Shown one piece after another: positions 1 through 64,000 of a stretch of DNA of 64,000 nucleotides. The stretch covers positions 434,001 to 498,000 of the forward strand of contig NZ_CP117879.1 of NCBI RefSeq assembly GCF_028736155.1, written 5' to 3'. Source of the DNA: Flavobacterium sp. KACC 22763 (GTDB lineage Bacteria; Bacteroidota; Bacteroidia; Flavobacteriales; Flavobacteriaceae). The position numbers and the translations under genes are program-made. Under the pieces are notes generated by a model. The model was not told the DNA's origin. It was given only the letters and a program-made list of their open reading frames with translations, and searched no databases. The first letter of the stretch is position 1; each line of letters starts with the position of its first letter.

Positions 1-921
1 GTTTGCTAAAACTTCGTCAATACGCCAATAGTATGTCGCGCCTGTATATAATCCGCTTACTTGATAAGAATTGCTAGCTAAAGCTTGGTTTCCTTTAAAT
101 TCTGGAGAAGATGTTGTAGCATTGTCAACAGCTGTTTGGTCTGTTCCAAAATAAATATTATGAGAAACAGCATTTGCAGCGGCTGTCCATTGCAATAATT
201 TTCCGCTAGAGGTTAATTCGACATGTTCGTCATTTTGTTTTGGGTTTGGATTTGTAGCTTGATAAAAAATATTAGGCGTATTTAACTCAAAACCATTAAG
301 AATGAAGTTTTTGACATTTTCTGTTCCAGAAGTTTCAGCTGCCATTAGAATCACAACATCAGTTCCTGCTGTCGCTTGAAATTTTAAATAAGTAGATTTA
401 GCATCAGCAGTTTTAGTTGCTCGAACTGATGGAATTAAATTATCTACTACTAAATTTCCATTGACAGAAATATCTATTGGACTAAAGGTATTGGTTGTTG
501 GACTGTCTACATTATTAAAAAAGGCTAATAATGTATGTTCGCCAGTTGCTAAACCGCTTATTTTAAGTTCGATCTGCGCGCCTAGATTTGCAGTTGTGCC
601 CTTTACGGTAAGTCCGTCAGAGACCAATCGGGCATAATAAGGAGCTTGAATTCCTGCTTTGTACCAATTGGTTCCTAAGTTATCTCCATTGTTTCCAACG
701 CGAGTAATGGTAAACGTAACTCCATTTTCAGAATAAGTGCTAGTGTTGCCAGAAGCGATTACCCAAGCAGTATAATCAGGGTCGTTTACTTCTGCTTTAG
801 GTCTTCCTGACTGATCAAAATCAATTTTTACAATCGGATTTTGGGCAAAAATCTTGTTTACCGACGTAATTAGGCAGATTACTGCCGCTACTACGGAGAG
901 TTTTAAGTAATTTTTCAGCAT
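1..921 (-). CDS. Secreted surface protein, N-terminal 307 residues (partial)
   Basis: The frame is open from an ATG at 919-921 to the window edge, so the C-terminus lies outside. Reading the minus strand gives a Sec signal peptide (MLKNYLKLSVVAAVICLI, then ...NKIFAQ) and a mature protein starting NPIVKIDFDQSGRPKAEVND. The first ~190 residues look like a beta-sandwich carbohydrate-binding-type module. From about residue 225 a fibronectin-III-like segment begins (LTSSGKLLQWTAAANAVSHN ... GATYYWRIDEV). This architecture is common in secreted polysaccharide-degrading or binding proteins of Bacteroidota, often with a catalytic domain and a type IX sorting signal further on. The missing C-terminus prevents a specific call. 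It is not a shadow: the signal peptide and continuous sensible translation support it. Confidence 0.75.
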   Translation of the reverse strand, partial: MLKNYLKLSVVAAVICLITSVNKIFAQNPIVKIDFDQSGRPKAEVNDPDYTAWVIASGNTSTYSENGVTFTITRVGNNGDNLGTNWYKAGIQAPYYARLVSDGLTVKGTTANLGAQIELKISGLATGEHTLLAFFNNVDSPTTNTFSPIDISVNGNLVVDNLIPSVRATKTADAKSTYLKFQATAGTDVVILMAAETSGTENVKNFILNGFELNTPNIFYQATNPNPKQNDEHVELTSSGKLLQWTAAANAVSHNIYFGTDQTAVDNATTSSPEFKGNQALASNSYQVSGLYTGATYYWRIDEVLAN

Positions 922-1282
922 GTCAAATTGTGGTTTGGTTAGTAAGCAATAATGTATGTCGAAGAAATTAACGGACTGATTGTCAGTTTTGAATAATTAA
1001 TTTCGACTTTTGTAAAGTTTATTATTACTTAAAATAAAACTATCCTGCACAATGCTGTTCTGCTTGATGTATTATTATGAAATCTAGACAAAAAACAAGA
1101 TCGTTCCCTTCTTTTAGGCTAATTTTTTTAATACTCGATATCTGATAAATACAGGGATTGATCCAAATAAAGCTTATAAAATATAATTAATTGAAGAAAA
1201 TAAAAAAGAAACTAAAAAATGAGAATGAAGGAAAATTTTAACCAGAACGGTTTTTGAAATTTAAAAGAGAGGGAGAAGAAAA
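922..1282. other. Gene-free interval, no structure recognised
   Basis: This AT-rich gap lies between the start of the secreted protein gene and the end of the next minus-strand gene. I saw no convincing ORF, long hairpin or perfect promoter box. It presumably holds the promoter of the leftward surface-protein gene. Confidence 0.4.
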
Positions 1283-1585
1283 CTAATCTTTAAACAAAAA
1301 TCCAAGTCCCATGTTTTTAAGCATTTTCTTTTCAAAGTTCCAAAAGAATTTAAATTGCCCAAAAATAGTTCCGATAGCAACCAATAGCACTTGATAAATC
1401 GGGAAGATGACAATAAGGCGAATAAGTGTAAACCAGCCACCAAAATCTTCTTTAGTAATTCCTAGCCAAACGCAGAAGGGTTTAGACAGCCAAGCAGATG
1501 CCGATCCTGTGATGGCAAAAACGATAAATATAATTACGGCTTGTAAATTGGAGGTGATTCCCCAGCGTTTTTTTAATCTGTTCAT
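1283..1585 (-). CDS. Small two-helix membrane protein (DUF6787-like)
   Basis: A 100-residue protein with two hydrophobic helices (about residues 15-38 and 50-75) and a basic C-terminal end containing QFKFFWNFEKKML. The pattern matches a small Bacteroidota family that I recall as DUF6787, whose function is unknown. Homologues have sometimes been labelled prolipoprotein diacylglyceryl transferase, but at 100 residues and without that enzyme's motifs this label would be wrong. The family assignment is from memory of the motif. Confidence 0.7.
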   Translation of the reverse strand: MNRLKKRWGITSNLQAVIIFIVFAITGSASAWLSKPFCVWLGITKEDFGGWFTLIRLIVIFPIYQVLLVAIGTIFGQFKFFWNFEKKMLKNMGLGFLFKD

Positions 1586-1616
1586 TGCTATTTGTAATGA
1601 TTACAAATATAGTACA

Positions 1617-2057
1617 TTATCTTGACGGAACATAACCCCAAAGCTTTTGTTTGTAAGTATTTTGAAAATAAATCATGTAATTGTAAATTAGGTAATTTAC
1701 TTCATAGCCGTAATGAATGTCAGGACGATAGTCAATTGACATTTCATATAGATTTGGGTTATATCGCTGTGGCTGCAAAACACGATTATTCCATTCTGTT
1801 ACATACAGTTTGTTTTTGTTTTCAAGATATTCTAATGAATGATAATTTCGAGGGTAAGCTCTAGAAACAAGCCAATTGCTAAAGCCATTATCAATAATAA
1901 TAACTTCGTATTCAAGTGAATCATTTGCAATTCTAACGGTATCGCTTATTTTTTTATTTGATGAAGATGCAGTATCTGTGCTTGCAATATTCTGAGAAGC
2001 AGAAGAGCAAGCCATAATAGTGAGTAAAACAATTAATATGGAAACGCATTTTTTCAT
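1617..2057 (-). CDS. Lipoprotein, DUF6146-like
   Basis: This 146-residue protein starts with a lipoprotein signal peptide (MKKCVSILIVLLTIMAC, lipobox IMAC with the Cys at residue 17). A Ser/Thr-rich linker follows, then a conserved C-terminal block with WLVSRAYPRNYHSLEYLENK, YVTEWNNRVLQPQRYNPNLY and DYRPDIHYGYEVNYLIYNY. That block is typical of a Bacteroidota lipoprotein family that I recall as DUF6146. No function is known. It is most likely anchored in the outer membrane facing the periplasm. Confidence 0.75.
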   Translation of the reverse strand: MKKCVSILIVLLTIMACSSASQNIASTDTASSSNKKISDTVRIANDSLEYEVIIIDNGFSNWLVSRAYPRNYHSLEYLENKNKLYVTEWNNRVLQPQRYNPNLYEMSIDYRPDIHYGYEVNYLIYNYMIYFQNTYKQKLWGYVPSR

Positions 2058-2093
2058 AGCATAAATTTACGAATATTTTTTTTGGTTCAGAGA

Positions 2094-2256
2094 GGCAAAG
2101 GTTTAAAGTAACAAAGGTTTAACATTCTTTTGAAGGTTCTAAGTTGCTAAGCTTCTAAGCTTTCTTTTTGGTTGTGTGCATAAAAGTAAAAAGCTGTTTG
2201 CGAGCAAACAGCTTTAAAAGCTTAGTATCTTAGAAACTTAGTGTCTTAGTGTCTTA
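2094..2256. repeat. Low-complexity flavobacterial intergenic repeat (CTTAG/CAAAGG type)
   Basis: The segment is built of degenerate short units such as CAAAGGTTTAA, CTAAGTTGCTAAGCTTCTAA and, further right, CTTAG repeated at about 7-12-base spacing (CTTAGTGTCTTAGTGTCTTA). It lies between two minus-strand genes and contains the hairpin annotated separately. It appears non-coding. Confidence 0.6.
2190..2215 (-). terminator. Intrinsic terminator of the DUF937 gene
   Basis: A perfect 11-bp stem (AAAGCTGTTTG with CAAACAGCTTT) closes a CGAG loop. On the minus strand it is followed by a T-rich stretch. It sits 43 bases past the stop codon of the DUF937 gene. Confidence 0.7.
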
Positions 2257-2257
2257 A

Positions 2258-2821
2258 CTATTTACTCCCAAATAGTTTCCCGATAAAACCTGCAATTCCT
2301 CCTTTACTTTTGGTAACTACAAGTACATCTGCAACGTCAACTTTTCCGTCACTGTTTTGGTCAAGTCCGAATTGCATTCCGTATTTAGAAATAGTATCCA
2401 TTATTCCAGAAGCTTGTCCGCTGTTTCCTGAAATGGAATTTATAATATCTGAGATTTGAAAACTGCTATCGTTTGGGTCTTTTGCTTTATTGACTAAAGA
2501 ACCTAAAATCTGCGGAATCAAATTGGAAGCTACTCCATTTGAATCAGCACTGCTCAAACCAAATTTTTCGCCAAGATTGCCACTCAATTGCTGTTGAATT
2601 TGCTGAACAACAGGATTAGAACTATCTATTGGAGAATTTCCGTTAAATAATCCGGCAATCTGATCTGTGTTTCCTTCAGAAACAATCTTTTTTAATCCTT
2701 CAAAAATAGAACTGCTTGTTTCGCTTATTACGGCGTCATTATGCTCATTTGGGACAGCTTTATTGTTTACAACAGCATCGCCTCCGTATTGCTGTACTAA
2801 TTGGGTTAATTGTTCAAACAT
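2258..2821 (-). CDS. DUF937 family protein with an EF-hand/dockerin-like loop
   Basis: A 187-residue protein with the alanine/serine/glutamine-rich helical repeats of DUF937 (QQIQQQLSGNLGEKFGLSSA; VASNLIPQILGSLVNKAKD). It has no signal peptide. Near the C-terminus DQNSDGKVDVADVL matches a calcium-binding EF-hand or dockerin loop (D-x-N-x-D-G-x-x-x-x-x-D), followed by GGIAGFIGKLFG. The family's role is unknown. The gene is monocistronic between two terminators. Confidence 0.8.
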   Translation of the reverse strand: MFEQLTQLVQQYGGDAVVNNKAVPNEHNDAVISETSSSIFEGLKKIVSEGNTDQIAGLFNGNSPIDSSNPVVQQIQQQLSGNLGEKFGLSSADSNGVASNLIPQILGSLVNKAKDPNDSSFQISDIINSISGNSGQASGIMDTISKYGMQFGLDQNSDGKVDVADVLVVTKSKGGIAGFIGKLFGSK

Positions 2822-2865
2822 GATATTTAGGGTTTAGATTACAAATCAAATTTAAACAAAAAAAG

Positions 2866-2901
2866 AAAGGGATTTATTAAACTGTGTTAATAAATCCCTT
2901 T
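2866..2901 (-). terminator. Terminator of the 122-residue membrane protein gene
   Basis: A 15-bp stem (AAAGGGATTTATTAA with TTAATAAATCCCTTT) encloses a short loop and is followed on the minus strand by a T-rich tract. Its sequence is almost the same as that of the terminator at 3362-3396. Confidence 0.75.
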
Positions 2902-2978
2902 TAAGTGATTTAATTATAGTTAATTAGCTTAATGAGATGGTTGAGCGTTATTTGTTTGATTTTAAATAAGAGTTAGTA

Positions 2979-3347
2979 TTAAATTTTTACTCCGCACCAA
3001 GTAGTTACATTTTTAGAATTAAATCCTGGGCAAGATTTGGTTTTGTTTTTCGGAAAAAATAAAACATCATTATGAAATGTACTCAGATTATAATAGTAAT
3101 TATTACAGTCTTCCCCATATCTCCAGACATCACTTGAACCATCATTTTGAATAGTTTCTTTAAAAGTAAAAATTGAAGATTGTTTCGGAATGAAATACTC
3201 TTTTTCAATGATAAGTGAAAATATGTTAGCAAAGATATTTGTATAGAATAAAGCAATTAAAGCAATAGATGCTATTAAAAGAGTAGTCCATTTTTGAACA
3301 GAATTTTTTTTATAAATTTTCGTCATATTAGATAAAGCTGATGCCAA
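2979..3347 (-). CDS. Small single-pass membrane protein of unknown function
   Basis: The 122-residue protein has a basic N-terminus, one strong hydrophobic helix (TTLLIASIALIALFYTNIFA, about residues 21-40) and a presumably extracytoplasmic domain with four cysteines (GEDCNNYYY, KSCPGF, TTWCGVKI). I do not recognise a family. Near-identical terminators flank the gene on both sides. Confidence 0.55.
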   Translation of the reverse strand: MASALSNMTKIYKKNSVQKWTTLLIASIALIALFYTNIFANIFSLIIEKEYFIPKQSSIFTFKETIQNDGSSDVWRYGEDCNNYYYNLSTFHNDVLFFPKNKTKSCPGFNSKNVTTWCGVKI

Positions 3348-3361
3348 AAATAGTAAAAAAG

Positions 3362-3396
3362 AAAGGGATTTACTACATATAGAAGTAAATCCCTTT
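3362..3396 (-). terminator. Intrinsic terminator of serA
   Basis: A 13-bp stem (AAAGGGATTTACT with AGTAAATCCCTTT) is followed on the minus strand by CTTTTTT. It lies 24 bases beyond the serA stop codon. Confidence 0.75.
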
Positions 3397-3419
3397 TGAA
3401 TAAGAATATTATAATTTTG

Positions 3420-4370
3420 TTAGCTCAACAAGGTAATAATTTGTGAAGCTAATTCTGTACCAATTCTATCTTGTGCTTCTCCTGTAGCAGCCCCAATGTG
3501 AGGAGTCAAAGAGATTTTAGAGTGCATTAAGATTGCCATTTCTGGTTTTGGCTCGCTTTCGAAAACATCTAAACCAGCAAAAGCAACTTTTCCTGAATCT
3601 AAAGCTTTTACTAAAGCTACTTCATCAATAACGCCTCCACGAGCACAGTTTACGATTCCAACTCCGTCTTTCATGATTTCAAGTTCTTTCTCTCCAATGA
3701 TATATCCATCTTGAGCAGGAACGTGTAATGTGATGAAATCTGCTTCTTTAAATAAAGACTCTAAAGATTGAGAAACGATTTTAGTTGTAATTGACTGTCC
3801 GTCAAAAAACTCAACTTTTACATCTACTTCAGGAATAAAGCTATCTGCAGCGATAACTTTCATACCTAAACCAAGAGCCATTTTTGCAGTAGCTTGTCCG
3901 ATACGACCAATACCAACAATACCTAAAGTTTTTCCTCTTAATTCAGTTCCGTTTGCGTAAGCTTTTTTCAAACCGTCAAAGTTTGAATCTCCTTCAAGAG
4001 GCATATTTCTGTTAGAATCATGTAAAAAACGTACACCAGAAAATAAGTGTCCGAATACTAATTCTGCAACAGACTCTGAAGATGAAGCAGGAGTATTAAT
4101 TACATGGATTCCTTTGCTTTTTGCATAATCCACATCGATATTATCCATACCAACACCACCACGACCGATGATTTTGATTCCAGGACAAGAATCGATAATA
4201 TCTTTACGAACTTTAGTTGCACTACGAACTAAAATTACGTCAATATTGTTATCATTTATATAGTTAGCTACTTGTTCTTGAGCTACTTTTGTAGTGATAA
4301 CTTCAAAACCGCCTTTTTCTAAGGCTAGAATTCCGCTTTTAGAAATTCCATCATTTGCTAATACTTTCAT
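3420..4370 (-). CDS. serA: D-3-phosphoglycerate dehydrogenase
   Basis: Oxidises 3-phosphoglycerate to 3-phosphohydroxypyruvate with NAD+, the first step of serine synthesis in the cytoplasm. At 316 residues it is the short form without an ACT regulatory domain. It has the 2-hydroxyacid dehydrogenase fold: an N-terminal substrate half (ILVRSATKVRKDIID), the Rossmann GIVGIGRIGQATAKMA near residue 150, the catalytic Arg block (VNCARGGVIDE) and the catalytic His block (SLTPHIGAATGEAQ). serC lies directly upstream in the same direction, which supports the serine-pathway assignment over another 2-hydroxyacid dehydrogenase. Without the ACT domain, serine feedback through that module is not expected. 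Confidence 0.9.
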   Translation of the reverse strand: MKVLANDGISKSGILALEKGGFEVITTKVAQEQVANYINDNNIDVILVRSATKVRKDIIDSCPGIKIIGRGGVGMDNIDVDYAKSKGIHVINTPASSSESVAELVFGHLFSGVRFLHDSNRNMPLEGDSNFDGLKKAYANGTELRGKTLGIVGIGRIGQATAKMALGLGMKVIAADSFIPEVDVKVEFFDGQSITTKIVSQSLESLFKEADFITLHVPAQDGYIIGEKELEIMKDGVGIVNCARGGVIDEVALVKALDSGKVAFAGLDVFESEPKPEMAILMHSKISLTPHIGAATGEAQDRIGTELASQIITLLS

Positions 4371-4389
4371 TGCAGGGTTTATTTTTTTG

Positions 4390-4518
4390 TTTGGTTTAAT
4401 CGCTTAACCGTTTATTTGTTTAACCGATAATCCAACTATTTGATTTTTCTTTTTTGATATTTTAAAGCATTTTTTTGTCGATTAAACAGTTAAACAAATT
4501 AACGATTAACCGAAAAAA
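4390..4518. repeat. Intergenic direct/inverted TTAACC-type repeat between serC and serA
   Basis: Two blocks rich in TTAACCG, TTTGTTTAAC and CGATTAA units (about 4395-4430 and 4475-4515) flank a T-rich centre. The blocks are partly inverted relative to each other. This matches the heptamer-like spacer repeats often found between flavobacterial genes. No gene is present. Confidence 0.5.
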
Positions 4519-4521
4519 AAA

Positions 4522-5592
4522 TTAAACTTTGCTTTCCAATGCTTTCATTACGTCAACCAAAACCTGAACGCTTTCAATTGGCATAGCGTTGTAGATAGAA
4601 GCTCTGTAACCGCCAACAGAACGGTGTCCTGGCAATCCAGAAATGTTTGCCGCTTTCCATAAAGCATCAAAAGTTTCTGTATGATCAGGGTTTGTCAGTA
4701 AGAAAGTTACGTTCATGTTTGAACGATCTTCTACAGCAGCTGCACCTTTAAATAATGGATTTCTGTCGATTTCAGCGTAAAGTAATTCAGCTTTAGCGTT
4801 GTTTAATTTTTCAACAGCAGCGATTCCGCCTTTTTCTTTAATCCATTGTAAAGTTAAAAGAGAAACGTAAACAGCAAATACAGGTGGAGTATTGTACATA
4901 CTTTCGCCTTTAATGTGTTTAGCATAATCTAGCATACTCGGAATAGTTTTTCCGTTTTTGCCTAAGATTTCTTCTTTAACCACTACTAGAGTAGTTCCTG
5001 CAGGGCCCATATTTTTTTGAGCACCAGCGTAGATTAAATCAAATTTAGAGAAATCTAATTCACGTGAAAAAATATCAGAACTCATATCGCATACAACAGG
5101 AACATTTGTTGCTGGGAATTCTTTCATTTGAGTTCCAAAGATGGTATTGTTACTTGTGCAGTGGAAATAGTCAGCATCAGCTGGAATTTCGTAACCTTTA
5201 GGAACATAAGTATAATTGTCTTCTTTTGAAGAAGCTACGACAACAGTTTCACCGAAAAGTTTAGCTTCTTTGATCGCCGCAGTTGCCCACGTTCCAGAAT
5301 CTAAATAAGCCGCTTTTCCGTTTTCTTTCATTAAGTTGTATGGAGCCATTAAGAATGCTGTGCTGGCACCACCTTGTAAAAATAAAGCTTGATAACCTTT
5401 TCCTTGAAGACCTAATAATTCTAAAGCAAGGGAACGAGCTTCCTCCATAACTGCAACGAAGTCTTTGCTTCGGTGCGAGATTTCAAGGATAGATAATCCT
5501 GAATCATTAAAATTTAAAATTGCTTTAGATGCCTTCTCAAAAACTTCCTGAGGTAAAATACTTGGTCCTGCGCTGTAGTTGTGTTTTTTCAT
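4522..5592 (-). CDS. serC: Phosphoserine aminotransferase
   Basis: A 356-residue PLP enzyme that transaminates 3-phosphohydroxypyruvate with glutamate to O-phosphoserine. The N-terminus MKKHNYSAGPSILPQEVFE and the blocks GKGYQALFLQGGASTAFLMA, CDMSSDIFSRELD and AGAQKNMGPAGTTLVVV (Schiff-base lysine in AQKN) are characteristic, as is the C-terminal GLPGHRSVGGYRASIYNAMP. The length is normal. It is the upstream partner of serA and probably cotranscribed with it, although 151 bases of repeat separate them. Confidence 0.95.
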   Translation of the reverse strand: MKKHNYSAGPSILPQEVFEKASKAILNFNDSGLSILEISHRSKDFVAVMEEARSLALELLGLQGKGYQALFLQGGASTAFLMAPYNLMKENGKAAYLDSGTWATAAIKEAKLFGETVVVASSKEDNYTYVPKGYEIPADADYFHCTSNNTIFGTQMKEFPATNVPVVCDMSSDIFSRELDFSKFDLIYAGAQKNMGPAGTTLVVVKEEILGKNGKTIPSMLDYAKHIKGESMYNTPPVFAVYVSLLTLQWIKEKGGIAAVEKLNNAKAELLYAEIDRNPLFKGAAAVEDRSNMNVTFLLTNPDHTETFDALWKAANISGLPGHRSVGGYRASIYNAMPIESVQVLVDVMKALESKV

Positions 5593-5685
5593 GGTTGTTG
5601 TTAATAGTCGAAAATTTTAAAGACGCAAATTTCGGCAATAAGAGCCGAAAAAGCGTTAAAATATTCGAAATAATTAAACAATTTA

Positions 5686-6753
5686 TTACTTTGTTGTTAA
5701 CAAAAACGTTATAGTATCCACATTGTCTGCGTAATCCCACAATTGAGGTTTTTGGGTTTCTCCAAATGCGATACTATTTGCAGTTAAATTATTGCTGACG
5801 ATGCATTGAATTTGATCTGCGTCTTCCTGAAGACGTTTTTGGAGTTCTTGTAGGTTTTCGTAGTATTCATAAAATACACTCGAAATAGGCGAAGCATAAC
5901 TCGAATCTTCTTTTAAAGTTAAAAATCCGTTATCTAATAATTTGAAATTACTCATTAAGAAAACAGCCTTATTGTAATCATAATTATTAGCGAATTTTTC
6001 ATAATGAATGACATCTTGATATTTGAACATTGCCTGAAAAAAAGCTTCAAAAGAATAGCCTTTCGGAATATACAATTTTGAAACATTTCGACATCCTAAA
6101 CCAAAGTATCTGAAAATATCTTCACCAAGTGCTTCTAACTCTTCATTAGTTTCTTTTCCAGTTAAAATCGCAGCCGAATTTCTGTTTTTACGAATAATTG
6201 AAGGTTTGTCTTTAAAATAATATTCAAAATAACGAGCAGTATTGTTGCTTCCAGTTGCAATTACAGCATCAAAGTTTTCTAGTTTTCCTTCTACGAAAGT
6301 GATTCTGTCTTTCAGAGTTTCATCAACAGCAATTAAATATTTAGCTAAAAACGGCAGTAAATGCTGATCATTTGACGAAGTCTTGATTAAAGCTTTATTT
6401 CCAGTTATTAAAACAGATAAGAAATCGTGAAAACCTACTAACGGAATATTTCCAGCTAAGATTAGAGCGATAGTTTTTGGATTTTCATCATTTTCCTCAA
6501 TTTTATATGAAGAAAGCCATTTGTCTATATTTTCTTTTGTTAAAGCTTCCGCCCAAGATTGTATAGAGAAATATACTTGTTCGGGAGTATACCATCCATT
6601 ATGAGATTGCGATAAATGAATTAGATTTTCGAAATCTTCAAAAAAGATATCGTTATATAAAACGTCAGATTTTTGCGCGGAAGCACTTTCAGAAAACTGA
6701 CTTAAAAATTTTCCTAATTCAACAAAAACACTTTTTTTTGTTTCTAATGTCAT
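5686..6753 (-). CDS. Acyl-CoA reductase-like (LuxC-fold) protein
   Basis: A 355-residue protein of the acyl-CoA reductase/LuxC family within the aldehyde dehydrogenase superfamily. Supporting blocks are TIALILAGNIPLVGFHDFLS (nucleotide-binding region), NKALIKTSSNDQHLLPFLAK, AVIATGSNNTARYFEYYF and the probable nucleophile region GEDIFRYFGLGCRNVSKLYI, where the Cys would be catalytic. The reaction would be reduction of an acyl-CoA or acyl thioester to the aldehyde, with an unknown substrate. It lies upstream of serC and divergent from a ferredoxin gene. No luciferase or fatty-acid-diversion genes are nearby, so a bioluminescence role is not implied. Confidence 0.8.
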   Translation of the reverse strand: MTLETKKSVFVELGKFLSQFSESASAQKSDVLYNDIFFEDFENLIHLSQSHNGWYTPEQVYFSIQSWAEALTKENIDKWLSSYKIEENDENPKTIALILAGNIPLVGFHDFLSVLITGNKALIKTSSNDQHLLPFLAKYLIAVDETLKDRITFVEGKLENFDAVIATGSNNTARYFEYYFKDKPSIIRKNRNSAAILTGKETNEELEALGEDIFRYFGLGCRNVSKLYIPKGYSFEAFFQAMFKYQDVIHYEKFANNYDYNKAVFLMSNFKLLDNGFLTLKEDSSYASPISSVFYEYYENLQELQKRLQEDADQIQCIVSNNLTANSIAFGETQKPQLWDYADNVDTITFLLTTK

Positions 6754-6811
6754 AATGTTTGTTTATGAATTGTTTTGATTGTAATTTTGCACAAAAATAA
6801 GCATAATTAAG

Positions 6812-6940
6812 TCGAAAGACAAAAGTCCAAAGTCCAAAGTCGAAAGTTGAAAAGGCTTTTATACTTTTAACTTTAATACTTTCAAACTTTATGACATATT
6901 TTATGACTTTAGACTTTATGACTTTTAAACTTTAAGACTA
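6812..6940. repeat. Inverted array of AAAGTC-type units
   Basis: The left half carries repeated AAAGTC-like units (AAAAGTCCAAAGTCCAAAGT) and the right half their complement (GACTTTAGACTTTATGACTT), so the region can fold back on itself. It fills the divergent gap between the acyl-CoA reductase and ferredoxin genes, where both promoters must lie. Arrays of this kind are common in flavobacterial spacers. Confidence 0.6.
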
Positions 6941-6945
6941 AAAAG

Positions 6946-7296
6946 ATGGCAATTATTATAACTGACGAATGCATCAATTGTGGGGCTTGCGAACCAGAGT
7001 GCCCAAATACAGCAATATATGAAGGAGCAGATGATTGGAGATATAAAGACGGAACAAGTCTTTCTGGAAAAATAGTTTTACCTGACGGAACTGAAGTTGA
7101 CGCTGATGATGCGCAGACTCCAATTTCTGACGAAATCTATTATATCGTACCAGGAAAATGTACAGAATGTAAAGGTTTTCACGATGAGCCTCAATGTGCT
7201 GCTGTTTGTCCTGTTGACTGTTGTGTACCTGATGATAATCACGTTGAAGACGAAGAAACTTTGTTAGAGAGACAAGCTTTTTTACATAACGAGTAA
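6946..7296 (+). CDS. Ferredoxin with two 4Fe-4S clusters
   Basis: This 116-residue electron carrier has two cluster-binding blocks. The first is CINCGACEPECPNTAIYEG near the N-terminus. The second is CTECKGFHDEPQCAAVCPVD near residue 66-86, with an insertion between its second and third cysteines typical of the Alvin/Bacteroidota 4Fe-4S dicluster type. An acidic insert separates them and an acidic tail follows. It is divergent from the acyl-CoA reductase gene and ends at a strong terminator. Confidence 0.92.
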   Translation: MAIIITDECINCGACEPECPNTAIYEGADDWRYKDGTSLSGKIVLPDGTEVDADDAQTPISDEIYYIVPGKCTECKGFHDEPQCAAVCPVDCCVPDDNHVEDEETLLERQAFLHNE

Positions 7297-7320
7297 AAAA
7301 ACGCTGTTTAATTAATATAG

Positions 7321-7352
7321 AATCCTGAGTTGAAAAACTCAGGATTTTTTTT
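7321..7352 (+). terminator. Intrinsic terminator of the ferredoxin gene
   Basis: An 11-bp perfect stem (AATCCTGAGTT with AACTCAGGATT) closed by a GAAA tetraloop and followed by six T residues, 25 bases after the stop codon. Confidence 0.9.
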
Positions 7353-7461
7353 GCCCTGATTTCAGGTATTTGTAAAAGTTAGTCTCTTGATAGCGAATGT
7401 TTTATTTTTTGGACTGTTGCTTTATTGTTAGAAAAATAATACTTTAGTTGAAAAAATAACA

Positions 7462-8631
7462 ATGCCTATGAAGAAATTGCTACTTTTATTTATCGTTTTA
7501 CTTAACTATTTAAGCGTTTTTGCACAAAAGGAAGAGTATTCTATTATTGTTAAGGATATAGAAACCATGGAGCCAATACAAAATGCTACGGTTAAAATAA
7601 TGAAAACACAGCAAATTTTATTGAGCAATGAAGAAGGAAAAGTTACTTTTATGCTAACTGGTGGATCTAATGTTCAGGTTTCTGAAACTAATTATGAAGA
7701 TTTGACCGTACGCTGGACTTCTTTGAACGGAGAGCAAAAATTTGTTGTTTATTTAAAGAGCAAAAACAATAAATTAGATGAAGTAGTTTTGTCTAAGGAA
7801 TCTCCAGAAAAAACACTTCAGAAATTGGTTAACAATTCTACAAAGAAAATTAGCATTTCCCATAGACAGAAAGTATATGTGAGAGAGTTTTTTATGCTCG
7901 ACAATCAGTACACGTATTATAATGATGGTTTGGTGAATTTTCAATTTGATAAAAATAATAATGAAACCACTTTACTGGTGGAGCAAAATCGTTCTTACGG
8001 ATTATTAGAAGCAGATGTAAGTGCTGATTTGAAAGGGTATAATTTGAATGATATAATGGAGAATTATTCGAATTTTAAATACTTAAAACCTTTATTGGAT
8101 TCAAAAGCCAAAAAGGAATATGATTTTACAACTAAAGGACATTCTAAAAATAAAGATTACTACGTAATGTCAGTTGTTCCGCTGGATAAAGCTAAAGAAG
8201 CAATTGATAATTTTGAAATCATTTATGATCCTTTAAAAAAGATTATTGTGGAATTTACTATTTCTGTTACGCCTGCAACTCTTGATAAAGTGGAAGAGAA
8301 GACAAAAGAAGGTGATAAAAACATGACAAAATCATTTGTTAAAGTAAATTATAGATGGGATGGAACTGATTACTACTTATTGAGCTCCAATGAAGAAATT
8401 GGCTATAATCTTGTTTTGAAGGATAAAACTAAAAATATTCAAGTAAGAAATAGTTTTGTTACAACAGGTTTTAATAAACAGAATTTTACTTATAATGAAA
8501 GTGACGTCTTTAAAGAAAAATCGCTTTTTAATAAGAAAAACAAAATCCTGACCAATTATTGGGACATTTCAGGATTTACAGCTACCGATGAAGAAAAAGC
8601 AATCATCGCATCTTTAGAGTTTAAATTGTAA
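7462..8631 (+). CDS. Secreted protein with carboxypeptidase-regulatory-like domain
   Basis: A 389-residue exported protein with signal peptide MKKLLLLFIVLLNYLSVFAQ; the start could be the ATG at 7462 or the one at 7468. Residues ~22-110 form a CarboxypepD_reg-like beta-sandwich (IIVKDIETMEPIQNATVKIM ... KNNKLDEVVLSK) like the prefix of SusC-type receptors, but no plug or barrel follows. The remainder is a beta-rich periplasmic or surface domain without a recognised family. The gene stands alone between two terminators and its function is unknown. Confidence 0.7.
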   Translation: MPMKKLLLLFIVLLNYLSVFAQKEEYSIIVKDIETMEPIQNATVKIMKTQQILLSNEEGKVTFMLTGGSNVQVSETNYEDLTVRWTSLNGEQKFVVYLKSKNNKLDEVVLSKESPEKTLQKLVNNSTKKISISHRQKVYVREFFMLDNQYTYYNDGLVNFQFDKNNNETTLLVEQNRSYGLLEADVSADLKGYNLNDIMENYSNFKYLKPLLDSKAKKEYDFTTKGHSKNKDYYVMSVVPLDKAKEAIDNFEIIYDPLKKIIVEFTISVTPATLDKVEEKTKEGDKNMTKSFVKVNYRWDGTDYYLLSSNEEIGYNLVLKDKTKNIQVRNSFVTTGFNKQNFTYNESDVFKEKSLFNKKNKILTNYWDISGFTATDEEKAIIASLEFKL

Positions 8632-8649
8632 TTATAAATAGAAATGAAA

Positions 8650-8680
8650 AATCCTGAACATTATGTTCAGGATTTTTTTT
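8650..8680. terminator. Intrinsic terminator between convergent genes
   Basis: An 11-bp stem (AATCCTGAACA with TGTTCAGGATT) with a 3-nt loop and T-run on the plus strand and A-run on the other side, so it can serve both converging genes. Confidence 0.85.
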
Positions 8681-8716
8681 GTTTTATGTCAGGCTAAGCA
8701 AATTCGAAGCCTTTTT

Positions 8717-11350
8717 TTAAAAATTAAATCCAAGTCTTGCATAGTAATAAGCTCCGCTGAAACCCATTTGTACAGCATCCCAATAACCTCCAGCTTCTGT
8801 ATTTCCTTGTTCGTCCTGTTTAGTTGGGTATACATTAAATAAGTTGTTGCTTCCTAAAGTCAGTTTTAAGCTTTTTGTAAATTGATATCCAACAGTTAAA
8901 TCAGTAATCAATCTTGGGTTGTAAACATCGTCTTCATCAGCATAATCAACCAAAACTACTTTGCTGAAACGAGTAAAAGCTAATCCTGCATCAAATTTGT
9001 TTTTTGCATAAGTAAGGTTTAAACCAAATTTATTGTCTGGAGCAGAAGCCAGTAAAAATGCTTTTTCGCGTTTTCCGAAGAAAATAGCTTCGTCAAGAGT
9101 GCCATTTTTAACCTTGTCAATTTTCATGTCGTTGATGTTTCCTACTAAAGTGGCACCAAATTGGCCGAAATCAAAGTTTTTCTTCCAAGAGAAAACCAAA
9201 TCCAAACCATGTGTGCTTGTGTCAACTCCATTTACGAAAAATTGAGCTTCGGAAACACCAAGATTTAAAGAACTGGCATCAAAATATCCAGTCAAAACAA
9301 TACGGTCTTTTACCTGAATATAATAGCCGTCAACTGTAGCTGTAAAATCGCCAAAAGATGCCGTAAAACCTAAAGAAGCATTTACTGCTTTTTCTTCATT
9401 CAATTTCTGAATTCCGAACGCTCTTGTTACTGGGCTATCGTTTGGTGCCAATAATACTTCTGTTGCCCCGCTGGCATTAAAGTTGGTAAAACGTAAATTA
9501 TAATAAATTTGAGCTAAAGATGGCGCACGGAAACCTGTGCTTATCGATCCTCTAGCGTTGATATGATCTGTAAGTTTAAGCCTTGAGGCTAATTTTCCGT
9601 TTAGTGTACTTCCAAAATCACTGTAATTTTCAAAACGTAAAGCTCCGCTTAACATCCAAGCTTCAGTAACATCCAATTCGGCATCAGTATAAAGAGAGAA
9701 GTTAGTTCTGTCTTTATTTACTTCGTTGGCAGGGCTGTATCCAGGGAAACCTTGCGAACCTCCAGGTCTTGGTTCTCCAGTTACAGGGTCAATTGGTGCG
9801 CTTTGCGTTGTCGGATCGGTAATAGGTTTTCCGTTTGTATCATAAGTTGCGTATGAACCTTCTTCGCCAGCAAAAATTTCAAATTGCTCCACTCTAAATT
9901 CAGCTCCAAAAGCAATATTTAAACCTTTTAAAACATCTCCATAATTTTTAGAAATATCAAAATTTGTGGTGTTTTGAAGTAAACTGTGTCCTCCAGCATC
10001 AAATTCATGAGGAGATTTTTCTTCAAGAGAAGCATTTATAGTTCCTTTAATATCGTATTGGAATTTGTTTTTACCAAAAGTATTGCTCAAATCAAATTTC
10101 CATCCGCCAGAAGATTCAGTTCTAATTCCTGCTGCGATAGAATTATCATTAATTTTAGAAGTAATTCTTGGCGTGTATCCACCTGGATAAACAGATTCTA
10201 CAACTCTTTCGCCATCATTTCTGGTAAAAGCATAAGCATCTGTATCTCTAAAATTGCTTCCGCCAAAAGCGTAAAATTCAGTTTTTTCAGAAATAGGAAT
10301 TGCTAAATTGGCGAACAAGTTAACGCCTGTCATTTCAGCATCTCCAAAACCTTTTCTAAAATCGTAAGCAGGTCTTAGCGTTTTGTTTTTGCTTAAAAAT
10401 TCTCCCGTAACATTTACATAACCGCCTTTAGAGCCAATTCCTGTTCCGTAGTTTGCTGCTACTCTTACTGAACCTCCATCGAAATCCTGATCTTTTCCAT
10501 AAGAGTTTCCGTTTCCATTCTGATCCAATCTAAATCCTTTTGTATTTGGAGTCCCTGGCAAGAATTCGCCTTTGGCATGTGTGTTAAAAACACCATACGT
10601 AACAGAGCCTGTTAATTCGTCAACGTTGTCATTTGTCACAATATTAATAACTCCGGCAATGGCATCAGAACCATATTGAGCAGAGGCACCGTCGCGCAGA
10701 ATTTCAATTCTTTTAATAGATGCGGCAGGAATCGCATTCAAATCTGTTCCTGTATTACCGCGCCCGCGCGTTCCAAATAAATTGATTAGAGAAGATTGAT
10801 GCCTTCTTTTTCCGTTAATCAAAACCAAGGTCTGATCTGGTCCCATACCTCTCAAAGAAGCAGGGTCAACGTGGTCGGCACCATCAGATCCCGATTGTTT
10901 ATTGGCATTAAATGAGGGAGCGACGTATTGCAATAGCTGATTAATTTCGATTTTTCCGCTTTGCGTCGTAACATCTTTTACATTGATTACATCAATAGGA
11001 ACTGCCGAATTTACAACGGTTCTCTTAGCATTTCTGGAACCAACCACAACAACGTCATTTAAAACCTGACCATCATTTTCACTTAATGTAACATTTATTT
11101 TATCTCCAGAAGCTGTTTTTTCAACTGTTGTAAATCCTACATAACTGAAAACCAAAGTTGCGCCTTCTTTAACTTTTATTCTGAAGCTTCCCTCAAAATC
11201 GGTAGAAACACCATTAGAAGTTCCTTTTTCGACAATATTAACACCTGGAAGTGGGTTTCCAGTTTTATCTTTTACAAGACCCGAGACCTCTTTTTGTGCA
11301 AAAAGAAATGCTGAATTCAGCAGAAATAGTAATAATGCAATCTTTTTCAT
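8717..11350 (-). CDS. TonB-dependent outer-membrane receptor
   Basis: An 877-residue receptor. The open frame extends to 11488, but the start at 11350 (MKKIALLLFLLNSAFLFAQ) gives a clean signal peptide and is preferred. Residues ~20-105 are a CarboxypepD_reg-like domain (GLVKDKTGNPLPGVNIVEKG). The plug domain follows (VLINGKRRHQSSLINLFGTR; IKRIEILRDGASAQYGSDAI; AGVINIV) and then a ~22-strand barrel ending in an aromatic Phe (ARLGFNF). It imports an unknown ligand using TonB energy. There is no SusD-like partner next to it, so it is better called a general TonB-dependent receptor than a SusC. It is monocistronic. Confidence 0.92.
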   Translation of the reverse strand: MKKIALLLFLLNSAFLFAQKEVSGLVKDKTGNPLPGVNIVEKGTSNGVSTDFEGSFRIKVKEGATLVFSYVGFTTVEKTASGDKINVTLSENDGQVLNDVVVVGSRNAKRTVVNSAVPIDVINVKDVTTQSGKIEINQLLQYVAPSFNANKQSGSDGADHVDPASLRGMGPDQTLVLINGKRRHQSSLINLFGTRGRGNTGTDLNAIPAASIKRIEILRDGASAQYGSDAIAGVINIVTNDNVDELTGSVTYGVFNTHAKGEFLPGTPNTKGFRLDQNGNGNSYGKDQDFDGGSVRVAANYGTGIGSKGGYVNVTGEFLSKNKTLRPAYDFRKGFGDAEMTGVNLFANLAIPISEKTEFYAFGGSNFRDTDAYAFTRNDGERVVESVYPGGYTPRITSKINDNSIAAGIRTESSGGWKFDLSNTFGKNKFQYDIKGTINASLEEKSPHEFDAGGHSLLQNTTNFDISKNYGDVLKGLNIAFGAEFRVEQFEIFAGEEGSYATYDTNGKPITDPTTQSAPIDPVTGEPRPGGSQGFPGYSPANEVNKDRTNFSLYTDAELDVTEAWMLSGALRFENYSDFGSTLNGKLASRLKLTDHINARGSISTGFRAPSLAQIYYNLRFTNFNASGATEVLLAPNDSPVTRAFGIQKLNEEKAVNASLGFTASFGDFTATVDGYYIQVKDRIVLTGYFDASSLNLGVSEAQFFVNGVDTSTHGLDLVFSWKKNFDFGQFGATLVGNINDMKIDKVKNGTLDEAIFFGKREKAFLLASAPDNKFGLNLTYAKNKFDAGLAFTRFSKVVLVDYADEDDVYNPRLITDLTVGYQFTKSLKLTLGSNNLFNVYPTKQDEQGNTEAGGYWDAVQMGFSGAYYYARLGFNF

Positions 11351-11480
11351 AGTTGTTGGTTTATTGGTTTGTTTTTTGTTAATCAGTTTTATAAAAGTAA
11401 TGTTTTTTAACAAAAATTTAATAAAATGTTTAAAAATTTCATTACGTATATCTAAAATTATATTATTGGCCATTTTTACT

Positions 11481-11510
11481 TCGTGCAAGAGCTATTAAAT
11501 CTTATATTTG
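11481..11510 (+). promoter_or_regulatory. Probable Bacteroidota-type promoter of ychF
   Basis: TATATTTG at 11503-11510 is a perfect match to the TAnnTTTG -7 box of Bacteroidota. The -33 position holds TCG in place of the usual TTG at 19-bp spacing. Transcription would start near 11517, giving a leader of about 130 nt before the conserved ychF start. Confidence 0.5.
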
Positions 11511-11644
11511 CAAAATTTTAAAGCCAAAAAATAGCATTTTGGCAGAAAATAATAAAAACAGGTAAATCATAAGGCATTAAATCACAGGGTTTAATGTTAA
11601 GGGCTGAATTTGAAGGCTCGCATAAAATAAATAGAAACAAACAG

Positions 11645-12739
11645 ATGAAAGCAGGAATTGTAGGATTACCAAATGTTGGAAAATCAACATTATTTAATTG
11701 TTTATCTAATGCAAAAGCGCAGAGTGCGAACTTTCCGTTTTGTACAATCGAGCCAAATATTGGTGTTGTAAACGTTCCAGATCCAAGAATCAATAAATTG
11801 GAAGAATTGGTAAAACCAGAGCGCGTTCAAATGGCAACTGTAGATATCGTTGATATTGCAGGTTTGGTAAAAGGAGCAAGTAAAGGTGAAGGTCTTGGAA
11901 ACCAGTTTTTAGGAAACATTAGAGAGTGTAATGCTATCATTCACGTTTTACGTTGTTTTGATAATGATAATATTGTGCACGTTGACGGAAACGTAAACCC
12001 AATTCGTGATAAAGAAACTATCGATATCGAATTGCAGTTAAAAGATTTAGAAACAATCGAAAAACGTTTAGAGAAAGTAAAACGTGCTGCAAAAACAGGA
12101 AATAAAGAGGCTCAAACAGAAGAAGCTTTATTGAACAGAATTAGAGAAGCATTATTGCAAGCAAAATCTGCAAGAACAATTGTTCCTCAAAATAATGACG
12201 AAGAAGTTCTTATGGAAAGTTTCCAATTAATCACTGCAAAACCAGTTTTATACGTTTGTAACGTTGACGAAAGTTCTGCAGTAAACGGAAACAAATATGT
12301 GGATCAAGTTCGTGAATTAGTAAAAGATGAAGAAGCTGAAGTTATTGTGCTTTCAGTAGGAGCAGAAGCTGATATCACAGAATTAGAAAGCTACGAAGAG
12401 CGTCAGGTTTTTCTTGAAGATATGGGATTAGAAGAGCCAGGAGCATCAGTTTTAATTCGTGCAGCTTACAAATTATTAAAACAGCAAACGTATTTTACAG
12501 CTGGTGTAAAAGAAGTTCGTGCTTGGACAATCAATATCGGAGCTACAGCGCCACAAGCAGCTGGAGTTATCCACACAGATTTTGAAAAAGGATTTATCCG
12601 TGCTGAGGTGATTTCATACGATGATTACGTTCAATACGGTTCTGAAGCAAAAGCAAAAGAAGCTGGAAAATTCAGAGTTGAAGGAAAAGAATATATCGTG
12701 AAAGATGGTGATGTAATGCATTTCCGTTTTAACGTTTAG
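11645..12739 (+). CDS. ychF: Redox-regulated ribosome-associated ATPase YchF
   Basis: A 364-residue OBG-family P-loop NTPase. The frame is open from 11594, but the family begins exactly at MKAGIVGLPNVGKSTLFNCL (11645), so that start is chosen. Visible motifs are Walker A (GLPNVGKST), switch II (DIVDIAGLVKGASKGEGLGN), the altered G4 motif (CNVDES in place of NKxD, explaining ATP preference in this family) and a C-terminal TGS domain (WTINIGATAPQAAGVIHTDF; VMHFRFNV). It binds ribosomes in the cytoplasm. A terminator follows. Confidence 0.95.
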   Translation: MKAGIVGLPNVGKSTLFNCLSNAKAQSANFPFCTIEPNIGVVNVPDPRINKLEELVKPERVQMATVDIVDIAGLVKGASKGEGLGNQFLGNIRECNAIIHVLRCFDNDNIVHVDGNVNPIRDKETIDIELQLKDLETIEKRLEKVKRAAKTGNKEAQTEEALLNRIREALLQAKSARTIVPQNNDEEVLMESFQLITAKPVLYVCNVDESSAVNGNKYVDQVRELVKDEEAEVIVLSVGAEADITELESYEERQVFLEDMGLEEPGASVLIRAAYKLLKQQTYFTAGVKEVRAWTINIGATAPQAAGVIHTDFEKGFIRAEVISYDDYVQYGSEAKAKEAGKFRVEGKEYIVKDGDVMHFRFNV

Positions 12740-12785
12740 TCTTTTTTTCTTGAGATAAAAGAGTAAAGAAGAAAGATAATAGAGT

Positions 12786-12816
12786 AAAACTGCTGGAGGG
12801 ATTCAGCAGTTTTTTT
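12786..12816 (+). terminator. Intrinsic terminator of ychF
   Basis: A 10-bp stem (AAAACTGCTG with CAGCAGTTTT) with an 8-nt loop followed by a T-run, about 47 bases after the stop codon. Confidence 0.85.
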
Positions 12817-12837
12817 ATACTTAAAATTAAAGTTCTC

Positions 12838-12935
12838 TTTTGTCAGGCTGAGCGAAGTCCAAGCCCGCACAAAGATTGGAAATACTTTAGGGAATTTCTA
12901 ATGTGTCCTTCGACTTCGCTCAGGAAGAAAAAGAA
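12838..12935. repeat. Interspersed inverted repeat (GCTGAGCGAAGTC family)
   Basis: The left end TGTCAGGCTGAGCGAAGTCC and the right end CTTCGACTTCGCTCAGG are inverted copies separated by about 45 bases. The element can form a long hairpin. A decayed half-copy (TGTCAGGCTAAGCAAATTCG) is seen near 8687-8706. This is a typical mobile-looking spacer element of Bacteroidota with no coding capacity. Confidence 0.7.
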
Positions 12936-12971
12936 CGAGGATAGAAATAAAAAAAAATCTGTTTAAATCTG

Positions 12972-12987
12972 CGCTTTCGCGAAAGCG
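12972..12987. other. 16-bp perfect palindrome CGCTTTCGCGAAAGCG
   Basis: A GC-rich perfect palindrome in AT-rich spacer. It could be a protein-binding site or part of a repeat; there is no T-run, so it is not a terminator. Confidence 0.5.
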
Positions 12988-13090
12988 AATCAGTAAAATC
13001 CGCGTCCCATTTTAGCAACTGAAAATTTTTGGCTCAAAAATTGGTTACAGAAAAATTAACCAATTACTAATCTAAAATCAATCAATCAAA

Positions 13091-13768
13091 ATGCTAAAAA
13101 AATCATTCAAAATTCTAGGCTGGATGCTTTTCGGAATTTTCAGTTTTCTTGCTTTGTACATTTCTTCTGTTTTAATCATTTCTAAAATTACGGTAAATTC
13201 AGATGTCGCTCAGGTCGAAGAACAAAATGCAATTCCTATTTATATTCTATCAAATGGAGTTCATACTGATATTGTGGTTCCGATAAAAAATGAAATTAAA
13301 GATTGGCGAAGCGAAATTCAATTTAGCCAGACACAATCAAAAGATTCTTTAATGAATTATATCGCTTTTGGCTGGGGAGATAAAGGCTTTTATTTGGAAA
13401 CGCCAGAATGGTCAGATTTAAAAGCAAGTACAGCTTTCAAAGCTGCATTCGGAATCAGTTCTTCCGCTGTACATGCGACGTTTTTTAAGCAATTAAGAGA
13501 AGGTGAAGACTGCAAACGAATTTTAGTTTCAAAAGAAAATTATCAAAACTTAGTCAATTATATTTCAAATAGTTTTAGTGATCCAATTCATCCACAATGG
13601 ATTGAAGGTCACAGTTATGGAAAAAAAGATGCTTTCTATGAAGCAAGAGGGAGCTATAGTCTTTTCTATACTTGCAATACTTGGGCAAACAATGCTTTAA
13701 AGGCGGCTAACCAAAAAGCAAGTTTATGGACGGTTTATGATAAAGGGATTTTTTGTCATTATAAATGA
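13091..13768 (+). CDS. TIGR02117/DUF2459 family membrane-anchored protein
   Basis: A 225-residue protein with one N-terminal membrane helix (WMLFGIFSFLALYISSVLII, residues ~11-31) and a periplasmic domain. The blocks YILSNGVHTDIVVPIKNEIK, IAFGWGDKGFYLETPEW, VHATFFKQL and YSLFYTCNTWANNALKAA match a DUF2459 family noted near urease genes in some bacteria. The conserved His, Cys and Asn suggest a papain/NlpC-like fold, but this is inference. No urease genes are nearby. Function unknown. Confidence 0.8.
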   Translation: MLKKSFKILGWMLFGIFSFLALYISSVLIISKITVNSDVAQVEEQNAIPIYILSNGVHTDIVVPIKNEIKDWRSEIQFSQTQSKDSLMNYIAFGWGDKGFYLETPEWSDLKASTAFKAAFGISSSAVHATFFKQLREGEDCKRILVSKENYQNLVNYISNSFSDPIHPQWIEGHSYGKKDAFYEARGSYSLFYTCNTWANNALKAANQKASLWTVYDKGIFCHYK

Positions 13769-14170
13769 TTTTTTGATGTTAAGTCCCTACGGGACAGTTA
13801 AAGTGTCGTTTTTTTGAGTTACCAATATTAAATCTCTACGAGATTTTTTGTTAAGGATTTAATATTGTTCATTCAAATCATGGATCTAAAAAGTAGTATT
13901 CCGTTAGGAATTACATATCGGTAAATCAAGAATTGAACTCTGGGAAGATATTCCGTTAGGAATAGCATATCGGTAAATCGAGAATTCAGCCCTGAGAAAA
14001 ATATTCCGTTAGGAATTAAATATTGGTAAAATTATAATGCGTTCCCAGCACAATTATTCCGCTAGGAATTAAATATCATATATGGAAAAAATATAAAATT
14101 CTAACAAAATCCAAGAAGTTAAAAATTTTCATTAATGCTTAAATTTGAGTGAATATCAAAAAATAAGCAA
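13769..14170. repeat. Tandem array of short inverted repeats, ~53-bp period
   Basis: Four copies of the palindromic core ATTCCGTTAGGAAT (the last reads ATTCCGCTAGGAAT) start at 13898, 13950, 14003 and 14056, a period of 52-53 bp. The first three are followed by ACATATCGGTAAATC or similar. Two related palindromes precede them: GTCCCTACGGGAC at 13783 and AATCTCTACGAGATT at 13831. No ORF is supported in this 402-bp gap. A promoter for the downstream gene may lie near its right end. Confidence 0.75.
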
Positions 14171-15085
14171 ATGAAAAATCATAACATCTTTTCAAAAACT
14201 TGGTATTTATTAAAAACAACATTTTTAGAATTCAATGATGACAATGCTATCAAGCTCAGTGCAGCGTTATCTTATTATACTATTTTTGCTTTGCCTCCTT
14301 TGTTGATTATTATAATTACCATTTGTGGCTTCTTTTTTGGGGAAGAGGCAGTCACGGGGCAGTTATACGGTCAGATAAATCGATTGGTCGGGAATAATGC
14401 TGCGGTACAGATTCAGGAGGCAATCAAAAATGTTCAATTATCAGACAGTAATGTTTTTGTAACCGTTTTTGGGGTTGTCATGTTGCTGATTGGGGCATCA
14501 GGAGTTTTTGCCGAAATTCAGAGTTCAATCAATTATATTTGGGGACTTCGTGCAAAACCAAATAAAGGATTGAAAAAATTTATTCAAAACAGATTGATGT
14601 CATTTTCTATGATAGTTTCAGTTGGATTTTTGATGCTGGTTAGTCTAATAGTCAATGCTACACTCGACGTTTTAAATGCACGTTTAAAACTCTATTTTCC
14701 GGACACAACAGTTTACTTTTTTTATGTGGTTAATTTGGTGATTGTTTTTGCTAGTATTACATTGCTTTTTGCTATTATATTCCGAACTTTACCAGACGGA
14801 GTTATCAAATGGAAAGATGCTTTTATTGGAGCTTCCTGCACAGCAATTTTATTTATGATAGGTAAATTTGCAATTGGATTGTACTTGGGAAATTCAACTG
14901 TTGCAAGCGTTTATGGCGCAGCAGGTTCTGTAATTATAATTTTGGTTTGGGTGTATTATTCGGCCATTATTTTATATTTTGGAGCAGAATTTACTAAAGT
15001 CTATGCAAAAGCTTTTGGCGGAAGTATTTCACCAAATGATTATTCTGTAGAAATACAAAAGGAGATTTTTGAAATAGAAAATTAA
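14171..15085 (+). CDS. YihY/BrkB family inner-membrane protein
   Basis: A 304-residue polytopic protein with about six membrane helices. It has the family's N-terminal motif (DDNAIKLSAALSYYTIFALP), the glycine-rich second helix (FVTVFGVVMLLIGASGVFAE), the conserved IQSSINYIWGLRAKP loop and the C-terminal AAGSVIIILVWVYYSAIILY and FGAEFTKVYA. Once annotated as ribonuclease BN, the family is now of uncertain function. It is likely monocistronic, ahead of an imperfect inverted repeat. Confidence 0.9.
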   Translation: MKNHNIFSKTWYLLKTTFLEFNDDNAIKLSAALSYYTIFALPPLLIIIITICGFFFGEEAVTGQLYGQINRLVGNNAAVQIQEAIKNVQLSDSNVFVTVFGVVMLLIGASGVFAEIQSSINYIWGLRAKPNKGLKKFIQNRLMSFSMIVSVGFLMLVSLIVNATLDVLNARLKLYFPDTTVYFFYVVNLVIVFASITLLFAIIFRTLPDGVIKWKDAFIGASCTAILFMIGKFAIGLYLGNSTVASVYGAAGSVIIILVWVYYSAIILYFGAEFTKVYAKAFGGSISPNDYSVEIQKEIFEIEN

Positions 15086-15090
15086 TATTA

Positions 15091-15180
15091 AACCATATAA
15101 GTGATATAAGTTCATTTAAAAAGCTATGTCTTTAAATTAAAGATGTCAAACTTAAATTTTCTTATATTACTTATATGGTT
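15091..15180. repeat. 90-bp inverted-repeat element
   Basis: The arms AACCATATAAGTGATATAAG (15091-15110) and CTTATATTACTTATATGGTT (15161-15180) are complementary with one mismatch, and pairing continues partly inward. The element may act as a terminator for the upstream gene or be a non-autonomous mobile relic; no T-run follows immediately beyond TTTT. Confidence 0.6.
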
Positions 15181-15199
15181 TTAAAAAAATACCACAAAT

Positions 15200-15724
15200 A
15201 TGAAAATAGTAGCCTTTGGAGGAAGCAACAGTAAGCAATCAATCAACAAACGTTTTGCAACTTATGCATCAAGCTTGTTTGAAAATGTAGATGTCGAAGT
15301 TTTAGATTTGAACGATTTTGCAATGCCGGTTTTTAGCGTAGATCTAGAAAAAGAAATTGGTCAGCATGAAGTGGCGCAAGCATTCTTGAATAAACTTAAA
15401 GAAGCTGATATTCTAGTGGTTTCAATGGCAGAAAATAACGGAAATTATTCTGTTGCTTTCAAAAATGTTTTCGATTGGAGTTCTAGAATCGAAAAAGACG
15501 TTTTCCAACATAAACCAATGTTATTATTGGCAACTTCTCCAGGCGGTAGAGGAGGCGCATCTGTTTTAGGAATTGCGCAGAATCTTTTCCCGCGTTATGG
15601 TGCAGAAATTAAAGGAAGTTTCTCATTACCAGCATTTGGCTCGAATTTTGATTTACAAGAAAATAAAATCTCTAATCCTGAATTAGATCAAGAACTGAAA
15701 GATATTATTAAATCAAATTTTTAA
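15200..15724 (+). CDS. NADPH-dependent FMN reductase-like flavoprotein
   Basis: A 174-residue flavodoxin-fold protein. It shows the FMN phosphate loop near the N-terminus (VAFGGSNSKQSINKRFA), the central MAENNGNYSVAFKNVFDWSS with the conserved Asn and Trp-Ser, and the flavin-contacting ATSPGGRGGASVLG. It likely reduces quinones, azo compounds or flavin with NAD(P)H in the cytoplasm. The next gene begins directly after its stop codon, so the two are probably cotranscribed. Confidence 0.85.
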   Translation: MKIVAFGGSNSKQSINKRFATYASSLFENVDVEVLDLNDFAMPVFSVDLEKEIGQHEVAQAFLNKLKEADILVVSMAENNGNYSVAFKNVFDWSSRIEKDVFQHKPMLLLATSPGGRGGASVLGIAQNLFPRYGAEIKGSFSLPAFGSNFDLQENKISNPELDQELKDIIKSNF

Positions 15725-16705
15725 ATGCCACAAAAAAAGATTGCTCTTATTTTCCTTTTATTAAATAGTATTTTCATCAATTTCACTTTTGCTCAAAAGA
15801 TCAGTGAAGTCGATAAAATAGTTGCAAAATATCCAAAAAGCTTCGATAGCACCGAAAAATTAGCCGACAGAATCGAAAAGGATTTTGATTCGGATTATGA
15901 TCGTGCGCGTGCTATTTACAGCTGGATTGCCTTCAATATAAGATACGATTATAATGCGTATTTGAATCCGCCGAGAACGCAAGGTTTCAGCTATTCTTCT
16001 GAAGCTGAAAAACAGCGAAAAATAAAACAGCTGAATGATAATTTGATTCAGAAAGCTTTTAAATCTAAAAAAGCGGTCTGCGAAGGTTTTACGGCTTTGT
16101 ATCAGCATTTGGCATCTTTGATGGGAATTAAATGCGAAATCATTCGTGGTGATTCTAAGATTTCAGTAAGAGATATCGGCAGGAAAACTACTTCATCCAA
16201 TCATGCTTGGAATATGGTTTTGATTGATAAAAAATGGCGTCTTTTGGATGTGACATGGGGGCAAGGCTATTATGACAGCAGTAAAGGAAGAATGGTCAAC
16301 GATTTTAATCCTGCTTATTTTGATACAGATCCCGATTATTTCTTTGCGAAGCATTTTCCAGATTCAGGTTCTTATTTGGGAAACAGATTAAGTAAAGAAG
16401 ATTTTCTGAATGGCCCTTTAATTTACAATACTACAATCGAAAAAGATTATAAAATTAAATCGCCTGATTCTGGAATAATTGAAGCTCGAAATGGTGATAA
16501 AATTACAGTTGAAATCAAAAATCTCTCAAAATCGAATCAGGTTTTTTATTTGAATAAATACAATAAAGCTGTTAAAGTTCAGAATCCAAAAGAAAAACGA
16601 GGGGGATTAGAATTCCAAATGGGCATCGATAACAATATTGGAGATTATATTACTGTTTTTGTGGATGGTAATAGTGTGGTCTCTTTTAAAGTAGTTTCGA
16701 AATAA
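15725..16705 (+). CDS. Exported transglutaminase-like protein
   Basis: A 326-residue protein with signal peptide (KIALIFLLLNSIFINFTFAQ). A transglutaminase/protease-like core follows, with RARAIYSWIAFNIRYDYNAY, the Cys nucleophile in KKAVCEGFTALYQHLASLMG, the His in SNHAWNMVLIDKKWRLLDVT and the Asp in LDVTWG. The triad is therefore intact. The C-terminal ~90 residues are beta-rich (a possible Ig-like or KDT module). It probably acts on peptide or protein substrates in the periplasm. Start codon and upstream stop are adjacent. Confidence 0.87.
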   Translation: MPQKKIALIFLLLNSIFINFTFAQKISEVDKIVAKYPKSFDSTEKLADRIEKDFDSDYDRARAIYSWIAFNIRYDYNAYLNPPRTQGFSYSSEAEKQRKIKQLNDNLIQKAFKSKKAVCEGFTALYQHLASLMGIKCEIIRGDSKISVRDIGRKTTSSNHAWNMVLIDKKWRLLDVTWGQGYYDSSKGRMVNDFNPAYFDTDPDYFFAKHFPDSGSYLGNRLSKEDFLNGPLIYNTTIEKDYKIKSPDSGIIEARNGDKITVEIKNLSKSNQVFYLNKYNKAVKVQNPKEKRGGLEFQMGIDNNIGDYITVFVDGNSVVSFKVVSK

Positions 16706-16783
16706 TTTATTTAAGGATTATTCAATTTTCATCTTTTCTGAAATTGCCGTATCTTAGCAAGGAATGATCCGAATTTGAACACT

Positions 16784-17959
16784 ATGGAAGCGACTTTTCT
16801 GAAATCAATCTTAGATAATGATTTCTACAAATTTACAATGCAGCATGCTGTAATTAAACTTTTTCCAAAAGCAAAGGTTCGTTATGGATTTATAAACCGC
16901 GGGAAACATATTTTTCCAGAAGGTTTTGCAGATTTACTTCGAAATTCTGTTGATGCAATGGCAGATTTACGTTTAACAAAGGAAGAAAAGAATTATCTCG
17001 CTCATTATTGCCCATATCTCGATCCCACTTATTTAGATTTTCTGCAAGGATATAGTTTTGATCCGTCTGAAGTTCAGATTAGTCAAGAAGGTTCGGAAAT
17101 AACAGTAACTGTTGAAGGATTTTGGTATAGAACCATTTTATGGGAAGTGCCTTTAATGGCTTTGATTTCGGAACTTTTTTACAAAGCAAATCATTTAATT
17201 CGTTTAAATGATGAAGCTGTAAAAAGTCTTACGAAAGAAAAAATAGAGAATTACAATAAACTTGGTGTTTCTATTTTGGAGTTTGGAACAAGGCGACGTC
17301 ACTCTTATGATGTCCAAAATCTTGTAAATGAAACTTTGCGTACTTATGGCGGACAAAGCTTCATTGGTACAAGCAATGTGCATTTTGCAATGGTAAATAA
17401 TCGAAGACCTTTAGGCACGCATGCTCATGAATGGTTTATGTTTCATGCGGCGCAATATGGCTTTAAAATGGCAAATTCCATCAGTCTAGAACATTGGACA
17501 CAAGTTTATAGCGGAGATCTCGGAATCGCTTTAACAGATACTTATACTACAGAAATATTTTTCAATCAGTTTGATAAAAAATATTCCAAACTTTTTGATG
17601 GCGTTCGACATGACAGTGGTGATCCAATTGAGTTTGCCCAAAAAGTGATTTCCCATTACATTAAAATGGGAATAGATCCAAAATCAAAAGCCATTGTTTT
17701 TTCAGATTCGCTCAATTACGATAAAGTAAAAAAGATTGTCGATTTCTGTCAGGACAAAATAAAAATGTCATTTGGAATTGGAACCAATTTTACCAACGAT
17801 GTGGGGCTTCCTCCAATGAATATGGTGATTAAATTAACAGATACAAAGCCCGATAATTTGCATTGGCAAGGTGTTGTGAAACTGTCTGATGAAAAGAACA
17901 AAAATACGGGAACGCCCGAAATGATTGCTTTGGCAAAAGAAGTTCTTGGAATAAAGTAG
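16784..17959 (+). CDS. pncB: Nicotinate phosphoribosyltransferase
   Basis: A 391-residue enzyme that joins nicotinate and PRPP to nicotinate mononucleotide in the Preiss-Handler NAD salvage route. The start at ATG 16784 is preferred over an in-frame TTG at 16775. Diagnostic blocks are DNDFYKFTMQHAVIKLFPKA, ILEFGTRRRHSYDVQN, GTHAHEWFMFHAAQYGFKMA, DLGIALTDTYTTEIFF and FDGVRHDSGDP. The length is normal. A -7-like TATCTTAG lies about 30 bases upstream. Confidence 0.95.
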   Translation: MEATFLKSILDNDFYKFTMQHAVIKLFPKAKVRYGFINRGKHIFPEGFADLLRNSVDAMADLRLTKEEKNYLAHYCPYLDPTYLDFLQGYSFDPSEVQISQEGSEITVTVEGFWYRTILWEVPLMALISELFYKANHLIRLNDEAVKSLTKEKIENYNKLGVSILEFGTRRRHSYDVQNLVNETLRTYGGQSFIGTSNVHFAMVNNRRPLGTHAHEWFMFHAAQYGFKMANSISLEHWTQVYSGDLGIALTDTYTTEIFFNQFDKKYSKLFDGVRHDSGDPIEFAQKVISHYIKMGIDPKSKAIVFSDSLNYDKVKKIVDFCQDKIKMSFGIGTNFTNDVGLPPMNMVIKLTDTKPDNLHWQGVVKLSDEKNKNTGTPEMIALAKEVLGIK

Positions 17960-18121
17960 TGTTTTTTTGCTGAAAATGCATTTTTTTATAACTTCGATAC
18001 TCGTTTTATTTTAAAATCAGCTTAAATAGATTTTAAACTGTTATTATTCATAACAAAAAGAAAATACGCTTTCATTTTTTGTTAAGAAATGGTACATTAG
18101 CAAAAAATCCTAAAATCATAT

Positions 18122-19990
18122 ATGCTAGAGCAAAATCAATATACCGAAGATAATATTCGTTCGCTTGATTGGAAAGAACATATCCGTATGCGTCCTGGAA
18201 TGTATATCGGAAAGCTTGGAGACGGTTCTTCTCCAGATGATGGTATTTACATTCTTCTAAAAGAGGTTTTAGATAACTGTATCGATGAGTTCGTAATGGG
18301 CTCAGGAAAAACTATTGAGGTAAGTATCAAAGAAAAAACGGTTACTGTTCGTGATTACGGACGTGGTATTCCGTTAGGGAAAGTGGTCGATGTAGTGTCG
18401 AAGATGAACACGGGAGGTAAATACGATTCTAAAGCTTTCCAGAAATCAGTTGGTTTAAATGGTGTCGGAACAAAAGCGGTTAATGCGCTTTCTACTTTTT
18501 TTCGTGTAGAATCGGTACGTGATGATAAACAAAAAGGAGCAGAGTTTTCTGCTGGAAATTTAGTTTTAGAAGAAGATATAATCGATACTACAAAACGTAA
18601 AGGAACAAAAGTAACTTTTACGCCAGACGAAACGATTTTCAAAAACTATAAATTCCGTTTAGAATATGTTATCAAAATGGTCAAAAATTATTGTTATCTA
18701 AACAATGGTTTGACGATTATTTTTAATGGAGAAAAATACTATTCAGAAAACGGACTTCGTGATTTGTTAGAAGAAACTATCAGCGAAGAAGATTTAGAAT
18801 ACCCAATTATTCATTTGAAAGACCATGATATTGAGGTGGCATTGACACATAGTAAAACTCAATACAGTGAAGAATATCACTCTTTCGTAAACGGTCAGAA
18901 TACAACACAAGGAGGAACGCACTTAGCGGCTTACCGTGAAGCTGTTGTAAAAACAATACGTGAATTTTATAATAAGAATTTTGATGCGTCTGACGTTCGA
19001 AAATCGATTGTAAGTGCGATTAGTATTAAGGTGATGGAACCAGTTTTTGAGTCTCAGACCAAAACAAAATTAGGTTCTACCGATATGGGTTCTGACGACG
19101 GAACACCAGCAGTTTCTGTTCGTACTTTCGTTAATGATTTTATCAAAACGAAACTAGATAATTATCTACATAAAAATCCGCCGACAGCTGAAGCTTTATT
19201 GCGTAAAATTCTTCAGGCAGAACGCGAAAGAAAAGAATTGTCAGGAATTAGAAAACTGGCGACAGATCGTGCTAAAAAAGCCAATCTTCATAATAAAAAA
19301 TTAAGAGATTGCCGTGCGCATCTTCCTGACACTAAAAATCCTAGAAACTTAGAAAGCACGCTTTTTATTACCGAGGGAGATTCGGCTTCTGGATCGATTA
19401 CAAAGTCGCGTGACGTAAACACACAAGCGGTTTTCAGTTTACGTGGTAAACCTCTGAATTCATACGGAATGTCTAAAAAGATTGTGTATGAAAATGAAGA
19501 ATTCAATTTATTGCAAGCTGCACTTGATATCGAAGACGGACTAGAAAAACTACGTTATAACAATATCGTAATCGCAACCGATGCCGATGTCGACGGAATG
19601 CACATTCGTTTGCTTTTGATTACTTTCTTTTTACAGTTTTTCCCTGAGTTAATAAAAGAAGGGCATTTGTATATTTTACAGACACCTCTTTTCAGGGTTC
19701 GAAACAAAAAAGAAACGATTTATTGTTATTCTGAAGAAGAAAGAAAAGACGCGATTGAGAAACTAAAACCAAAACCAGAAATCACTCGATTCAAAGGTTT
19801 GGGAGAGATTTCGCCAGATGAGTTCAAGAACTTTATTGGAGACACAATTCGCCTTGATCCGGTTATGATGGATAAACATACTTCGATTGAGCAATTGTTA
19901 TCTTTCTACATGGGGAAAAACACGCCAGACAGACAAGAGTTTATTATCAAGAATTTGAAGGTGGAGATTGATGAGCTTGAGGAGGCTTAA
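18122..19990 (+). CDS. parE: DNA topoisomerase IV subunit B
   Basis: A 622-residue type IIA topoisomerase ATPase subunit. It has the GHKL ATP site ([53 protein letters not shown]), the transducer domain, and the TOPRIM region ([33 protein letters not shown]). The direct neighbour parC, 45 bases downstream, makes topoisomerase IV more likely than gyrase. It decatenates daughter chromosomes. Confidence 0.93.
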
Positions 19991-20035
19991 AATTAAAGAA
20001 GAAGAATTTTTTAGTAGTTATACTGAACAAAATAT

Positions 20036-22756
20036 ATGAAAGACGAAGAAGACGATAACATAATTCCAAACGACGACGAGAATAATCAAGATGAAAACCT
20101 GATGGATGACAGTCAGGATGGAGATGACGATGAGATTATCGACGTAGATGCGAAGCATTTTGAAGGACAGCATTTTTACGAAAATCAGGAAGAAGAGGGT
20201 GAAGATGTTATTACGAAAGTAACAGGAATGTACAAAGATTGGTTCTTAGATTATGCTTCGTATGTAATTTTAGAACGTGCAGTTCCTGCTATCGAGGACG
20301 GATTCAAACCTGTTCAGCGTCGTATTATGCACTCTTTAAAAGAGCTGGATGATGGTCGTTATAACAAAGTTGCCAATGTTGTTGGTCACACCATGCAGTA
20401 TCACCCACACGGAGATGCGAGTATTGGTGATGCAATGGTGCAAATTGGTCAAAAAGATTTATTGATTGACTGCCAAGGAAACTGGGGAAATATTTTAACA
20501 GGTGACGGTGCGGCAGCGCCCCGTTATATTGAGGCACGTTTATCTAAATTTGCTTTGGAGGTTTTGTATTCTCCAAAAATCACAGAATGGGGACTGTCGT
20601 ATGACGGTAGAAAAGCTGAACCAATTAATCTTCCAGTAAAATTTCCATTGCTTTTAGCGCAAGGGGCGGAAGGTATTGCGGTTGGTTTATCAACGAAAGT
20701 TTTGCCTCATAACTTCAATGAATTAATTGATGCTTCGATTAAAATCTTAAAAGGGAAGCCGTTTACGCTTTATCCTGATTTTATGACGCAGGGTATTGCT
20801 GATGTTTCGAATTATAACGACGGAATGCGTGGCGGACGTGTGCGTGTGCGTGCTAAAATTTCGCAGTTAGACAAAAATACCTTGGTGATTACGCAGATTC
20901 CGTTTTCTACCAATACATCGAGTTTAATTGACAGTATTTTGAAAGCCAATGAAAAAGGCAAAATCAAAATCAAGAAAATTGAAGACAATACTGCGGCCGA
21001 TGTTGAGATTTTAATTCACCTTTTCCCAGGTGTTTCGCCAGATAAGACAATTGACGCATTGTTTGCCTTTACAGCCTGCGAAACTTCTGTAGCACCTTTA
21101 GGATGCGTTATTGAAGACAATAAGCCGTTGTTTATCGGAGTTTCACAAATGTTGAAAATTTCAACAGAAAGAACAGTTGATTTGCTTAAGCAAGAGCTTG
21201 AAATTCAGCTTGAAGAATTAAAAAATAAGTGGCATTTCTCTACTTTAGAAAAAATCTTCATCCGTGAAGAAATGTATATTGACTTCAAATTATACGGAGA
21301 CAGAGAATCACTTTACAAATATTTATATGATCGTTTTGAGCCTTTCAAGAAATCATTTGTTAGAGAAATCAATGACGATGATTTACAGCGTTTGACTCAG
21401 ATCCCGATGATTCGTATTACGCGTTTCGACTCTGATAAAGCCGATGAATTGATTTCAAGGTTAGAAGAAGAAATGAAAGAGGTAGAATACAATTTAGAAC
21501 ATCTTACAGATTTTGCTATTGCTTACTTTACCAAATTAAAAGAGAAATACGGAAAAGGACGCGAGCGTCAGACTGAACTTCGTGTGTTTGATAACGTTGA
21601 GGCAACCAAAGTTGTTTTAAGAAATACAAAACTATATGTAAACCGTGAAGAAGGTTTCGTAGGAACAAGTTTAAAGAAAGACGAATATGTAGGCGATTGT
21701 TCCGATATTGATGATGTTATCGTGTTTTTGCGAGATGGAACATTGATGATCACAAAAGTCGATGCCAAAACTTTTATAGGGAAAGATATTATACACGCTG
21801 CCGTTTTTGATAAAAACGATAAACGTACCATTTACAATATGATGTACCGCGATGGTAAATCAGGACCGTCTTATATCAAACGTTTTAATGTTACTGGAGT
21901 AACCCGTGATAAAGCGTACGATTTAACAAATGGAACAAACGGTTCTCAGGTTGTTTATTTCTCGCATAATCCAAATGGAGAAGCTGAGGTTGTAACTATT
22001 TTATTGCGTCAAGTTGGAACGATCAAGAAATTGAAATTTGATATTGATTTTGCTAAACTGGCAATTAAAGGACGAGGTTCTAAAGGAAACTTAGTGACCA
22101 AATATCCGATTAAGAAAATCGAATTAAAAGAAAAAGGAATTTCGACTTTGCTGCCAAGAAAAGTTTGGTTTGATGATACCGTAAAACGTTTAAATGTTGA
22201 CGCAAGAGGAGAATTGTTAGGAGAATTTAAACCGACAGATAAAATCTTAGTAATTAATCAGTCTGGTAAATTAAAAGTGCTTATTCCGGAATTATCTACT
22301 CATTTTGATGAAGATATGATTGTTCTGGAGAAATGGAAACCTAAAAAACCGATTTCTGCGATTTACTATGATGGAGAAAAAGAGCGTTATTTCTTAAAAC
22401 GTTTCTTGGTTGAAAATGAAGGAAAAGAAGAAAGCTTTATTACCGACCATCCGAATTCGCAATTGGAAATCGTTTCGACAGATTATCGTCCTGTAGCGCA
22501 ATTGGTTTTTGCAAAAGTAAAAGGAGTTCAAAAAGATGATCTTCATATTGATGTTGAAGACTTTATAGCTGTAAAAGGTTTTAAAGCTTTAGGAAACCAA
22601 TTGACGACTGATAAATTAAGACAAGTAAATTTATTAGAACCACTACCTTATGAAGAACCTGTCGAAGAAATTCCAGAAAGACCTGAAATTCTGGAAGATG
22701 ATGCAGTGGAAACAGAATTAGATGATGATGGCCAAATAGGTTTGGTTTTAGAATAA
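20036..22756 (+). CDS. parC: DNA topoisomerase IV subunit A
   Basis: A 906-residue breakage-reunion subunit. The region from GMYKDWFLDYASYVILERAV, through GFKPVQRRIMHSL, to the catalytic Tyr region (GDGAAAPRYIEARLSKFALE) is standard, followed by the tower and coiled-coil and a C-terminal beta-pinwheel. The first ~60 residues are a very acidic Asp/Glu tail not part of the catalytic core, and the C-terminus is also acidic. It is cotranscribed with parE and ends at a two-way terminator facing the T6SS locus. Confidence 0.93.
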   Translation: MKDEEDDNIIPNDDENNQDENLMDDSQDGDDDEIIDVDAKHFEGQHFYENQEEEGEDVITKVTGMYKDWFLDYASYVILERAVPAIEDGFKPVQRRIMHSLKELDDGRYNKVANVVGHTMQYHPHGDASIGDAMVQIGQKDLLIDCQGNWGNILTGDGAAAPRYIEARLSKFALEVLYSPKITEWGLSYDGRKAEPINLPVKFPLLLAQGAEGIAVGLSTKVLPHNFNELIDASIKILKGKPFTLYPDFMTQGIADVSNYNDGMRGGRVRVRAKISQLDKNTLVITQIPFSTNTSSLIDSILKANEKGKIKIKKIEDNTAADVEILIHLFPGVSPDKTIDALFAFTACETSVAPLGCVIEDNKPLFIGVSQMLKISTERTVDLLKQELEIQLEELKNKWHFSTLEKIFIREEMYIDFKLYGDRESLYKYLYDRFEPFKKSFVREINDDDLQRLTQIPMIRITRFDSDKADELISRLEEEMKEVEYNLEHLTDFAIAYFTKLKEKYGKGRERQTELRVFDNVEATKVVLRNTKLYVNREEGFVGTSLKKDEYVGDCSDIDDVIVFLRDGTLMITKVDAKTFIGKDIIHAAVFDKNDKRTIYNMMYRDGKSGPSYIKRFNVTGVTRDKAYDLTNGTNGSQVVYFSHNPNGEAEVVTILLRQVGTIKKLKFDIDFAKLAIKGRGSKGNLVTKYPIKKIELKEKGISTLLPRKVWFDDTVKRLNVDARGELLGEFKPTDKILVINQSGKLKVLIPELSTHFDEDMIVLEKWKPKKPISAIYYDGEKERYFLKRFLVENEGKEESFITDHPNSQLEIVSTDYRPVAQLVFAKVKGVQKDDLHIDVEDFIAVKGFKALGNQLTTDKLRQVNLLEPLPYEEPVEEIPERPEILEDDAVETELDDDGQIGLVLE

Positions 22757-22761
22757 TAAAT

Positions 22762-22797
22762 AAAAAACGCTAAGATTTAGTTCTTAGCGTTTTTTTA
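22762..22797. terminator. Two-way terminator between parC and tssH
   Basis: A 10-bp stem (AACGCTAAGA with TCTTAGCGTT) with A-run on the left and T-run on the right can stop both converging transcripts. It marks the left boundary of the T6SS locus. Confidence 0.9.
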
Positions 22798-22806
22798 TAG
22801 GTTAAA

Positions 22807-25269
22807 TTAATTCTCAACCGAAACAGATTCTGCTATAATCCATTTCACTTCGTTGTTTTCAATAATTACTGAGATGCTGTCGTTGTCTTTAACTTCCCCA
22901 GAAATTATCTTTTTAGCCAGCGGTCTTCTTAAATGTGTTCTAATGATGTTTTTGATAGGTCTTGCGCCATATTTTGCATTGTAACCATTTTCGGCTAGAT
23001 ATAGTTTAGTTTCTAAAGGAATTTCTACTGTCATTTTACTATTCTTTAATAAATCAATGAATTCCTTTTTTAGATGGATCTCAAATATTTTTAGAGCATT
23101 TTCTTTATTGATTGGAGCAAAAGGTACAATCTCAGTCAAACGTCCTAAAAATTCAGGCCTGAAATAATTTGCCATAATTTCCATTAACGAACTAGATGCT
23201 GGAATTTCACCATTATTAAATGTATTAACGATATGATCTGCACCAATATTCGACGTAAATAGAATGATGGCATTGGAGAAATCACCTTCTTTTCCTAAAC
23301 GATCGTGCAGTTTTCCTTCATCCATAATCTGAAGAAATACGTCAAAAACGGAAGGATGTGCCTTTTCAATTTCATCAAACAAAACAATAGAATACGGTTT
23401 TTGTCTAATCTTGTTTACTAGTAATCCGCCTTCTTCATAACCAACATATCCTGGAGGCGCACCGTATAACAATGCAGCCGAATGTTCTTCTTTAAATTCA
23501 GACATATCAAAACGAATAATAGCATTTTCATCCTGAAAAAGAAATTCAGCCAAACTTTTAGCCAATTCGGTTTTTCCTGTTCCTGTTGGGCCTAGGAAAA
23601 AGAAAGAAGCAATTGGCTGTCCTGCTTTGCTTAAACCCGATCGTGATTCTAAAATAGAACCGGCAACAGTCTCAATACAATGATCCTGTCCAATTACTCT
23701 TCGGCCTAAAACTTCCTCAATGTTATTAAGTTTCTGTTTCTCTTCTTCTTTAAGTTTTCCCGCAGGAATACCCGTTTTTTTAGCGATTATCAAAGACAAA
23801 TCAAAAGCCTCAATATGGGAGCGTTTGTCAAGCGCTTTTTCTTCAAGTGTGCTAATAAGGTTTTCAATATAACTTAGAATCGATTCTGATGTTTCAAAAT
23901 TTAGTTTTTCATTTTGCTCATCAACATCTATCAAAAACGCTGTTTTGTTTGTTAAATCATTTAGAAACCAATTATACTCTTTTAGTAATTGATTTTCTGA
24001 TAAATTGTCTTTGTTCTCTTTTAATAGATTTAACTTATTGGTAATAGACTGCTTCTCATTAAGAAAAGATTCTCCCGAAGTTTTTAGAACAGACATCGTA
24101 TGGTCAATCAAATTAATGGCTGATTCAGGAAGACTTTTTTCCTTTAAATACCGTTTAGATAATCGAATAGATTCTGAAATCGTTTCATCATCTATTTGTA
24201 TTTTATGATGTTCTTGATAGGTTTTGATAGATTCGCGAATCATACGAAACAGAGTTTCATCATCAGCTTCTTCCAGTTTTACAATTTCAAACATTCCAGC
24301 AAGTCCTTGCTCTTTTTCAATTCTTTTAGAATATTCGTCAATTGTAGAGGTGGCAATAATATTTAGCCCTTTTGCTAGCTCGCCTTTAAGAACATTTGAA
24401 ACGCCTGAATCTCCTCCATTTTTATCAAGTAAAATATGAATTTCTTCAATAATTAGTATAGCTCTCGGATATTGTTTAAGTTCCTGAATACAGTTTTTTA
24501 ATCGATCTTCTATTTCGCCTTTGTATGAAGCTCCAGCAATAAGTGAGGAAAGATCAAGTTCAAACAGCTGTACCTTGTTTAAAATATCTGGAACTTGATT
24601 GGCAGTTACATCTTGAATAAGAGTATCAATTAAAATTGATTTTCCAATGCCGCGATCGCCAATAAGCAAAACATTGGGTTTAGAAAATCGGCAGAGTATT
24701 TCTTTTATGGCATTCAATTCGGCTTCACGCCCAATTGCGGATACTCTTTTTTTATTTTTTTCTAGGTTTTTATGAACGCAATATTTGCTCAAAAAGCCTT
24801 TTTTTACTTCTTGTTTTATACCGTTTTCCGTTTGTGGAATAACAATTTGATCTTCTAGCAATTCATTTCTAGAGATGGGGTAGGATTTCATCTGATCGAA
24901 GTTGAAACCTACACCGGGAGAACTTAAAGCGGTTATAATGGCATAGAGGCTAATTTCATCTTCATTCAAAGCAATTCGTACCGATTCTGCTTCTTTTATA
25001 ATATCGTCGATCAAATCGCTTGGTTCAGCATCGAGAACATGAGTGGTTTTAGGTTCTTCTTCGATTCGAACTTCTGCCCATTCATCAAGATAATAGACAT
25101 CTTTGCCCATAGCTTCGAGCCGTTTCAAAAGTGATAAATCTCTGTTTAAAATGGCTTTTAATAAATGGGATGCTGAATAGTATTTATTTGAATTGGTTTT
25201 AGCAATTTTCTTGGCAATTTCTAGTGCACTTAATAATTCTGCACTGAAAACGTTTTTTTCTTCTTCCAT
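22807..25269 (-). CDS. tssH: T6SS sheath-disassembly ATPase TssH (ClpV)
   Basis: An 820-residue class I Clp/Hsp100 ATPase that recycles contracted TssB/C sheath in the cytoplasm. An N-terminal Clp-N helical domain spans ~1-150. AAA1 has Walker A GDRGIGKS near residue 204. AAA2 has GPTGTGKTELAKSLAEFLF with Walker B IVLFDEIEKAHPSVFDVFLQ and arginine-finger region RPEFLGRLTEIVPF. A C-terminal D2 small domain has GARPIKNIIRTHLRRPLAK. ClpB would be similar, but the position inside a T6SS locus and the divergent N-domain favour TssH. It lies 8 bases downstream of the PKD-domain gene and is cotranscribed with it. Confidence 0.88.
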   Translation of the reverse strand: MEEEKNVFSAELLSALEIAKKIAKTNSNKYYSASHLLKAILNRDLSLLKRLEAMGKDVYYLDEWAEVRIEEEPKTTHVLDAEPSDLIDDIIKEAESVRIALNEDEISLYAIITALSSPGVGFNFDQMKSYPISRNELLEDQIVIPQTENGIKQEVKKGFLSKYCVHKNLEKNKKRVSAIGREAELNAIKEILCRFSKPNVLLIGDRGIGKSILIDTLIQDVTANQVPDILNKVQLFELDLSSLIAGASYKGEIEDRLKNCIQELKQYPRAILIIEEIHILLDKNGGDSGVSNVLKGELAKGLNIIATSTIDEYSKRIEKEQGLAGMFEIVKLEEADDETLFRMIRESIKTYQEHHKIQIDDETISESIRLSKRYLKEKSLPESAINLIDHTMSVLKTSGESFLNEKQSITNKLNLLKENKDNLSENQLLKEYNWFLNDLTNKTAFLIDVDEQNEKLNFETSESILSYIENLISTLEEKALDKRSHIEAFDLSLIIAKKTGIPAGKLKEEEKQKLNNIEEVLGRRVIGQDHCIETVAGSILESRSGLSKAGQPIASFFFLGPTGTGKTELAKSLAEFLFQDENAIIRFDMSEFKEEHSAALLYGAPPGYVGYEEGGLLVNKIRQKPYSIVLFDEIEKAHPSVFDVFLQIMDEGKLHDRLGKEGDFSNAIILFTSNIGADHIVNTFNNGEIPASSSLMEIMANYFRPEFLGRLTEIVPFAPINKENALKIFEIHLKKEFIDLLKNSKMTVEIPLETKLYLAENGYNAKYGARPIKNIIRTHLRRPLAKKIISGEVKDNDSISVIIENNEVKWIIAESVSVEN

Positions 25270-25277
25270 ATCAAAAT

Positions 25278-26330
25278 TTAATCTTTAGACCATATCAGGT
25301 ATTTTTTTACTTTATAGCTGATATTTAATCCTTTAATGCAGTTAGTTTGTTTGTCTTTGTTTAAACGTATTGATTCAATCTTTATCTTTTTCCCTTTTAC
25401 AGAAGCGCATAATTGAGAAAAAGTCAAAAGATCGTTATCATTTTTTACCACAGGAACATCTAAATCATCACACAGGAATTCTGCAAAATCATCTTTTGTT
25501 TTACTGCCTTCTGCTACTTTTTTGAATAAAATTTCAAACTGATCTTCAGACATTTTAGGCGCTTTTTTTGGTACAGCAGTAGTGTCTTTTACTGTTTTGG
25601 TTTTTGGCGCAACTGGAACATATTGCAGCATTTCTTCCAACGGATCTTTTTTTACAGATCCTCGAGGCAATGCAAAAGCCTCTGCTTTTTTTTCAAATTC
25701 ATATGAGCTTACATCCAGTGGATTAGTCTTTTTAATTACTCTTGGATGCACATAAATAATCTTTTTTGCCACACGGCTAAAATCTCCGTTTATAACTAAA
25801 GTAATTGTTTTTTCACCTGGTGTTATAAAGCTGTAAACAGGATTAGAGGAGGTTTCATCAATGCCTTTATTTTCACCAAACGCCCATTCCCAAGTTCGCG
25901 CATCATCAGAAATTGATTTAAAATACGCGGGCTGTCCAACTGTAATGGTTTTGGGTGCAATAATTTTTGGCGTGCCTATTTTATCAGCAGCAAATTTGTC
26001 TTTTATAGTGATTTCTTTTGTATGGGTACAATTGCCATTTATTGTTAAAGTCACATAGTATTTTCCCGGATTTTTATAAATGTGAAAAGTGTGTTTTCTG
26101 ACATCTTTTTCTGACCCGTCCCCGAAGTCCCAAATCCATGATTTTGCATTAGGAGTTTTGTCATAAAATTCTATCGATTCCTCTGATTGTGAATGATCTG
26201 CAAAAATGTAAAACTTGGCATCTTCACAATCGACATGGTTAAAAAATTGGATGATAAATGCAATGATTCCAGCTAATAAGAGAAGTGCAAAAAAAAATAC
26301 AACTCTAACATCAATATTTTTTTGATTCAT
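25278..26330 (-). CDS. T6SSiii PKD-domain membrane protein (TssP candidate)
   Basis: A 350-residue protein with one N-terminal membrane helix (VVFFFALLLLAGIIAFIIQF). Two PKD-type Ig-like domains follow: the first contains KSWIWDFGDGSEKDVRKHTF and PGKYYVTLTINGNC, the second TWEWAFGENKGIDETSSNPV and TPGEKTITLVINGDF. A low-complexity Lys/Pro linker and a helical C-terminal domain (residues ~265-350) complete it. Topology suggests an inner-membrane anchor with the rest in the periplasm. T6SSiii loci of Bacteroidota use TssN, O, P, Q, R in place of TssJ/L/M. By context and topology this is a candidate for the TssP-type component, but I could not confirm the name. Confidence 0.6.
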   Translation of the reverse strand: MNQKNIDVRVVFFFALLLLAGIIAFIIQFFNHVDCEDAKFYIFADHSQSEESIEFYDKTPNAKSWIWDFGDGSEKDVRKHTFHIYKNPGKYYVTLTINGNCTHTKEITIKDKFAADKIGTPKIIAPKTITVGQPAYFKSISDDARTWEWAFGENKGIDETSSNPVYSFITPGEKTITLVINGDFSRVAKKIIYVHPRVIKKTNPLDVSSYEFEKKAEAFALPRGSVKKDPLEEMLQYVPVAPKTKTVKDTTAVPKKAPKMSEDQFEILFKKVAEGSKTKDDFAEFLCDDLDVPVVKNDNDLLTFSQLCASVKGKKIKIESIRLNKDKQTNCIKGLNISYKVKKYLIWSKD

Positions 26331-26666
26331 TTTGATATTTTACTATGTAAGATAATTTTAACAAAAATTGGAAGCAAATGTAATTTTATTTATTTTAAAA
26401 AAGCTATATTTTATAATATAAATTTTACAAATTTTATTTGTATTCTTACAAAATATTTTGTTAGGTTTGTAGCTATCACATCCAAAAATGTAAATAAATT
26501 CATTATAAAGGAGTTACGTTCAAAAAGAAGAATTTTCTCAGGTTTGAAAAGTGAAAATAAGCTGAAAAGTTTGTTTTTTATGTTGCTTAAAAATTTAAAA
26601 AAGATCCATTTTGGGTTTGAAATAAAGTTTAATTATCTAAAAAAAGAGTACTAAATAATATTTTTT
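26331..26666. promoter_or_regulatory. Divergent control region of the T6SS locus
   Basis: This very AT-rich 336-bp gap separates the leftward PKD-tssH genes from the rightward block. On the plus strand TTG at 26438-26440 and TAGGTTTG at 26462-26469 (spacing 21) form a good Bacteroidota promoter. On the minus strand CAAATGTA at 26375-26382 is the complement of a perfect TAnnTTTG box about 45 bases from the leftward start, without a clear -33 TTG. An open frame in the gap (26322-26654) has an implausible composition and is not accepted as a gene. Confidence 0.45.
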
Positions 26667-27308
26667 ATGAGGCAGTTTGTTATAATGATTTTTATGATGC
26701 ATTTATTTACGGAATGCCATGCTCAAAAATATATTTCGCAGATCCCCTTCAAATATGATTATTCTTTGGAGCTGTTAAAAAAACAGGCTCAAATGAATGA
26801 AACAGGTTTAAAAAATAAAACCATCGTCAATGATAATTCAGAGAATTTAAGTGACGAAATGCTTGCTCTAAAAGAAAAATACTCCATTATTCTGGCTGTA
26901 ATGCCAAATAAAATTACCAACTACAAATTATACTCCTACATAGATCCGTGGCTTAATACGCCATATAAAGAGAAAAGCTTTTCTAAAAAAGGAATTGACT
27001 GTTCTTATTTTCTGCAGTCTTTATACAGTGACGTTTACAAGGTTACGCTTCCAAAAGATCCAGCAGGTATGTGGAAGTCTAAATCGATACAAATTTTTAC
27101 TGGACGAAGTTTTCTTGCCGAAGGCGATCTTGTTTTCTTTCGATACGATAAAGATCATCCGATATCTGATGTTGGTCTGTACCTGCATAATGACCGAATC
27201 CTGGCTTGTACAGACAAAGGTCTTGCAATATATAATTTCAATGATGAATATTTTCAGTTACGATACATAGGCGCAGGACGAATTAACGAGGATGGAAAGA
27301 AGAAGTAA
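26667..27308 (+). CDS. Exported NlpC/P60-fold protein lacking both catalytic histidines
   Basis: A 213-residue protein with a short signal peptide (MRQFVIMIFMMHLFTECHAQ). The NlpC/P60 (C40) fold is clear: LNTPYKEKSFSKKGIDCSYF with the nucleophile position Cys112, LPKDPAGMW, and EGDLVFFRYDK. The usual HVGIYLG block reads DVGLYLH (Asp168 in place of the base His), and the usual third His (as in FVHAS) is Ala180. Hydrolase activity of the normal type is therefore doubtful. It is the first gene of the rightward T6SS block and overlaps tssG by 17 bases, so a structural, peptidoglycan-binding role in the secretion complex is plausible. Confidence 0.7.
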   Translation: MRQFVIMIFMMHLFTECHAQKYISQIPFKYDYSLELLKKQAQMNETGLKNKTIVNDNSENLSDEMLALKEKYSIILAVMPNKITNYKLYSYIDPWLNTPYKEKSFSKKGIDCSYFLQSLYSDVYKVTLPKDPAGMWKSKSIQIFTGRSFLAEGDLVFFRYDKDHPISDVGLYLHNDRILACTDKGLAIYNFNDEYFQLRYIGAGRINEDGKKK

Positions 27309-28236
27309 AAAAAGTCTTGAAGATCTTGCATTCGAAATTGAGAATATTTCGTATGACATTAGGGCTGAAGTTATTGCTAATGAACTTCTTGAGTCCAAAG
27401 CAATTGTGCAGGATGAAATTACGGTTTCTAATCAGGGACAATTCTCGCGTGCGTACAGAAGTGACATTTTGGAGGCAGTAATTCAGGATGATAATTATGA
27501 TAAACAAGAATATCTAAATATACGATTATCGCGCGATAGTATGTATGATGCGCTTCCAGAAGGTTTTGTACATAGTTTGACAGAGAATAATTCTGATAAG
27601 TCTGTAAAACAGATGATAAAGGAGCATAAACACCAGAAAAAGCAAGAAGCCGAAGCTCGTGTTTTTTTTACTCCTTTTGAAAACGAAATTTTTCATTATC
27701 GTACTAAAATAGAAAGTGTTGAAAGGAATTTTTTATATAAACTGAACGGAAGCAAACCGTTGGATTTTTTCTATGATTTTTGGGGATTATCACACATTTA
27801 CCCTGAAATTTTAGTTTCAAAATTTATACAGCTGCTGCCTTATGCATACAAAATAGTGGGAGACATTGAGCTCGCTTGCCAATGTTTATCAAGCATTATA
27901 GAAGAAAAAGTAACCTATACAACAACAAGTTCTAAAGAATATAGCGAAGAAGGAGAACAGGTCAGGTTAGGAGAAAATAGATTGGGAGTCGATTTTATTA
28001 CTGGAAAAGATTACATGGATTATTCTATGAACTTAAGGATAGAAATTGGTCCTGTTACCAATAAACCTTATCAGCAATATCTTAAAAACGGCGATATAAA
28101 AATATTTATAGATTGTTTTTGCGAGCATTTTTTTCCAATGGAAGTCGACGTAAAAACAGTGTTATTGATTAATAAAGAAACAGAAGAGTTTAATTTTAGT
28201 AAAGAACCTGTGTTAGGGTATACAACACGAATTTAG
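27292..28236 (+). CDS. tssG: T6SS baseplate protein TssG
   Basis: A 314-residue cytoplasmic protein without a signal peptide. The call rests on size, position in the locus (directly before tssN), and TssG-like segments: FYDFWGLSHIYPEILVSKFI, YAYKIVGDIELACQCLSSII, the Gly-rich RLGENRLGVDFITGK, and the C-terminal EIGPVTNKPYQQYLKNGDIK. TssG forms the baseplate wedge with TssF and TssE and contacts TssK. Sequence similarity to proteobacterial TssG is low, so confidence is moderate. It overlaps the upstream gene and stops 2 bases before tssN. Confidence 0.7.
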   Translation: MERRSKKSLEDLAFEIENISYDIRAEVIANELLESKAIVQDEITVSNQGQFSRAYRSDILEAVIQDDNYDKQEYLNIRLSRDSMYDALPEGFVHSLTENNSDKSVKQMIKEHKHQKKQEAEARVFFTPFENEIFHYRTKIESVERNFLYKLNGSKPLDFFYDFWGLSHIYPEILVSKFIQLLPYAYKIVGDIELACQCLSSIIEEKVTYTTTSSKEYSEEGEQVRLGENRLGVDFITGKDYMDYSMNLRIEIGPVTNKPYQQYLKNGDIKIFIDCFCEHFFPMEVDVKTVLLINKETEEFNFSKEPVLGYTTRI

Positions 28237-28238
28237 TA

Positions 28239-29219
28239 ATGGTAAAAAAGCATTTATTAGCCCTTATTGATATTAGGCTTATTGTATTTTTAGTAGTAAT
28301 CATAGCAGTAAGCGCTATACTTACTATGGTATTCAGCGATAAAATAAAAGAATTTGCAGCACAATATAAAAGAAAATTTTACATCTATATTTTTTCATTT
28401 GTATTGATTTATGCTCTGGTTGGTTTTTTAGGCTACAACAAACTATTTACAGAGCTTTCAGACGAATTTCGATTTTATCAAATTGCGTCACTGCTATTTG
28501 GAATCCTTAATGTTTACTTGTATCGATGGTACTTTAACGAGTTTAACCTAAAAGGCGTTGTGGGTATCGAATTATTGTTTTCATTTTTAATAACACTTTA
28601 TTCAAGCGTATTATTTGTCATTATTTATACCGCCTTAAACGGAATTGCGCTAACATTTTTAATGTGCTCTCATTTCTTAGTATTTATTGTTCCAACAGGC
28701 GTTTACGCAGTTTTTAACTATATGATGCAGATTCCTCCTAAAGAATATGTTACATGGAAAATTCCGGAAAGAAAAAATCCTTTTCCCGAGATTGAAAACT
28801 TTGAAATGAAAGATTTATTGCTGATTACTTTATTGATTCAGAAAAAAGAAAGTGATACAAAATATACCTCATTACGATCTAAAGGTCCCGTGAGAATTGA
28901 TTTTGGAGCGTTATTCTATCATACCGTTTCGGGATATAATGAGCATAATGCTGAAAGTAAAATTGATTTAAAAGAAAACGGTGAAAATTGCAGCTGGGTA
29001 TTCTTTTTACAGCCAAAATGGTATCAAACAGCCAAATATGTAGATGCAAAATATACTTTGGGTATGAATGGTATTACGGAGAATTCAGTGATTATTTGTA
29101 AAAGACAGAAAAAAGAAGAAACCAAAGTAAATAAAAAAGGTAAGGAGAAAGAAGGGTTTATGTATGAACCTAAGCTTGAAAAGAAAGAGAAAGCGAAGGA
29201 AGAAGAGTTAGCAGTTTAA
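28239..29219 (+). CDS. tssN: T6SSiii membrane-complex protein TssN
   Basis: A 326-residue protein whose first ~170 residues contain about five membrane helices (IDIRLIVFLVVIIAVSAILT; YIYIFSFVLIYALVGFLGY; IASLLFGILNVYLYRW; IELLFSFLITLYSSVLFVII; ALTFLMCSHFLVFIVPTGVY). A cytoplasmic domain follows with PERKNPFPEIENFEMKDLLL and a charged Lys/Glu tail. This architecture is that of TssN, the Bacteroidota-specific inner-membrane component reported to link the membrane complex to the baseplate. The position right after tssG fits that role. Confidence 0.8.
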   Translation: MVKKHLLALIDIRLIVFLVVIIAVSAILTMVFSDKIKEFAAQYKRKFYIYIFSFVLIYALVGFLGYNKLFTELSDEFRFYQIASLLFGILNVYLYRWYFNEFNLKGVVGIELLFSFLITLYSSVLFVIIYTALNGIALTFLMCSHFLVFIVPTGVYAVFNYMMQIPPKEYVTWKIPERKNPFPEIENFEMKDLLLITLLIQKKESDTKYTSLRSKGPVRIDFGALFYHTVSGYNEHNAESKIDLKENGENCSWVFFLQPKWYQTAKYVDAKYTLGMNGITENSVIICKRQKKEETKVNKKGKEKEGFMYEPKLEKKEKAKEEELAV

Positions 29220-29235
29220 TGTTTATTGAGATATT

Positions 29236-30309
29236 ATGTATTACATAGATAAACCTGAAAAGCCATCATACGACAAGTTTCGTACTTATAAAATTAAGAA
29301 AGGAGATACACTCGAAAGTGTTGCTCGTGATCTTGGCATCGATGCTCAGGAACTTAGAAGATATCATAATATATACTGTGAAATTCCTGATTTAATAGAA
29401 GCCGATTTTAAAAGTTACTTAGAGTATTTGATTTTAGCACCTGAAAAAACTATTGAAGAGCAAAAGGAACAAACAGAAAAAAAGCCTCAAAAAGTTAGTT
29501 TAGCAAGTAATTATACATTGCCATTTGTTGCAGACAAAATTGATAATGATTACCAGGTTAGCTATACCACTGTTTTTGGAGATGCTGTTGATACAATAGA
29601 AATGAAAGCAAGTGTAAAATGGCTTGCTACTGATAGAAATAATTATCATTTGTTTGAGATAAATAAAGGATCTATTTATGTCAATAATAGTATACCAGAT
29701 ACCATTATGGATGAACTGGCCGCTAAAACTGCTGCTGTTTTATATCCCTTAAAAATTGTGGTGAATGAATCTGGAAAGTGGGTTGATATTTACAATTATG
29801 ATGAAATAGAAAACCGATGGAAAGATACAAAAGAAGAAGTTCTGGATTATTTTGAAGGTGAGGTTGCAGAAAATTATATTGAACATACAGAATATGCTTT
29901 AGAAAATTCTGAAACATTACTTAATTCTCTGGCTTCAGATTATTTTTTAAGGGCTTTTTTTAGTGGTATTTACGTTGGTTATACCTCAAATTATTCGTTT
30001 CAAAATGAAATCTTTTTTCCATTAGAGAAAGACGAAGAATCGAAGTTTGCGGTTCAGCAAAAGATAGATTCGATTTTGGATGAATCAAATTTGGTTAAAG
30101 TAGAACTAAAAGGAGATTATATAGATTCTGGAAGTGAAGCCAGTTTTGGATTTGACCCGTGGAAAGGAAAATTCAACGCTTCGTATTTTCTGGATGAACA
30201 TAGTTATTGTATCGAAAAGATAAATTTAGAATGCAATATCGAGTATGATGAGCCAATAAAAGTGATCGTACAAATTGAATCTTTAAAGAAAGAAGAAACT
30301 CAAAATTAA
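29236..30309 (+). CDS. T6SS-associated cytoplasmic LysM-domain protein
   Basis: A 357-residue protein with no signal peptide. A LysM module lies at ~17-65 (FRTYKIKKGDTLESVARDLG, then IDAQELRRYHNIY), followed by an acidic linker and a large alpha/beta domain with no recognised family. LysM modules without export signals also occur in tube/baseplate proteins of contractile injection systems, where they bind protein partners and not peptidoglycan. By position, directly before the PAAR-like gene and the effector, it may help mount the spike tip or load the effector. That role is inference. Confidence 0.6.
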   Translation: MYYIDKPEKPSYDKFRTYKIKKGDTLESVARDLGIDAQELRRYHNIYCEIPDLIEADFKSYLEYLILAPEKTIEEQKEQTEKKPQKVSLASNYTLPFVADKIDNDYQVSYTTVFGDAVDTIEMKASVKWLATDRNNYHLFEINKGSIYVNNSIPDTIMDELAAKTAAVLYPLKIVVNESGKWVDIYNYDEIENRWKDTKEEVLDYFEGEVAENYIEHTEYALENSETLLNSLASDYFLRAFFSGIYVGYTSNYSFQNEIFFPLEKDEESKFAVQQKIDSILDESNLVKVELKGDYIDSGSEASFGFDPWKGKFNASYFLDEHSYCIEKINLECNIEYDEPIKVIVQIESLKKEETQN

Positions 30310-30361
30310 AGAGATAAAACAGAGTAGTTAAGCGAATGTAATATTTATAAATGGTAAGGCA

Positions 30362-30856
30362 ATGAGTGAGAAACATATAGTAGTTCAGGGAGCTTCACTA
30401 AAATGTAAATTTAGCGTAGAACCCAAAAAAGATATATTAAAAGTAAAATCGCAGGATAAGCATTATGCTAATGATAAAGAAGCTGAGAAAAAACTCATTG
30501 CGACCGACAAAGAAATTGGGCAGACATTAGAGAAAAATACGTTTGGTAAATGCAAAATGCAGCCAAACGGAAGCGGAGATTATTTGCCGTGTCAGGCCAC
30601 AATAACAAAGTGGAGTGCTTTTTACGAAAAAGTAACCTTAAGCAATCAAGGAAAAATTCTATTGGAAGACAGTAAAGGAACTTGCCCGATTGGAGGACCA
30701 GATTGTATAGAAGTAGACAAACACGGTCAAAAAGCAGAAGCGAGCAAACAAAATGCTAAAAAAGCGAAGCCACAGGTAAATAATCAAATAAATCCTTTGG
30801 TTAATACCTCAAAATTTCAAGAGAGTTTAGAAGAGAGTGATTCTATTTGTAAATAA
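30362..30856 (+). CDS. PAAR-like spike-tip protein (DUF4280)
   Basis: A 164-residue protein with the DUF4280 signature. It has the N-terminal GASLKCKFSVEPKKDILKV, then FGKCKMQPNGSGDYLPC, TITKWSAFYEKVTLSNQGKI, and TCPIGGPDCIEVDKHGQ, with four or more conserved cysteines suited to metal binding. These proteins cap VgrG like PAAR proteins do. The effector gene starts 11 bases downstream, so this tip probably carries that effector. The C-terminal ~35 residues are a Gln/Asn/Lys-rich tail. Confidence 0.82.
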   Translation: MSEKHIVVQGASLKCKFSVEPKKDILKVKSQDKHYANDKEAEKKLIATDKEIGQTLEKNTFGKCKMQPNGSGDYLPCQATITKWSAFYEKVTLSNQGKILLEDSKGTCPIGGPDCIEVDKHGQKAEASKQNAKKAKPQVNNQINPLVNTSKFQESLEESDSICK

Positions 30857-30867
30857 AATAAAATAGT

Positions 30868-33342
30868 ATGTCAGATTTTAAAATAATTGGAAATCCGGAT
30901 CCTGTTGTAGGTAAGGAAGAATTCTACTCAGTAAATACTTTTTTACCGAGTATTCTGCCTTTTCAAAATTCAGCTTCTAATAATAGTTTTGAACAGCCTG
31001 TAAAATGGGAAATATACATTCTTGAAAACGGAAGATGGCGTAAGACTAAAGAAAATGATAAAACTGGAAAAAGAATTTCTTATACCTTTCTTCAAAAAAG
31101 TTTAGAAAGAAAAGGCATCCGTATTCTGGCAAGAAGAGGAGAAGATGTGGCACGCCTTAATATAACTTCACATCCTGCGGAAAAACCAAAAATTGAAAGC
31201 ATAGAACTGCTTGATAAAAATGGACAAAAACCTGCGAAACCGCTTTCTTATGGACAGACTCTAAAAGCTAGGGTTAACTGTCTTCATATGGAAAAACACA
31301 AAGTATATGTTACCCTTTGGGAAGATGATGCAGCTGGTGCAGGACACAATAAAGCCAATGAAAAAAATATAATACAAACACTTTCAGGAGTTGTTAAAAA
31401 TGGTAAAGCAGATGTTGACTTTTTACTGAGACCAAGTTTTGCGAAAATTGCAAAACAAAACGGTCCAGAAGAAGGAAAAATTCATGAGTACTATGTTACC
31501 GTTGATTTTAACAAAAATAAAATTGCAAGTAACAATGTAAACGTAAATGATATTGAAGCTCCTGTAGCTCCTTATAAGGGAAAGACAACACCAAAAGAAG
31601 CTGAAAAGCCAAGCACTCCTCCCAAGAAAGATTCTCCAAAGCAAGATGCATCGGGTGCTAAAAAAGAAAAGGGTCGAATCAATTCAGTGAATCTTACTGA
31701 TACAGTTGGAAATAAGATTAAAGGAGTATTTAAAGAAAAACAGATTAAAGTTTGGATCAACTCAACGGGGCTAAAAGGAAAGGATATCAGCCTAAAATTA
31801 TATGACGAAGATGTAGCTAGCAACGATTTACTGTTTCAACAGGAATTTACGCTAAAATCTGATTTGCATGCGATTGTTGTACCTCTAGATACAATTCCTC
31901 GAAGCCTTGGAGGTAACTTTTGGACTGAAGGTGCAGAACAGGAGTTGTTTGCAGAAGTTAAAGTGTTGCAGACAAATGATTTAAAAAAGAGTGAAGTTGT
32001 AGATGTAGATGCTAAAGTTTTTAAACCAGATCCTGTAGAGCATACTAATAAGGTTGCGAAAGTTGGTGATACTAAAGATGATAATAAAGACAAAGATAAA
32101 GTAGTCTGTCAAAAATGTATTGATCCCGTAACCGTAAAACAATTAGAAGATTTATTTCCAAAAGCTGACAAAGAAACTTTAAAAACTATTGCAGAAACAT
32201 ATACAAAACATATGAAAGCATTAAAAATGGATACCTGTTGGAATAAAGCTCATTTTTTTGCACAGGCTATAGTTGAAAGTGGAAAAAGCTTTAAATTAAA
32301 AGAAGGAGAAGGAATGAATTATTTGGCTGATGATCTATATTTAGGTAGATGGAATCCAAAAAAGAAAAAGTATGTTACTATATTTTCATATTTTAAAACA
32401 AGGAAAGATGAGGCTTATAAATACGGTAGAATAGAAGAAATAAAGAATGGAAAAAAAGTAGTTACTCAAATAGCTGATCAACAAGCGATAGCGAATCGCG
32501 TCTATGCTAATAGAGTGGGAAATAAAGGAATTGAATCAGGTGATGGATGGAATTTTAGAGGGAAAGGATGTATACAATTAACAGGGAGAACTAACTATGA
32601 AAATGCAAATAAATATACTTTAAAATATGAAAATGCTGATATAGTTAAGAATTCGGATTTGGTTGCAAAAAATATTAAAATCGCAGTTTTATCATCTATG
32701 GCATATTTTGATATGTATGGAGTTAATAAAAAGGCAAACAAGTGTAAAGATGTTAAAAACAAAATTGCTCCAATGATTGGAAATGATGTACCACTTGAAA
32801 ATGGAAAAACTAATCATGATGAGAAACAAGAAGCTTTTGATGATTTTACTTCAAAGACTTTTTCTATAGATGCTTGCAAATATGGAAGTGCAGTAGTAAA
32901 TAAGGATGAAAAGAAAGATACGGGAAAAGGAGTTACGATTAGATTAATTAGGAAATGGGAAACAAAAAAATCTACTATTGGAGAATTTACAATTGATGAT
33001 TCTGATATAAAAGGGTATATACTAGAGGAGAAAGGACCAGATACAACAGTTTCGGGTATCGAACAAAGAGTTCCTGTGGGGACTTACAATTTAAAATGGC
33101 ATAATGGAACTAAGAAAAAAGGAGTTTTGAAATTGTATAATAGTAATGTGTCTGAGGACAGGGCTATTTTAATACATTCAGGAAATACAGCAGCAGATAC
33201 TGAGGGGTGTTTGTTGCCAGGAAGTACAAAATCTACGGATTTTGTAGGTGATAGTAAAGCAAAAGTCAAAGAAATAAATGATTATGTTAAAGAGAAAGGT
33301 GTTGAGGGAGCAAAAATTATAATAGCAGCAAAATATGAATAA
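30868..33342 (+). CDS. T6SS effector: GH19-like lysozyme plus DUF5675
   Basis: An 824-residue multi-domain protein without a signal peptide. Two beta-sandwich modules (residues ~105-230 and ~270-390: KPKIESIELLDKNGQKPAKP; RINSVNLTDTVGNKIKGVF) probably serve as an adaptor to the spike. Residues ~410-650 are a GH19 chitinase/lysozyme-like domain with likely catalytic Glu470 in HFFAQAIVESGKSFKL and the block GWNFRGKGCIQLTGRTNYE (near 560-580). The C-terminal ~140 residues are DUF5675, with His770 in ILIHSGN and Cys781 in EGCLLPG. The likely target is peptidoglycan of the recipient cell. It follows the PAAR-like gene, and a small exported protein overlaps its stop codon, the usual effector-immunity arrangement. 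The second half is more AT-rich than the first. Confidence 0.85.
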   Translation: MSDFKIIGNPDPVVGKEEFYSVNTFLPSILPFQNSASNNSFEQPVKWEIYILENGRWRKTKENDKTGKRISYTFLQKSLERKGIRILARRGEDVARLNITSHPAEKPKIESIELLDKNGQKPAKPLSYGQTLKARVNCLHMEKHKVYVTLWEDDAAGAGHNKANEKNIIQTLSGVVKNGKADVDFLLRPSFAKIAKQNGPEEGKIHEYYVTVDFNKNKIASNNVNVNDIEAPVAPYKGKTTPKEAEKPSTPPKKDSPKQDASGAKKEKGRINSVNLTDTVGNKIKGVFKEKQIKVWINSTGLKGKDISLKLYDEDVASNDLLFQQEFTLKSDLHAIVVPLDTIPRSLGGNFWTEGAEQELFAEVKVLQTNDLKKSEVVDVDAKVFKPDPVEHTNKVAKVGDTKDDNKDKDKVVCQKCIDPVTVKQLEDLFPKADKETLKTIAETYTKHMKALKMDTCWNKAHFFAQAIVESGKSFKLKEGEGMNYLADDLYLGRWNPKKKKYVTIFSYFKTRKDEAYKYGRIEEIKNGKKVVTQIADQQAIANRVYANRVGNKGIESGDGWNFRGKGCIQLTGRTNYENANKYTLKYENADIVKNSDLVAKNIKIAVLSSMAYFDMYGVNKKANKCKDVKNKIAPMIGNDVPLENGKTNHDEKQEAFDDFTSKTFSIDACKYGSAVVNKDEKKDTGKGVTIRLIRKWETKKSTIGEFTIDDSDIKGYILEEKGPDTTVSGIEQRVPVGTYNLKWHNGTKKKGVLKLYNSNVSEDRAILIHSGNTAADTEGCLLPGSTKSTDFVGDSKAKVKEINDYVKEKGVEGAKIIIAAKYE

Positions 33343-34090
33343 ATATCTTGTAGCTTTTTTATTATTAGTTGTATACAATATAAGTGCACAAAATAATTTA
33401 AACATTCAACAACTTAAGGAAGGATATAATACTAAAAACAAAAAAGTATTTATAGATAATTTCCCCAATAATTTTAAAGATTTTAAATCAACTTTTGGTT
33501 GGAATGATAAATTGGATAAACCAAATGTATTATATAGTGAAGCGAATGACTTTATAAAATATTTTTTTGAATTGTCATCTAGCAATGAGAATTGCAAAAA
33601 GAAGATTATAAAAATTGCATGTAAAGCTAAATGGGAAGCTGATGCGGTTAATTATTTTCATATGAATTTAGTTTTATTGGTTGAAAAGGATGAAAATTTT
33701 GATAAAATGCTGCAAACATTGGATGATAAAGATTTGAATGATTTCTGGCGCTTTTATTTTGATATTGAAAATTTAATTTATTCGCAAAAACTATATACTA
33801 TTCTTAATGTTTCCATGAAAGAGAAAGCAATGTTTGTTTTTAATATATTGAAAAAAGAAAGGAGTAATGATAGTGATGAACATAGAAAATTAAATAAATA
33901 TCAAATTTTTGATAAAGATGGCTATTGTAATTTGAGAAAATACAGTAATTCCAAATCTGATGTTATAGGAAAAATAGAAAATAATGAAATTATAAATGTT
34001 TTAGATAATTCCGAAGATTGGTGGTTTATCCAAACGAATAAAGGATTAGTTGGGTTTGTACATAAAAGTAGAATAAAAATAAAAAATTGA
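33335..34090 (+). CDS. Exported SH3b-domain protein, probable immunity protein
   Basis: A 251-residue protein with a signal peptide (MNKYLVAFLLLVVYNISAQ) that overlaps the effector stop codon by 8 bases, which implies translational coupling. A helical region of ~150 residues follows. The C-terminal 60 residues form an SH3b domain (YCNLRKYSNSKSDVIGKIEN ... WWFIQTNKGLVGFVHKSRIK). The same SH3b domain ends each of the lipoproteins downstream. Periplasmic location and overlap with a cell-wall-degrading effector make it the best candidate for the cognate immunity protein. No family is known to me for the N-terminal part. Confidence 0.7.
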   Translation: MNKYLVAFLLLVVYNISAQNNLNIQQLKEGYNTKNKKVFIDNFPNNFKDFKSTFGWNDKLDKPNVLYSEANDFIKYFFELSSSNENCKKKIIKIACKAKWEADAVNYFHMNLVLLVEKDENFDKMLQTLDDKDLNDFWRFYFDIENLIYSQKLYTILNVSMKEKAMFVFNILKKERSNDSDEHRKLNKYQIFDKDGYCNLRKYSNSKSDVIGKIENNEIINVLDNSEDWWFIQTNKGLVGFVHKSRIKIKN

Positions 34091-34091
34091 A

Positions 34092-34742
34092 ATGGGAAAA
34101 AAGTTTTTTTTTAAGATTATCATCTTAACGTTATGTTTAATTTCTTGTAATCAAAAGAAGGAAAAAGATTTAGATGTTAAAGAAAGAGATACTAAAGAGA
34201 TAGTAAGTGATACTTTAAGTGTTAATAAAACAAAAGATTACATTGAGGATTATAAAGCAAAATATAAAGAAAAAAAATATAATCTAAGAGTTGAAAAAGA
34301 TTGCGATTTAAATATGGATGGTCAAATGGATAAAATTATCATTTTTGAGCCTTCTCAAATAGCTAATAATGAACTAACAAAAGAATCACCTGTTTGTGTT
34401 TTTATCAAAAAAGAAAAGGGCTATAATATTTATGAAAATAAAAATATTATTTACACTTCTTTTTTTAACTCAATGGCAGAAGGTCTTCAAGATTTAGTAG
34501 TTAAAGACAATTATTTCACATTTGAAGAAAATAATCAAGCAGGAGAAGTTAGAGGTAATGACTATATAACATTTAAGTATGACTTAAAATCCAATGAAAT
34601 TGTATTGCACAAATACAGTGTTGAATTAATTAGTGTTGATGGTGAAAATGATAAAACTTTCACATATGGTAAAGAAGTATTTGGAAAGATACTTTTTAAT
34701 GATTTTGATATTGATAAAATAAAAGAAAAAATCAACAATTAA
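34092..34742 (+). CDS. Small lipoprotein, possible immunity protein
   Basis: A 216-residue protein with a lipoprotein signal (FFFKIIILTLCLISCNQKK). A Lys/Asp/Glu-rich linker precedes a domain with DCDLNMDGQMDKIIIFEP, a calcium-loop-like motif of the FG-GAP/VCBS or DUF type, and ITFKYDLKSNEIVLHK. It starts one base after the preceding stop codon and is therefore coupled to the effector operon. It lacks the SH3b domain of its neighbours. Function unknown; immunity is inferred from position only. Confidence 0.6.
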   Translation: MGKKFFFKIIILTLCLISCNQKKEKDLDVKERDTKEIVSDTLSVNKTKDYIEDYKAKYKEKKYNLRVEKDCDLNMDGQMDKIIIFEPSQIANNELTKESPVCVFIKKEKGYNIYENKNIIYTSFFNSMAEGLQDLVVKDNYFTFEENNQAGEVRGNDYITFKYDLKSNEIVLHKYSVELISVDGENDKTFTYGKEVFGKILFNDFDIDKIKEKINN

Positions 34743-34802
34743 AAAACTAAATATTTTGAACTTCAATGTTGAAATACTAAAAATAAATTAATTTAAAAAT
34801 AA

Positions 34803-34874
34803 GCTCCTTGACATATTGAAAAGAAAAGCCCCAGCTAGCAGGAGTCCTATGCTTTTGTTAGCTGCGGGAATTAA
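34803..34874 (+). repeat. 72-bp leader element with RNA hairpin, copy 1
   Basis: Starts GCTCCTTGACATATTGAAAA. The 3' half forms a hairpin: CAGCTAGCAGGAG pairs with CTTTTGTTAGCTG over 13 positions if three G-U pairs are allowed, extended by a CCC/GGG clamp with a bulged base. It ends 15 bases before the preferred start of the next gene. No T-run follows, so it is not a terminator. Confidence 0.85.
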
Positions 34875-34889
34875 TAAATGCAAAATTTA

Positions 34890-35912
34890 ATGAAAAAAAT
34901 AATAAATCCTATTCTGCTTTTTTTGGTGTTATTTTTTAATTCTTGTAATTCAGAAAAGAAAGAAAACATAATAAAAGATCAAATGAAAAAGGGAACACTA
35001 ATAGACGGGATAACTTTAGATAATTCTATATTTAGTAATAAAGACATTGATCTTAAGAAATATAAATTCAATGGAGTATTAATTGAAAACATTAATATAA
35101 ATGATTTATTAGATAAAAATTATAGAGATGATTTTATTAAGTTTTTATTAATCACAAAAAATGAAGATGATAGTTTTAAATCGACTTTGGTTTCCCAGTT
35201 GTTGATTATTAGGATGATACAATTGTCTGATACTGATGCTTTTTATATATTATCTGAGATTTCAAAAAATGATAGAGTATCTTATAATGGAATAGAATTA
35301 TATCAAGAGACTTTATTGAAATTCTTCATTGAAAATCCTATGTTCTATGTTCAACAAGGAAGTAAATATAATGATTCAACTATTATTAAAAGTATTTCAA
35401 ATTCATTAGATGAATTTATAGCAGACGAAAATTTTTTTAAAGATAATATTGCTAGTATTAATTTAGAAAGTCAACAGATGTTGTTGTATCCAGAAAAAGA
35501 AAAAGAATTTAATGCCAATTTCAAAAATACATTAAAAAAATTACCTAAAGTTGAAGCTATGTTTTCACCTTCTTCTTATACAGCCTGGGAAAGTAAAACA
35601 ATTTATTTTACAAATATCTATTCTTTATTTACTAAAGCAGTTACTCAAAAATTGACAACTCGAGAAAATTTGTATTATAAGTCATACATATTACCGATTT
35701 TAAAAAAGTACACCAGTTTAGGCTATGTTATTAATGATTCAGATGGGTATACAAATTTAAGAAAAGACAAAAGTGCATCTTCTGAAATTTTGCAAAAAAT
35801 AACTACGGGAGAAGAAATTATTGTGTTAGATAATTCTGGTGATTGGTGGCTTGTTGAGTCAAGAGATGGTAAAAAAGGGTATGTATATAAAACTAAAATT
35901 AAAGAAGAATAA
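34890..35912 (+). CDS. SH3b lipoprotein 1 of the cassette array
   Basis: A 340-residue lipoprotein. The start at 34890 gives a typical signal (MKKIINPILLFLVLFFNSCN, lipobox NSC). An in-frame ATG at 34878 is possible but leaves only 3 bases to the leader element. A helical middle region of ~260 residues has no recognised family. The C-terminal SH3b domain contains SDGYTNLRKDKSASSEILQK and GDWWLVESRDGKKGYVYKTK. A hairpin element precedes the gene and another follows it. It is a probable periplasmic immunity or immunity-like protein. Confidence 0.7.
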   Translation: MKKIINPILLFLVLFFNSCNSEKKENIIKDQMKKGTLIDGITLDNSIFSNKDIDLKKYKFNGVLIENININDLLDKNYRDDFIKFLLITKNEDDSFKSTLVSQLLIIRMIQLSDTDAFYILSEISKNDRVSYNGIELYQETLLKFFIENPMFYVQQGSKYNDSTIIKSISNSLDEFIADENFFKDNIASINLESQQMLLYPEKEKEFNANFKNTLKKLPKVEAMFSPSSYTAWESKTIYFTNIYSLFTKAVTQKLTTRENLYYKSYILPILKKYTSLGYVINDSDGYTNLRKDKSASSEILQKITTGEEIIVLDNSGDWWLVESRDGKKGYVYKTKIKEE

Positions 35913-35933
35913 TTAGTAATAAAAAGAGAAAAA

Positions 35934-36005
35934 GCTCCTTGACATATTGAAAAGAAAAGCCCCAGCTAGCAGGAGTTTTACGCTTTTGTTAGCTGAGGGA
36001 ATTAA
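35934..36005 (+). repeat. 72-bp leader element with RNA hairpin, copy 2
   Basis: Nearly identical to copy 1. Differences fall in the loop (GTTTTACG in place of GTCCTATG) and at the bulge (AGCTGAGGG in place of AGCTGCGGG); the stem is unchanged. It ends 12 bases before the next ATG. Confidence 0.85.
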
Positions 36006-36017
36006 AAAGAAAAGATT

Positions 36018-37133
36018 ATGAAAATGCTGCAGATATTAGTTTTATTAGTTTCTATTGTAAGCTTTAGTTCTTGTAATTCTCAGACAAAAGAGAAAAGAAA
36101 TGAAAAAAAAGAAATACAGATGTTTACCAATGTTTTAAATAAATCGAATTACAAAAATACCATCGAAAATTTTGAAAATGTTAATAAAGACATTATTGGT
36201 ATTGATACTCGTAATTTGAAAGAAGGTTATAATGAGATTAAGATTCTTGGTGAATCTATAGATTACCAAATATGTAAGGAAGGGAAATATATTAAAATAG
36301 GAGAAGACATTTTACCAGATATAGATAACATCAAAGAAGATAAGCTTATAAGTTATCCATATATGAAATCTCTAATAAATTTAAATAAAATTCTATATTT
36401 AAATGATATGGCTTCTACTTTAGGGACTAGTCTAAAGGATATTGATTTGGCAAGAGATGTGGTTGTATTATTTAATTACGAAAAAAATGAATCTTTAATA
36501 AAGAAAGTTGTTGATAATATTGGTGATTGGGATGATTTTTCAAATAATTTCAAATTATCAATGGTCTTTTATAATAGAGATCGTACTATTAGAAAGAAAA
36601 TCCTTAAATATCTTTCAAAAAAACAAGAGCTTATATATCACTTGACTTTTTATTTAGCTGATAATAGAAAGAGTATAATAAATGCCAATAAGTTATCAAC
36701 AGAAAAAATTGATGAAGCTATTGCTTACTTATTAAATCTTGGACTTGAAGGTAAATCAAATGAAGATATAGATACAGATAATGATATGTCATATAGACTT
36801 TTAAACAATCTTCTTACGTCTCATCCTAATATTATTAATTCTTTTGAAAGAATAAATTATTACGGACATGCAGATTTAGCTTTTTTTATAAAAGTATTCC
36901 ATACTATACAAAATAATAGTGATCAAAATTCAGAAATAAAAAAATATTATATTCAAGATTCGGATGGTTACTCTAATATAAGAAAAGATAAAAATAGTAA
37001 CTCAGAGATAGTTGGAAAAATTAAATCTGGCGAAGAAATAGACGTATTGGATGATTCTGGAAATTGGTGGTTTATCCAAGCTAAATCGGGTAATAAAGGA
37101 TATGTCTACAAGACGAAAATAAAATCTGAATAA
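36018..37133 (+). CDS. SH3b lipoprotein 2 of the cassette array
   Basis: A 371-residue lipoprotein with signal peptide ending LVSIVSFSSCNSQTKEKR; the gene at 38497 has almost the same stretch. The helical middle region (VVLFNYEKNESLIKKVVDNI; IRKKILKYLSKKQELIYHLT) is recognisably related to that of the 38497 gene (VVYLNYEKNNLLSNSFVKNI; IRKKILQDIANKKPDFIFDL). The C-terminal SH3b domain has SDGYSNIRKDKNSNSEIVGK and GNKGYVYKTKIKSE. Probable immunity-like protein. Confidence 0.7.
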   Translation: MKMLQILVLLVSIVSFSSCNSQTKEKRNEKKEIQMFTNVLNKSNYKNTIENFENVNKDIIGIDTRNLKEGYNEIKILGESIDYQICKEGKYIKIGEDILPDIDNIKEDKLISYPYMKSLINLNKILYLNDMASTLGTSLKDIDLARDVVVLFNYEKNESLIKKVVDNIGDWDDFSNNFKLSMVFYNRDRTIRKKILKYLSKKQELIYHLTFYLADNRKSIINANKLSTEKIDEAIAYLLNLGLEGKSNEDIDTDNDMSYRLLNNLLTSHPNIINSFERINYYGHADLAFFIKVFHTIQNNSDQNSEIKKYYIQDSDGYSNIRKDKNSNSEIVGKIKSGEEIDVLDDSGNWWFIQAKSGNKGYVYKTKIKSE

Positions 37134-37150
37134 AAGAAAATATAGAAAAG

Positions 37151-37222
37151 GTTCCTTGACATATTGAAAAGAAAAGCCCCAGCTAGCAGGAGTTTTACGC
37201 TTTTGTTAGCTTGGGGAATTAA
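37151..37222 (+). repeat. 72-bp leader element with RNA hairpin, copy 3
   Basis: Matches copy 2 except near the ends: it starts GTTCCTTGAC, and the 3' arm ends TTAGCTTGGGG, which restores a four-pair CCCC/GGGG clamp with a bulged T. It ends 9 bases before the next ATG. Confidence 0.85.
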
Positions 37223-37231
37223 TGAAAAAAG

Positions 37232-38386
37232 ATGAAAAATATAATTTCTTTACTAGTTCTATTGCTAATTTCCTGTACAGGAAAAACAGACAGCAAAAAA
37301 AATAATTTAGGTAATTCTAATGGTTCAAAAGAGGCTCCTTATAATTTAACAGATTTAGGAGATGGTAAAAAGTTTAATTATGATACTTTGTCTATAGATT
37401 ATATTAACAAGGTGAAAACAAGCCTCATAAAGAGTAATTTTAAATTTCCAGATGAACAGACATTTAAAAAAAGAACTTTAGAGGTCTTTAAAATAAATTT
37501 GTACGATTATAAAAACAATATTATTGTTTTGAGACCAGCAATGTTTACTGAAATTGCGATTAAAGAAAGTAGATTTATCTTAATTGAAGATCAAGAAACC
37601 GATGGCAGTGAAAATGCTATTAATGAAAACCTTGAATTTTATTATAATTCTTATGTATTCTATGAGGATAAAATTGCATTTAATTGGTTGAAGTCTCGTT
37701 ATAAACAGCAGTTAATAGATTTAGTTGTACAATACGGCTATAATTCTGATAAAGAGTTGGTGAAATTTGTATTTAAAAATTACGATTTTGATGATAGTGT
37801 TTCATTCCATGATTTGATTTTTACATACGATGTAAAATCTAAAAAATATATTTTAAGAGAAAGTATTCTAAATGATATTGAAAGTATTGTCTATAAAGGA
37901 ACAGTTGAAGGCTATACAGAAGCAAAAGAAGGTAATGGCTATAATAGTTTCTCTGATATAATTGAAAAAATAAGAAGTAATCCAAACAACTACTTGGATG
38001 CAGAAAAATACATTGCTTTCTTATATGAAAAAGATTTAAGAGTCTGTGTAGTAGGTCATATAGAATCTAATTTGAGTGAGAATAAAAAGTATAAAACTTT
38101 TTTAAAGGAAAATAATTACTTTAATCTTATGAGACTGAAAGAGTATGTAGAAATTGTTTATGGAGGAGATTCAGATTCTGATGAAGTAAGTAAGATTTTT
38201 AAAATCTCGGACCCAGATGGATTTACGAATCTTAGAAAAGAGAAAAATTCTTCATCAGAAATTTTACAAAAAATAAATAATAATACTGAAGTTGAAGTAT
38301 TAGACGATTCAGGTAATTGGTGGCTGATCAAAACAAGTTCTGGAAACAAAGGATATGTTTATAAAACCAAGATAAAAGCTGAATGA
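37232..38386 (+). CDS. SH3b lipoprotein 3 of the cassette array
   Basis: A 384-residue lipoprotein (MKNIISLLVLLLISCTGKTD; lipobox LISC). Its middle region (YVFYEDKIAFNWLKSRYKQQ; LVVQYGYNSDKELVKFVFKN) does not resemble that of the neighbours, while the C-terminal SH3b (DPDGFTNLRKEKNSSSEILQ; GNWWLIKTSSGNKGYVYKTK) is nearly identical to theirs. This is the clearest case of constant ends around a different core. Function unknown; likely periplasmic protection against an effector. Confidence 0.7.
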   Translation: MKNIISLLVLLLISCTGKTDSKKNNLGNSNGSKEAPYNLTDLGDGKKFNYDTLSIDYINKVKTSLIKSNFKFPDEQTFKKRTLEVFKINLYDYKNNIIVLRPAMFTEIAIKESRFILIEDQETDGSENAINENLEFYYNSYVFYEDKIAFNWLKSRYKQQLIDLVVQYGYNSDKELVKFVFKNYDFDDSVSFHDLIFTYDVKSKKYILRESILNDIESIVYKGTVEGYTEAKEGNGYNSFSDIIEKIRSNPNNYLDAEKYIAFLYEKDLRVCVVGHIESNLSENKKYKTFLKENNYFNLMRLKEYVEIVYGGDSDSDEVSKIFKISDPDGFTNLRKEKNSSSEILQKINNNTEVEVLDDSGNWWLIKTSSGNKGYVYKTKIKAE

Positions 38387-38406
38387 TTTAAGTAGTTAGT
38401 ATACAT

Positions 38407-38478
38407 GCTCCTTGACATATTGAAAAGAAAAGCCCCAGCTGACAAAAGGTTTATGCTTTTGTTAGCTGAGGGAATTAA
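38407..38478 (+). repeat. 72-bp leader element with RNA hairpin, copy 4
   Basis: The 5' half is identical to the others. The left stem arm reads CAGCTGACAAAAG where copies 1-3 read CAGCTAGCAGGAG, and the right arm CTTTTGTTAGCTG is unchanged. The three G-U pairs of copies 1-3 become A-U pairs, and one A-U becomes G-U, so pairing is preserved at RNA level. It ends 18 bases before the next ATG. Confidence 0.85.
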
Positions 38479-38496
38479 AAATTATAAAAAATAATT

Positions 38497-39642
38497 ATGA
38501 GAAGTTTAATGATTTCCATTTTAGTTGTTTCTATTGTGAGCTTTAGCTCTTGCAATTCTCAGACAAAAGAGAAAAGAACAGAATCAATAAAGAAAAATGA
38601 AGATAAGTTATATGCTGAATATACACCATTAATGAGAGATTTGCTAAAAAATAATAATTACAAATTCTTAGAACATAGTGTATTTAAAAATAAAGTTATT
38701 GAATATTTTGGAGTTGATATTGATAATGCAAAATTTAATGATGTTTATTTAGAAAGTGGCCTTGGGTACACGGCTTTAAGTAATGAAGGGTTTATCGATA
38801 CTTATCAAGTTGATAGAGGTGTAATTGATGGAGCTGGAGATGCTTTTGCAGATATTCTCAAAGACGGATCAAATAATGACTATAATATTGATTTTATAAA
38901 CTACAATAAGGTTTTATTTAATGATGATTTATCTGCAATATCAAAAGTCAACATAGATAAAGATAAAGTTGAAGATATTGTAGTGTATTTAAATTATGAA
39001 AAAAACAATCTTTTAAGTAATTCATTTGTGAAGAATATAAAGAAGGTTGACAATTATAATGAAAGTTTTAAATGGCATCTTTTATGGTATAATAATAAAA
39101 CAAAACCAGATGTAATTAGAAAAAAAATATTGCAAGATATAGCTAATAAAAAGCCTGATTTTATTTTTGATTTAGCTTATTTTCTAAATAATAATTCTAA
39201 TAAAATTAAAGAGAAAACAGATGGCGCATTGATTGATGCCACACTAGCTTTTTTAATAGAAGTTGAATTACAGCATTATGAAGATAAGGATTTGGATGAT
39301 AATAAAGGTTACAGTTTACTTAATAATTTTTATATTCAAAATCCTAAGATGTTAGACAGATTTAAATCTCAAAAATTTTATGGATATCCATTAATTGACA
39401 GTTATACTAAAAAGTATTTATTAATGTCAGAAGAAAATGAAATTTCTTATGGTAAAGTTATAGATCCTGATGGTTATACTAATTTGAGAAAAGATAAAAA
39501 CAGTACATCAGTTATAATTGAAAAAATTAAATCTGGTGAAAAGGTTGAAATTTTAGATGATTCAGAAAATTGGTGGCTCATAAAAACAAATTCTGGAAAC
39601 AAAGGATATGTTTATAAAACTAAACTACAATCCATAAATTAA
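38497..39642 (+). CDS. SH3b lipoprotein 4 of the cassette array
   Basis: A 381-residue lipoprotein with signal peptide MRSLMISILVVSIVSFSSCN, then SQTKEKR as in gene 2 of the array. The middle region is a diverged relative of gene 2. The C-terminal SH3b has DPDGYTNLRKDKNSTSVIIE and GNKGYVYKTKLQSIN. It is the last member before the structural genes resume with tssK, about 210 bases downstream. Confidence 0.7.
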   Translation: MRSLMISILVVSIVSFSSCNSQTKEKRTESIKKNEDKLYAEYTPLMRDLLKNNNYKFLEHSVFKNKVIEYFGVDIDNAKFNDVYLESGLGYTALSNEGFIDTYQVDRGVIDGAGDAFADILKDGSNNDYNIDFINYNKVLFNDDLSAISKVNIDKDKVEDIVVYLNYEKNNLLSNSFVKNIKKVDNYNESFKWHLLWYNNKTKPDVIRKKILQDIANKKPDFIFDLAYFLNNNSNKIKEKTDGALIDATLAFLIEVELQHYEDKDLDDNKGYSLLNNFYIQNPKMLDRFKSQKFYGYPLIDSYTKKYLLMSEENEISYGKVIDPDGYTNLRKDKNSTSVIIEKIKSGEKVEILDDSENWWLIKTNSGNKGYVYKTKLQSIN

Positions 39643-39851
39643 AAACATTTTTAAATAAAAAGCTTTAATAAGTCTTTATAAACTAAAATATAAATCCAAG
39701 AGAGAAGGTGAAAATCAGGCTCAGTGCGCATAATTGTATCTATTTAACCCGTAAAATCTTGTTATAATAATAAACAACACTAATAATTAAAGTCTAAACC
39801 AACAAAAAGAGAAACGAAAGATTCTCATTTCAAAATAAAAACTATAGAATT

Positions 39852-41021
39852 ATGATAGAAAAATTAAGTCATTTTCCCGTAAACTGGATTGATGGGATGA
39901 AGATAAATAAGAGCCATTTTTTATCTATTCAGGACAACGTTTCTGAGTTGGTAAATGATGCAATTGGTATTCATACCACACCTATAAGTTATGGTCTGTT
40001 GGATTCTGGAAACCAAAACAAGGAGGCTACAAAAATCACTTTAGGAATCGATAATCACAAACTGCTTCGCGTTCGTGTAGAAGAATGCCACGCCATAACA
40101 CCAAATGGATCCAGAATCGAAATCAGTAAAAGCAATACAGATACATTAGATCTTCAGGTTCCGTACCCGGAAGATACTTATGAAATAAAAGAAGGGGAAC
40201 AACTGGTTTTATTGGCTTGTATTTCGGTTAATTCTAAAAAGAGAATTCCTTTTGGCGAACCAGATCCAGATGAAGTACCGCCAAGATATCCGTACACACA
40301 GCCAGAATACAAACTGCATTTAATTAAAGCTGAGGAGTTTCGCTCAGGAATTGGATACGGCGGTTTCTATCTCGCAATTGGTAAAATCCTTATTGGAGAT
40401 ACGACAGTTTTAGACGAAGACTATATTCCGTCTTCTGTAACCGTATCCTGTCATCCAAAACTGGTTGATATGCAGGCACAGATTGCCCGTTCGTTTGGCC
40501 AGATTGAGATTTACTCAGTTCAGATTTCTCAAAAAATAAACAGAGGACAGCAGACAGGACTTTTACCGCAAACCGTAATGCAATTGGCAGATAATACGGG
40601 ATATTATTTAGGCAGCTGTTTAACGCAGTTCCGTTGGTTTTCATTGCACCAGCATCCAGCTTCAATGTTAAGCACAGTGGTAGCATTTGCCAGAGTGATG
40701 AAGAATTTTATCGATTCAAAATCGGGAGCGGGAAAAGAAGAGCTGTTAAACTATTTTGCCGAATGGTGTGATATTTCGCAAGGAGATTTCGAAATATTGT
40801 TTACGACCCTTATAAATGCTGGCTACGATCACGTGCATATCGATAAAACGGCTTCATTGGCTATAAATGCTTTAAACAGAATAGAGAGATTATTCGAAAC
40901 ACTAAGCAAACTGGATTACATCGGTAAGAAAAAAGAAAACATCGAATTGTTTGTTGCCGAAACAGAGAAAAAAGACATCGTTCACAATCCGAAACGTCAC
41001 GGTTTCTTTATAAAAGACTAA
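39852..41021 (+). CDS. tssK: T6SS baseplate protein TssK
   Basis: A 389-residue cytoplasmic protein. The N-terminal shell domain begins FPVNWIDGMKINKSHFLSIQ, close to the VxWxEGMfLxPqHF pattern of TssK and phage receptor-binding-like domains. YGLLDSG, HKLLRVRVEECHAITPNGSR and RYPYTQPEYKLHLI follow. The helical middle and C-terminal head contain HPASMLSTVVAFARVMKNFI. In other systems TssK trimers connect the baseplate to the membrane complex. Here the partner is probably TssN. It begins a run of structural genes tssK-tssO-tssB-tssC. Confidence 0.82.
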   Translation: MIEKLSHFPVNWIDGMKINKSHFLSIQDNVSELVNDAIGIHTTPISYGLLDSGNQNKEATKITLGIDNHKLLRVRVEECHAITPNGSRIEISKSNTDTLDLQVPYPEDTYEIKEGEQLVLLACISVNSKKRIPFGEPDPDEVPPRYPYTQPEYKLHLIKAEEFRSGIGYGGFYLAIGKILIGDTTVLDEDYIPSSVTVSCHPKLVDMQAQIARSFGQIEIYSVQISQKINRGQQTGLLPQTVMQLADNTGYYLGSCLTQFRWFSLHQHPASMLSTVVAFARVMKNFIDSKSGAGKEELLNYFAEWCDISQGDFEILFTTLINAGYDHVHIDKTASLAINALNRIERLFETLSKLDYIGKKKENIELFVAETEKKDIVHNPKRHGFFIKD

Positions 41022-41043
41022 AAAAATAAATAGTAATATAATT

Positions 41044-41556
41044 ATGGAAGTATTAAATAAACAAGAACGCCAAAAAGCATTTATTGCTTTTTTAATTGCC
41101 TTTATCCTGACTTTTTCGGTTATGCTGATTGCAGTTTCGTTCAACTTTTACATGCCCGTAGCAGAAAACAAAATGCTGAAAGCAGAAAATGAAATGATGA
41201 AAAGAGAATACGATTATCAAACTAATTTTTCGGTTAAAATTGACAGTATCAGAATGACAATCGATTCAATCAATTCGCCAAAAGTAGATAACGATTTTCA
41301 GCAGCGTTTGGCAAATGTTATGATTGCCAATATTTATCAAAAAGTTCCCAAAGACACTACCGAAAACAAAAAATTATATAACAATGTTATCCTAGCCTAC
41401 AAGAATATCATTGATTACAAAAAACAAATTAGGAGTCTTACGCACAATTCGCACTTAATAGACAGTTTGAACCAGTCGGCTAAAACGTACAAAGAAGAAT
41501 TAGAAAAAGTAAGCAGGGACTTAGATGTATGTCGCCAGGTTTACCAAAATCAATAA
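41044..41556 (+). CDS. tssO: T6SSiii membrane-complex protein TssO
   Basis: A 170-residue protein with one N-terminal membrane helix (AFLIAFILTFSVMLIAVSFN, residues ~14-34) and a long, mostly coiled-coil periplasmic segment (KMLKAENEMMKREYDYQTNF; KEELEKVSRDLDVCRQ). The size, topology and position between tssK and tssB match TssO of Bacteroidota T6SSiii loci. It would span the periplasm as part of the TssNQOPR-type membrane complex. The name rests on context more than on motif. Confidence 0.65.
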   Translation: MEVLNKQERQKAFIAFLIAFILTFSVMLIAVSFNFYMPVAENKMLKAENEMMKREYDYQTNFSVKIDSIRMTIDSINSPKVDNDFQQRLANVMIANIYQKVPKDTTENKKLYNNVILAYKNIIDYKKQIRSLTHNSHLIDSLNQSAKTYKEELEKVSRDLDVCRQVYQNQ

Positions 41557-41610
41557 TTAGAAATTTAGAATAAAGAAATTAATAAACTAATCATTTAAAA
41601 ATTTGAAATT

Positions 41611-42060
41611 ATGTTGTCAAACTATGGAATTGGAGGTAATGAAGTAAAAATTGATGCAGATGAAGCGATCACTGCAATCCCTCAGAACAGAACACTTGTT
41701 GCTCAAAAATTAACAGTAGATGCTCCTGTAAAACCAGAATTGGTAGAAGGAATTACAAGCATCGAAAAAGCATTCGAACACTTTAAACCAGAAGTAAAAG
41801 TAAATTTTGAAACTGCTGATGGTGCTACTAAAGTTGAGCCTTTAAACTTTAAAAACTTAGGAGATTTTGGTATAAAAGGAATCACAACACAAAGCAGCTT
41901 TTTATCTGATCTTGAAACAGAAAAAGATCAATATCAAAAAATTATCCGTCAGTTAAAATCAAATAAAATTTTAAAAGCGGCTTTAGAAGACGGAGAAGCA
42001 AAACAAGCTTTGCTAGAAAGCCTTGGAGCATTGATCAATGAGTTAAAAGAGAACAAATAA
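41611..42060 (+). CDS. tssB: T6SS contractile sheath small subunit TssB
   Basis: A 149-residue protein with TssB features: an early beta strand after EVKIDADEAITAIPQNRTLV, the central FKPEVKVNFETADGATKVEP, and the helical hallmark NLGDFGIKGITTQSSFLSDL ahead of a C-terminal helix (IIRQLKSNKILKAALED). It forms the sheath wall with TssC, 20 bases downstream. Confidence 0.82.
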   Translation: MLSNYGIGGNEVKIDADEAITAIPQNRTLVAQKLTVDAPVKPELVEGITSIEKAFEHFKPEVKVNFETADGATKVEPLNFKNLGDFGIKGITTQSSFLSDLETEKDQYQKIIRQLKSNKILKAALEDGEAKQALLESLGALINELKENK

Positions 42061-42080
42061 GAAATTAAAAAAATATAGAT

Positions 42081-43451
42081 ATGTCAAGTAAAGAAGCATA
42101 TAAAGGAGATCTAGATACGGCGGTATTAGAACCTAAAGTAGTTAAAGCAATTTCAATTGAAAAGAATGTTGAAAAACTGGCTAAATACGGTGGTTTTGAT
42201 TTATTGGAAATGGCAATTGAAGGAGTTCAAAACCTTAATCCAGACAGAAAAGCAAGAAGAAAAATCTTTTTAGGCGAAGTAAACAAAGCAAAAGAAAGAG
42301 AAACACTTTTAAAGACTTTAGAACTTTGGTCTTCAGTTTTAAGCAACAATGAAGCTTTGACTGATATGGTGGCGCAAAGTGAAGACAAATGCAAAGAGTC
42401 TGAAGCTTTATTGCAAAAAAACCTTGCTAAAGCTGTTGAAGATACAAGAGAAATTGAAGCTGCTTACAGAACGTTAGCTTTATTCTTTAAAAACACAGAA
42501 TCGGATAAAGTAAAAAATGTTACGATTGTAAACGCAGAATTAGATCAGTTAAAAGATCTTGACAATACTCGTTTTATTGATGCGATTCATGCAGAATTGG
42601 TTGATAATTACGATCGTTTAGACCTTAAAAATAACTACGGTATTTTGGTAATTCCAGGATATTTAGGATCTAATAAAGTAATCGAAAAATGGGCAAAAAT
42701 TGCACATGAAAACAAAGTGATGCTGGTTACAGATTTCGAACACCTTGATGAACCGGATGATGTAATGGAAATGTTCGATGCTGCTTCTTTAACAGGGGGA
42801 GATGTTTACCGTTCTAACGTAATAATGACTTGCAACTGGCTTGTTGGACGTGGCAGATTTGATCAAATTGGAGAAAACGAAGATTTACACGTTGCACCTT
42901 CGGCTGCATTAGCAGGAAAAATTTACAAGACATTAATGTCTCAGGTTACTGCTGGTAAGAAATTCGGAGGAATTAATGAAGTTGACGGAGTGAAGTTTGA
43001 TCTTAAGAAAAGCGAAATTGCTAATCTTGAAAACTTAGGATTGGTCCCGATGGTAAATGAATACGGTAAAGTAATGGCTTTCTCTGCTAAAACATTATTC
43101 AGCGGAGATAACTTAGGATTACAAACGTATTCTGTAGTTCGTGTATTTGATTATGTGACTAAAGTATTGATGGATTTCCTTAACCGTCGTGCTTTCGAAA
43201 ACTTTACTGCAAAAACACGTAAAGAAATTATGAATCAGATCGTTGCTTTCCTTGACGGAATCACTGGTCCAGATAAATTAATTGAGAATTTTGAAATCCG
43301 CAGATTTGAACAAGATCCAATTCAAAAAGACAGAATCTATATGGATATCCATATGAAACCGTATTTCCCTGCTAAAAACTTCCTTATTAAAATGGATGGT
43401 CACAAAGGTGATGACGGAACAGAATGGGATACAGATTACGAACAAAAATAA
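42081..43451 (+). CDS. tssC: T6SS contractile sheath large subunit TssC
   Basis: A 456-residue sheath protein. It shows TssC-like blocks: FIDAIHAELVDNYDRLDLKN, ILVIPGYLGSNKVIEKWAKI, VDGVKFDLKKSEIANLENLG, VMAFSAKTLFSGDNLGLQTY, and the C-terminal RVFDYVTKVLMDFLNRRAFE. The divergent N-terminus is typical of subtype iii. It is the ClpV substrate together with TssB. A strong terminator after the stop codon closes the tssK-tssC unit. Confidence 0.85.
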   Translation: MSSKEAYKGDLDTAVLEPKVVKAISIEKNVEKLAKYGGFDLLEMAIEGVQNLNPDRKARRKIFLGEVNKAKERETLLKTLELWSSVLSNNEALTDMVAQSEDKCKESEALLQKNLAKAVEDTREIEAAYRTLALFFKNTESDKVKNVTIVNAELDQLKDLDNTRFIDAIHAELVDNYDRLDLKNNYGILVIPGYLGSNKVIEKWAKIAHENKVMLVTDFEHLDEPDDVMEMFDAASLTGGDVYRSNVIMTCNWLVGRGRFDQIGENEDLHVAPSAALAGKIYKTLMSQVTAGKKFGGINEVDGVKFDLKKSEIANLENLGLVPMVNEYGKVMAFSAKTLFSGDNLGLQTYSVVRVFDYVTKVLMDFLNRRAFENFTAKTRKEIMNQIVAFLDGITGPDKLIENFEIRRFEQDPIQKDRIYMDIHMKPYFPAKNFLIKMDGHKGDDGTEWDTDYEQK

Positions 43452-43466
43452 TTGTACAGTAAATAA

Positions 43467-43500
43467 AAAAAGGAAGCACATAAAATTGTGCTTCCTTTTT
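43467..43500 (+). terminator. Intrinsic terminator of the tssK-tssC operon
   Basis: A 14-bp stem (AAAAAGGAAGCACA with TGTGCTTCCTTTTT) with a 6-nt loop, starting 16 bases after the tssC stop codon. Confidence 0.9.
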
Positions 43501-43548
43501 CAACAAAACATTGATCTTTTGAATGATCAAACCAAATAATTCAAATTC

Positions 43549-44076
43549 ATGAACGTACTTAAAATTTTACTTTTAGTCGGTTTGTTTTCACTATCAAATT
43601 CGATTAAAGCACAAAAAGTAAATCAGATTGATACTTTAAGCTGTCCTATTACGCAAAATGATTTATTGCTTTCAGGAAAGTTATTTGCAAGTGCGACACC
43701 AATTTTGCTTCGTGTATACAACGAAGATTACGAATATGCTGTTTTTCAGTTAGGTAAAAGAAAAAGCAGCATCTACTTATATTTTAAAATTTTCACAGAT
43801 AATGTTTGTGTAAAAAAAGAACAGCCTCTTGAATTATATTTTAAAAACGGAGATCGCTATTTATTAAAAAATAGTTTTCAGGTTAATTGCGATGGTACTG
43901 CGGCTTTAGAGCTTAGAAGAAAAGATATTAAAAAATTAATGTCTAACTCCATAAACACTATAAAGTTTTTTACGCTCAAAAAAGACTATGAATTTAGCCC
44001 TACAGAAGTTGATAATCAAAATATAAGGTTTTATCTGCACTGTCTAAAACTCTACAAAGTGAGAAAGAAAAAATAG
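43549..44076 (+). CDS. Exported protein of unknown function inside the T6SS locus
   Basis: A 175-residue protein with a signal peptide (MNVLKILLLVGLFSLSNSIK, cleavage near KAQ). It has no lipobox Cys, so it is a soluble periplasmic protein. The mature part is beta-rich (LLLSGKLFASATPILLRVYN; LELYFKNGDRYLLKNSFQVN; RLYLHCLKLY-like end) with three cysteines. I do not recognise the family. By location among the structural genes it may be a periplasmic membrane-complex component, possibly filling a TssQ/TssR-like role. That is inference. Confidence 0.6.
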   Translation: MNVLKILLLVGLFSLSNSIKAQKVNQIDTLSCPITQNDLLLSGKLFASATPILLRVYNEDYEYAVFQLGKRKSSIYLYFKIFTDNVCVKKEQPLELYFKNGDRYLLKNSFQVNCDGTAALELRRKDIKKLMSNSINTIKFFTLKKDYEFSPTEVDNQNIRFYLHCLKLYKVRKKK

Positions 44077-44127
44077 AATTTAATTGAGTTAATTTTTGAC
44101 AGTACTATAATCTATAAAAAATAAGAT

Positions 44128-44841
44128 ATGCCATTTCCAGAATTGAACCTTTCATTAGGACTTACAGATAACGACGGTTCTGTTTTTTATGCAGGAAGCG
44201 GAGAAGGAAAAGTAATTGTAAAAACAGATTCTGCTTTAAAAAAGCATAGTATCAATATCACGATTTCAGAACAGGAGGTTGGATCGGTTTATTTGAATAC
44301 GCATTTAGAAGGTACCGAAATTCCAGCTGAAATTGAAGTTCCTGTTTATCAAATGATAGTTACAGACGATAAAACAAACGAGAAAGAAGTGTATAAAGTT
44401 ACTCGTGATACTTTTTTCTATAAAGAACAAACAAAGAAAAAAGGATTATGGAGTTTTCTGGGTTTAAAATTCTTAGCTCCAAATAACTTTCTTTTTGAAA
44501 ATATCCCTTTTGAACCTTTAAAAGAAGAAATGGAAACGTATGATATTTCACGATACAGAAAGTTAAATGAAGATAAGCTTACCTATACTTTTCAGAAAGG
44601 TGAACAAAACATCCAACTTTTTGCAGGTGATATTAATGCACTAAAAGTAGAGAAAGGAATAAGCTATTTTGTAATTGTTGATGAGAAAAAAGGACAGCGG
44701 TTTATTGGAGATATACTGTACAGGGAAAAATTTTTAAAATTGACACCATCAGTTAAACTGCACATCATAAAACGTAAACAGGTTTCTAAGAAGATGGAGA
44801 CAGATAAAAAAGGTCGAGCTAATAAGTTGATTTATATTTAA
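44128..44841 (+). CDS. Cytoplasmic T6SS-locus protein of unknown function
   Basis: A 237-residue protein without signal peptide or membrane helix. Notable segments are LSLGLTDNDGSVFYAGSGEG, EQEVGSVYLNTHLEGTEIPA and KLTYTFQKGEQNIQLFAGD, all suggesting a beta-sandwich protein, with a basic C-terminus (KRKQVSKKMETDKKGRANKL). It starts 51 bases after the previous gene and 10 bases before tssE, so it is likely cotranscribed with the baseplate gene. A baseplate or tube accessory role is possible. Confidence 0.6.
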   Translation: MPFPELNLSLGLTDNDGSVFYAGSGEGKVIVKTDSALKKHSINITISEQEVGSVYLNTHLEGTEIPAEIEVPVYQMIVTDDKTNEKEVYKVTRDTFFYKEQTKKKGLWSFLGLKFLAPNNFLFENIPFEPLKEEMETYDISRYRKLNEDKLTYTFQKGEQNIQLFAGDINALKVEKGISYFVIVDEKKGQRFIGDILYREKFLKLTPSVKLHIIKRKQVSKKMETDKKGRANKLIYI

Positions 44842-44851
44842 AAAGTAAAAT

Positions 44852-45283
44852 ATGAAAGGAGCATTTTACAAACTTCCAATAGATTTTAATAGCGTAATGC
44901 AAAAAAAAGAGTTAGAAAAAACCTCTATTGAGCATTCTATTGCGCAACAGGTCATTTTACTGGCCACTACGACATTTGGTGAGTGCAAGTTTGATGAAAC
45001 GTTTGGGTCAAAAATCTGGGAAATCGATTTTGATTTACTGATGAATGAAAATACGCTAAAAGAAATTATCTCAAAGACAATGAAACAGTCTTTGGCTTTT
45101 CATGAAAAGCGAATAAAAGTGAAAGAGCTTATCGTCGAATTATCAGAAACAATGTATTTTGTTGATGATGTCAGCAGATCAAAAAAGAAAGTTGATATAA
45201 TAATTGAGGCTACAATAAAAAGTACAAATCGTGATTTTGACTTTAGAGGATACTTTTTTGTTGGGCCACTATCCTATAAATAG
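44852..45283 (+). CDS. tssE: T6SS baseplate protein TssE (gp25-like)
   Basis: A 143-residue gp25/lysozyme-like baseplate protein. The family pattern is visible in SIAQQVILLATTTFGECKFD, then GSKIWEIDFDLLMNENTLKE and IISKTMKQSLAFHEKRIKVK (the usual ...I..R.d.Rl.i region). TssE primes sheath polymerisation. The typical GxRpdYG motif is altered to FGECKFDETFGSKIWE, as in other subtype iii members. Confidence 0.75.
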   Translation: MKGAFYKLPIDFNSVMQKKELEKTSIEHSIAQQVILLATTTFGECKFDETFGSKIWEIDFDLLMNENTLKEIISKTMKQSLAFHEKRIKVKELIVELSETMYFVDDVSRSKKKVDIIIEATIKSTNRDFDFRGYFFVGPLSYK

Positions 45284-45466
45284 ATATTTTTTTAGTAATA
45301 ATTTTATTTCAATCGCTTTTAAAAAGAGTTTGTTGTTTTTTAAAGGTTTGATTACTTGTTATTTAGATAATGTAAATAAAGTTTTATTAAAAAATATATT
45401 AATATAAGATTTTATTTATATATTTACAGCATAAATAAATAAATTAATAATTAAAAATTTTTCATT
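45284..45466. other. AT-rich leader region of the first hcp gene
   Basis: A 183-base gap of very high A+T before the first Hcp gene. It probably holds a dedicated promoter because an intrinsic terminator follows that single gene. I found no perfect TAnnTTTG box; TATATTTA near the right end is one base off. Confidence 0.35.
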
Positions 45467-45853
45467 ATGTCGTTTTTAACATCATTAACAGTAGCAGGAA
45501 AAGATTACAAAGTATTAAACGTAAGTTATGATTTAGCTCAAGAAACAGATGCTTCTGGGCGTCCATCTACAGTAACTCGTGGAGGAAGAATTATGATTGA
45601 AGTTGAATCAACTGGAAGTACTGAATTGTTTGAGTGGATGACTAACAATTTCGAAAGAAAAGACGGGTCAGTAAAATTCATCAAACGTGATTCAAACGCT
45701 ACTTTAAAAGAGCTAAAGTTTACAGAAGCTTACATGGTTAAGTACAAAGAAAACTTTGATCATAACAGTGAAAATCCATTAACTGAAACTTTTATGATTT
45801 CTGCTCGCAAAATTTCGATGGGTGGAGGAGAATTTGATAATGCTTGGGTATAA
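45467..45853 (+). CDS. tssD: T6SS tube protein TssD (Hcp), copy 1
   Basis: A 128-residue tube protein of the Bacteroidota type: MSFLTSLTVAGKDYKVLNVS, YDLAQETDASGRPSTVTRGG, LFEWMTNNFERKDGSVKF, and LKELKFTEAYMVKYKENFDH. It forms hexameric rings stacked inside the sheath and is also secreted. A leader and terminator of its own suggest high, independent expression, as is common for Hcp. Confidence 0.9.
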   Translation: MSFLTSLTVAGKDYKVLNVSYDLAQETDASGRPSTVTRGGRIMIEVESTGSTELFEWMTNNFERKDGSVKFIKRDSNATLKELKFTEAYMVKYKENFDHNSENPLTETFMISARKISMGGGEFDNAWV

Positions 45854-45887
45854 TCCTTTGGACTTTATCAATCTTTATTAAGTTATT

Positions 45888-45920
45888 AAAGGGAGTCTAT
45901 TAACTTAGACTTCCTTTTTT
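45888..45920 (+). terminator. Intrinsic terminator after hcp copy 1
   Basis: A 12-bp stem with one G-T pair (AAAGGGAGTCTA with TAGACTTCCTTT) followed by a T-run. Confidence 0.8.
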
Positions 45921-45987
45921 GTTTTTTACTTCTAAAAAAAAACATACAAACATTGCCTAAATTTTAATCATCAAATAAATCTACAAA

Positions 45988-46383
45988 ATGAGTTTTTTAT
46001 CTAAATTACATATAGACGGAGAAGAATTTAATGTTCTCGAATTTAATATTGGTTTTAAACAAGAAATTGACACAACAAGTAAGCCTACAGGAAACGCTAA
46101 GGGCGGAGTTATAAAAATGATAATTGAAGCAAGTCAGAACAGTCATTTTTTGGCTTGGATGTTGAATGGAGATTTGACCAAAGACGGCAAAATTGTTTTT
46201 TATAGAAGAGATGCATTAAGTAAAATGAAAGAACTTAAGTTTACGAAAGCATTTTGTGTTGGTTATAATGAGCAATTTACAAGCACTACCGAAATCCCAA
46301 TGAGAATTACCATGGAATTAGTTGCAAAAGAATTGACTTTTGGAGATGCTAAATTCTCAAATAATTGGATTGCTTTAGATTAA
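45988..46383 (+). CDS. T6SS tube protein TssD (Hcp), copy 2
   Basis: A 131-residue paralogue of the upstream Hcp: MSFLSKLHIDGEEFNVLEFN, KQEIDTTSKPTGNAKGGVIK, FLAWMLNGDLTKDGKIVFYR, MKELKFTKAFCVGYNEQFTS. The fold is clearly the same, but identity to copy 1 is low. It lies 36 bases before vgrG, so it may form the tube ring next to the spike or carry particular cargo. That role is inference. Confidence 0.87.
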   Translation: MSFLSKLHIDGEEFNVLEFNIGFKQEIDTTSKPTGNAKGGVIKMIIEASQNSHFLAWMLNGDLTKDGKIVFYRRDALSKMKELKFTKAFCVGYNEQFTSTTEIPMRITMELVAKELTFGDAKFSNNWIALD

Positions 46384-46419
46384 TTGTTTAAAAGCTAATT
46401 AAAAACAGGAAACATTATT

Positions 46420-48228
46420 ATGGCACATTTTTCGGAACAAGTACATATAACCATAGGTGGTTTTACTCAAAACGTTGTTTATTATGATCTAAAGCTATCT
46501 CAAAAAATGGCCGACCATCATCATTTTTCTTTCATTTGGCAATATACAGGTAAAGCAGTAATTAATCCTGCAGATCAAGCTAAAGCACTGAGAACCTATC
46601 TAGGAGATGAGGTAATTTTTACTTTTAAAAGTCTTACAGGAATTAGACTAATGAGCAAAGGTATAATTACAGAACTTTCTTCTATTGATGTTGATGGAAG
46701 CCCAGCAGGATTACACGTCTCAGGCGTAAGTCACAGTATTGTTATTGATGACATGAAAAAAGCAAGAACATTTAAAGACCGCAGTATGGATGATATCGTA
46801 CTGAGTATTTTTGCTGAAGGACCAGGAGAATTTTATCAGAGAGAGTCTATTAAATCAACCTATCTTAAGGAATTCAATAATCTTTTGCAGTATAACGAAA
46901 CAAGCTTTGAGTTCTTAAAAAGAATAGCGGCACGTTATGGACAATGGTTTTATTTTGATGGAATGCGTATGCAGTTTGGGCAAACAAAAAACAGTCAGAC
47001 CAAATTGATCAATGGCGCTTCATTGCATAGTTTCAAGATACAGGCTAATATGAGCTCGCATAAAATTTCGCTGAATGGTTACGATTATAAAAACGTATCG
47101 ACTTTTCGTGAAGCAGCGACTAAAACTTCATCTGGCAGTAAAGACAGTTTTGCTGCTATTGTAGGGTATAATCAAGGGACTGTAGCAAATTCTGATTTAA
47201 GTAATGGCTCTTATACTGCGAATGCAACAAATAAAGACGAACTTGATGAAATGGTAAAACTGCAAACTGCAGGCAGTGATGCCAACAGCGTATATTATAG
47301 CGGTATTTCTTATTTTCCAATTGGTTTAGGACAGGTTTTTACCATTCAAAATCAGACGGTACAGCACGAATTAATAGCTATTGAAGTGGTACATCATTCT
47401 CAAGTACATGGAAATTATTCTTGCGAATTTAAAGCAATTCCTGCAGATGTATCTGCACCGCATTACACCGATGTATTTGTTTACGGTAAAGCCGAGACGC
47501 AGCCAGCACACGTAAAAGAAAATAATGACCCAGAAGGGTTAGGACGCGTAAGAGTCGAATTTTACGGGGCAAGCGGTACGGCAGTGACAGATTGGATAAG
47601 AATGGTACAGCCTTATTCTGGTTCAGGAAAAGGATTTTATTTTGTGCCAGAAATTGGAGAAGAGGTCTTAATTGGTTTTGAAGGTAACAATGTGCAGAAT
47701 CCTTATGTGATTGGAGCCCAATATAACGGACAAGATTCAAGCGGTTATGCTGATGCACAGAATAACATAAAAGCAATTCATACTCGTAGCGGACACATTA
47801 TTAAATTCACTGAGGATGAAAGTATTACCATAACTGATAAAATTGGCAACGAAATTCATTTAGATACAGTGGGTGGAAACATAAATATTACTGCACCAAA
47901 AGTAATAACTATAACAGCGACTGATATTATTATGAATGCTTCTCAAAATATCAGTTTATCTGCGGGAATGAATATAAGTGAGAGCGCCGGAGTTGATAAG
48001 TCGACCACAATTGGAATGATGCATAATGTAACTGTTGGAGGTGACAGTATGTTGTCGGTTACTGGGAATTTCATGGAAAATATTGAGGGAAACAAAGAAT
48101 TACATACAGAAAAGGAAATAACTTTCAATAGTCAAATGGGAATGGAGTATTCATCTAGTGGAGAAATACAAAAGCATTCACAAAAAGAAGTAAAATTGAA
48201 TAGTGCTGAAAAATCTAATTTCTTTTAA
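46420..48228 (+). CDS. tssI: T6SS spike protein TssI (VgrG)
   Basis: A 602-residue spike. The gp27-like part (~1-350) contains SFEFLKRIAARYGQWFYFDG. The gp5 OB-fold (~360-450) has NNDPEGLGRVRVEFYGASGT, MVQPYSGSGKGFYFVPEIGE and EVLIGFEGNNVQNPYVIGAQ. The beta-helix needle follows from ~460 to the end (ITITDKIGNEIHLDT; GGNINITAPKVITITATDII). No C-terminal toxin domain is fused. The metalloprotease gene begins 2 bases after the stop codon. Confidence 0.93.
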   Translation: MAHFSEQVHITIGGFTQNVVYYDLKLSQKMADHHHFSFIWQYTGKAVINPADQAKALRTYLGDEVIFTFKSLTGIRLMSKGIITELSSIDVDGSPAGLHVSGVSHSIVIDDMKKARTFKDRSMDDIVLSIFAEGPGEFYQRESIKSTYLKEFNNLLQYNETSFEFLKRIAARYGQWFYFDGMRMQFGQTKNSQTKLINGASLHSFKIQANMSSHKISLNGYDYKNVSTFREAATKTSSGSKDSFAAIVGYNQGTVANSDLSNGSYTANATNKDELDEMVKLQTAGSDANSVYYSGISYFPIGLGQVFTIQNQTVQHELIAIEVVHHSQVHGNYSCEFKAIPADVSAPHYTDVFVYGKAETQPAHVKENNDPEGLGRVRVEFYGASGTAVTDWIRMVQPYSGSGKGFYFVPEIGEEVLIGFEGNNVQNPYVIGAQYNGQDSSGYADAQNNIKAIHTRSGHIIKFTEDESITITDKIGNEIHLDTVGGNINITAPKVITITATDIIMNASQNISLSAGMNISESAGVDKSTTIGMMHNVTVGGDSMLSVTGNFMENIEGNKELHTEKEITFNSQMGMEYSSSGEIQKHSQKEVKLNSAEKSNFF

Positions 48229-48230
48229 TT

Positions 48231-49682
48231 ATGTCGTACAAATCTATAGTAGGAGGGAAATTAATTGTTAATGCTAAAGGTGATATCAAGTCTTATGCAA
48301 AAGAAAATATTGAGATAAACTCTGAAAAAACTATTAAAGTAACTGGAGATGAAAAAGGAGTTAGTTCTGGAAAGCCCAAAATGGTTGCTATATATATCAA
48401 TGAAAAATGCTTGGTTCATTTTAGGCCAAAGGATAATTGGAATGGAGAGAATTATGGATTTGATTGGGTAAGAACTGGTGATACTAAAATAAAAGGGGAT
48501 ACTAATTACAAGCCAATAATTGGCAAGTATGGGGCTGTGTATGCTTCACAAGGAGGGGTACTTACACAAAGTAATGATGAATATAGAAAATTAATGTCTA
48601 AATTTAATCCTCATACATTTTTTATAAAAGACAAAAGCGGTAAAAAGAAAGGAGTAAATTATTGTGTTCCATGGCTATGTTTGTACCCTGAAAGTATTGT
48701 AAAACAAGTAAAACAAAAGGACGGAACACTAAAACCAACAGAGATTAAATCTGGGTTTAAAAATACTACTGCAACATTAAAAACTATTCTTGTAATAGAT
48801 AAGCAACCAGAGAAGTTAGAATTAGACTACGACACTAAGTTATTTAAAATAGTTAATCCTGCTTTTCCATTATCTGTTGGAAAGCATGAAATAGAGATGA
48901 CTATAACATGTTTAAAAGAGTTTAGTACAGATCAGCCTATAAAGGTTGTTGCGACCTATAAAGATGCAGCGGGTAAACTAGAAAAATCTTTAGCTGGAAA
49001 AATAAAAGTACTTAGGAATAAAGATAGATATAAGGTAGACGTTCTTTTTGTTAATGTCTGGACTAATATTAACAATGCTGCAAAACCTAATAAAGGAGCA
49101 ACTATTAATAGAGACAAAGAGTTAAGAAAGTACTTAAATCAAGGTTTGGTAAATCCAACATTTGAAAAAGTAAATTTAGACTTAAGTGTTGACATAGATC
49201 CAATAACTAAAAAAGTTACAAATAGGAAAACTAATTTTAATAATATATCTCATGCTATAGGTGGAATTAAACCTAAAATTCCAGATGGAGCTATTGATGA
49301 TATTTACAAATTCTTAAATACTGAATTATATAAAACTTACAGTTATAAAAAGTATCAAAATCATTTTAAAGTTTATTTTATAAATGAAAGTGCCGGAGGA
49401 TTGTATGGTATTGGTAGATCAATAAATAAAGCTGATGATTTTAGAACTATTTTAGTTTATGCAATAGGATTCGCAGATAGTACTGTTGCTCATGAAACAC
49501 TACATTCTATGGGATTATATCATACATTTGATAATAATAGTGATTTTACTTTTGAAATTTTCAAAACAGATAATATTATGGATTATTCAGATACAGCTAC
49601 ACCTGCTATACCTGTAATAAGTTTATATCATTGGCAATGGACTAAATTATGGCAAAGAGCAACAAAAGATGTAGAAAAATGA
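48231..49682 (+). CDS. T6SS effector: metzincin-type zinc metalloprotease
   Basis: A 483-residue protein without a signal peptide. The first ~45 residues (GGKLIVNAKGDIKSYAKENI, then EINSEKTIKVTGDEKG) read like one more set of VgrG needle strands. Two beta-rich regions follow. The protease domain starts near residue 260 (KDRYKVDVLFVNVWTNINNA). The zinc motif HETLHSMGLYH spans 421-431 (HExxHxxGxxH; Glu422 catalytic) and the Met-turn Met450 lies in NIMDYS, the metzincin pattern. It probably degrades proteins in the recipient cell. Direct linkage to vgrG and to three small exported proteins marks it as the VgrG cargo effector. Confidence 0.85.
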   Translation: MSYKSIVGGKLIVNAKGDIKSYAKENIEINSEKTIKVTGDEKGVSSGKPKMVAIYINEKCLVHFRPKDNWNGENYGFDWVRTGDTKIKGDTNYKPIIGKYGAVYASQGGVLTQSNDEYRKLMSKFNPHTFFIKDKSGKKKGVNYCVPWLCLYPESIVKQVKQKDGTLKPTEIKSGFKNTTATLKTILVIDKQPEKLELDYDTKLFKIVNPAFPLSVGKHEIEMTITCLKEFSTDQPIKVVATYKDAAGKLEKSLAGKIKVLRNKDRYKVDVLFVNVWTNINNAAKPNKGATINRDKELRKYLNQGLVNPTFEKVNLDLSVDIDPITKKVTNRKTNFNNISHAIGGIKPKIPDGAIDDIYKFLNTELYKTYSYKKYQNHFKVYFINESAGGLYGIGRSINKADDFRTILVYAIGFADSTVAHETLHSMGLYHTFDNNSDFTFEIFKTDNIMDYSDTATPAIPVISLYHWQWTKLWQRATKDVEK

Positions 49683-50365
49683 AAAAAATATGGATAATAG
49701 GTTTAGCTTTTATTGTTTTTAGTTGTAAACCACAAACTAAAAGCCAAATAGAAGGTGAAAAAATAAAGCATTACGAAATGGAAAGCAAACATGAATATAA
49801 CACATTAGTTACAAAAGATTTTGAAGTATTTGATATCAAACGATTTGATAAAAATAAAGATGAAGCTGAAGATTATATTTACACTTTGATGGATGGTTCA
49901 AGAATTAGAGAATTTGGATATAAAGAAAGAGGTTATTTTTCTGAATGCAGTAATGGAAAATCTTTATATTCAGTAGGGAAAGCTTTCTATGCTAATGGGA
50001 ATATTCAAGCAAAAGGACCAAAATTTAAAGATGATTGTGAGATTGGCATTTGGTATGAGTTTGATGAAAGTGGAAAGCTAGTTAAAGAAATTGATTATGA
50101 TAAACCATTCAAAATTATAATTGAAGATATATTAGAGTTTTTAAAAAAAAATGAAGCTGATCTATTTTCGGATTTTACTTTTGTAAATAGATCTTTCGAT
50201 GAGAAAACAAAAAAAGGAACTTGGAATTTGCGTTATAGAGGAAAATATAAAGAAAACGTTGGGATGTTTATTGTTGAGATAGATGATGCATCAGCAGAAG
50301 TTACAAAAGTTATAAAAATATTAGGCAAGGAGGGTGAAAAGGAAATTATTTTTGAGAAAAAATAG
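49679..50365 (+). CDS. Lipoprotein, probable immunity protein to the metalloprotease
   Basis: A 228-residue protein. The start ATG at 49679 overlaps the effector stop codon (ATGA); an upstream in-frame ATG at 49649 is less likely because it would bury the lipoprotein signal (MKKIWIIGLAFIVFSCKPQT). The middle contains a MORN/YwqK-like stretch (KAFYANGNIQAKGPKFKDDC, EIGIWYEFDESGKLVKE). The overlap with the effector and the periplasmic anchor support an immunity role. Confidence 0.65.
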   Translation: MKKIWIIGLAFIVFSCKPQTKSQIEGEKIKHYEMESKHEYNTLVTKDFEVFDIKRFDKNKDEAEDYIYTLMDGSRIREFGYKERGYFSECSNGKSLYSVGKAFYANGNIQAKGPKFKDDCEIGIWYEFDESGKLVKEIDYDKPFKIIIEDILEFLKKNEADLFSDFTFVNRSFDEKTKKGTWNLRYRGKYKENVGMFIVEIDDASAEVTKVIKILGKEGEKEIIFEKK

Positions 50366-50738
50366 CATAAGAACAAGTATGTCAATGTTGTTGTTGATTT
50401 CCTTAAAAAGTCTAGGACAGAATAAGGTTATAGAATTAAAAAAATATGCCTTTAGTAAATGTTTAGATTATAATTATCAGAAAATTGATTCAACTTTTTA
50501 TCATGTTTATAAAGATGCTTCAGCAGTTCAAATATCAATTGATGGTAATTTTTTGCAAGATGATGATTTAAAGAATAGAATAATAGATTATACTATTTCT
50601 GTAACTGATAAATATTACTCTCAAAAGAATAATTTACACTTTGAAACAGGTGATAAAAACATTGTTTTTTGCAGCTGTTTTAATTTTTTTGAATCAAAAG
50701 AATTAGATAAGTTTATAAAAAAAGCATTAAAAAAATAA
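50334..50738 (+). CDS. Small exported protein, possible second immunity protein
   Basis: A 134-residue protein whose first ~29 residues form a signal-like segment (basic stretch, then MSMLLLISLKSLGQ). A shorter start at 50379 is possible. The mature part (LKKYAFSKCLDYNYQKIDST ... FCSCFNFFESKELDKFIKKA) is helical with three cysteines and vaguely resembles Tai4-type amidase immunity proteins, but the match is too weak to name. It overlaps the upstream gene by 32 bases. A 38-bp palindrome follows the stop codon. Confidence 0.55.
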   Translation: MKRKLFLRKNSIRTSMSMLLLISLKSLGQNKVIELKKYAFSKCLDYNYQKIDSTFYHVYKDASAVQISIDGNFLQDDDLKNRIIDYTISVTDKYYSQKNNLHFETGDKNIVFCSCFNFFESKELDKFIKKALKK

Positions 50739-50745
50739 CAATGCC

Positions 50746-50783
50746 ATCCACTAACTAATACATATATGTATTAGTTAGTGGAT
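50746..50783. repeat. Perfect 38-bp palindrome
   Basis: Both 19-base arms (ATCCACTAACTAATACATA and its exact complement) meet without a spacer at 50764/50765. It begins 8 bases after the stop codon of the preceding gene. No T-run follows, so simple intrinsic termination is unlikely, though transcript-end protection is possible. Confidence 0.9.
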
Positions 50784-50840
50784 TGTAAAATATAAAGTGA
50801 ATAATTAATCATTTTAATGTGAAGTAAAATGTATTCACTT

Positions 50841-50932
50841 CTTGCGTTCACGAGCGTCTCGCTCGTGAACGCAAAGAATAACTTAATTGAACTTTCGAGC
50901 GGGATGCTAGCGCCAGCAGGGTACATTAAATG
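50841..50932. repeat. REP-like GC-rich hairpin element
   Basis: A 15-bp perfect stem (TTGCGTTCACGAGCG, 50842-50856, with CGCTCGTGAACGCAA, 50860-50874) has a 3-nt loop. After a 25-bp AT spacer comes a second GC-rich stretch with CGAGCGGGATGCTAGCGCCA and GCAGGGTAC. Composition differs sharply from the AT-rich surroundings. The layout resembles REP/BIME-type elements mobilised by RAYT transposases; no transposase gene is present here. Confidence 0.65.
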
Positions 50933-50939
50933 TAAATAG

Positions 50940-51281
50940 ATGAAAAAGATAGTTATTCTAATTGGGATATTTTCCTTTCTAGGATGTACTAATAAAAAGT
51001 ATTATCCTAATGATTCAAATTTTAAAGATATTGAAACAAATTTTTCAATAAAAGTAGATGTGGCCAATAAGCTTTATGACAAAAAATTTGAAAAATTAAT
51101 GAAATTAAAAATTAGTGAAGATTTTTTTAAGCATTATAATAAAGTAATCTATATTGAAGGAAGATCATATTATATTGGCTATGCCACTATTTTAGATAAA
51201 AGAGGGGTTGAAAATCCTCATTTGGTATATTTAGCAAAGATCGATTCAAAAACTGGAAGAATTGATGTTGTAAAAAACTAA
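50940..51281 (+). CDS. Small lipoprotein of unknown function
   Basis: A 113-residue lipoprotein (MKKIVILIGIFSFLGCTNKK). The mature part has RSYYIGYATILDKRGVENPH and LAKIDSKTGRIDVV. I do not recognise the family. The REP-like element separates it from the other two small exported proteins behind the metalloprotease effector, so its link to that effector is weaker. Codon use is AT-rich like the neighbouring immunity-type genes. Confidence 0.55.
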   Translation: MKKIVILIGIFSFLGCTNKKYYPNDSNFKDIETNFSIKVDVANKLYDKKFEKLMKLKISEDFFKHYNKVIYIEGRSYYIGYATILDKRGVENPHLVYLAKIDSKTGRIDVVKN

Positions 51282-51386
51282 ATGGCTGAATTAGTTGAAA
51301 TATGATTTTTATAAGGGATACAGTTTACTGAAAAGTATTTTGTGAAAATATTATGTTTATTACAAAAGTAGAAGTAAAATAACACA

Positions 51387-53225
51387 ATGAGACAAGATCG
51401 AATAAAAGACAGAGTGCTAAAAAGAGCAGCTAGGTCATGGGGCTTTTCAGATGTTGAGATGGAAACATCATTTGATCCTGTAGTATCAATGATGCTTAAT
51501 GCATTGTCTTACGAATTAGAAAAAGTAGCCCATGAACTTGAAGACTCTAAAACAAGAGTTGTAGAAAGGGTATTGGAAATTATGTTTCCCGAAGTTACGA
51601 CAGGAGTAAAACCTGCAAGAGCAATTTTGCATGCGTTGCCAATAGAGAATAATATGAAAGTTTCGTTGCAGAATCAGATGTCGGCAAATCGAAGAATTCA
51701 TAATATTTACAATCCTTTGGCGCCAATTACTAAAGAGATTGCGCTGTCGCCAACATTAGAAGTAAAGCTCTCGTCTGCAGAGATAAAATATGTGGCTTAT
51801 GAGCGTAATTTGTTTGAGATTTCGAATCTTTTTTACAAAGATTCCATAAGAGATTATAAGAATTCACTACCTTCTGGTGTAGTGTTTTTAGGGATTGAAT
51901 TAACAAATCCGAAAGTTGAAGACATCGAAGATTTAATGTTATACATTGACATTAAAAATATACATCAGAAAGAGATGTTTCATTACTATTTAAAACAGAT
52001 GAAATGCTTTCAGGATGAGGTGCAAATCGCAGTAGAAGAAGGTTACAATGTTCCTGTAAACAATATTGATATCGAGAATATCATCAATCGTAATTACACG
52101 CATTTGAGTGAAATTATGCAGGAAGTAAATGAGTTTTATTTTGATAATTTTTATACGCTGAAAGGGGCTTTAAAGTATAAACATCTTAATGAATACAGTG
52201 CAGAATATAAATGCTTTGAAGCTGTAACAGAAAGAAATGATAATCCGATTATTTGGGTAAAAATGATTTTTCCAGAATCGTTAATTCCGCAAATATTAGA
52301 TAATGTTTCTTTTACGGCAAACTGCTTTCCTGTAATTAATAAAAAGAAGCATATTATAAATAAAACATTGGGTAATTTCTTGTCTTATATCGCATTAGAA
52401 ACAGACAATAATTTCTATCTGGATGTTGATACCGTTATCGACGGATTCAATAATCATTATGAAATAAAAGAATTTAAAGATGGTGTGCTTGAGGAAGGAA
52501 ACGCCGTATTAAGAACTGGCGGTGTTTCTAGATTCGATTCTAGAAGTGCATCAGAATTGCTTCAAAATGTATTAGACTTGCTAAAGGACGAAAGTTCCTC
52601 TTTTGCCGGTTTGGGTAAAGACTTTATGAACAGTTCTTTGGTTGAAATTAATCAGCTTTTAGCCTCTGTGGAACAGCAGGCAAGAGAAAGCAGTTTTTCT
52701 AAAAATAATGATCCTTACCTGATGATTAAGCCAAAGATTGATGAATCTATAGGAAAGTCATTTGGAATACATTATTGGTCTACTTGTGCAGAAGAAGGAA
52801 ATGATATCAAAGCCGGAACTATTTTAGAATCGAAAGAGGATTTGCTGTTTGTAAGTAAAGAAGCAGTTTTGGTTACCAATACTGTTGGCGGTATGAACAA
52901 GCAGAACAATAAAGATCGTATTTTGGCTTATCGAAATGCTTTGCTTACTCGTGGTAGAATCGTAACATTTGCAGATATAAAAGCGTTTGGATTTAATCAT
53001 TTTAAAAGCTGTGTAGCAGATATCAGAATAGAAAAAGGAACGCGAAAAGAAATTTCTGTAAAAGCAGGTTTTAGTAGAACAGTAGATATTTATTTAAAAA
53101 TAAATGCAACAGAGAGAAATTATTTATTGGCTACAGAATGGGATTATCTGTGCGAAAGTTTTATAAAGAACTTAAAAAACAGATCATCAAATGTATTTCC
53201 TTATCGACTTTTCATAGAGGAATAA
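51387..53225 (+). CDS. tssF: T6SS baseplate protein TssF
   Basis: A 612-residue cytoplasmic baseplate protein. The N-terminal SDVEMETSFDPVVSMMLNAL and SKTRVVERVLEIMFPEVTTG correspond to the conserved start of TssF (...l..fP....RPa.aila), followed by KPARAILHALPIENNMKVSL. The C-terminal region has GRIVTFADIKAFGFNHFKSC (phage J/gp6-like fold). It forms the wedge with TssG. It is the last T6SS gene, far from tssG, and ends at a two-way terminator. Confidence 0.82.
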   Translation: MRQDRIKDRVLKRAARSWGFSDVEMETSFDPVVSMMLNALSYELEKVAHELEDSKTRVVERVLEIMFPEVTTGVKPARAILHALPIENNMKVSLQNQMSANRRIHNIYNPLAPITKEIALSPTLEVKLSSAEIKYVAYERNLFEISNLFYKDSIRDYKNSLPSGVVFLGIELTNPKVEDIEDLMLYIDIKNIHQKEMFHYYLKQMKCFQDEVQIAVEEGYNVPVNNIDIENIINRNYTHLSEIMQEVNEFYFDNFYTLKGALKYKHLNEYSAEYKCFEAVTERNDNPIIWVKMIFPESLIPQILDNVSFTANCFPVINKKKHIINKTLGNFLSYIALETDNNFYLDVDTVIDGFNNHYEIKEFKDGVLEEGNAVLRTGGVSRFDSRSASELLQNVLDLLKDESSSFAGLGKDFMNSSLVEINQLLASVEQQARESSFSKNNDPYLMIKPKIDESIGKSFGIHYWSTCAEEGNDIKAGTILESKEDLLFVSKEAVLVTNTVGGMNKQNNKDRILAYRNALLTRGRIVTFADIKAFGFNHFKSCVADIRIEKGTRKEISVKAGFSRTVDIYLKINATERNYLLATEWDYLCESFIKNLKNRSSNVFPYRLFIEE

Positions 53226-53233
53226 AAAATTAG

Positions 53234-53265
53234 AAAACGCCGAAAAATTATTTTTCGGCGTTTTT
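53234..53265. terminator. Two-way terminator after tssF
   Basis: A 14-bp stem (AAAACGCCGAAAAA with TTTTTCGGCGTTTT) with a TTA loop, flanked by A-rich and T-rich runs. It separates tssF from the convergent peroxidase gene and marks the right boundary of the locus. Confidence 0.9.
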
Positions 53266-53289
53266 GTTTAATAGAGATTTATTTTGGTT

Positions 53290-55074
53290 TTACTGGTATT
53301 TTTTATCTGTAAGCGTTTTTATAAAATCAACAAGAGCTTTTTCTTCTTTTACCGTTAAATTTAATTTGTCAAAAGGAAGTGTTTGGTTTTCTACTTTGTA
53401 GCCTAAACCAACTCCACCACCTTTATTGTAGAAAGAAACCACTTCTTCTAACGTTTTAAAAACTCCGTTGTGCATGTATGGAGCTGTAACTGCAGCATTT
53501 CTGACAGTAGGCGTTTTAAAAGCACCAATTAACTGTGGCATTTGGTTATAAATGTAACGGCCTTTATCTGGACTTAAAGATTTTCCTGAAGCTTCATTTG
53601 GAGTTCCAATAACTTCGTGTTCGGTTTTGGAATAACTTGGCGGAACTGTTCCGTTAAATAATGGTGTAAAATGGCAAGTGGCGCATTTTGCTTTTCCCAT
53701 AAATAAGTTCATTCCTTCAATTTCTTCATTGTTCAGAACGTTTTTATTTCCTCTCATGTATTCATCAAATCTGGAATAGAAAGCGTTTAAGGAGCGTACA
53801 TAACTCGCAATAGCATTTTGAATCTGCCATGCTTCTGGTTTTGATATTTTTGGATAAGCTTTTTTGAATAGTGTTACATACTCCTTATCCAGCTGAATTT
53901 TAGCATGAATATTTTCCATTGAGCCATGCATTTCGTCTTTATTCTGAATCACGTCGACACTTTGTTTTTCTAGATCCAACTGACGCATATCCCAAAATTG
54001 AGCATTCTGCAAAGAAGCATAGGTTAGAGTAGGAGTGTTCCTTGGCAAATTCATTCCAGTAAGCGAAACATTTGTTTTTAATCCATCAGTAAAAGCTTTT
54101 TCAGGATTATGACAAGTCGCGCAGCTTCGGTCATTGTTTTTGGAAAGACTTGTATCATAAAACAATTTTTCTCCTAAAACCGCTTTTTCTTTAGTAAAAT
54201 TATATTCTTTAGAAAGCACAAAAGCATTTACATCAAAAGCGTCTTTATCAAATAAAGTTTCAATTGTTGGTTTTAGCGGACTGCTTTTCTTTACATTTTT
54301 AATGTTTTCTTCTTTCTGGAAAGTTTTCAGTTTTTTCGAAATTGGATTGAGATATTCAGTTATAAAAACAGCACGATTGAAAGCGTTGAAATTATTATTT
54401 TCGGCACAGTACTTTTGTGCATTTTTTGTTAACTCTCTCAATTCAGATACCGATTTATTACCAGCATCAATCTTTTCAAGCGTTTCCGGAATTGAGATTA
54501 AGCTCTGTCCAGCTTCTGGAATTGAAGATTGCAAAATCGGACTATCAAAACCGGTAATTCCTAGAGCAATAACTCTAAAAACATTCTGCTGTATGGCATC
54601 CAGAACGTAATCATCGCTAATGGTAATAACTTCAAAAGTGCTTTTGAGCTGTTTGATATTCGATTGAAAAATATTTAATTCTCTCGTTAAATCTTCTTTG
54701 CTTTCAAGATTGTATTCAGGATAAATCATTTCTTCCATAACCTGAAAACCATGAGGCTCAAAAGATCGGTTTTCTTCCAATTCCATTTCGTCAAGAGCAG
54801 GACCATTCATAAATCGAGCAGTTTCAGGAATAAAATATTCAACTGCCCATTCGACTTTTTTGTATGCTAGGCGTGACTTTTTAAATTGTTCTACAATTTC
54901 TTTTTGTGAAGAATTGCTTTTTACAAGCGTTTGAAATTGAGTAATTTCATTATTAAGTTTACTTAAGTCTACAAGCAATTCTTGTTTGACCGTTGGTTTT
55001 GAGGCTTCGCTTTCTTTGCATGAATAGAAAAAAGAAAACAGTAGGAATAGAAAGGTAAAATATTTTAATTTCAT
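53290..55074 (-). CDS. Imelysin-like/di-haem cytochrome c peroxidase fusion lipoprotein
   Basis: A 594-residue lipoprotein (FLFLLFSFFYSCKESE). Residues ~30-240 are an imelysin-like helical domain (RFMNGPALDEMELEENRSFE and PHGFQVMEEMIYP, close to the GxHxxE motif). Residues ~275-590 are a CcpA/MauG-type peroxidase with two haem sites, DRSCATCHNPEKAFTDG and KAKCATCHFTPLF, plus a likely distal Met/His in APYMHNGVFKTLEEVVSFYN. It would reduce peroxide or oxidise a partner in the periplasm using c-type haem, and the imelysin part may bind iron or haem. It is transcribed after the PhoX-like gene. Confidence 0.85.
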   Translation of the reverse strand: MKLKYFTFLFLLFSFFYSCKESEASKPTVKQELLVDLSKLNNEITQFQTLVKSNSSQKEIVEQFKKSRLAYKKVEWAVEYFIPETARFMNGPALDEMELEENRSFEPHGFQVMEEMIYPEYNLESKEDLTRELNIFQSNIKQLKSTFEVITISDDYVLDAIQQNVFRVIALGITGFDSPILQSSIPEAGQSLISIPETLEKIDAGNKSVSELRELTKNAQKYCAENNNFNAFNRAVFITEYLNPISKKLKTFQKEENIKNVKKSSPLKPTIETLFDKDAFDVNAFVLSKEYNFTKEKAVLGEKLFYDTSLSKNNDRSCATCHNPEKAFTDGLKTNVSLTGMNLPRNTPTLTYASLQNAQFWDMRQLDLEKQSVDVIQNKDEMHGSMENIHAKIQLDKEYVTLFKKAYPKISKPEAWQIQNAIASYVRSLNAFYSRFDEYMRGNKNVLNNEEIEGMNLFMGKAKCATCHFTPLFNGTVPPSYSKTEHEVIGTPNEASGKSLSPDKGRYIYNQMPQLIGAFKTPTVRNAAVTAPYMHNGVFKTLEEVVSFYNKGGGVGLGYKVENQTLPFDKLNLTVKEEKALVDFIKTLTDKKYQ

Positions 55075-55092
55075 AGTGGAGTTGTAATAGAA

Positions 55093-55120
55093 ACAACCCT
55101 TATCGGAAAATAAGGGTTGT
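55093..55120 (-). terminator. Hairpin between the PhoX-like and peroxidase genes
   Basis: An 11-bp stem (ACAACCCTTAT with ATAAGGGTTGT) with a 6-nt loop lies 22 bases after the stop codon of the PhoX-like gene and just before the peroxidase start. The following T-run is short, so it could be a partial terminator that lowers peroxidase expression. Confidence 0.5.
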
Positions 55121-55141
55121 CAATAGATTTTGGTAGAATTA

Positions 55142-56620
55142 TTAGCGTTGTACGTTTCTAATAATTACAGTTTGTCCTCCCTCTTTGTTAGTTTGAGTTC
55201 CTGAACCATCAGCATTTTTAAATGCATCACTTTGCCAAGTATGAGGGTGAATATTTACCGTGAAAGTATCTGGAACACCAATGATATCTGAAATGTCTTG
55301 CATAGCTCCAAATTCCCAGCTTCCAAATCTCATTTCGCCAGTTTGGTTATAAAGTGTGTTCCAAGCTGTATCTGTTCTTTTGTGGTTCATGTTTAACCAC
55401 GCTTTATTTTGTTTTGTAGCAATATTGTATTGCCAGATGTATGAATCGTGTTTTGCATCTGCATAATAACTATCACCATCTTCTTGAATGTAAACGTAGT
55501 TTTCAGTCACACATAAGTTATCAGGATTGATGATTCCGGTTCCAGGAGTACTGTCACCTTCAACAGCCAATTCTAAAGTTCCTTTTAATGGGTTTGTTGC
55601 GTCTAATTTTACTTTATACACTCTTCCCCACATCGTGTAACCTTCAACAGGAGCATTATTTGTTGCTTGACCTGTAGCTGTAAAATAGATTTCTCTATTG
55701 TTGCTTGCGCTTCCTTTTCTGTAATCTACGTCTTCAACTCTTGAAAAACGAATTGCTTTTAAATCATTAACTGTTGTATTGATTACAGCACCAGTTAAGT
55801 TTTTAGCATTCGGAATTTCAACAAATTCAACTGGGTATGAATTGTTTAACTTCATAGTCGTTTCAACCTGATTCCCATCAGTTCTTTTTAAAGCGTATAA
55901 TTTTCCGTTAGATAAATCACCAACTGTACTAACATACATAATTAACTGACCAGCACTTACGTGAGAAGTAGCATAAGATTGATCTTCACCAATTAAAATA
56001 ACTGTTTTTCCAGGATAAGCCTCTTTTGGAAGCGGAACCGCGTTTTCCATACTTGCTTTTCCTAAAGCTGGTAAAACTCTATCAGTTCTTGCTTTGTCAG
56101 TTGATAATCCAAGAGGATTAATTCCGTGAACCATACTTTCTTGACCGCTTTCCCCGGCAGTTAAAAAGATTGGTCCAAATCCGTGGATTTCTGGAGTTGC
56201 CAAAGTAGCAGAACATAAACGAGTAAGACCTCCAACACCATCAACGATATAATCTCCTTTTACAGGTTTGAAGGTTTTATCTAAATATACTCTTGATACA
56301 GATTGGATAATTTCGTGGTTGGTAATCATAATGTATCCGTCACCATTTGGATCTTTCATTAATCCAGCTCCGTCAGGCTGTGCTCCGTAAACAAAAGAAG
56401 GTGAATTTGGAAGAACATCTGCACTTGTAATTAAAGTACTGATTTTTAAGTTTTCAAAACCTGTTTGAGCATAAACAAAAGGAGGTACTTTTGAATGTGA
56501 AGTAAAATCGATACTTGCGTTTACATCGTTTTTTGAATCTTTGTCATCATTTTGACAGCCTATTGCAGAAAGACCAGCAAGTCCAAGCAAGGTAATTGAT
56601 TTTAAAAAGTTAGCTTTCAT
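55142..56620 (-). CDS. PhoX-like (DUF839) beta-propeller lipoprotein
   Basis: A 492-residue lipoprotein (SITLLGLAGLSAIGCQNDDK). PhoX/DUF839-type features are YIMITNHEIIQSVSRVYLDK, VGGLTRLCSATL, VILIGEDQSYATSHVSAG, GIINPDNLCVTENYVYIQED and the C-terminal MRFGSWEFGAMQDISDIIGV. PhoX enzymes are calcium/iron-dependent alkaline phosphatases; whether this member keeps the metal ligands cannot be judged without alignment. It lies directly upstream of the peroxidase gene on the same strand. Confidence 0.75.
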   Translation of the reverse strand: MKANFLKSITLLGLAGLSAIGCQNDDKDSKNDVNASIDFTSHSKVPPFVYAQTGFENLKISTLITSADVLPNSPSFVYGAQPDGAGLMKDPNGDGYIMITNHEIIQSVSRVYLDKTFKPVKGDYIVDGVGGLTRLCSATLATPEIHGFGPIFLTAGESGQESMVHGINPLGLSTDKARTDRVLPALGKASMENAVPLPKEAYPGKTVILIGEDQSYATSHVSAGQLIMYVSTVGDLSNGKLYALKRTDGNQVETTMKLNNSYPVEFVEIPNAKNLTGAVINTTVNDLKAIRFSRVEDVDYRKGSASNNREIYFTATGQATNNAPVEGYTMWGRVYKVKLDATNPLKGTLELAVEGDSTPGTGIINPDNLCVTENYVYIQEDGDSYYADAKHDSYIWQYNIATKQNKAWLNMNHKRTDTAWNTLYNQTGEMRFGSWEFGAMQDISDIIGVPDTFTVNIHPHTWQSDAFKNADGSGTQTNKEGGQTVIIRNVQR

Positions 56621-56784
56621 AAAGTGTTTTTTATTTTTTTTGATTAAGGCAAAGCTATCTCTCTAAAACAAAGTACACGTTATGTTAATTTTTTCTTAAT
56701 GCTAATAAATGTAAGTCTTGTATTATGAAAAAGTAAATTAAAGGTTTCGAATGTAAATTTAATATTCTTAAAAAAATCTTAATA

Positions 56785-57414
56785 TTATTTAAATAGCTGA
56801 TTTAAATTGGTTGCTTTCTTCTCTTTCAGTTTTTTAACAATCTTAAGAAATGCAATCGCAGTAATATAAGCATCTCCCAAAGCAGTATGACGGTCTTTCT
56901 TTGAAATATCAAATTTGTCAGCCAAATCATCTAAAGTGTAATGATCTTTCCTTTCAAATAAATGGGACTGAATCAAAGTCTTTTTATATAAATAAGCGGT
57001 ATCTAAAGTTTTGTTGGTTAAATGTGGAAGCCCGTTTCTTTCCAAAGCCTTATTAATCATAGTAACGTCAAAAATGGTATGATGAGCAATGATTATGGAA
57101 TCTCCTAAAAACTCCAAAAACTGTTGCAAAGCTTCTAGTTCGGTCGGACGTTTTACAAGCAGATCTTTCAAAATGCCATGAATCTGAGCGGTCAATTTAT
57201 CATAATGATCTTGTTCCAGATAAACTTCAAAGCTTTCCTGAACATTAATAATTCCGTTTTGAAGAACCAATGCGCCAATGCACAAAATACGATCGTTATC
57301 ATAATCAAAACCTGTAGTTTCAGTATCTAAAACCACAAAACGAGTTTCTTCGATCGTAATATTTTCATCGAATAGATTATTTTCTTCTTTCTTCCAAAAA
57401 TTGAATAAACTCAT
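56785..57414 (-). CDS. DnaQ-like 3'-5' exonuclease
   Basis: A 209-residue DEDDh exonuclease similar to the epsilon subunit of DNA polymerase III. ExoI is FVVLDTETTGFDYDNDRILC, ExoII contains IIAHHTIFDVTMINKALERN, and ExoIII is DRHTALGDAYITAIAFLKI, so the acidic residues and the His are present. It starts 2 bases after the stop codon of the DUF294 gene; this pair is conserved in many bacteria and its joint role is unclear. It is not necessarily the replicative proofreader. Confidence 0.87.
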   Translation of the reverse strand: MSLFNFWKKEENNLFDENITIEETRFVVLDTETTGFDYDNDRILCIGALVLQNGIINVQESFEVYLEQDHYDKLTAQIHGILKDLLVKRPTELEALQQFLEFLGDSIIIAHHTIFDVTMINKALERNGLPHLTNKTLDTAYLYKKTLIQSHLFERKDHYTLDDLADKFDISKKDRHTALGDAYITAIAFLKIVKKLKEKKATNLNQLFK

Positions 57415-57416
57415 TA

Positions 57417-59336
57417 TTATACCAGATTTGAGATATTAAAACGTACTGAAATAAGTTCCTGAAGTTCTTTTATGGTTTTAAAAGTACGTTTCAGTTTAAT
57501 TTTTTCCATTTTGGTTAAAGATTCCAGTTCGATAAACTGACCCGAATCATGGTGTAACAATCCTTGTTTGGTTCTAAATTTCAGTAAAGCTTTAAACGAA
57601 TATGAACAAGACAAATACAATTCTCTGTTATTTGGTTCCAGTTCTGCCAATTTCTCAAAACGCTCTGCTGTATTGCTGATTCCTTTTACCGAATGCGATA
57701 AAATTAAAACACGTGCGGCGTCGGTCAATGGCATTAAAGCTCTTCGTTTAATATCGAAATTATCTTTGTTTGCACCATCTTGTTCAACCAGAAATTGTCT
57801 AAAAAATCCAGTAGGAGAAGGACTTTGCAAAGCACCACTCACCAAATGCATATAAAAAATCGGATTTGCTTTTACGTTTTCAAAAATAGAATCAGACAAT
57901 TCATTAACGATTTCAGAATCGCCATAAGTTTTGCTGTAATCAAAGAAAATAAACGAAAGTAAAACTTCATTTTTACCAGGATTTGTAATCCAATGATGTA
58001 CTTGGGCTTTCCATTCATCTAGACTCATGCACCATTTCGGACTTGAAGCCATCATGTCGGCAGGACAATAATCGTAACCAATTTCAAAAAGGCCTTTATT
58101 GACAAGTCCGGCAAATTTTAAGAAATAGATTTTAGTTTCATCCCTAAAAACTTCATTGACATTTTCATACACAATTGCATTGTCCTGATCTGTGTGAAGC
58201 ATTTGCTCGCCACGTCCTTGACTTCCAAGCGCTAGCCAGGCAAATTTTACAGGCGGTGGACTACTCATTTTTTCTAAACAGATTTCGATAACTCGAGTTG
58301 TGCAGGCCTCGTTCAATTCTGTAATGATTTTGGTAATCAAAGTCATCGGAATATTTTGATCCAAATAACCTTGAAGCAGTTGCATGATTCGGTTTCGGAT
58401 TGGTTTTATTTCCTTGATTTTTTTGGTGCGTTTCAGCGCTTTTATCAAAACAGCTGGATTATTTCCAAGCGCTACCATTACATCGTGTTTTGATAAAATT
58501 CCAACCGCTTTTGTATTTACTGTCCCATCTTTCGTTAAACATAAATGGCTGATGTTGCTTTTCATCATGGCCATTTGCGCCTCGGTGACCGTCATTTTTT
58601 TGGGATACGTAATAACCGGTTTGGTCATGATCGTTTCTGCAGTTGTGGTTATCGGAAAATCGCCTGTAACAATTTTATTTCGAAGGTCTTTATCAGTCAA
58701 AATACCAATCGGAAGCATTTCATCAACAATCAATATCGCGCCAACTTTCTTTTTATTCATAATCTTTGCCACTTCCTTAACTGTCGTTGACTGACTGCAG
58801 GTAACTATTTTTTTAGAATATTTTATTGGCGATAAATCGAAAGAATGATTGCTCGAATGCAGATTTTCATTCAGCTGATCATCACCATATAATTTGTCTT
58901 TATGAATATCCGAATACGGATTTCGGGTGTTTGAAGCATAACTCTCAATCAGGAAATTACCAATGTTTCTGTTTTCTAATGCATAAGGCTTGAAAACGGA
59001 AATAGGAATAGCGTAAAGAATAGTTTCTTCATGCGCCACAGCTTCCATAATATAGTTTTCTTGCGCCAAAAGCGGACGAAGTCCAAAAATATCGCCTTCA
59101 TCACACATGTCTAAAACCGTATTTTTAGTGCTTTTTTTCAAAGCGACAGCGCCTTTATGTACGACATAAAAAGAATCGTGCGTTTTGTCATTTTCGGAAA
59201 AAATTACAGCATCCTTTTCTTTATAAATAATAGAAATCTGTTCAGACAGTTTTTCTAAATCTCTCTGATGCAGAAAATTAAACGGCGGATAATTCTTTAA
59301 AAAGTCTGCAACTCTTTGCGAAATGGTATTTTTCAT
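57417..59336 (-). CDS. cNMP-binding/CBS/DUF294 nucleotidyltransferase-like protein
   Basis: A 639-residue cytoplasmic signalling protein. In order it has a cyclic-nucleotide-binding domain (~15-130: DAVIFSENDKTHDSFYVVHK, GDIFGLRPLLA), a CBS pair (~170-295: VKEVAKIMNKKKVGAILIVD; SNISHLCLTKDGTVNTKAVG), a DUF294 nucleotidyltransferase-like domain (~325-460: WLALGSQGRGEQMLHTDQDN with the GSxxR..D.D motif) and a DUF294 C-terminal helical domain. It may transfer a nucleotide to a partner in response to nucleotide levels. It is cotranscribed with the exonuclease gene. Confidence 0.9.
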   Translation of the reverse strand: MKNTISQRVADFLKNYPPFNFLHQRDLEKLSEQISIIYKEKDAVIFSENDKTHDSFYVVHKGAVALKKSTKNTVLDMCDEGDIFGLRPLLAQENYIMEAVAHEETILYAIPISVFKPYALENRNIGNFLIESYASNTRNPYSDIHKDKLYGDDQLNENLHSSNHSFDLSPIKYSKKIVTCSQSTTVKEVAKIMNKKKVGAILIVDEMLPIGILTDKDLRNKIVTGDFPITTTAETIMTKPVITYPKKMTVTEAQMAMMKSNISHLCLTKDGTVNTKAVGILSKHDVMVALGNNPAVLIKALKRTKKIKEIKPIRNRIMQLLQGYLDQNIPMTLITKIITELNEACTTRVIEICLEKMSSPPPVKFAWLALGSQGRGEQMLHTDQDNAIVYENVNEVFRDETKIYFLKFAGLVNKGLFEIGYDYCPADMMASSPKWCMSLDEWKAQVHHWITNPGKNEVLLSFIFFDYSKTYGDSEIVNELSDSIFENVKANPIFYMHLVSGALQSPSPTGFFRQFLVEQDGANKDNFDIKRRALMPLTDAARVLILSHSVKGISNTAERFEKLAELEPNNRELYLSCSYSFKALLKFRTKQGLLHHDSGQFIELESLTKMEKIKLKRTFKTIKELQELISVRFNISNLV

Positions 59337-59552
59337 TTGGTTGGATTAAAGTTCTAATGTACTATTTAAAATAGAAATGTAAAAGAAACATTTTTGTTTT
59401 TTGAGTTGCAAAGGGACAGAGTTACAAAGCAACAAAGATTTTCCTCACAGTTTTGTCATCCCGAGGAACGAGGGATCTCCGCAAGTAGCTCAACAAAGTT
59501 TTGCAATAAAAAAAGCTCCAAAATTGGAGCCTTCAATATTTTAAATTATGTC
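59337..59552. repeat. Spacer with interspersed repeats
   Basis: Contains a CAAAG-type low-complexity stretch (GAGTTGCAAAGGGACAGAGT), followed at about 59449-59487 by GTCATCCCGAGGAACGAGGG and ATCTCCGCAAG, a widely dispersed Bacteroidota spacer element. No ORF is supported. Confidence 0.6.
59507..59530 (-). terminator. Terminator of the 123-residue lipoprotein gene
   Basis: A 7-bp stem (GCTCCAA with TTGGAGC) with a tight loop; the minus-strand side is followed by a run of T residues. Confidence 0.75.
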
Positions 59553-59924
59553 TTAATCAACTTTATAAACTGTTCCGCGCTGTTTCTCTTCAGAACCAAC
59601 CAAGCCAAATTCAAAAGTATAAGAATCTTTAGAAGTCGTTAAAATCTTCATGCTGATGGCCTTTTCTTCAGCCATATTTTTCGGATGTTTTTTCTGCAAC
59701 ACATATTCGCAATCGCTTACCCAACGAATGGTTGCCGTATCTGTTTTGCCTTCAAAAGTTTCGATTTCAATATCATCTTTGCGTTCAAAATAAGTTGTTT
59801 TTTTCTCGCCGTTGACTTCTGTCTCAAATTTGAATTTTCCAGTTTTAAAATCCTTGCAATTGTGTTCAGCATTATAACAAGATACTAAAGCCAGTACCGG
59901 AAATAAGAATACTATTTTTTTCAT
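59553..59924 (-). CDS. Small lipoprotein of unknown function
   Basis: A 123-residue lipoprotein (MKKIVFLFPVLALVSCYNAE). The mature part is a lipocalin-like beta pattern with HNCKDFKTGKFKFETEVNGE, FEGKTDTATIRWVSDCEYVL and KAISMKILTTSKDSYTFEFG. The family is common in Flavobacteriia. I recall that some database entries for it carry a topoisomerase label, which the sequence does not support. Two conserved cysteines may form a disulfide. Confidence 0.7.
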   Translation of the reverse strand: MKKIVFLFPVLALVSCYNAEHNCKDFKTGKFKFETEVNGEKKTTYFERKDDIEIETFEGKTDTATIRWVSDCEYVLQKKHPKNMAEEKAISMKILTTSKDSYTFEFGLVGSEEKQRGTVYKVD

Positions 59925-59945
59925 TTTAATTAAGTTGTTTTTTAG

Positions 59946-60033
59946 GAGCTAATCCCGCTTTCCATTTCAATCTTTTTATTTTTAAAGAAAAAATAAAAAG
60001 GATTTCCATTGCAATCGGGGCTAGGGCATTAGG
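59946..60033. repeat. Interspersed imperfect inverted repeat
   Basis: The left part GGAGCTAATCCCGCTTTCCA and right part GGATTTCCATTGCAATCGGG form an imperfect inverted repeat around an A/T-rich centre. The sequence type is frequent between flavobacterial genes and has no coding capacity. Confidence 0.6.
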
Positions 60034-60058
60034 ATAACAAGAAACACTTGAATATAAT

Positions 60059-60523
60059 TTAAACTTTTTGAATATAAAACTCTTTCAGTTTTTTAGATTC
60101 TTTGACTTCTTCTCTCATTTCTTCTCTAGACTCACTTTTGTTTGCTTTTGGCCAGATATGAAAACCTCCTTTTGTCATCGCTTTAATTTGTTGAAGAACG
60201 TTTGGCGAAAAATCAGCAAAAAAACTCAAGTCTTCAGGATTATCCCAAACACCCCAAATGCCATTTTCGTCTATATCTCCAGCATAATTAATGATATGAG
60301 TTGGATAAGTTTTGACCATTTTAAGTTTAAAATGTTCCAAATTATAAGAACCGTTCCATCGAAATGAGTCCACATCATCAATTCCAGAACCCGTAATAAT
60401 TGAATTTGCAAAACTTAATTCAATAGACATTTTATGTTGTGAGGACGAATTAGAATAGCAATAAAATCCTTCCCATTCTCCGCTTGGTAAAAAGTGATGT
60501 GTTTCGTTATCTTTTGATTTCAT
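60059..60523 (-). CDS. Hypothetical cytoplasmic protein
   Basis: A 154-residue protein without signal peptide. Beta-rich core with FLPSGEWEGFYCYSNSSSQH, GSGIDDVDSFRWNGSYNLEH and IWGVWDNPEDLSFFADF, then a charged C-terminal helix. I do not recognise the family. It lies 15 bases downstream of the DinB-like gene and is probably part of that operon. Confidence 0.6.
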   Translation of the reverse strand: MKSKDNETHHFLPSGEWEGFYCYSNSSSQHKMSIELSFANSIITGSGIDDVDSFRWNGSYNLEHFKLKMVKTYPTHIINYAGDIDENGIWGVWDNPEDLSFFADFSPNVLQQIKAMTKGGFHIWPKANKSESREEMREEVKESKKLKEFYIQKV

Positions 60524-60538
60524 ATTTAGAAAGATAGA

Positions 60539-61114
60539 TTATTTCAACCTCTTTAATTCATCATCGGTAAAGTTCTTGATTTCTTTTTCTTTGGCAAACT
60601 TTTCGGCATTATAATTTCCCGATTTATTCTTAGGAATCGATAAACTATTCCATTCGCTGTTTTTCAGTTGTTTAGCATAAAAAACAATCTGCCCAACATG
60701 ATAAGGATAATGTGCCAACTGGCGATTAATGGCTTCAATAACTGTATGGCCTTCATTTCTAATGTAAATGATATCTGAAAGCTGATCTGCTTTTAAGTTT
60801 TCTAAAGCATTTTCGAGACAATTCCACCCTTTATTCCAGATATCTAAAACCTCTTCTTTAGATTGTATATCGTTTTCAAATTCGGCATCACGGTTTCGCC
60901 ATTCTTTTTCTCCGTCGGAAGTTAGAAAATCAGTCCAGCGCGAAAGCATATTGCCAGAAATATGTTTTATGATTGTTGCTATACTGTTGGTGTCGTCATT
61001 AAAAGAAACAAAAAGCTGTTCAGGTTCGATCTGATCGATTGCCTTTTCGCCAAGCATTTTATAATACAAAAATTGCTTTTTAACACTTTCTAGGTAAGAT
61101 TCATCAGCTTTCAT
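60539..61114 (-). CDS. DinB-like (DUF1572) protein
   Basis: A 191-residue four-helix-bundle protein. It begins YLESVKKQFLYYKMLGEKAI and has NSIATIIKHISGNMLSRWTD, with the conserved His of the first metal site, and INRQLAHYPYHVGQIVFYAK, with two His of the second site. The DinB/YfiT superfamily includes thiol-dependent metalloenzymes; the substrate here is unknown. It follows the HxlR regulator gene by 11 bases and is probably controlled by it. Confidence 0.85.
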   Translation of the reverse strand: MKADESYLESVKKQFLYYKMLGEKAIDQIEPEQLFVSFNDDTNSIATIIKHISGNMLSRWTDFLTSDGEKEWRNRDAEFENDIQSKEEVLDIWNKGWNCLENALENLKADQLSDIIYIRNEGHTVIEAINRQLAHYPYHVGQIVFYAKQLKNSEWNSLSIPKNKSGNYNAEKFAKEKEIKNFTDDELKRLK

Positions 61115-61125
61115 GATTTGCTATT

Positions 61126-61476
61126 TTAAGATTGAAGTTCGATTTTGTTTTCCTGCATCAATATTTTTCCCCAGTCATTTAGTTTCCAAAGAATCTCTAC
61201 TAATTGTTTTCCAGTTTCGGTTAAAGTGTATTCAACCCGCGGAGGAAGTTCGTTAAAAGAATGTTTTATCAATATGCCATCTTCAACCATTTCATTTAAC
61301 TGCTGATTTAAAACACGTCGGTCCACTTTTGCAATGCCACGTAAAAATTCACTAGGTCTTTTTTTGCCATCATTTATCTGCCAGACAATCGGAATTTTCC
61401 ATTTTCCGCTAATGGAATTTACAGCAATTTCTAATGGACAAATTTTATTTTCGGCGTTTCGTTCCTTTGTTTGCAT
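61126..61476 (-). CDS. HxlR-family transcriptional regulator
   Basis: A 116-residue winged-helix regulator. It has CPLEIAVNSISGKWKIPIVW, with the family's N-terminal Cys, then RPSEFLRGIAKVDRRVLNQQ (recognition helix) and VEYTLTETGKQLVEILWKLN. HxlR proteins often sense aldehydes, quinones or redox state through the Cys. It leads a three-gene minus-strand operon and probably binds the 130-bp gap to the divergent AlkD-like gene. Confidence 0.9.
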   Translation of the reverse strand: MQTKERNAENKICPLEIAVNSISGKWKIPIVWQINDGKKRPSEFLRGIAKVDRRVLNQQLNEMVEDGILIKHSFNELPPRVEYTLTETGKQLVEILWKLNDWGKILMQENKIELQS

Positions 61477-61606
61477 AAAATTGACTTTTATATCCCTATG
61501 GGATAAAAATATGCGGTATTGCCAGTGTTATCAGGCTTTCCGATCTTTACAAAAATAATCAAAATTTTAAGCATAATAAAAGATCAATTGTATCAAAGTA
61601 AAAACT

Positions 61607-62410
61607 ATGGAAGATATAAAACGTAAAGGAGCTAGATCGGCAAAAGATATTCCTGCTTTTGTTTTAGAACAGCTCAATAAAGGAGAAATTGAAACTGCTA
61701 ATCTGGTAGAATGGCTTGCTGTGAATCAAACGACGCTTTTAGGGAATCTATTGAAAGAAAGTAATCGAATTCAATATTTGGAACCTATTTTGACAGATAT
61801 CAGAAATTTGAAAAAACAAACAGTCAACACCATAAATGAAACAATTGGAACAGGAATATTGACAGAATCAATTCTTAATAATGATTCTGATATACTTTCA
61901 ATAATGGCGAGACACAAATCGGATGTAGTGAGATGCTGGTTTGCTTATACAATTGGAAAAAATCAAGAGCTTAAAATTAAAGCAATTTTAAAGGAAATAC
62001 AGTTTCTATCAGCCGATAAGCATTTTGGTGTCAGAGAAATTTCATGGTTAGCAATTCGATCTAATATTATAAACAATTTAGAAGAAAGCCTTGAAATTTT
62101 ATTGGAATGGACTTTTAATGAAGATGAGAATATAAGACGTTTTGCGACCGAAGCGACCAGACCAAGAGGAGTTTGGTGCGAGCATATACAAAAACTAAAA
62201 CAAGAACCAGAATTGGCTTTAAAAATTCTAGATTCTTTAAAAAGTGATCCTTCAAAATATGTGCAAGACAGTGTTGGAAATTGGCTAAATGATGCCAGTA
62301 AAACAAGACCAGATTTTGTAAAAGATTTATGTGAAAAATGGGAGAAACAAAGTCCAACAAAAGAAACACTTTATATCATTAAAAAAGCGCTCAGAACAAT
62401 AAAAAAATAA
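61607..62410 (+). CDS. AlkD-like HEAT-repeat DNA alkylation repair protein
   Basis: A 267-residue all-helical protein. It starts MEDIKRKGARSAKDIPAFVL and shows HEAT-like units (RHKSDVVRCWFAYTIGKNQE; HFGVREISWLAIRSNIINNL; DENIRRFATEATRPRGVWCE; DPSKYVQDSVGNWLNDASKT). The RRFATEATRPRGVW block resembles the DNA-alkylation-repair family related to AlkD. It may excise or sense alkylated bases. It is divergent from the HxlR operon. Confidence 0.75.
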   Translation: MEDIKRKGARSAKDIPAFVLEQLNKGEIETANLVEWLAVNQTTLLGNLLKESNRIQYLEPILTDIRNLKKQTVNTINETIGTGILTESILNNDSDILSIMARHKSDVVRCWFAYTIGKNQELKIKAILKEIQFLSADKHFGVREISWLAIRSNIINNLEESLEILLEWTFNEDENIRRFATEATRPRGVWCEHIQKLKQEPELALKILDSLKSDPSKYVQDSVGNWLNDASKTRPDFVKDLCEKWEKQSPTKETLYIIKKALRTIKK

Positions 62411-62414
62411 TTTA

Positions 62415-62987
62415 TTATATAATTTTGATATCGTATTTATCCAATAATCCAACAATTCCATCGGTAGAAAATTGCGCTTTTTTCATCGGATTAAATTCAG
62501 GATCAATTTTATAATTATAAGCTGTTTTAAAGTTAACTCCCGCCAATTGCGTTTCGTTAAAAATAGCGCCGTCAAGATTGCAATTGTCAAAAACAGAACT
62601 CGTTAAATTGGTTCCTATAAAAGTCACTTCGCGCACAGAAGAATTGATAAACTTGGTTTTAGGCATTTTTTTATTTGAAAAAAGAGCATAATCCAAAACG
62701 CAATCTTCAAAATAAACCTGAAATAAGAAATCGTCACATTCGTTAAAAGCAATTCCGAGAAGTTTGCAGTTTTTAAAAGTGACATTTTTTAAACTTGTTC
62801 CTGCTAAACTCGTCATAGAGAGATTGCAGTCAATAAATTCGCAATCAAGAAAAGTATTGGAATTGAAATTACTATTGGAAAAATCACAGTTCTTAAACAC
62901 ACAATCTTCAAACTCGCGATTGTTTATTTTCTTATCAATATAAACAACTTTCTCAAATGTTTTCTGAATGTGAATTAGACTTTCCAT
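62415..62987 (-). CDS. Pentapeptide-repeat protein
   Basis: A 190-residue protein built of A(D/N)LxX-type repeats: FEDCVFKNCDFSNSNFNSNT, FLDCEFIDCNLSMTSLAGTS, LKNVTFKNCKLLGIAFNE, SSVFDNCNLDGAIFNETQLA. It should fold as a right-handed quadrilateral beta-helix. The MfpA/Qnr members mimic DNA and protect gyrase; the cysteine-rich, acidic repeats fit that group, but a quinolone role cannot be claimed. It is convergent with the AlkD-like gene. Confidence 0.87.
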   Translation of the reverse strand: MESLIHIQKTFEKVVYIDKKINNREFEDCVFKNCDFSNSNFNSNTFLDCEFIDCNLSMTSLAGTSLKNVTFKNCKLLGIAFNECDDFLFQVYFEDCVLDYALFSNKKMPKTKFINSSVREVTFIGTNLTSSVFDNCNLDGAIFNETQLAGVNFKTAYNYKIDPEFNPMKKAQFSTDGIVGLLDKYDIKII

Positions 62988-62998
62988 TTTATATTATA

Positions 62999-63223
62999 TT
63001 ATTTTTTTGAAAAAATGATCTTTCTTGCTTGATCTTCAGAATAAAGTTTTCCTTCACTAATATTTTTGATGGAATTTTCTATATCTAAATTGTAAGACTC
63101 TATAGAATTATTGTTAGGATAATTAATGCATTCAAGAAGTCTTTTTAACTTTTTGAGCGTTTGTGGCTCTTTTATTTTTTCAATTTCTTGATGGATCCAT
63201 TTAAGATCTTTTTCTATATCCAT
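62999..63223 (-). CDS. Small acidic/basic helical protein, antitoxin-like
   Basis: A 74-residue cytoplasmic protein (KDLKWIHQEIEKIKEPQTLK ... ISEGKLYSEDQARKIIFSKK) that is probably all helical. The C-terminal ISEGKLYSEDQARKI pattern resembles antitoxins of the ParE/RelE type, but no toxin gene follows. It lies between the pentapeptide-repeat gene and the DUF6095-like gene on the same strand. Confidence 0.5.
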   Translation of the reverse strand: MDIEKDLKWIHQEIEKIKEPQTLKKLKRLLECINYPNNNSIESYNLDIENSIKNISEGKLYSEDQARKIIFSKK

Positions 63224-63228
63224 CGAAT

Positions 63229-63450
63229 TTAGTCATTAAATATACCTTTCATAATGATTTTCAATCCCAAAAAGATCAAAAGCATAGAAGAAAGACAAGC
63301 CACAATTCCGATTCCTAAAACAAGATAGTGCCAGTTGTTGCCTTGATTTTGAAAAGCATTATAAATCAATGTTGGCCCGAGAAACATTAAGGGTAAAGCG
63401 CCTGATAAATATTTCACTCCTTTTTTTAGTAATTCTTTGTTTGTTGCCAT
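63229..63450 (-). CDS. Small two-helix membrane protein (DUF6095-like)
   Basis: A 73-residue protein with two membrane helices (GALPLMFLGPTLIYNAFQNQ; HYLVLGIGIVACLSSMLLIF). It begins MATNKELLKKGVKYLSGALP, a pattern I recall from the DUF6095 family of Bacteroidota, of unknown function. It lies just downstream of murQ on the same strand and is often its neighbour. Confidence 0.7.
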   Translation of the reverse strand: MATNKELLKKGVKYLSGALPLMFLGPTLIYNAFQNQGNNWHYLVLGIGIVACLSSMLLIFLGLKIIMKGIFND

Positions 63451-63518
63451 TTTGTTTTTTGTTTAAAGTTTTCTTTGTTTCAAGTTGTAGTTTGACACAA
63501 CATCTTACAAAAAACTTT

Positions 63519-64000
63519 TTACTTATTATAATTATCAACAGCATTTCTCACGCTGCCGTATTTTTTTAATAATTCAGAAGCTTCTTCGTAAGAAACTGAA
63601 ATCTCATCCATAATCATTTTTACACCACGATCAACGAGCTTGACATTGCTTAACTGCATATCGACCATTTTGTTGCCTCTTACTTTTCCAAGCTGAATCA
63701 TTGCGGCGGTCGAAATCATATTTAAAACCAATTTCTGTGCAGTTCCGGCTTTCATCCTTGAACTTCCTGTAACAAATTCAGGTCCCACTACAACTTCGAT
63801 CGGGAATTGCGCTGTCAGTGCTAACGGACTTCCCGCATTACACGTAATGCATCCGGTAACAATGTTATTTGCATTGCAAGCTTCTAAACCACTAATAACA
63901 TAAGGAGTTGTACCAGAAGCTGCAATTCCGATTACGACATCATTTGAATGGATATTATGATTTTGAAGATCGATCCAAGCATTTGTTGTGCTGTCTTCGG
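63519..64000 (-). CDS. murQ: N-acetylmuramic acid 6-phosphate etherase, C-terminal part (partial)
   Basis: The frame enters from the right edge and ends at 63519, giving the last ~160 residues. Upstream of the internal GTG codon the translation continues in frame with NDVVIGIAASGTTPYVISGL, then ITCNAGSPLALTAQFPIEVV, so the gene is not limited to the short ORF. Signature blocks are VGPEFVTGSSRMKAGTAQKL and NMISTAAMIQLGKVRGNKMV (SIS-domain MurQ). The enzyme removes lactate from MurNAc-6-phosphate during peptidoglycan recycling. Confidence 0.92.
   Translation of the reverse strand, partial: EDSTTNAWIDLQNHNIHSNDVVIGIAASGTTPYVISGLEACNANNIVTGCITCNAGSPLALTAQFPIEVVVGPEFVTGSSRMKAGTAQKLVLNMISTAAMIQLGKVRGNKMVDMQLSNVKLVDRGVKMIMDEISVSYEEASELLKKYGSVRNAVDNYNK

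What the first reader, a model, noticed from the sequence alone, without database searches (positions are those of the whole stretch)
34803..38478. Four-copy 72-bp leader element with a wobble-conserved RNA hairpin separating immunity-type genes
The same element (5' part GCTCCTTGACATATTGAAAA, 3' part a 13-bp stem plus clamp) occurs at 34803, 35934, 37151 and 38407, each time 9-18 bases before a lipoprotein start codon. In copies 1-3 the left arm is CAGCTAGCAGGAG; in copy 4 it is CAGCTGACAAAAG; the right arm CTTTTGTTAGCTG is constant. All 13 positions pair in both forms only if G-U pairs are allowed, so changes between copies switch G-U and A-U pairs. That is what selection on an RNA structure produces. 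It has no T-run, so it is not a terminator. It may be a cis-acting leader, an RNA processing site, or a recombination site in a cassette array. Recombinase-associated acquired interbacterial defence arrays of Bacteroidota are known to have conserved intergenic repeats, which is a suggestive parallel, but no recombinase is in this window.
Basis: partly seen in the sequence, partly recalled or inferred. Interest (0 to 1): 0.9.

Follow-up and report, generated by a model that had tools for sequence, protein, structure and literature searches.

The report
rRNA-like boxA tags in immunity arrays
In Flavobacterium, spare immunity genes against bacterial toxins each carry an RNA tag that looks like the one ribosomal RNA genes use to keep transcription going, which suggests how long arrays of collected immunity genes could stay switched on.

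Summary
The four elements are real and the only ones found in the 5.56-Mb genome. Their 5' part is an rRNA-type boxA: a 17-base boxA pattern allowing one mismatch hits this genome 16 times, at 12 sites in the six rRNA operons (16S leader and spacer before 23S) and at the four elements. A hairpin follows at almost the same distance as in the 16S leader. Sixty-four of 68 copies collected from 19 Flavobacterium genomes were aligned and show two-sided covariation (61 cells against 12.2 shuffled, 0/500); the stem's 117 G-U against 11 A-C cells point to sense RNA. The arrays sit at one place in the T6SS operon, behind effector and cognate immunity gene. The first ORF behind the effector has an element in 0 of 18 loci, further ORFs in 50 of 79. 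Three of four window genes match cognate immunity proteins elsewhere at 76-93% identity, and the shared DNA begins only at or just behind the lipobox. Best reading: boxA-hairpin antitermination tags that keep orphan immunity genes transcribed. Nus binding and antitermination are inferred. Counter-examples exist (G249, G187).

The parts
34803..34819 (+). boxA-like motif, copy 1 (GCTCCTTGACATATTGA)
   Evidence: same motif class as the rRNA leaders and spacers
34829..34868 (+). covarying RNA hairpin, copy 1
35934..35950 (+). boxA-like motif, copy 2
35960..35999 (+). hairpin, copy 2
37151..37167 (+). boxA-like motif, copy 3 (GTTCCTTGACATATTGA)
37177..37216 (+). hairpin, copy 3 (outermost pair lost or shifted)
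38407..38423 (+). boxA-like motif, copy 4
38433..38472 (+). hairpin, copy 4
30362..30856 (+). PAAR-like T6SS protein (DUF4280)
   Evidence: Pfam PF14107 E 1e-19; the PAAR label is recalled
30868..33342 (+). T6SS effector candidate: DUF5675 C-terminus, weak GH19-like stretch
   Evidence: Pfam PF18925 4.4e-24; PF00182 9e-4, below cut-off
33335..34090 (+). cognate immunity candidate, SH3_3 domain, overlaps effector end, no element
   Evidence: 80% and 92% identical to the gene behind the same effector type in L043 and L050
34092..34742 (+). second gene behind the effector, lipoprotein-like, no element
34878..35912 (+). orphan immunity candidate i1, lipoprotein with SH3_3 domain
   Evidence: no cognate form found
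36018..37133 (+). orphan immunity candidate i2, 76% and 77% identical to the genes behind effectors in L051 and L039
37232..38386 (+). orphan immunity candidate i3, 93% identical to the gene behind the effector in L036, 68% in L194
38497..39642 (+). orphan immunity candidate i4, 90% identical to the gene behind the effector in L044
39852..41021 (+). TssK-like baseplate protein, next gene after the array
   Evidence: NCBIfam TIGR03353 E 2.5e-4, below its cut-off; no Pfam match; synteny

Best explanation
The element is an rRNA-type antitermination site (boxA followed by a hairpin) placed in front of orphan T6SS immunity genes. As RNA polymerase leaves one cistron, the nascent boxA would be bound by NusB and ribosomal protein S10, which join NusA and NusG in a processive complex. 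The hairpin may space or protect the site, as the stem behind boxA may do in the 16S leader. Re-loading the complex at each intercistronic gap would prevent Rho-dependent termination in AT-rich, sometimes broken, acquired immunity genes inside the T6SS operon. When a new effector-immunity pair displaces an old effector, the retired immunity gene comes to carry the element together with a new signal peptide. Shown: motif identity with the host rRNA boxA, RNA covariation, constant operon position, absence before the first gene behind the effector, homology of three window genes to cognate immunity genes, and the junction at the lipobox. Inferred: transcription as one unit, Nus binding, antitermination, the displacement history.
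For: BoxA pattern: 16 hits in the genome, 12 rRNA sites plus 4 elements; reversed control 0; about 1.6 chance hits expected from base composition. In 23 genomes with this T6SS, 22 had exact matches, and each hit in the listing (which the tool cut short) was an rRNA-type string or lay in an effector-immunity array; 20 rRNA-type loci were checked, 16 by Rfam and 4 by reading. A model built only from array copies found rRNA leaders or spacers as 5 of its 10 weak hits in other genera, and this genome's spacers as its best hits in the rRNA loci (24 bits in five, 20.4 in the sixth). Hairpin starts at +28 in the 16S leader, +27 in the element. Covariation; in the 13-bp stem 117 G-U against 11 A-C. 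G056 keeps the exact boxA in three gaps with different downstream sequence. Elements start 12-299 nt (median 41) behind the upstream stop; a Bacteroidota-type promoter match near 1 of 68; no terminator-like site in the window array. Behind 8 of 68 copies no ORF of 80 aa or more was found, so decayed cassettes are common. NusB is encoded.
Against: No transcript, binding or termination data. In E. coli, boxA at suhB represses translation and so promotes Rho termination, and the same paper says that rRNA is intrinsically Rho-resistant and that Nus factors there mainly serve folding (PMC5725501, passages and sections 13, 15), so boxA need not mean antitermination. 29 of 79 further ORFs lack the element; by their size and place some are second genes of an effector module, a second effector, a conserved gene of about 387 aa or fragments, but I did not class all 29, and some look like true orphans. 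G249 has two further lipoprotein genes and G187 two lipoprotein frames without boxA at up to two mismatches. tssK may have its own promoter: a conserved motif precedes it in 8 of 24 loci. The host's 16S leader boxA sites score low with the model (13.9-16.6 bits, E 0.04-0.16). Two covariation measures are weaker against shuffles: pairs changed on both sides 6/500, further pair types 22/500. Over all 16 pairs the G-U to A-C counts are 122 and 27. The genome pattern was designed after I had seen both kinds of site.
Confidence: 0.66

Rival explanations
1. The boxA represses rather than promotes: Nus factors bind the leader, loop it to RNA polymerase and block ribosome access, as proposed for E. 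coli suhB and lambda N, keeping orphan immunity genes low or tied to the free Nus/S10 pool.
For: Described mechanism for boxA in an mRNA leader (PMC5725501). Most start codons found lie about 72-138 nt behind the start of the element; that paper states that regulation from more than 50 nt is possible, and that lambda nutL acts from about 200 bp.
Against: Repression before every gene of an array would be expected to hit the genes behind it too; immunity genes would be expected to need steady expression. Both are arguments, not results.
Confidence: 0.15
2. The element is an RNA-processing or stability site: the stem is cut, or protects the 5' end of each immunity cistron, and the rRNA likeness reflects shared processing.
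For: 16-pair imperfect stem with two-sided covariation; in one other genus a boxA-hairpin precedes an RNase E/G gene.
Against: The 5' part is more conserved (mean 0.94) than the stem (0.85), and G056 keeps boxA with a different downstream sequence.
Confidence: 0.12
3. The element is a DNA recombination site of a cassette array.
For: One copy per gene; orphan and cognate DNA match only from the lipobox on, so element, leader and signal peptide have another origin than the gene body; copies within one array are more alike (0.877) than copies of different genomes (0.787).
Against: The breakpoints found lie behind the element, in the coding start of the gene, not in it; the pairing bias is that of sense RNA; no recombinase family among the 28 ORFs scanned; the boxA identity with rRNA is left unexplained.
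Confidence: 0.04
4. Passive relic: the leader is copied along with duplicated genes and has no function.
For: Copies within an array resemble each other.
Against: Two-sided covariation; the element is about as alike before unrelated proteins (0.79, 1323 pairs) as before related ones (0.81, 36 pairs), 55 proteins in 31 families.
Confidence: 0.03

Closest known systems
rRNA operon boxA (rrn antitermination site; NusB/S10 target)
   Same: Motif GYTCNTWGACRTATTGA shared with the host's 16S leader and the spacer before 23S; hairpin at nearly the same spacing as in the 16S leader
   Different: Precedes protein genes and is repeated before each of several; longer stem; fifth base mostly C or A
boxA upstream of CRISPR arrays (Stringer et al., as cited in PMC7862264, passages read; the original was not held under the DOI tried)
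   Same: boxA used to carry transcription through a long array of acquired defence units
   Different: There a boxA in the leader of a non-coding array; here one boxA per protein gene, with a covarying hairpin
suhB leader boxA (PMC5725501, passages and two sections read)
   Same: boxA in front of a protein gene
   Different: Represses translation; single gene, no repeated array
Orphan immunity arrays of Vibrio cholerae T6SS (PMC5361080, abstract and sections 12-13 read)
   Same: Orphan immunity genes behind the cognate pair inside a T6SS cluster; displacement order readable from relatives
   Different: No conserved intergenic RNA element is mentioned in what I read
rAID arrays of Bacteroidales (PMC12247911, passages read)
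   Same: Co-oriented orphan immunity genes with conserved intergenic motifs
   Different: Defined there by a tyrosine recombinase; whether its motif is a boxA could not be tested here

Membership tests
rRNA-type boxA antitermination site | Sequence matches the host's own rRNA boxA | tested here: met
   16 pattern hits = 12 rRNA + 4 elements
rRNA-type boxA antitermination site | Stem-loop behind boxA at the spacing of the 16S leader | tested here: met
   starts at +27 in the element, +28 in the 16S leader; in the spacer the stem lies further off
rRNA-type boxA antitermination site | Acts as nascent sense RNA | tested here: inconclusive
   covariation and G-U/A-C bias 117:11 point to sense RNA; transcription itself not tested
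rRNA-type boxA antitermination site | Bound by NusB/S10 | not testable with these tools
   needs RNA-binding data; a NusB gene is present
rRNA-type boxA antitermination site | Prevents Rho-dependent termination | not testable with these tools
   needs a reporter or transcript data
T6SS orphan immunity array (V. cholerae type) | Genes are relatives of cognate immunity genes of other strains | tested here: met
   3 of 4 element-bearing window genes: i2 76-77%, i3 93%, i4 90%; none found for i1
T6SS orphan immunity array (V. cholerae type) | Lies behind the cognate effector-immunity pair in the T6SS cluster | tested here: met
rAID system | Tyrosine recombinase at the array | tested here: not met
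   none among the Pfam matches of the 28 ORFs scanned, 18.1-53.2 kb
rAID system | Intergenic motif of the same kind | tested here: inconclusive
   no rAID array recognised in 16 fetched regions
lambda nut site | boxA followed by a short boxB hairpin bound by N protein | not tested
   a hairpin follows boxA but has about 16 pairs; lambda details recalled; no N-like gene was sought
Intrinsic terminator | GC stem followed by a T run | tested here: not met
   0 terminator-like sites in 33000-40200
Integron attC site | Site folded as a DNA strand with an integrase nearby | tested here: not met
   sense-RNA pairing bias; no integrase family among the ORFs scanned; attC features recalled

The most novel reading that the evidence does not exclude
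Flavobacteria have taken over the ribosomal RNA antitermination signal as a portable 5' module (boxA, hairpin, signal peptide). Every time a T6SS effector is replaced, the retired immunity gene receives this module, spliced on at the lipobox, so that it stays transcribed inside the weapon operon even when neighbouring cassettes decay. The conserved intergenic motif of Bacteroidales rAID arrays would be the same device.
Probability: 0.25. Interest if true: 0.92.

Novelty: new variant of a known kind. Interest (0 to 1): 0.8.

Why it matters
BoxA outside rRNA is known from a few leaders and from CRISPR arrays. Here it recurs, once per gene, in an array of acquired immunity genes, with a covarying hairpin and a natural control: the genes directly behind the effector lack it. 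That would link rRNA antitermination to interbacterial defence and explain how an operon tolerates long inserts of foreign, decaying genes. It also offers a sequence handle for finding orphan immunity arrays in Flavobacterium. I found no report of boxA in T6SS or orphan immunity arrays in my searches (open-access library, listings of at most 20 titles; the two papers that one search shows with boxA, type VI secretion and antitermination together were checked by passages and are unrelated).

Tried and rejected
Rfam on the array: one sub-threshold match elsewhere in it. PADLOC: no match for six array proteins. NCBIfam on eight effector-region proteins: only sub-cut-off matches. Dedicated NusG paralogue: two NusG-family genes in the genome, neither near the array. 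Site-specific recombination: disfavoured by strand-specific pairing and by breakpoints at the lipobox. Intrinsic terminator: rejected. rAID test: SUKH-type family PF09346 in 395 Bacteroidota genomes, 16 regions fetched, no rAID array recognised and no boxA-like array at up to three mismatches; left open. Weak model hits followed and dropped: L082 and L084 look like terminators, L085 lies in coding sequence, G094:C56 is a palindrome without boxA. Four of 68 copies were left out of the alignment because truncated or with a replaced hairpin (L046 4410, L044 7719, L039 14212, L050 9787). One search used 55 proteins of the 60 ORFs found behind 68 copies; ORFs under 150 aa and six named copies were left out. 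Weak matches (E 6.8e-4 to 0.1) were not followed one by one. My ORF choice took TssG as the gene behind one L052 element; it appears as elp_L052_9078 and was dropped. One search used 18 loci in which effector end and tssK lie on one piece; L035, L037, L038, L041, L047 and L052 were among those not used. G700 and G779 were not inspected further.
Full report
What is there. The four elements at 34803, 35934, 37151 and 38407 are real, and a search with the whole element finds only these four places in the host genome of 5,561,005 bases. No Rfam family matches them. A degenerate 28-base pattern of the 5' part, run over the collection of 84,980 species genomes, gave 27 stretches, in records titled Flavobacterium or Flavobacteriaceae (records very near the window may be left out there).

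More copies. A DNA search of 299 same-genus genomes found strong matches (E below 1e-4) in 19, own included. From 19 fetched loci plus the window I collected 68 copies. A covariance model built from 64 of them hit 22 of 398 same-genus genomes at E <= 0.001, own included. Two of the 22 are weak: G079 keeps the 5' part with another hairpin, and the G094 site has no boxA on inspection.

RNA structure. In 64 copies 94.6% of the counted cells are standard pairs, 8 of 16 pairs show changes on both sides, and 61 cells carry such changes against 12.2 in shuffles (0 of 500 reach it). Two measures are weaker: the number of pairs changed on both sides (6 of 500 shuffles reach it) and of further pair types (22 of 500). 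Sliding the partner by one to three columns drops pairing to 32-57% (all). In the 13-bp stem 117 cells are G-U and 11 A-C; over all 16 pairs 122 and 27. This points to selection on the sense RNA and not on the other strand or on DNA.

The 5' part is a boxA. The six rRNA operons of this genome have GTTCGTAGACATATTGA in the 16S leader and GTTCATTGACATATTGA in the spacer before 23S. The pattern GYTCNTWGACRTATTGA with up to one mismatch gives 16 hits in the genome, the 12 rRNA sites and the four elements, and none for the reversed control. I designed the pattern after seeing both kinds of site; base composition predicts about 1.6 chance hits at that stringency. The 16S leader has a stem behind boxA that starts at +28, as against +27 in the element. 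The covariance model, built from array copies only, had 10 weak matches in other genera: 5 are rRNA leaders or spacers by Rfam, a sixth looks like a 16S leader at a contig end, one is a boxA before an RNase E/G gene, two look like terminators and one lies in coding sequence. In the host's rRNA loci its best hits are the spacer boxA sites (24 bits in five, 20.4 in the sixth), while the 16S leader sites score only 13.9-16.6 bits. Of 23 genomes with this T6SS, 22 had exact matches to the boxA pattern, and each hit in the listing, which the tool cut short, was an rRNA-type string or lay in an effector-immunity array. Of 20 rRNA-type loci checked, 16 carry rRNA by Rfam, two show the start of 16S and two run off a contig end with the same leader. 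The 5' part is more conserved (0.94) than the stem (0.85).

Where it sits. The window is a Bacteroidota T6SS operon (TssG, TssN, DUF4280, effector with DUF5675, TssO, TssC, TssD twice, a VgrG-like protein by recalled label, TssF; TssK by synteny and a sub-cut-off match). In the fetched loci the array lies between the effector with its immunity gene and tssK. Three loci are cut by contig ends (L037, L038, L041), in L035 and L047 the effector was not matched, and in L052 one element stands before tssG. Elements begin 12-299 nt (median 41) behind the upstream stop codon. A Bacteroidota-type promoter match (consensus recalled) lies near 1 of 68. The first ORF behind the effector has an element in 0 of 18 loci, further ORFs in 50 of 79. 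Behind 8 of 68 copies no ORF of 80 aa or more opens within the range scanned, so broken cassettes are common.

Who carries it. A tssK at 80% identity or more occurs in 25 of 299 same-genus genomes. Nineteen of these 25 have the element, and G056 has three boxA sites with a different downstream sequence. The other five are: G094, whose tssN adjoins tssK with no island between; G042, with one immunity gene only; G066, with one immunity gene and a 386-aa gene; G276, where nothing matched between a LysM gene remnant and tssK; and G249, which has two further lipoprotein genes and no boxA at up to two mismatches. In G187 two lipoprotein frames before tssK also lack a boxA. These are counter-examples to strict need.

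What the genes are. The 55 proteins compared fall into 31 families, and the element is about as similar before unrelated proteins (0.79) as before related ones (0.81); copies within an array are more alike (0.877) than copies of different genomes (0.787). Three window genes match genes that stand directly behind other effectors, without an element: i2 (76-77%), i3 (93%), i4 (90%). The effectors of the i3 and i4 loci (L036, L044) align with the window effector up to residue 625 and 676 of 824 and differ behind; the i2 effector of L051 aligns to residue 777. The stretch i3-element-i4 is almost identical to L036, where i3 is still the gene behind the effector. DNA similarity between the orphan and the effector-linked form begins at the lipobox cysteine codon in i4 and 16-54 nt behind it in i2 and i3; element, leader and signal peptide are not shared. 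This reads like the sequential displacement proposed for V. cholerae (PMC5361080, abstract and sections 12-13), with a 5' module of element plus signal peptide added in front of the retired gene. That history is inferred.

Mechanism. In E. coli boxA is described as necessary and sufficient to recruit the rRNA antitermination factors (PMC10250234, passages). A boxA placed before synthetic CRISPR arrays in Legionella raised precursor RNA about tenfold along the array (PMC7862264, passages). By analogy each element would re-load the complex in the untranslated gap between immunity genes. NusB is encoded. The opposite action, repression as at suhB, cannot be excluded, and the same paper holds that rRNA itself is intrinsically resistant to Rho (PMC5725501, passages and sections 13, 15).

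Novelty. The parts are known; the combination (boxA plus covarying hairpin, once per orphan immunity gene) I did not find in print (open-access library, cut listings). Two papers that hold boxA, type VI secretion and antitermination together are unrelated (passages).

Noticed in passing
L088 361-420 (G602, another genus): A boxA plus hairpin stands about 100 nt before an RNase E/G gene (NCBIfam TIGR00757), possibly a boxA-regulated leader; one site only, and no such site in the window's genome at up to one mismatch.
   Followed up: partly
window 39734-39780: Conserved motif TTTAACCCGNAAAANCTTGTTATAAT upstream of tssK in 8 of 24 loci scanned; possible promoter or regulatory site.
   Followed up: partly
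L194 5200-10300 (G175, another contig): A second effector-immunity island away from the T6SS cluster, with the element before the further gene and a decayed second element.
   Followed up: partly
L186 2252, 4146, 5314 (G056): Three array boxA sites with a different downstream sequence; in the predicted fold boxA itself may pair with that sequence.
   Followed up: partly
L188 around 9065-9140 (G094): A palindrome resembling the element's hairpin but without boxA; the array hairpin may be related to a dispersed Flavobacterium palindrome.
   Followed up: no
L238 1289-7290 (G906): An array of repeated motifs spaced about 0.6-1 kb near a SUKH-type gene, possibly a cassette array.
   Followed up: no
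L197 2376-3922 (G187): Two lipoprotein frames in tandem before tssK, stop-to-stop frames 33 nt apart, with no boxA at up to two mismatches.
   Followed up: no
L058, L060, L061 3240-3288 (minus strand): A further weak model hit (16.9 bits) in the rRNA leader upstream of the 16S boxA, perhaps a second boxA-like site GTTCCTTGA....
   Followed up: no
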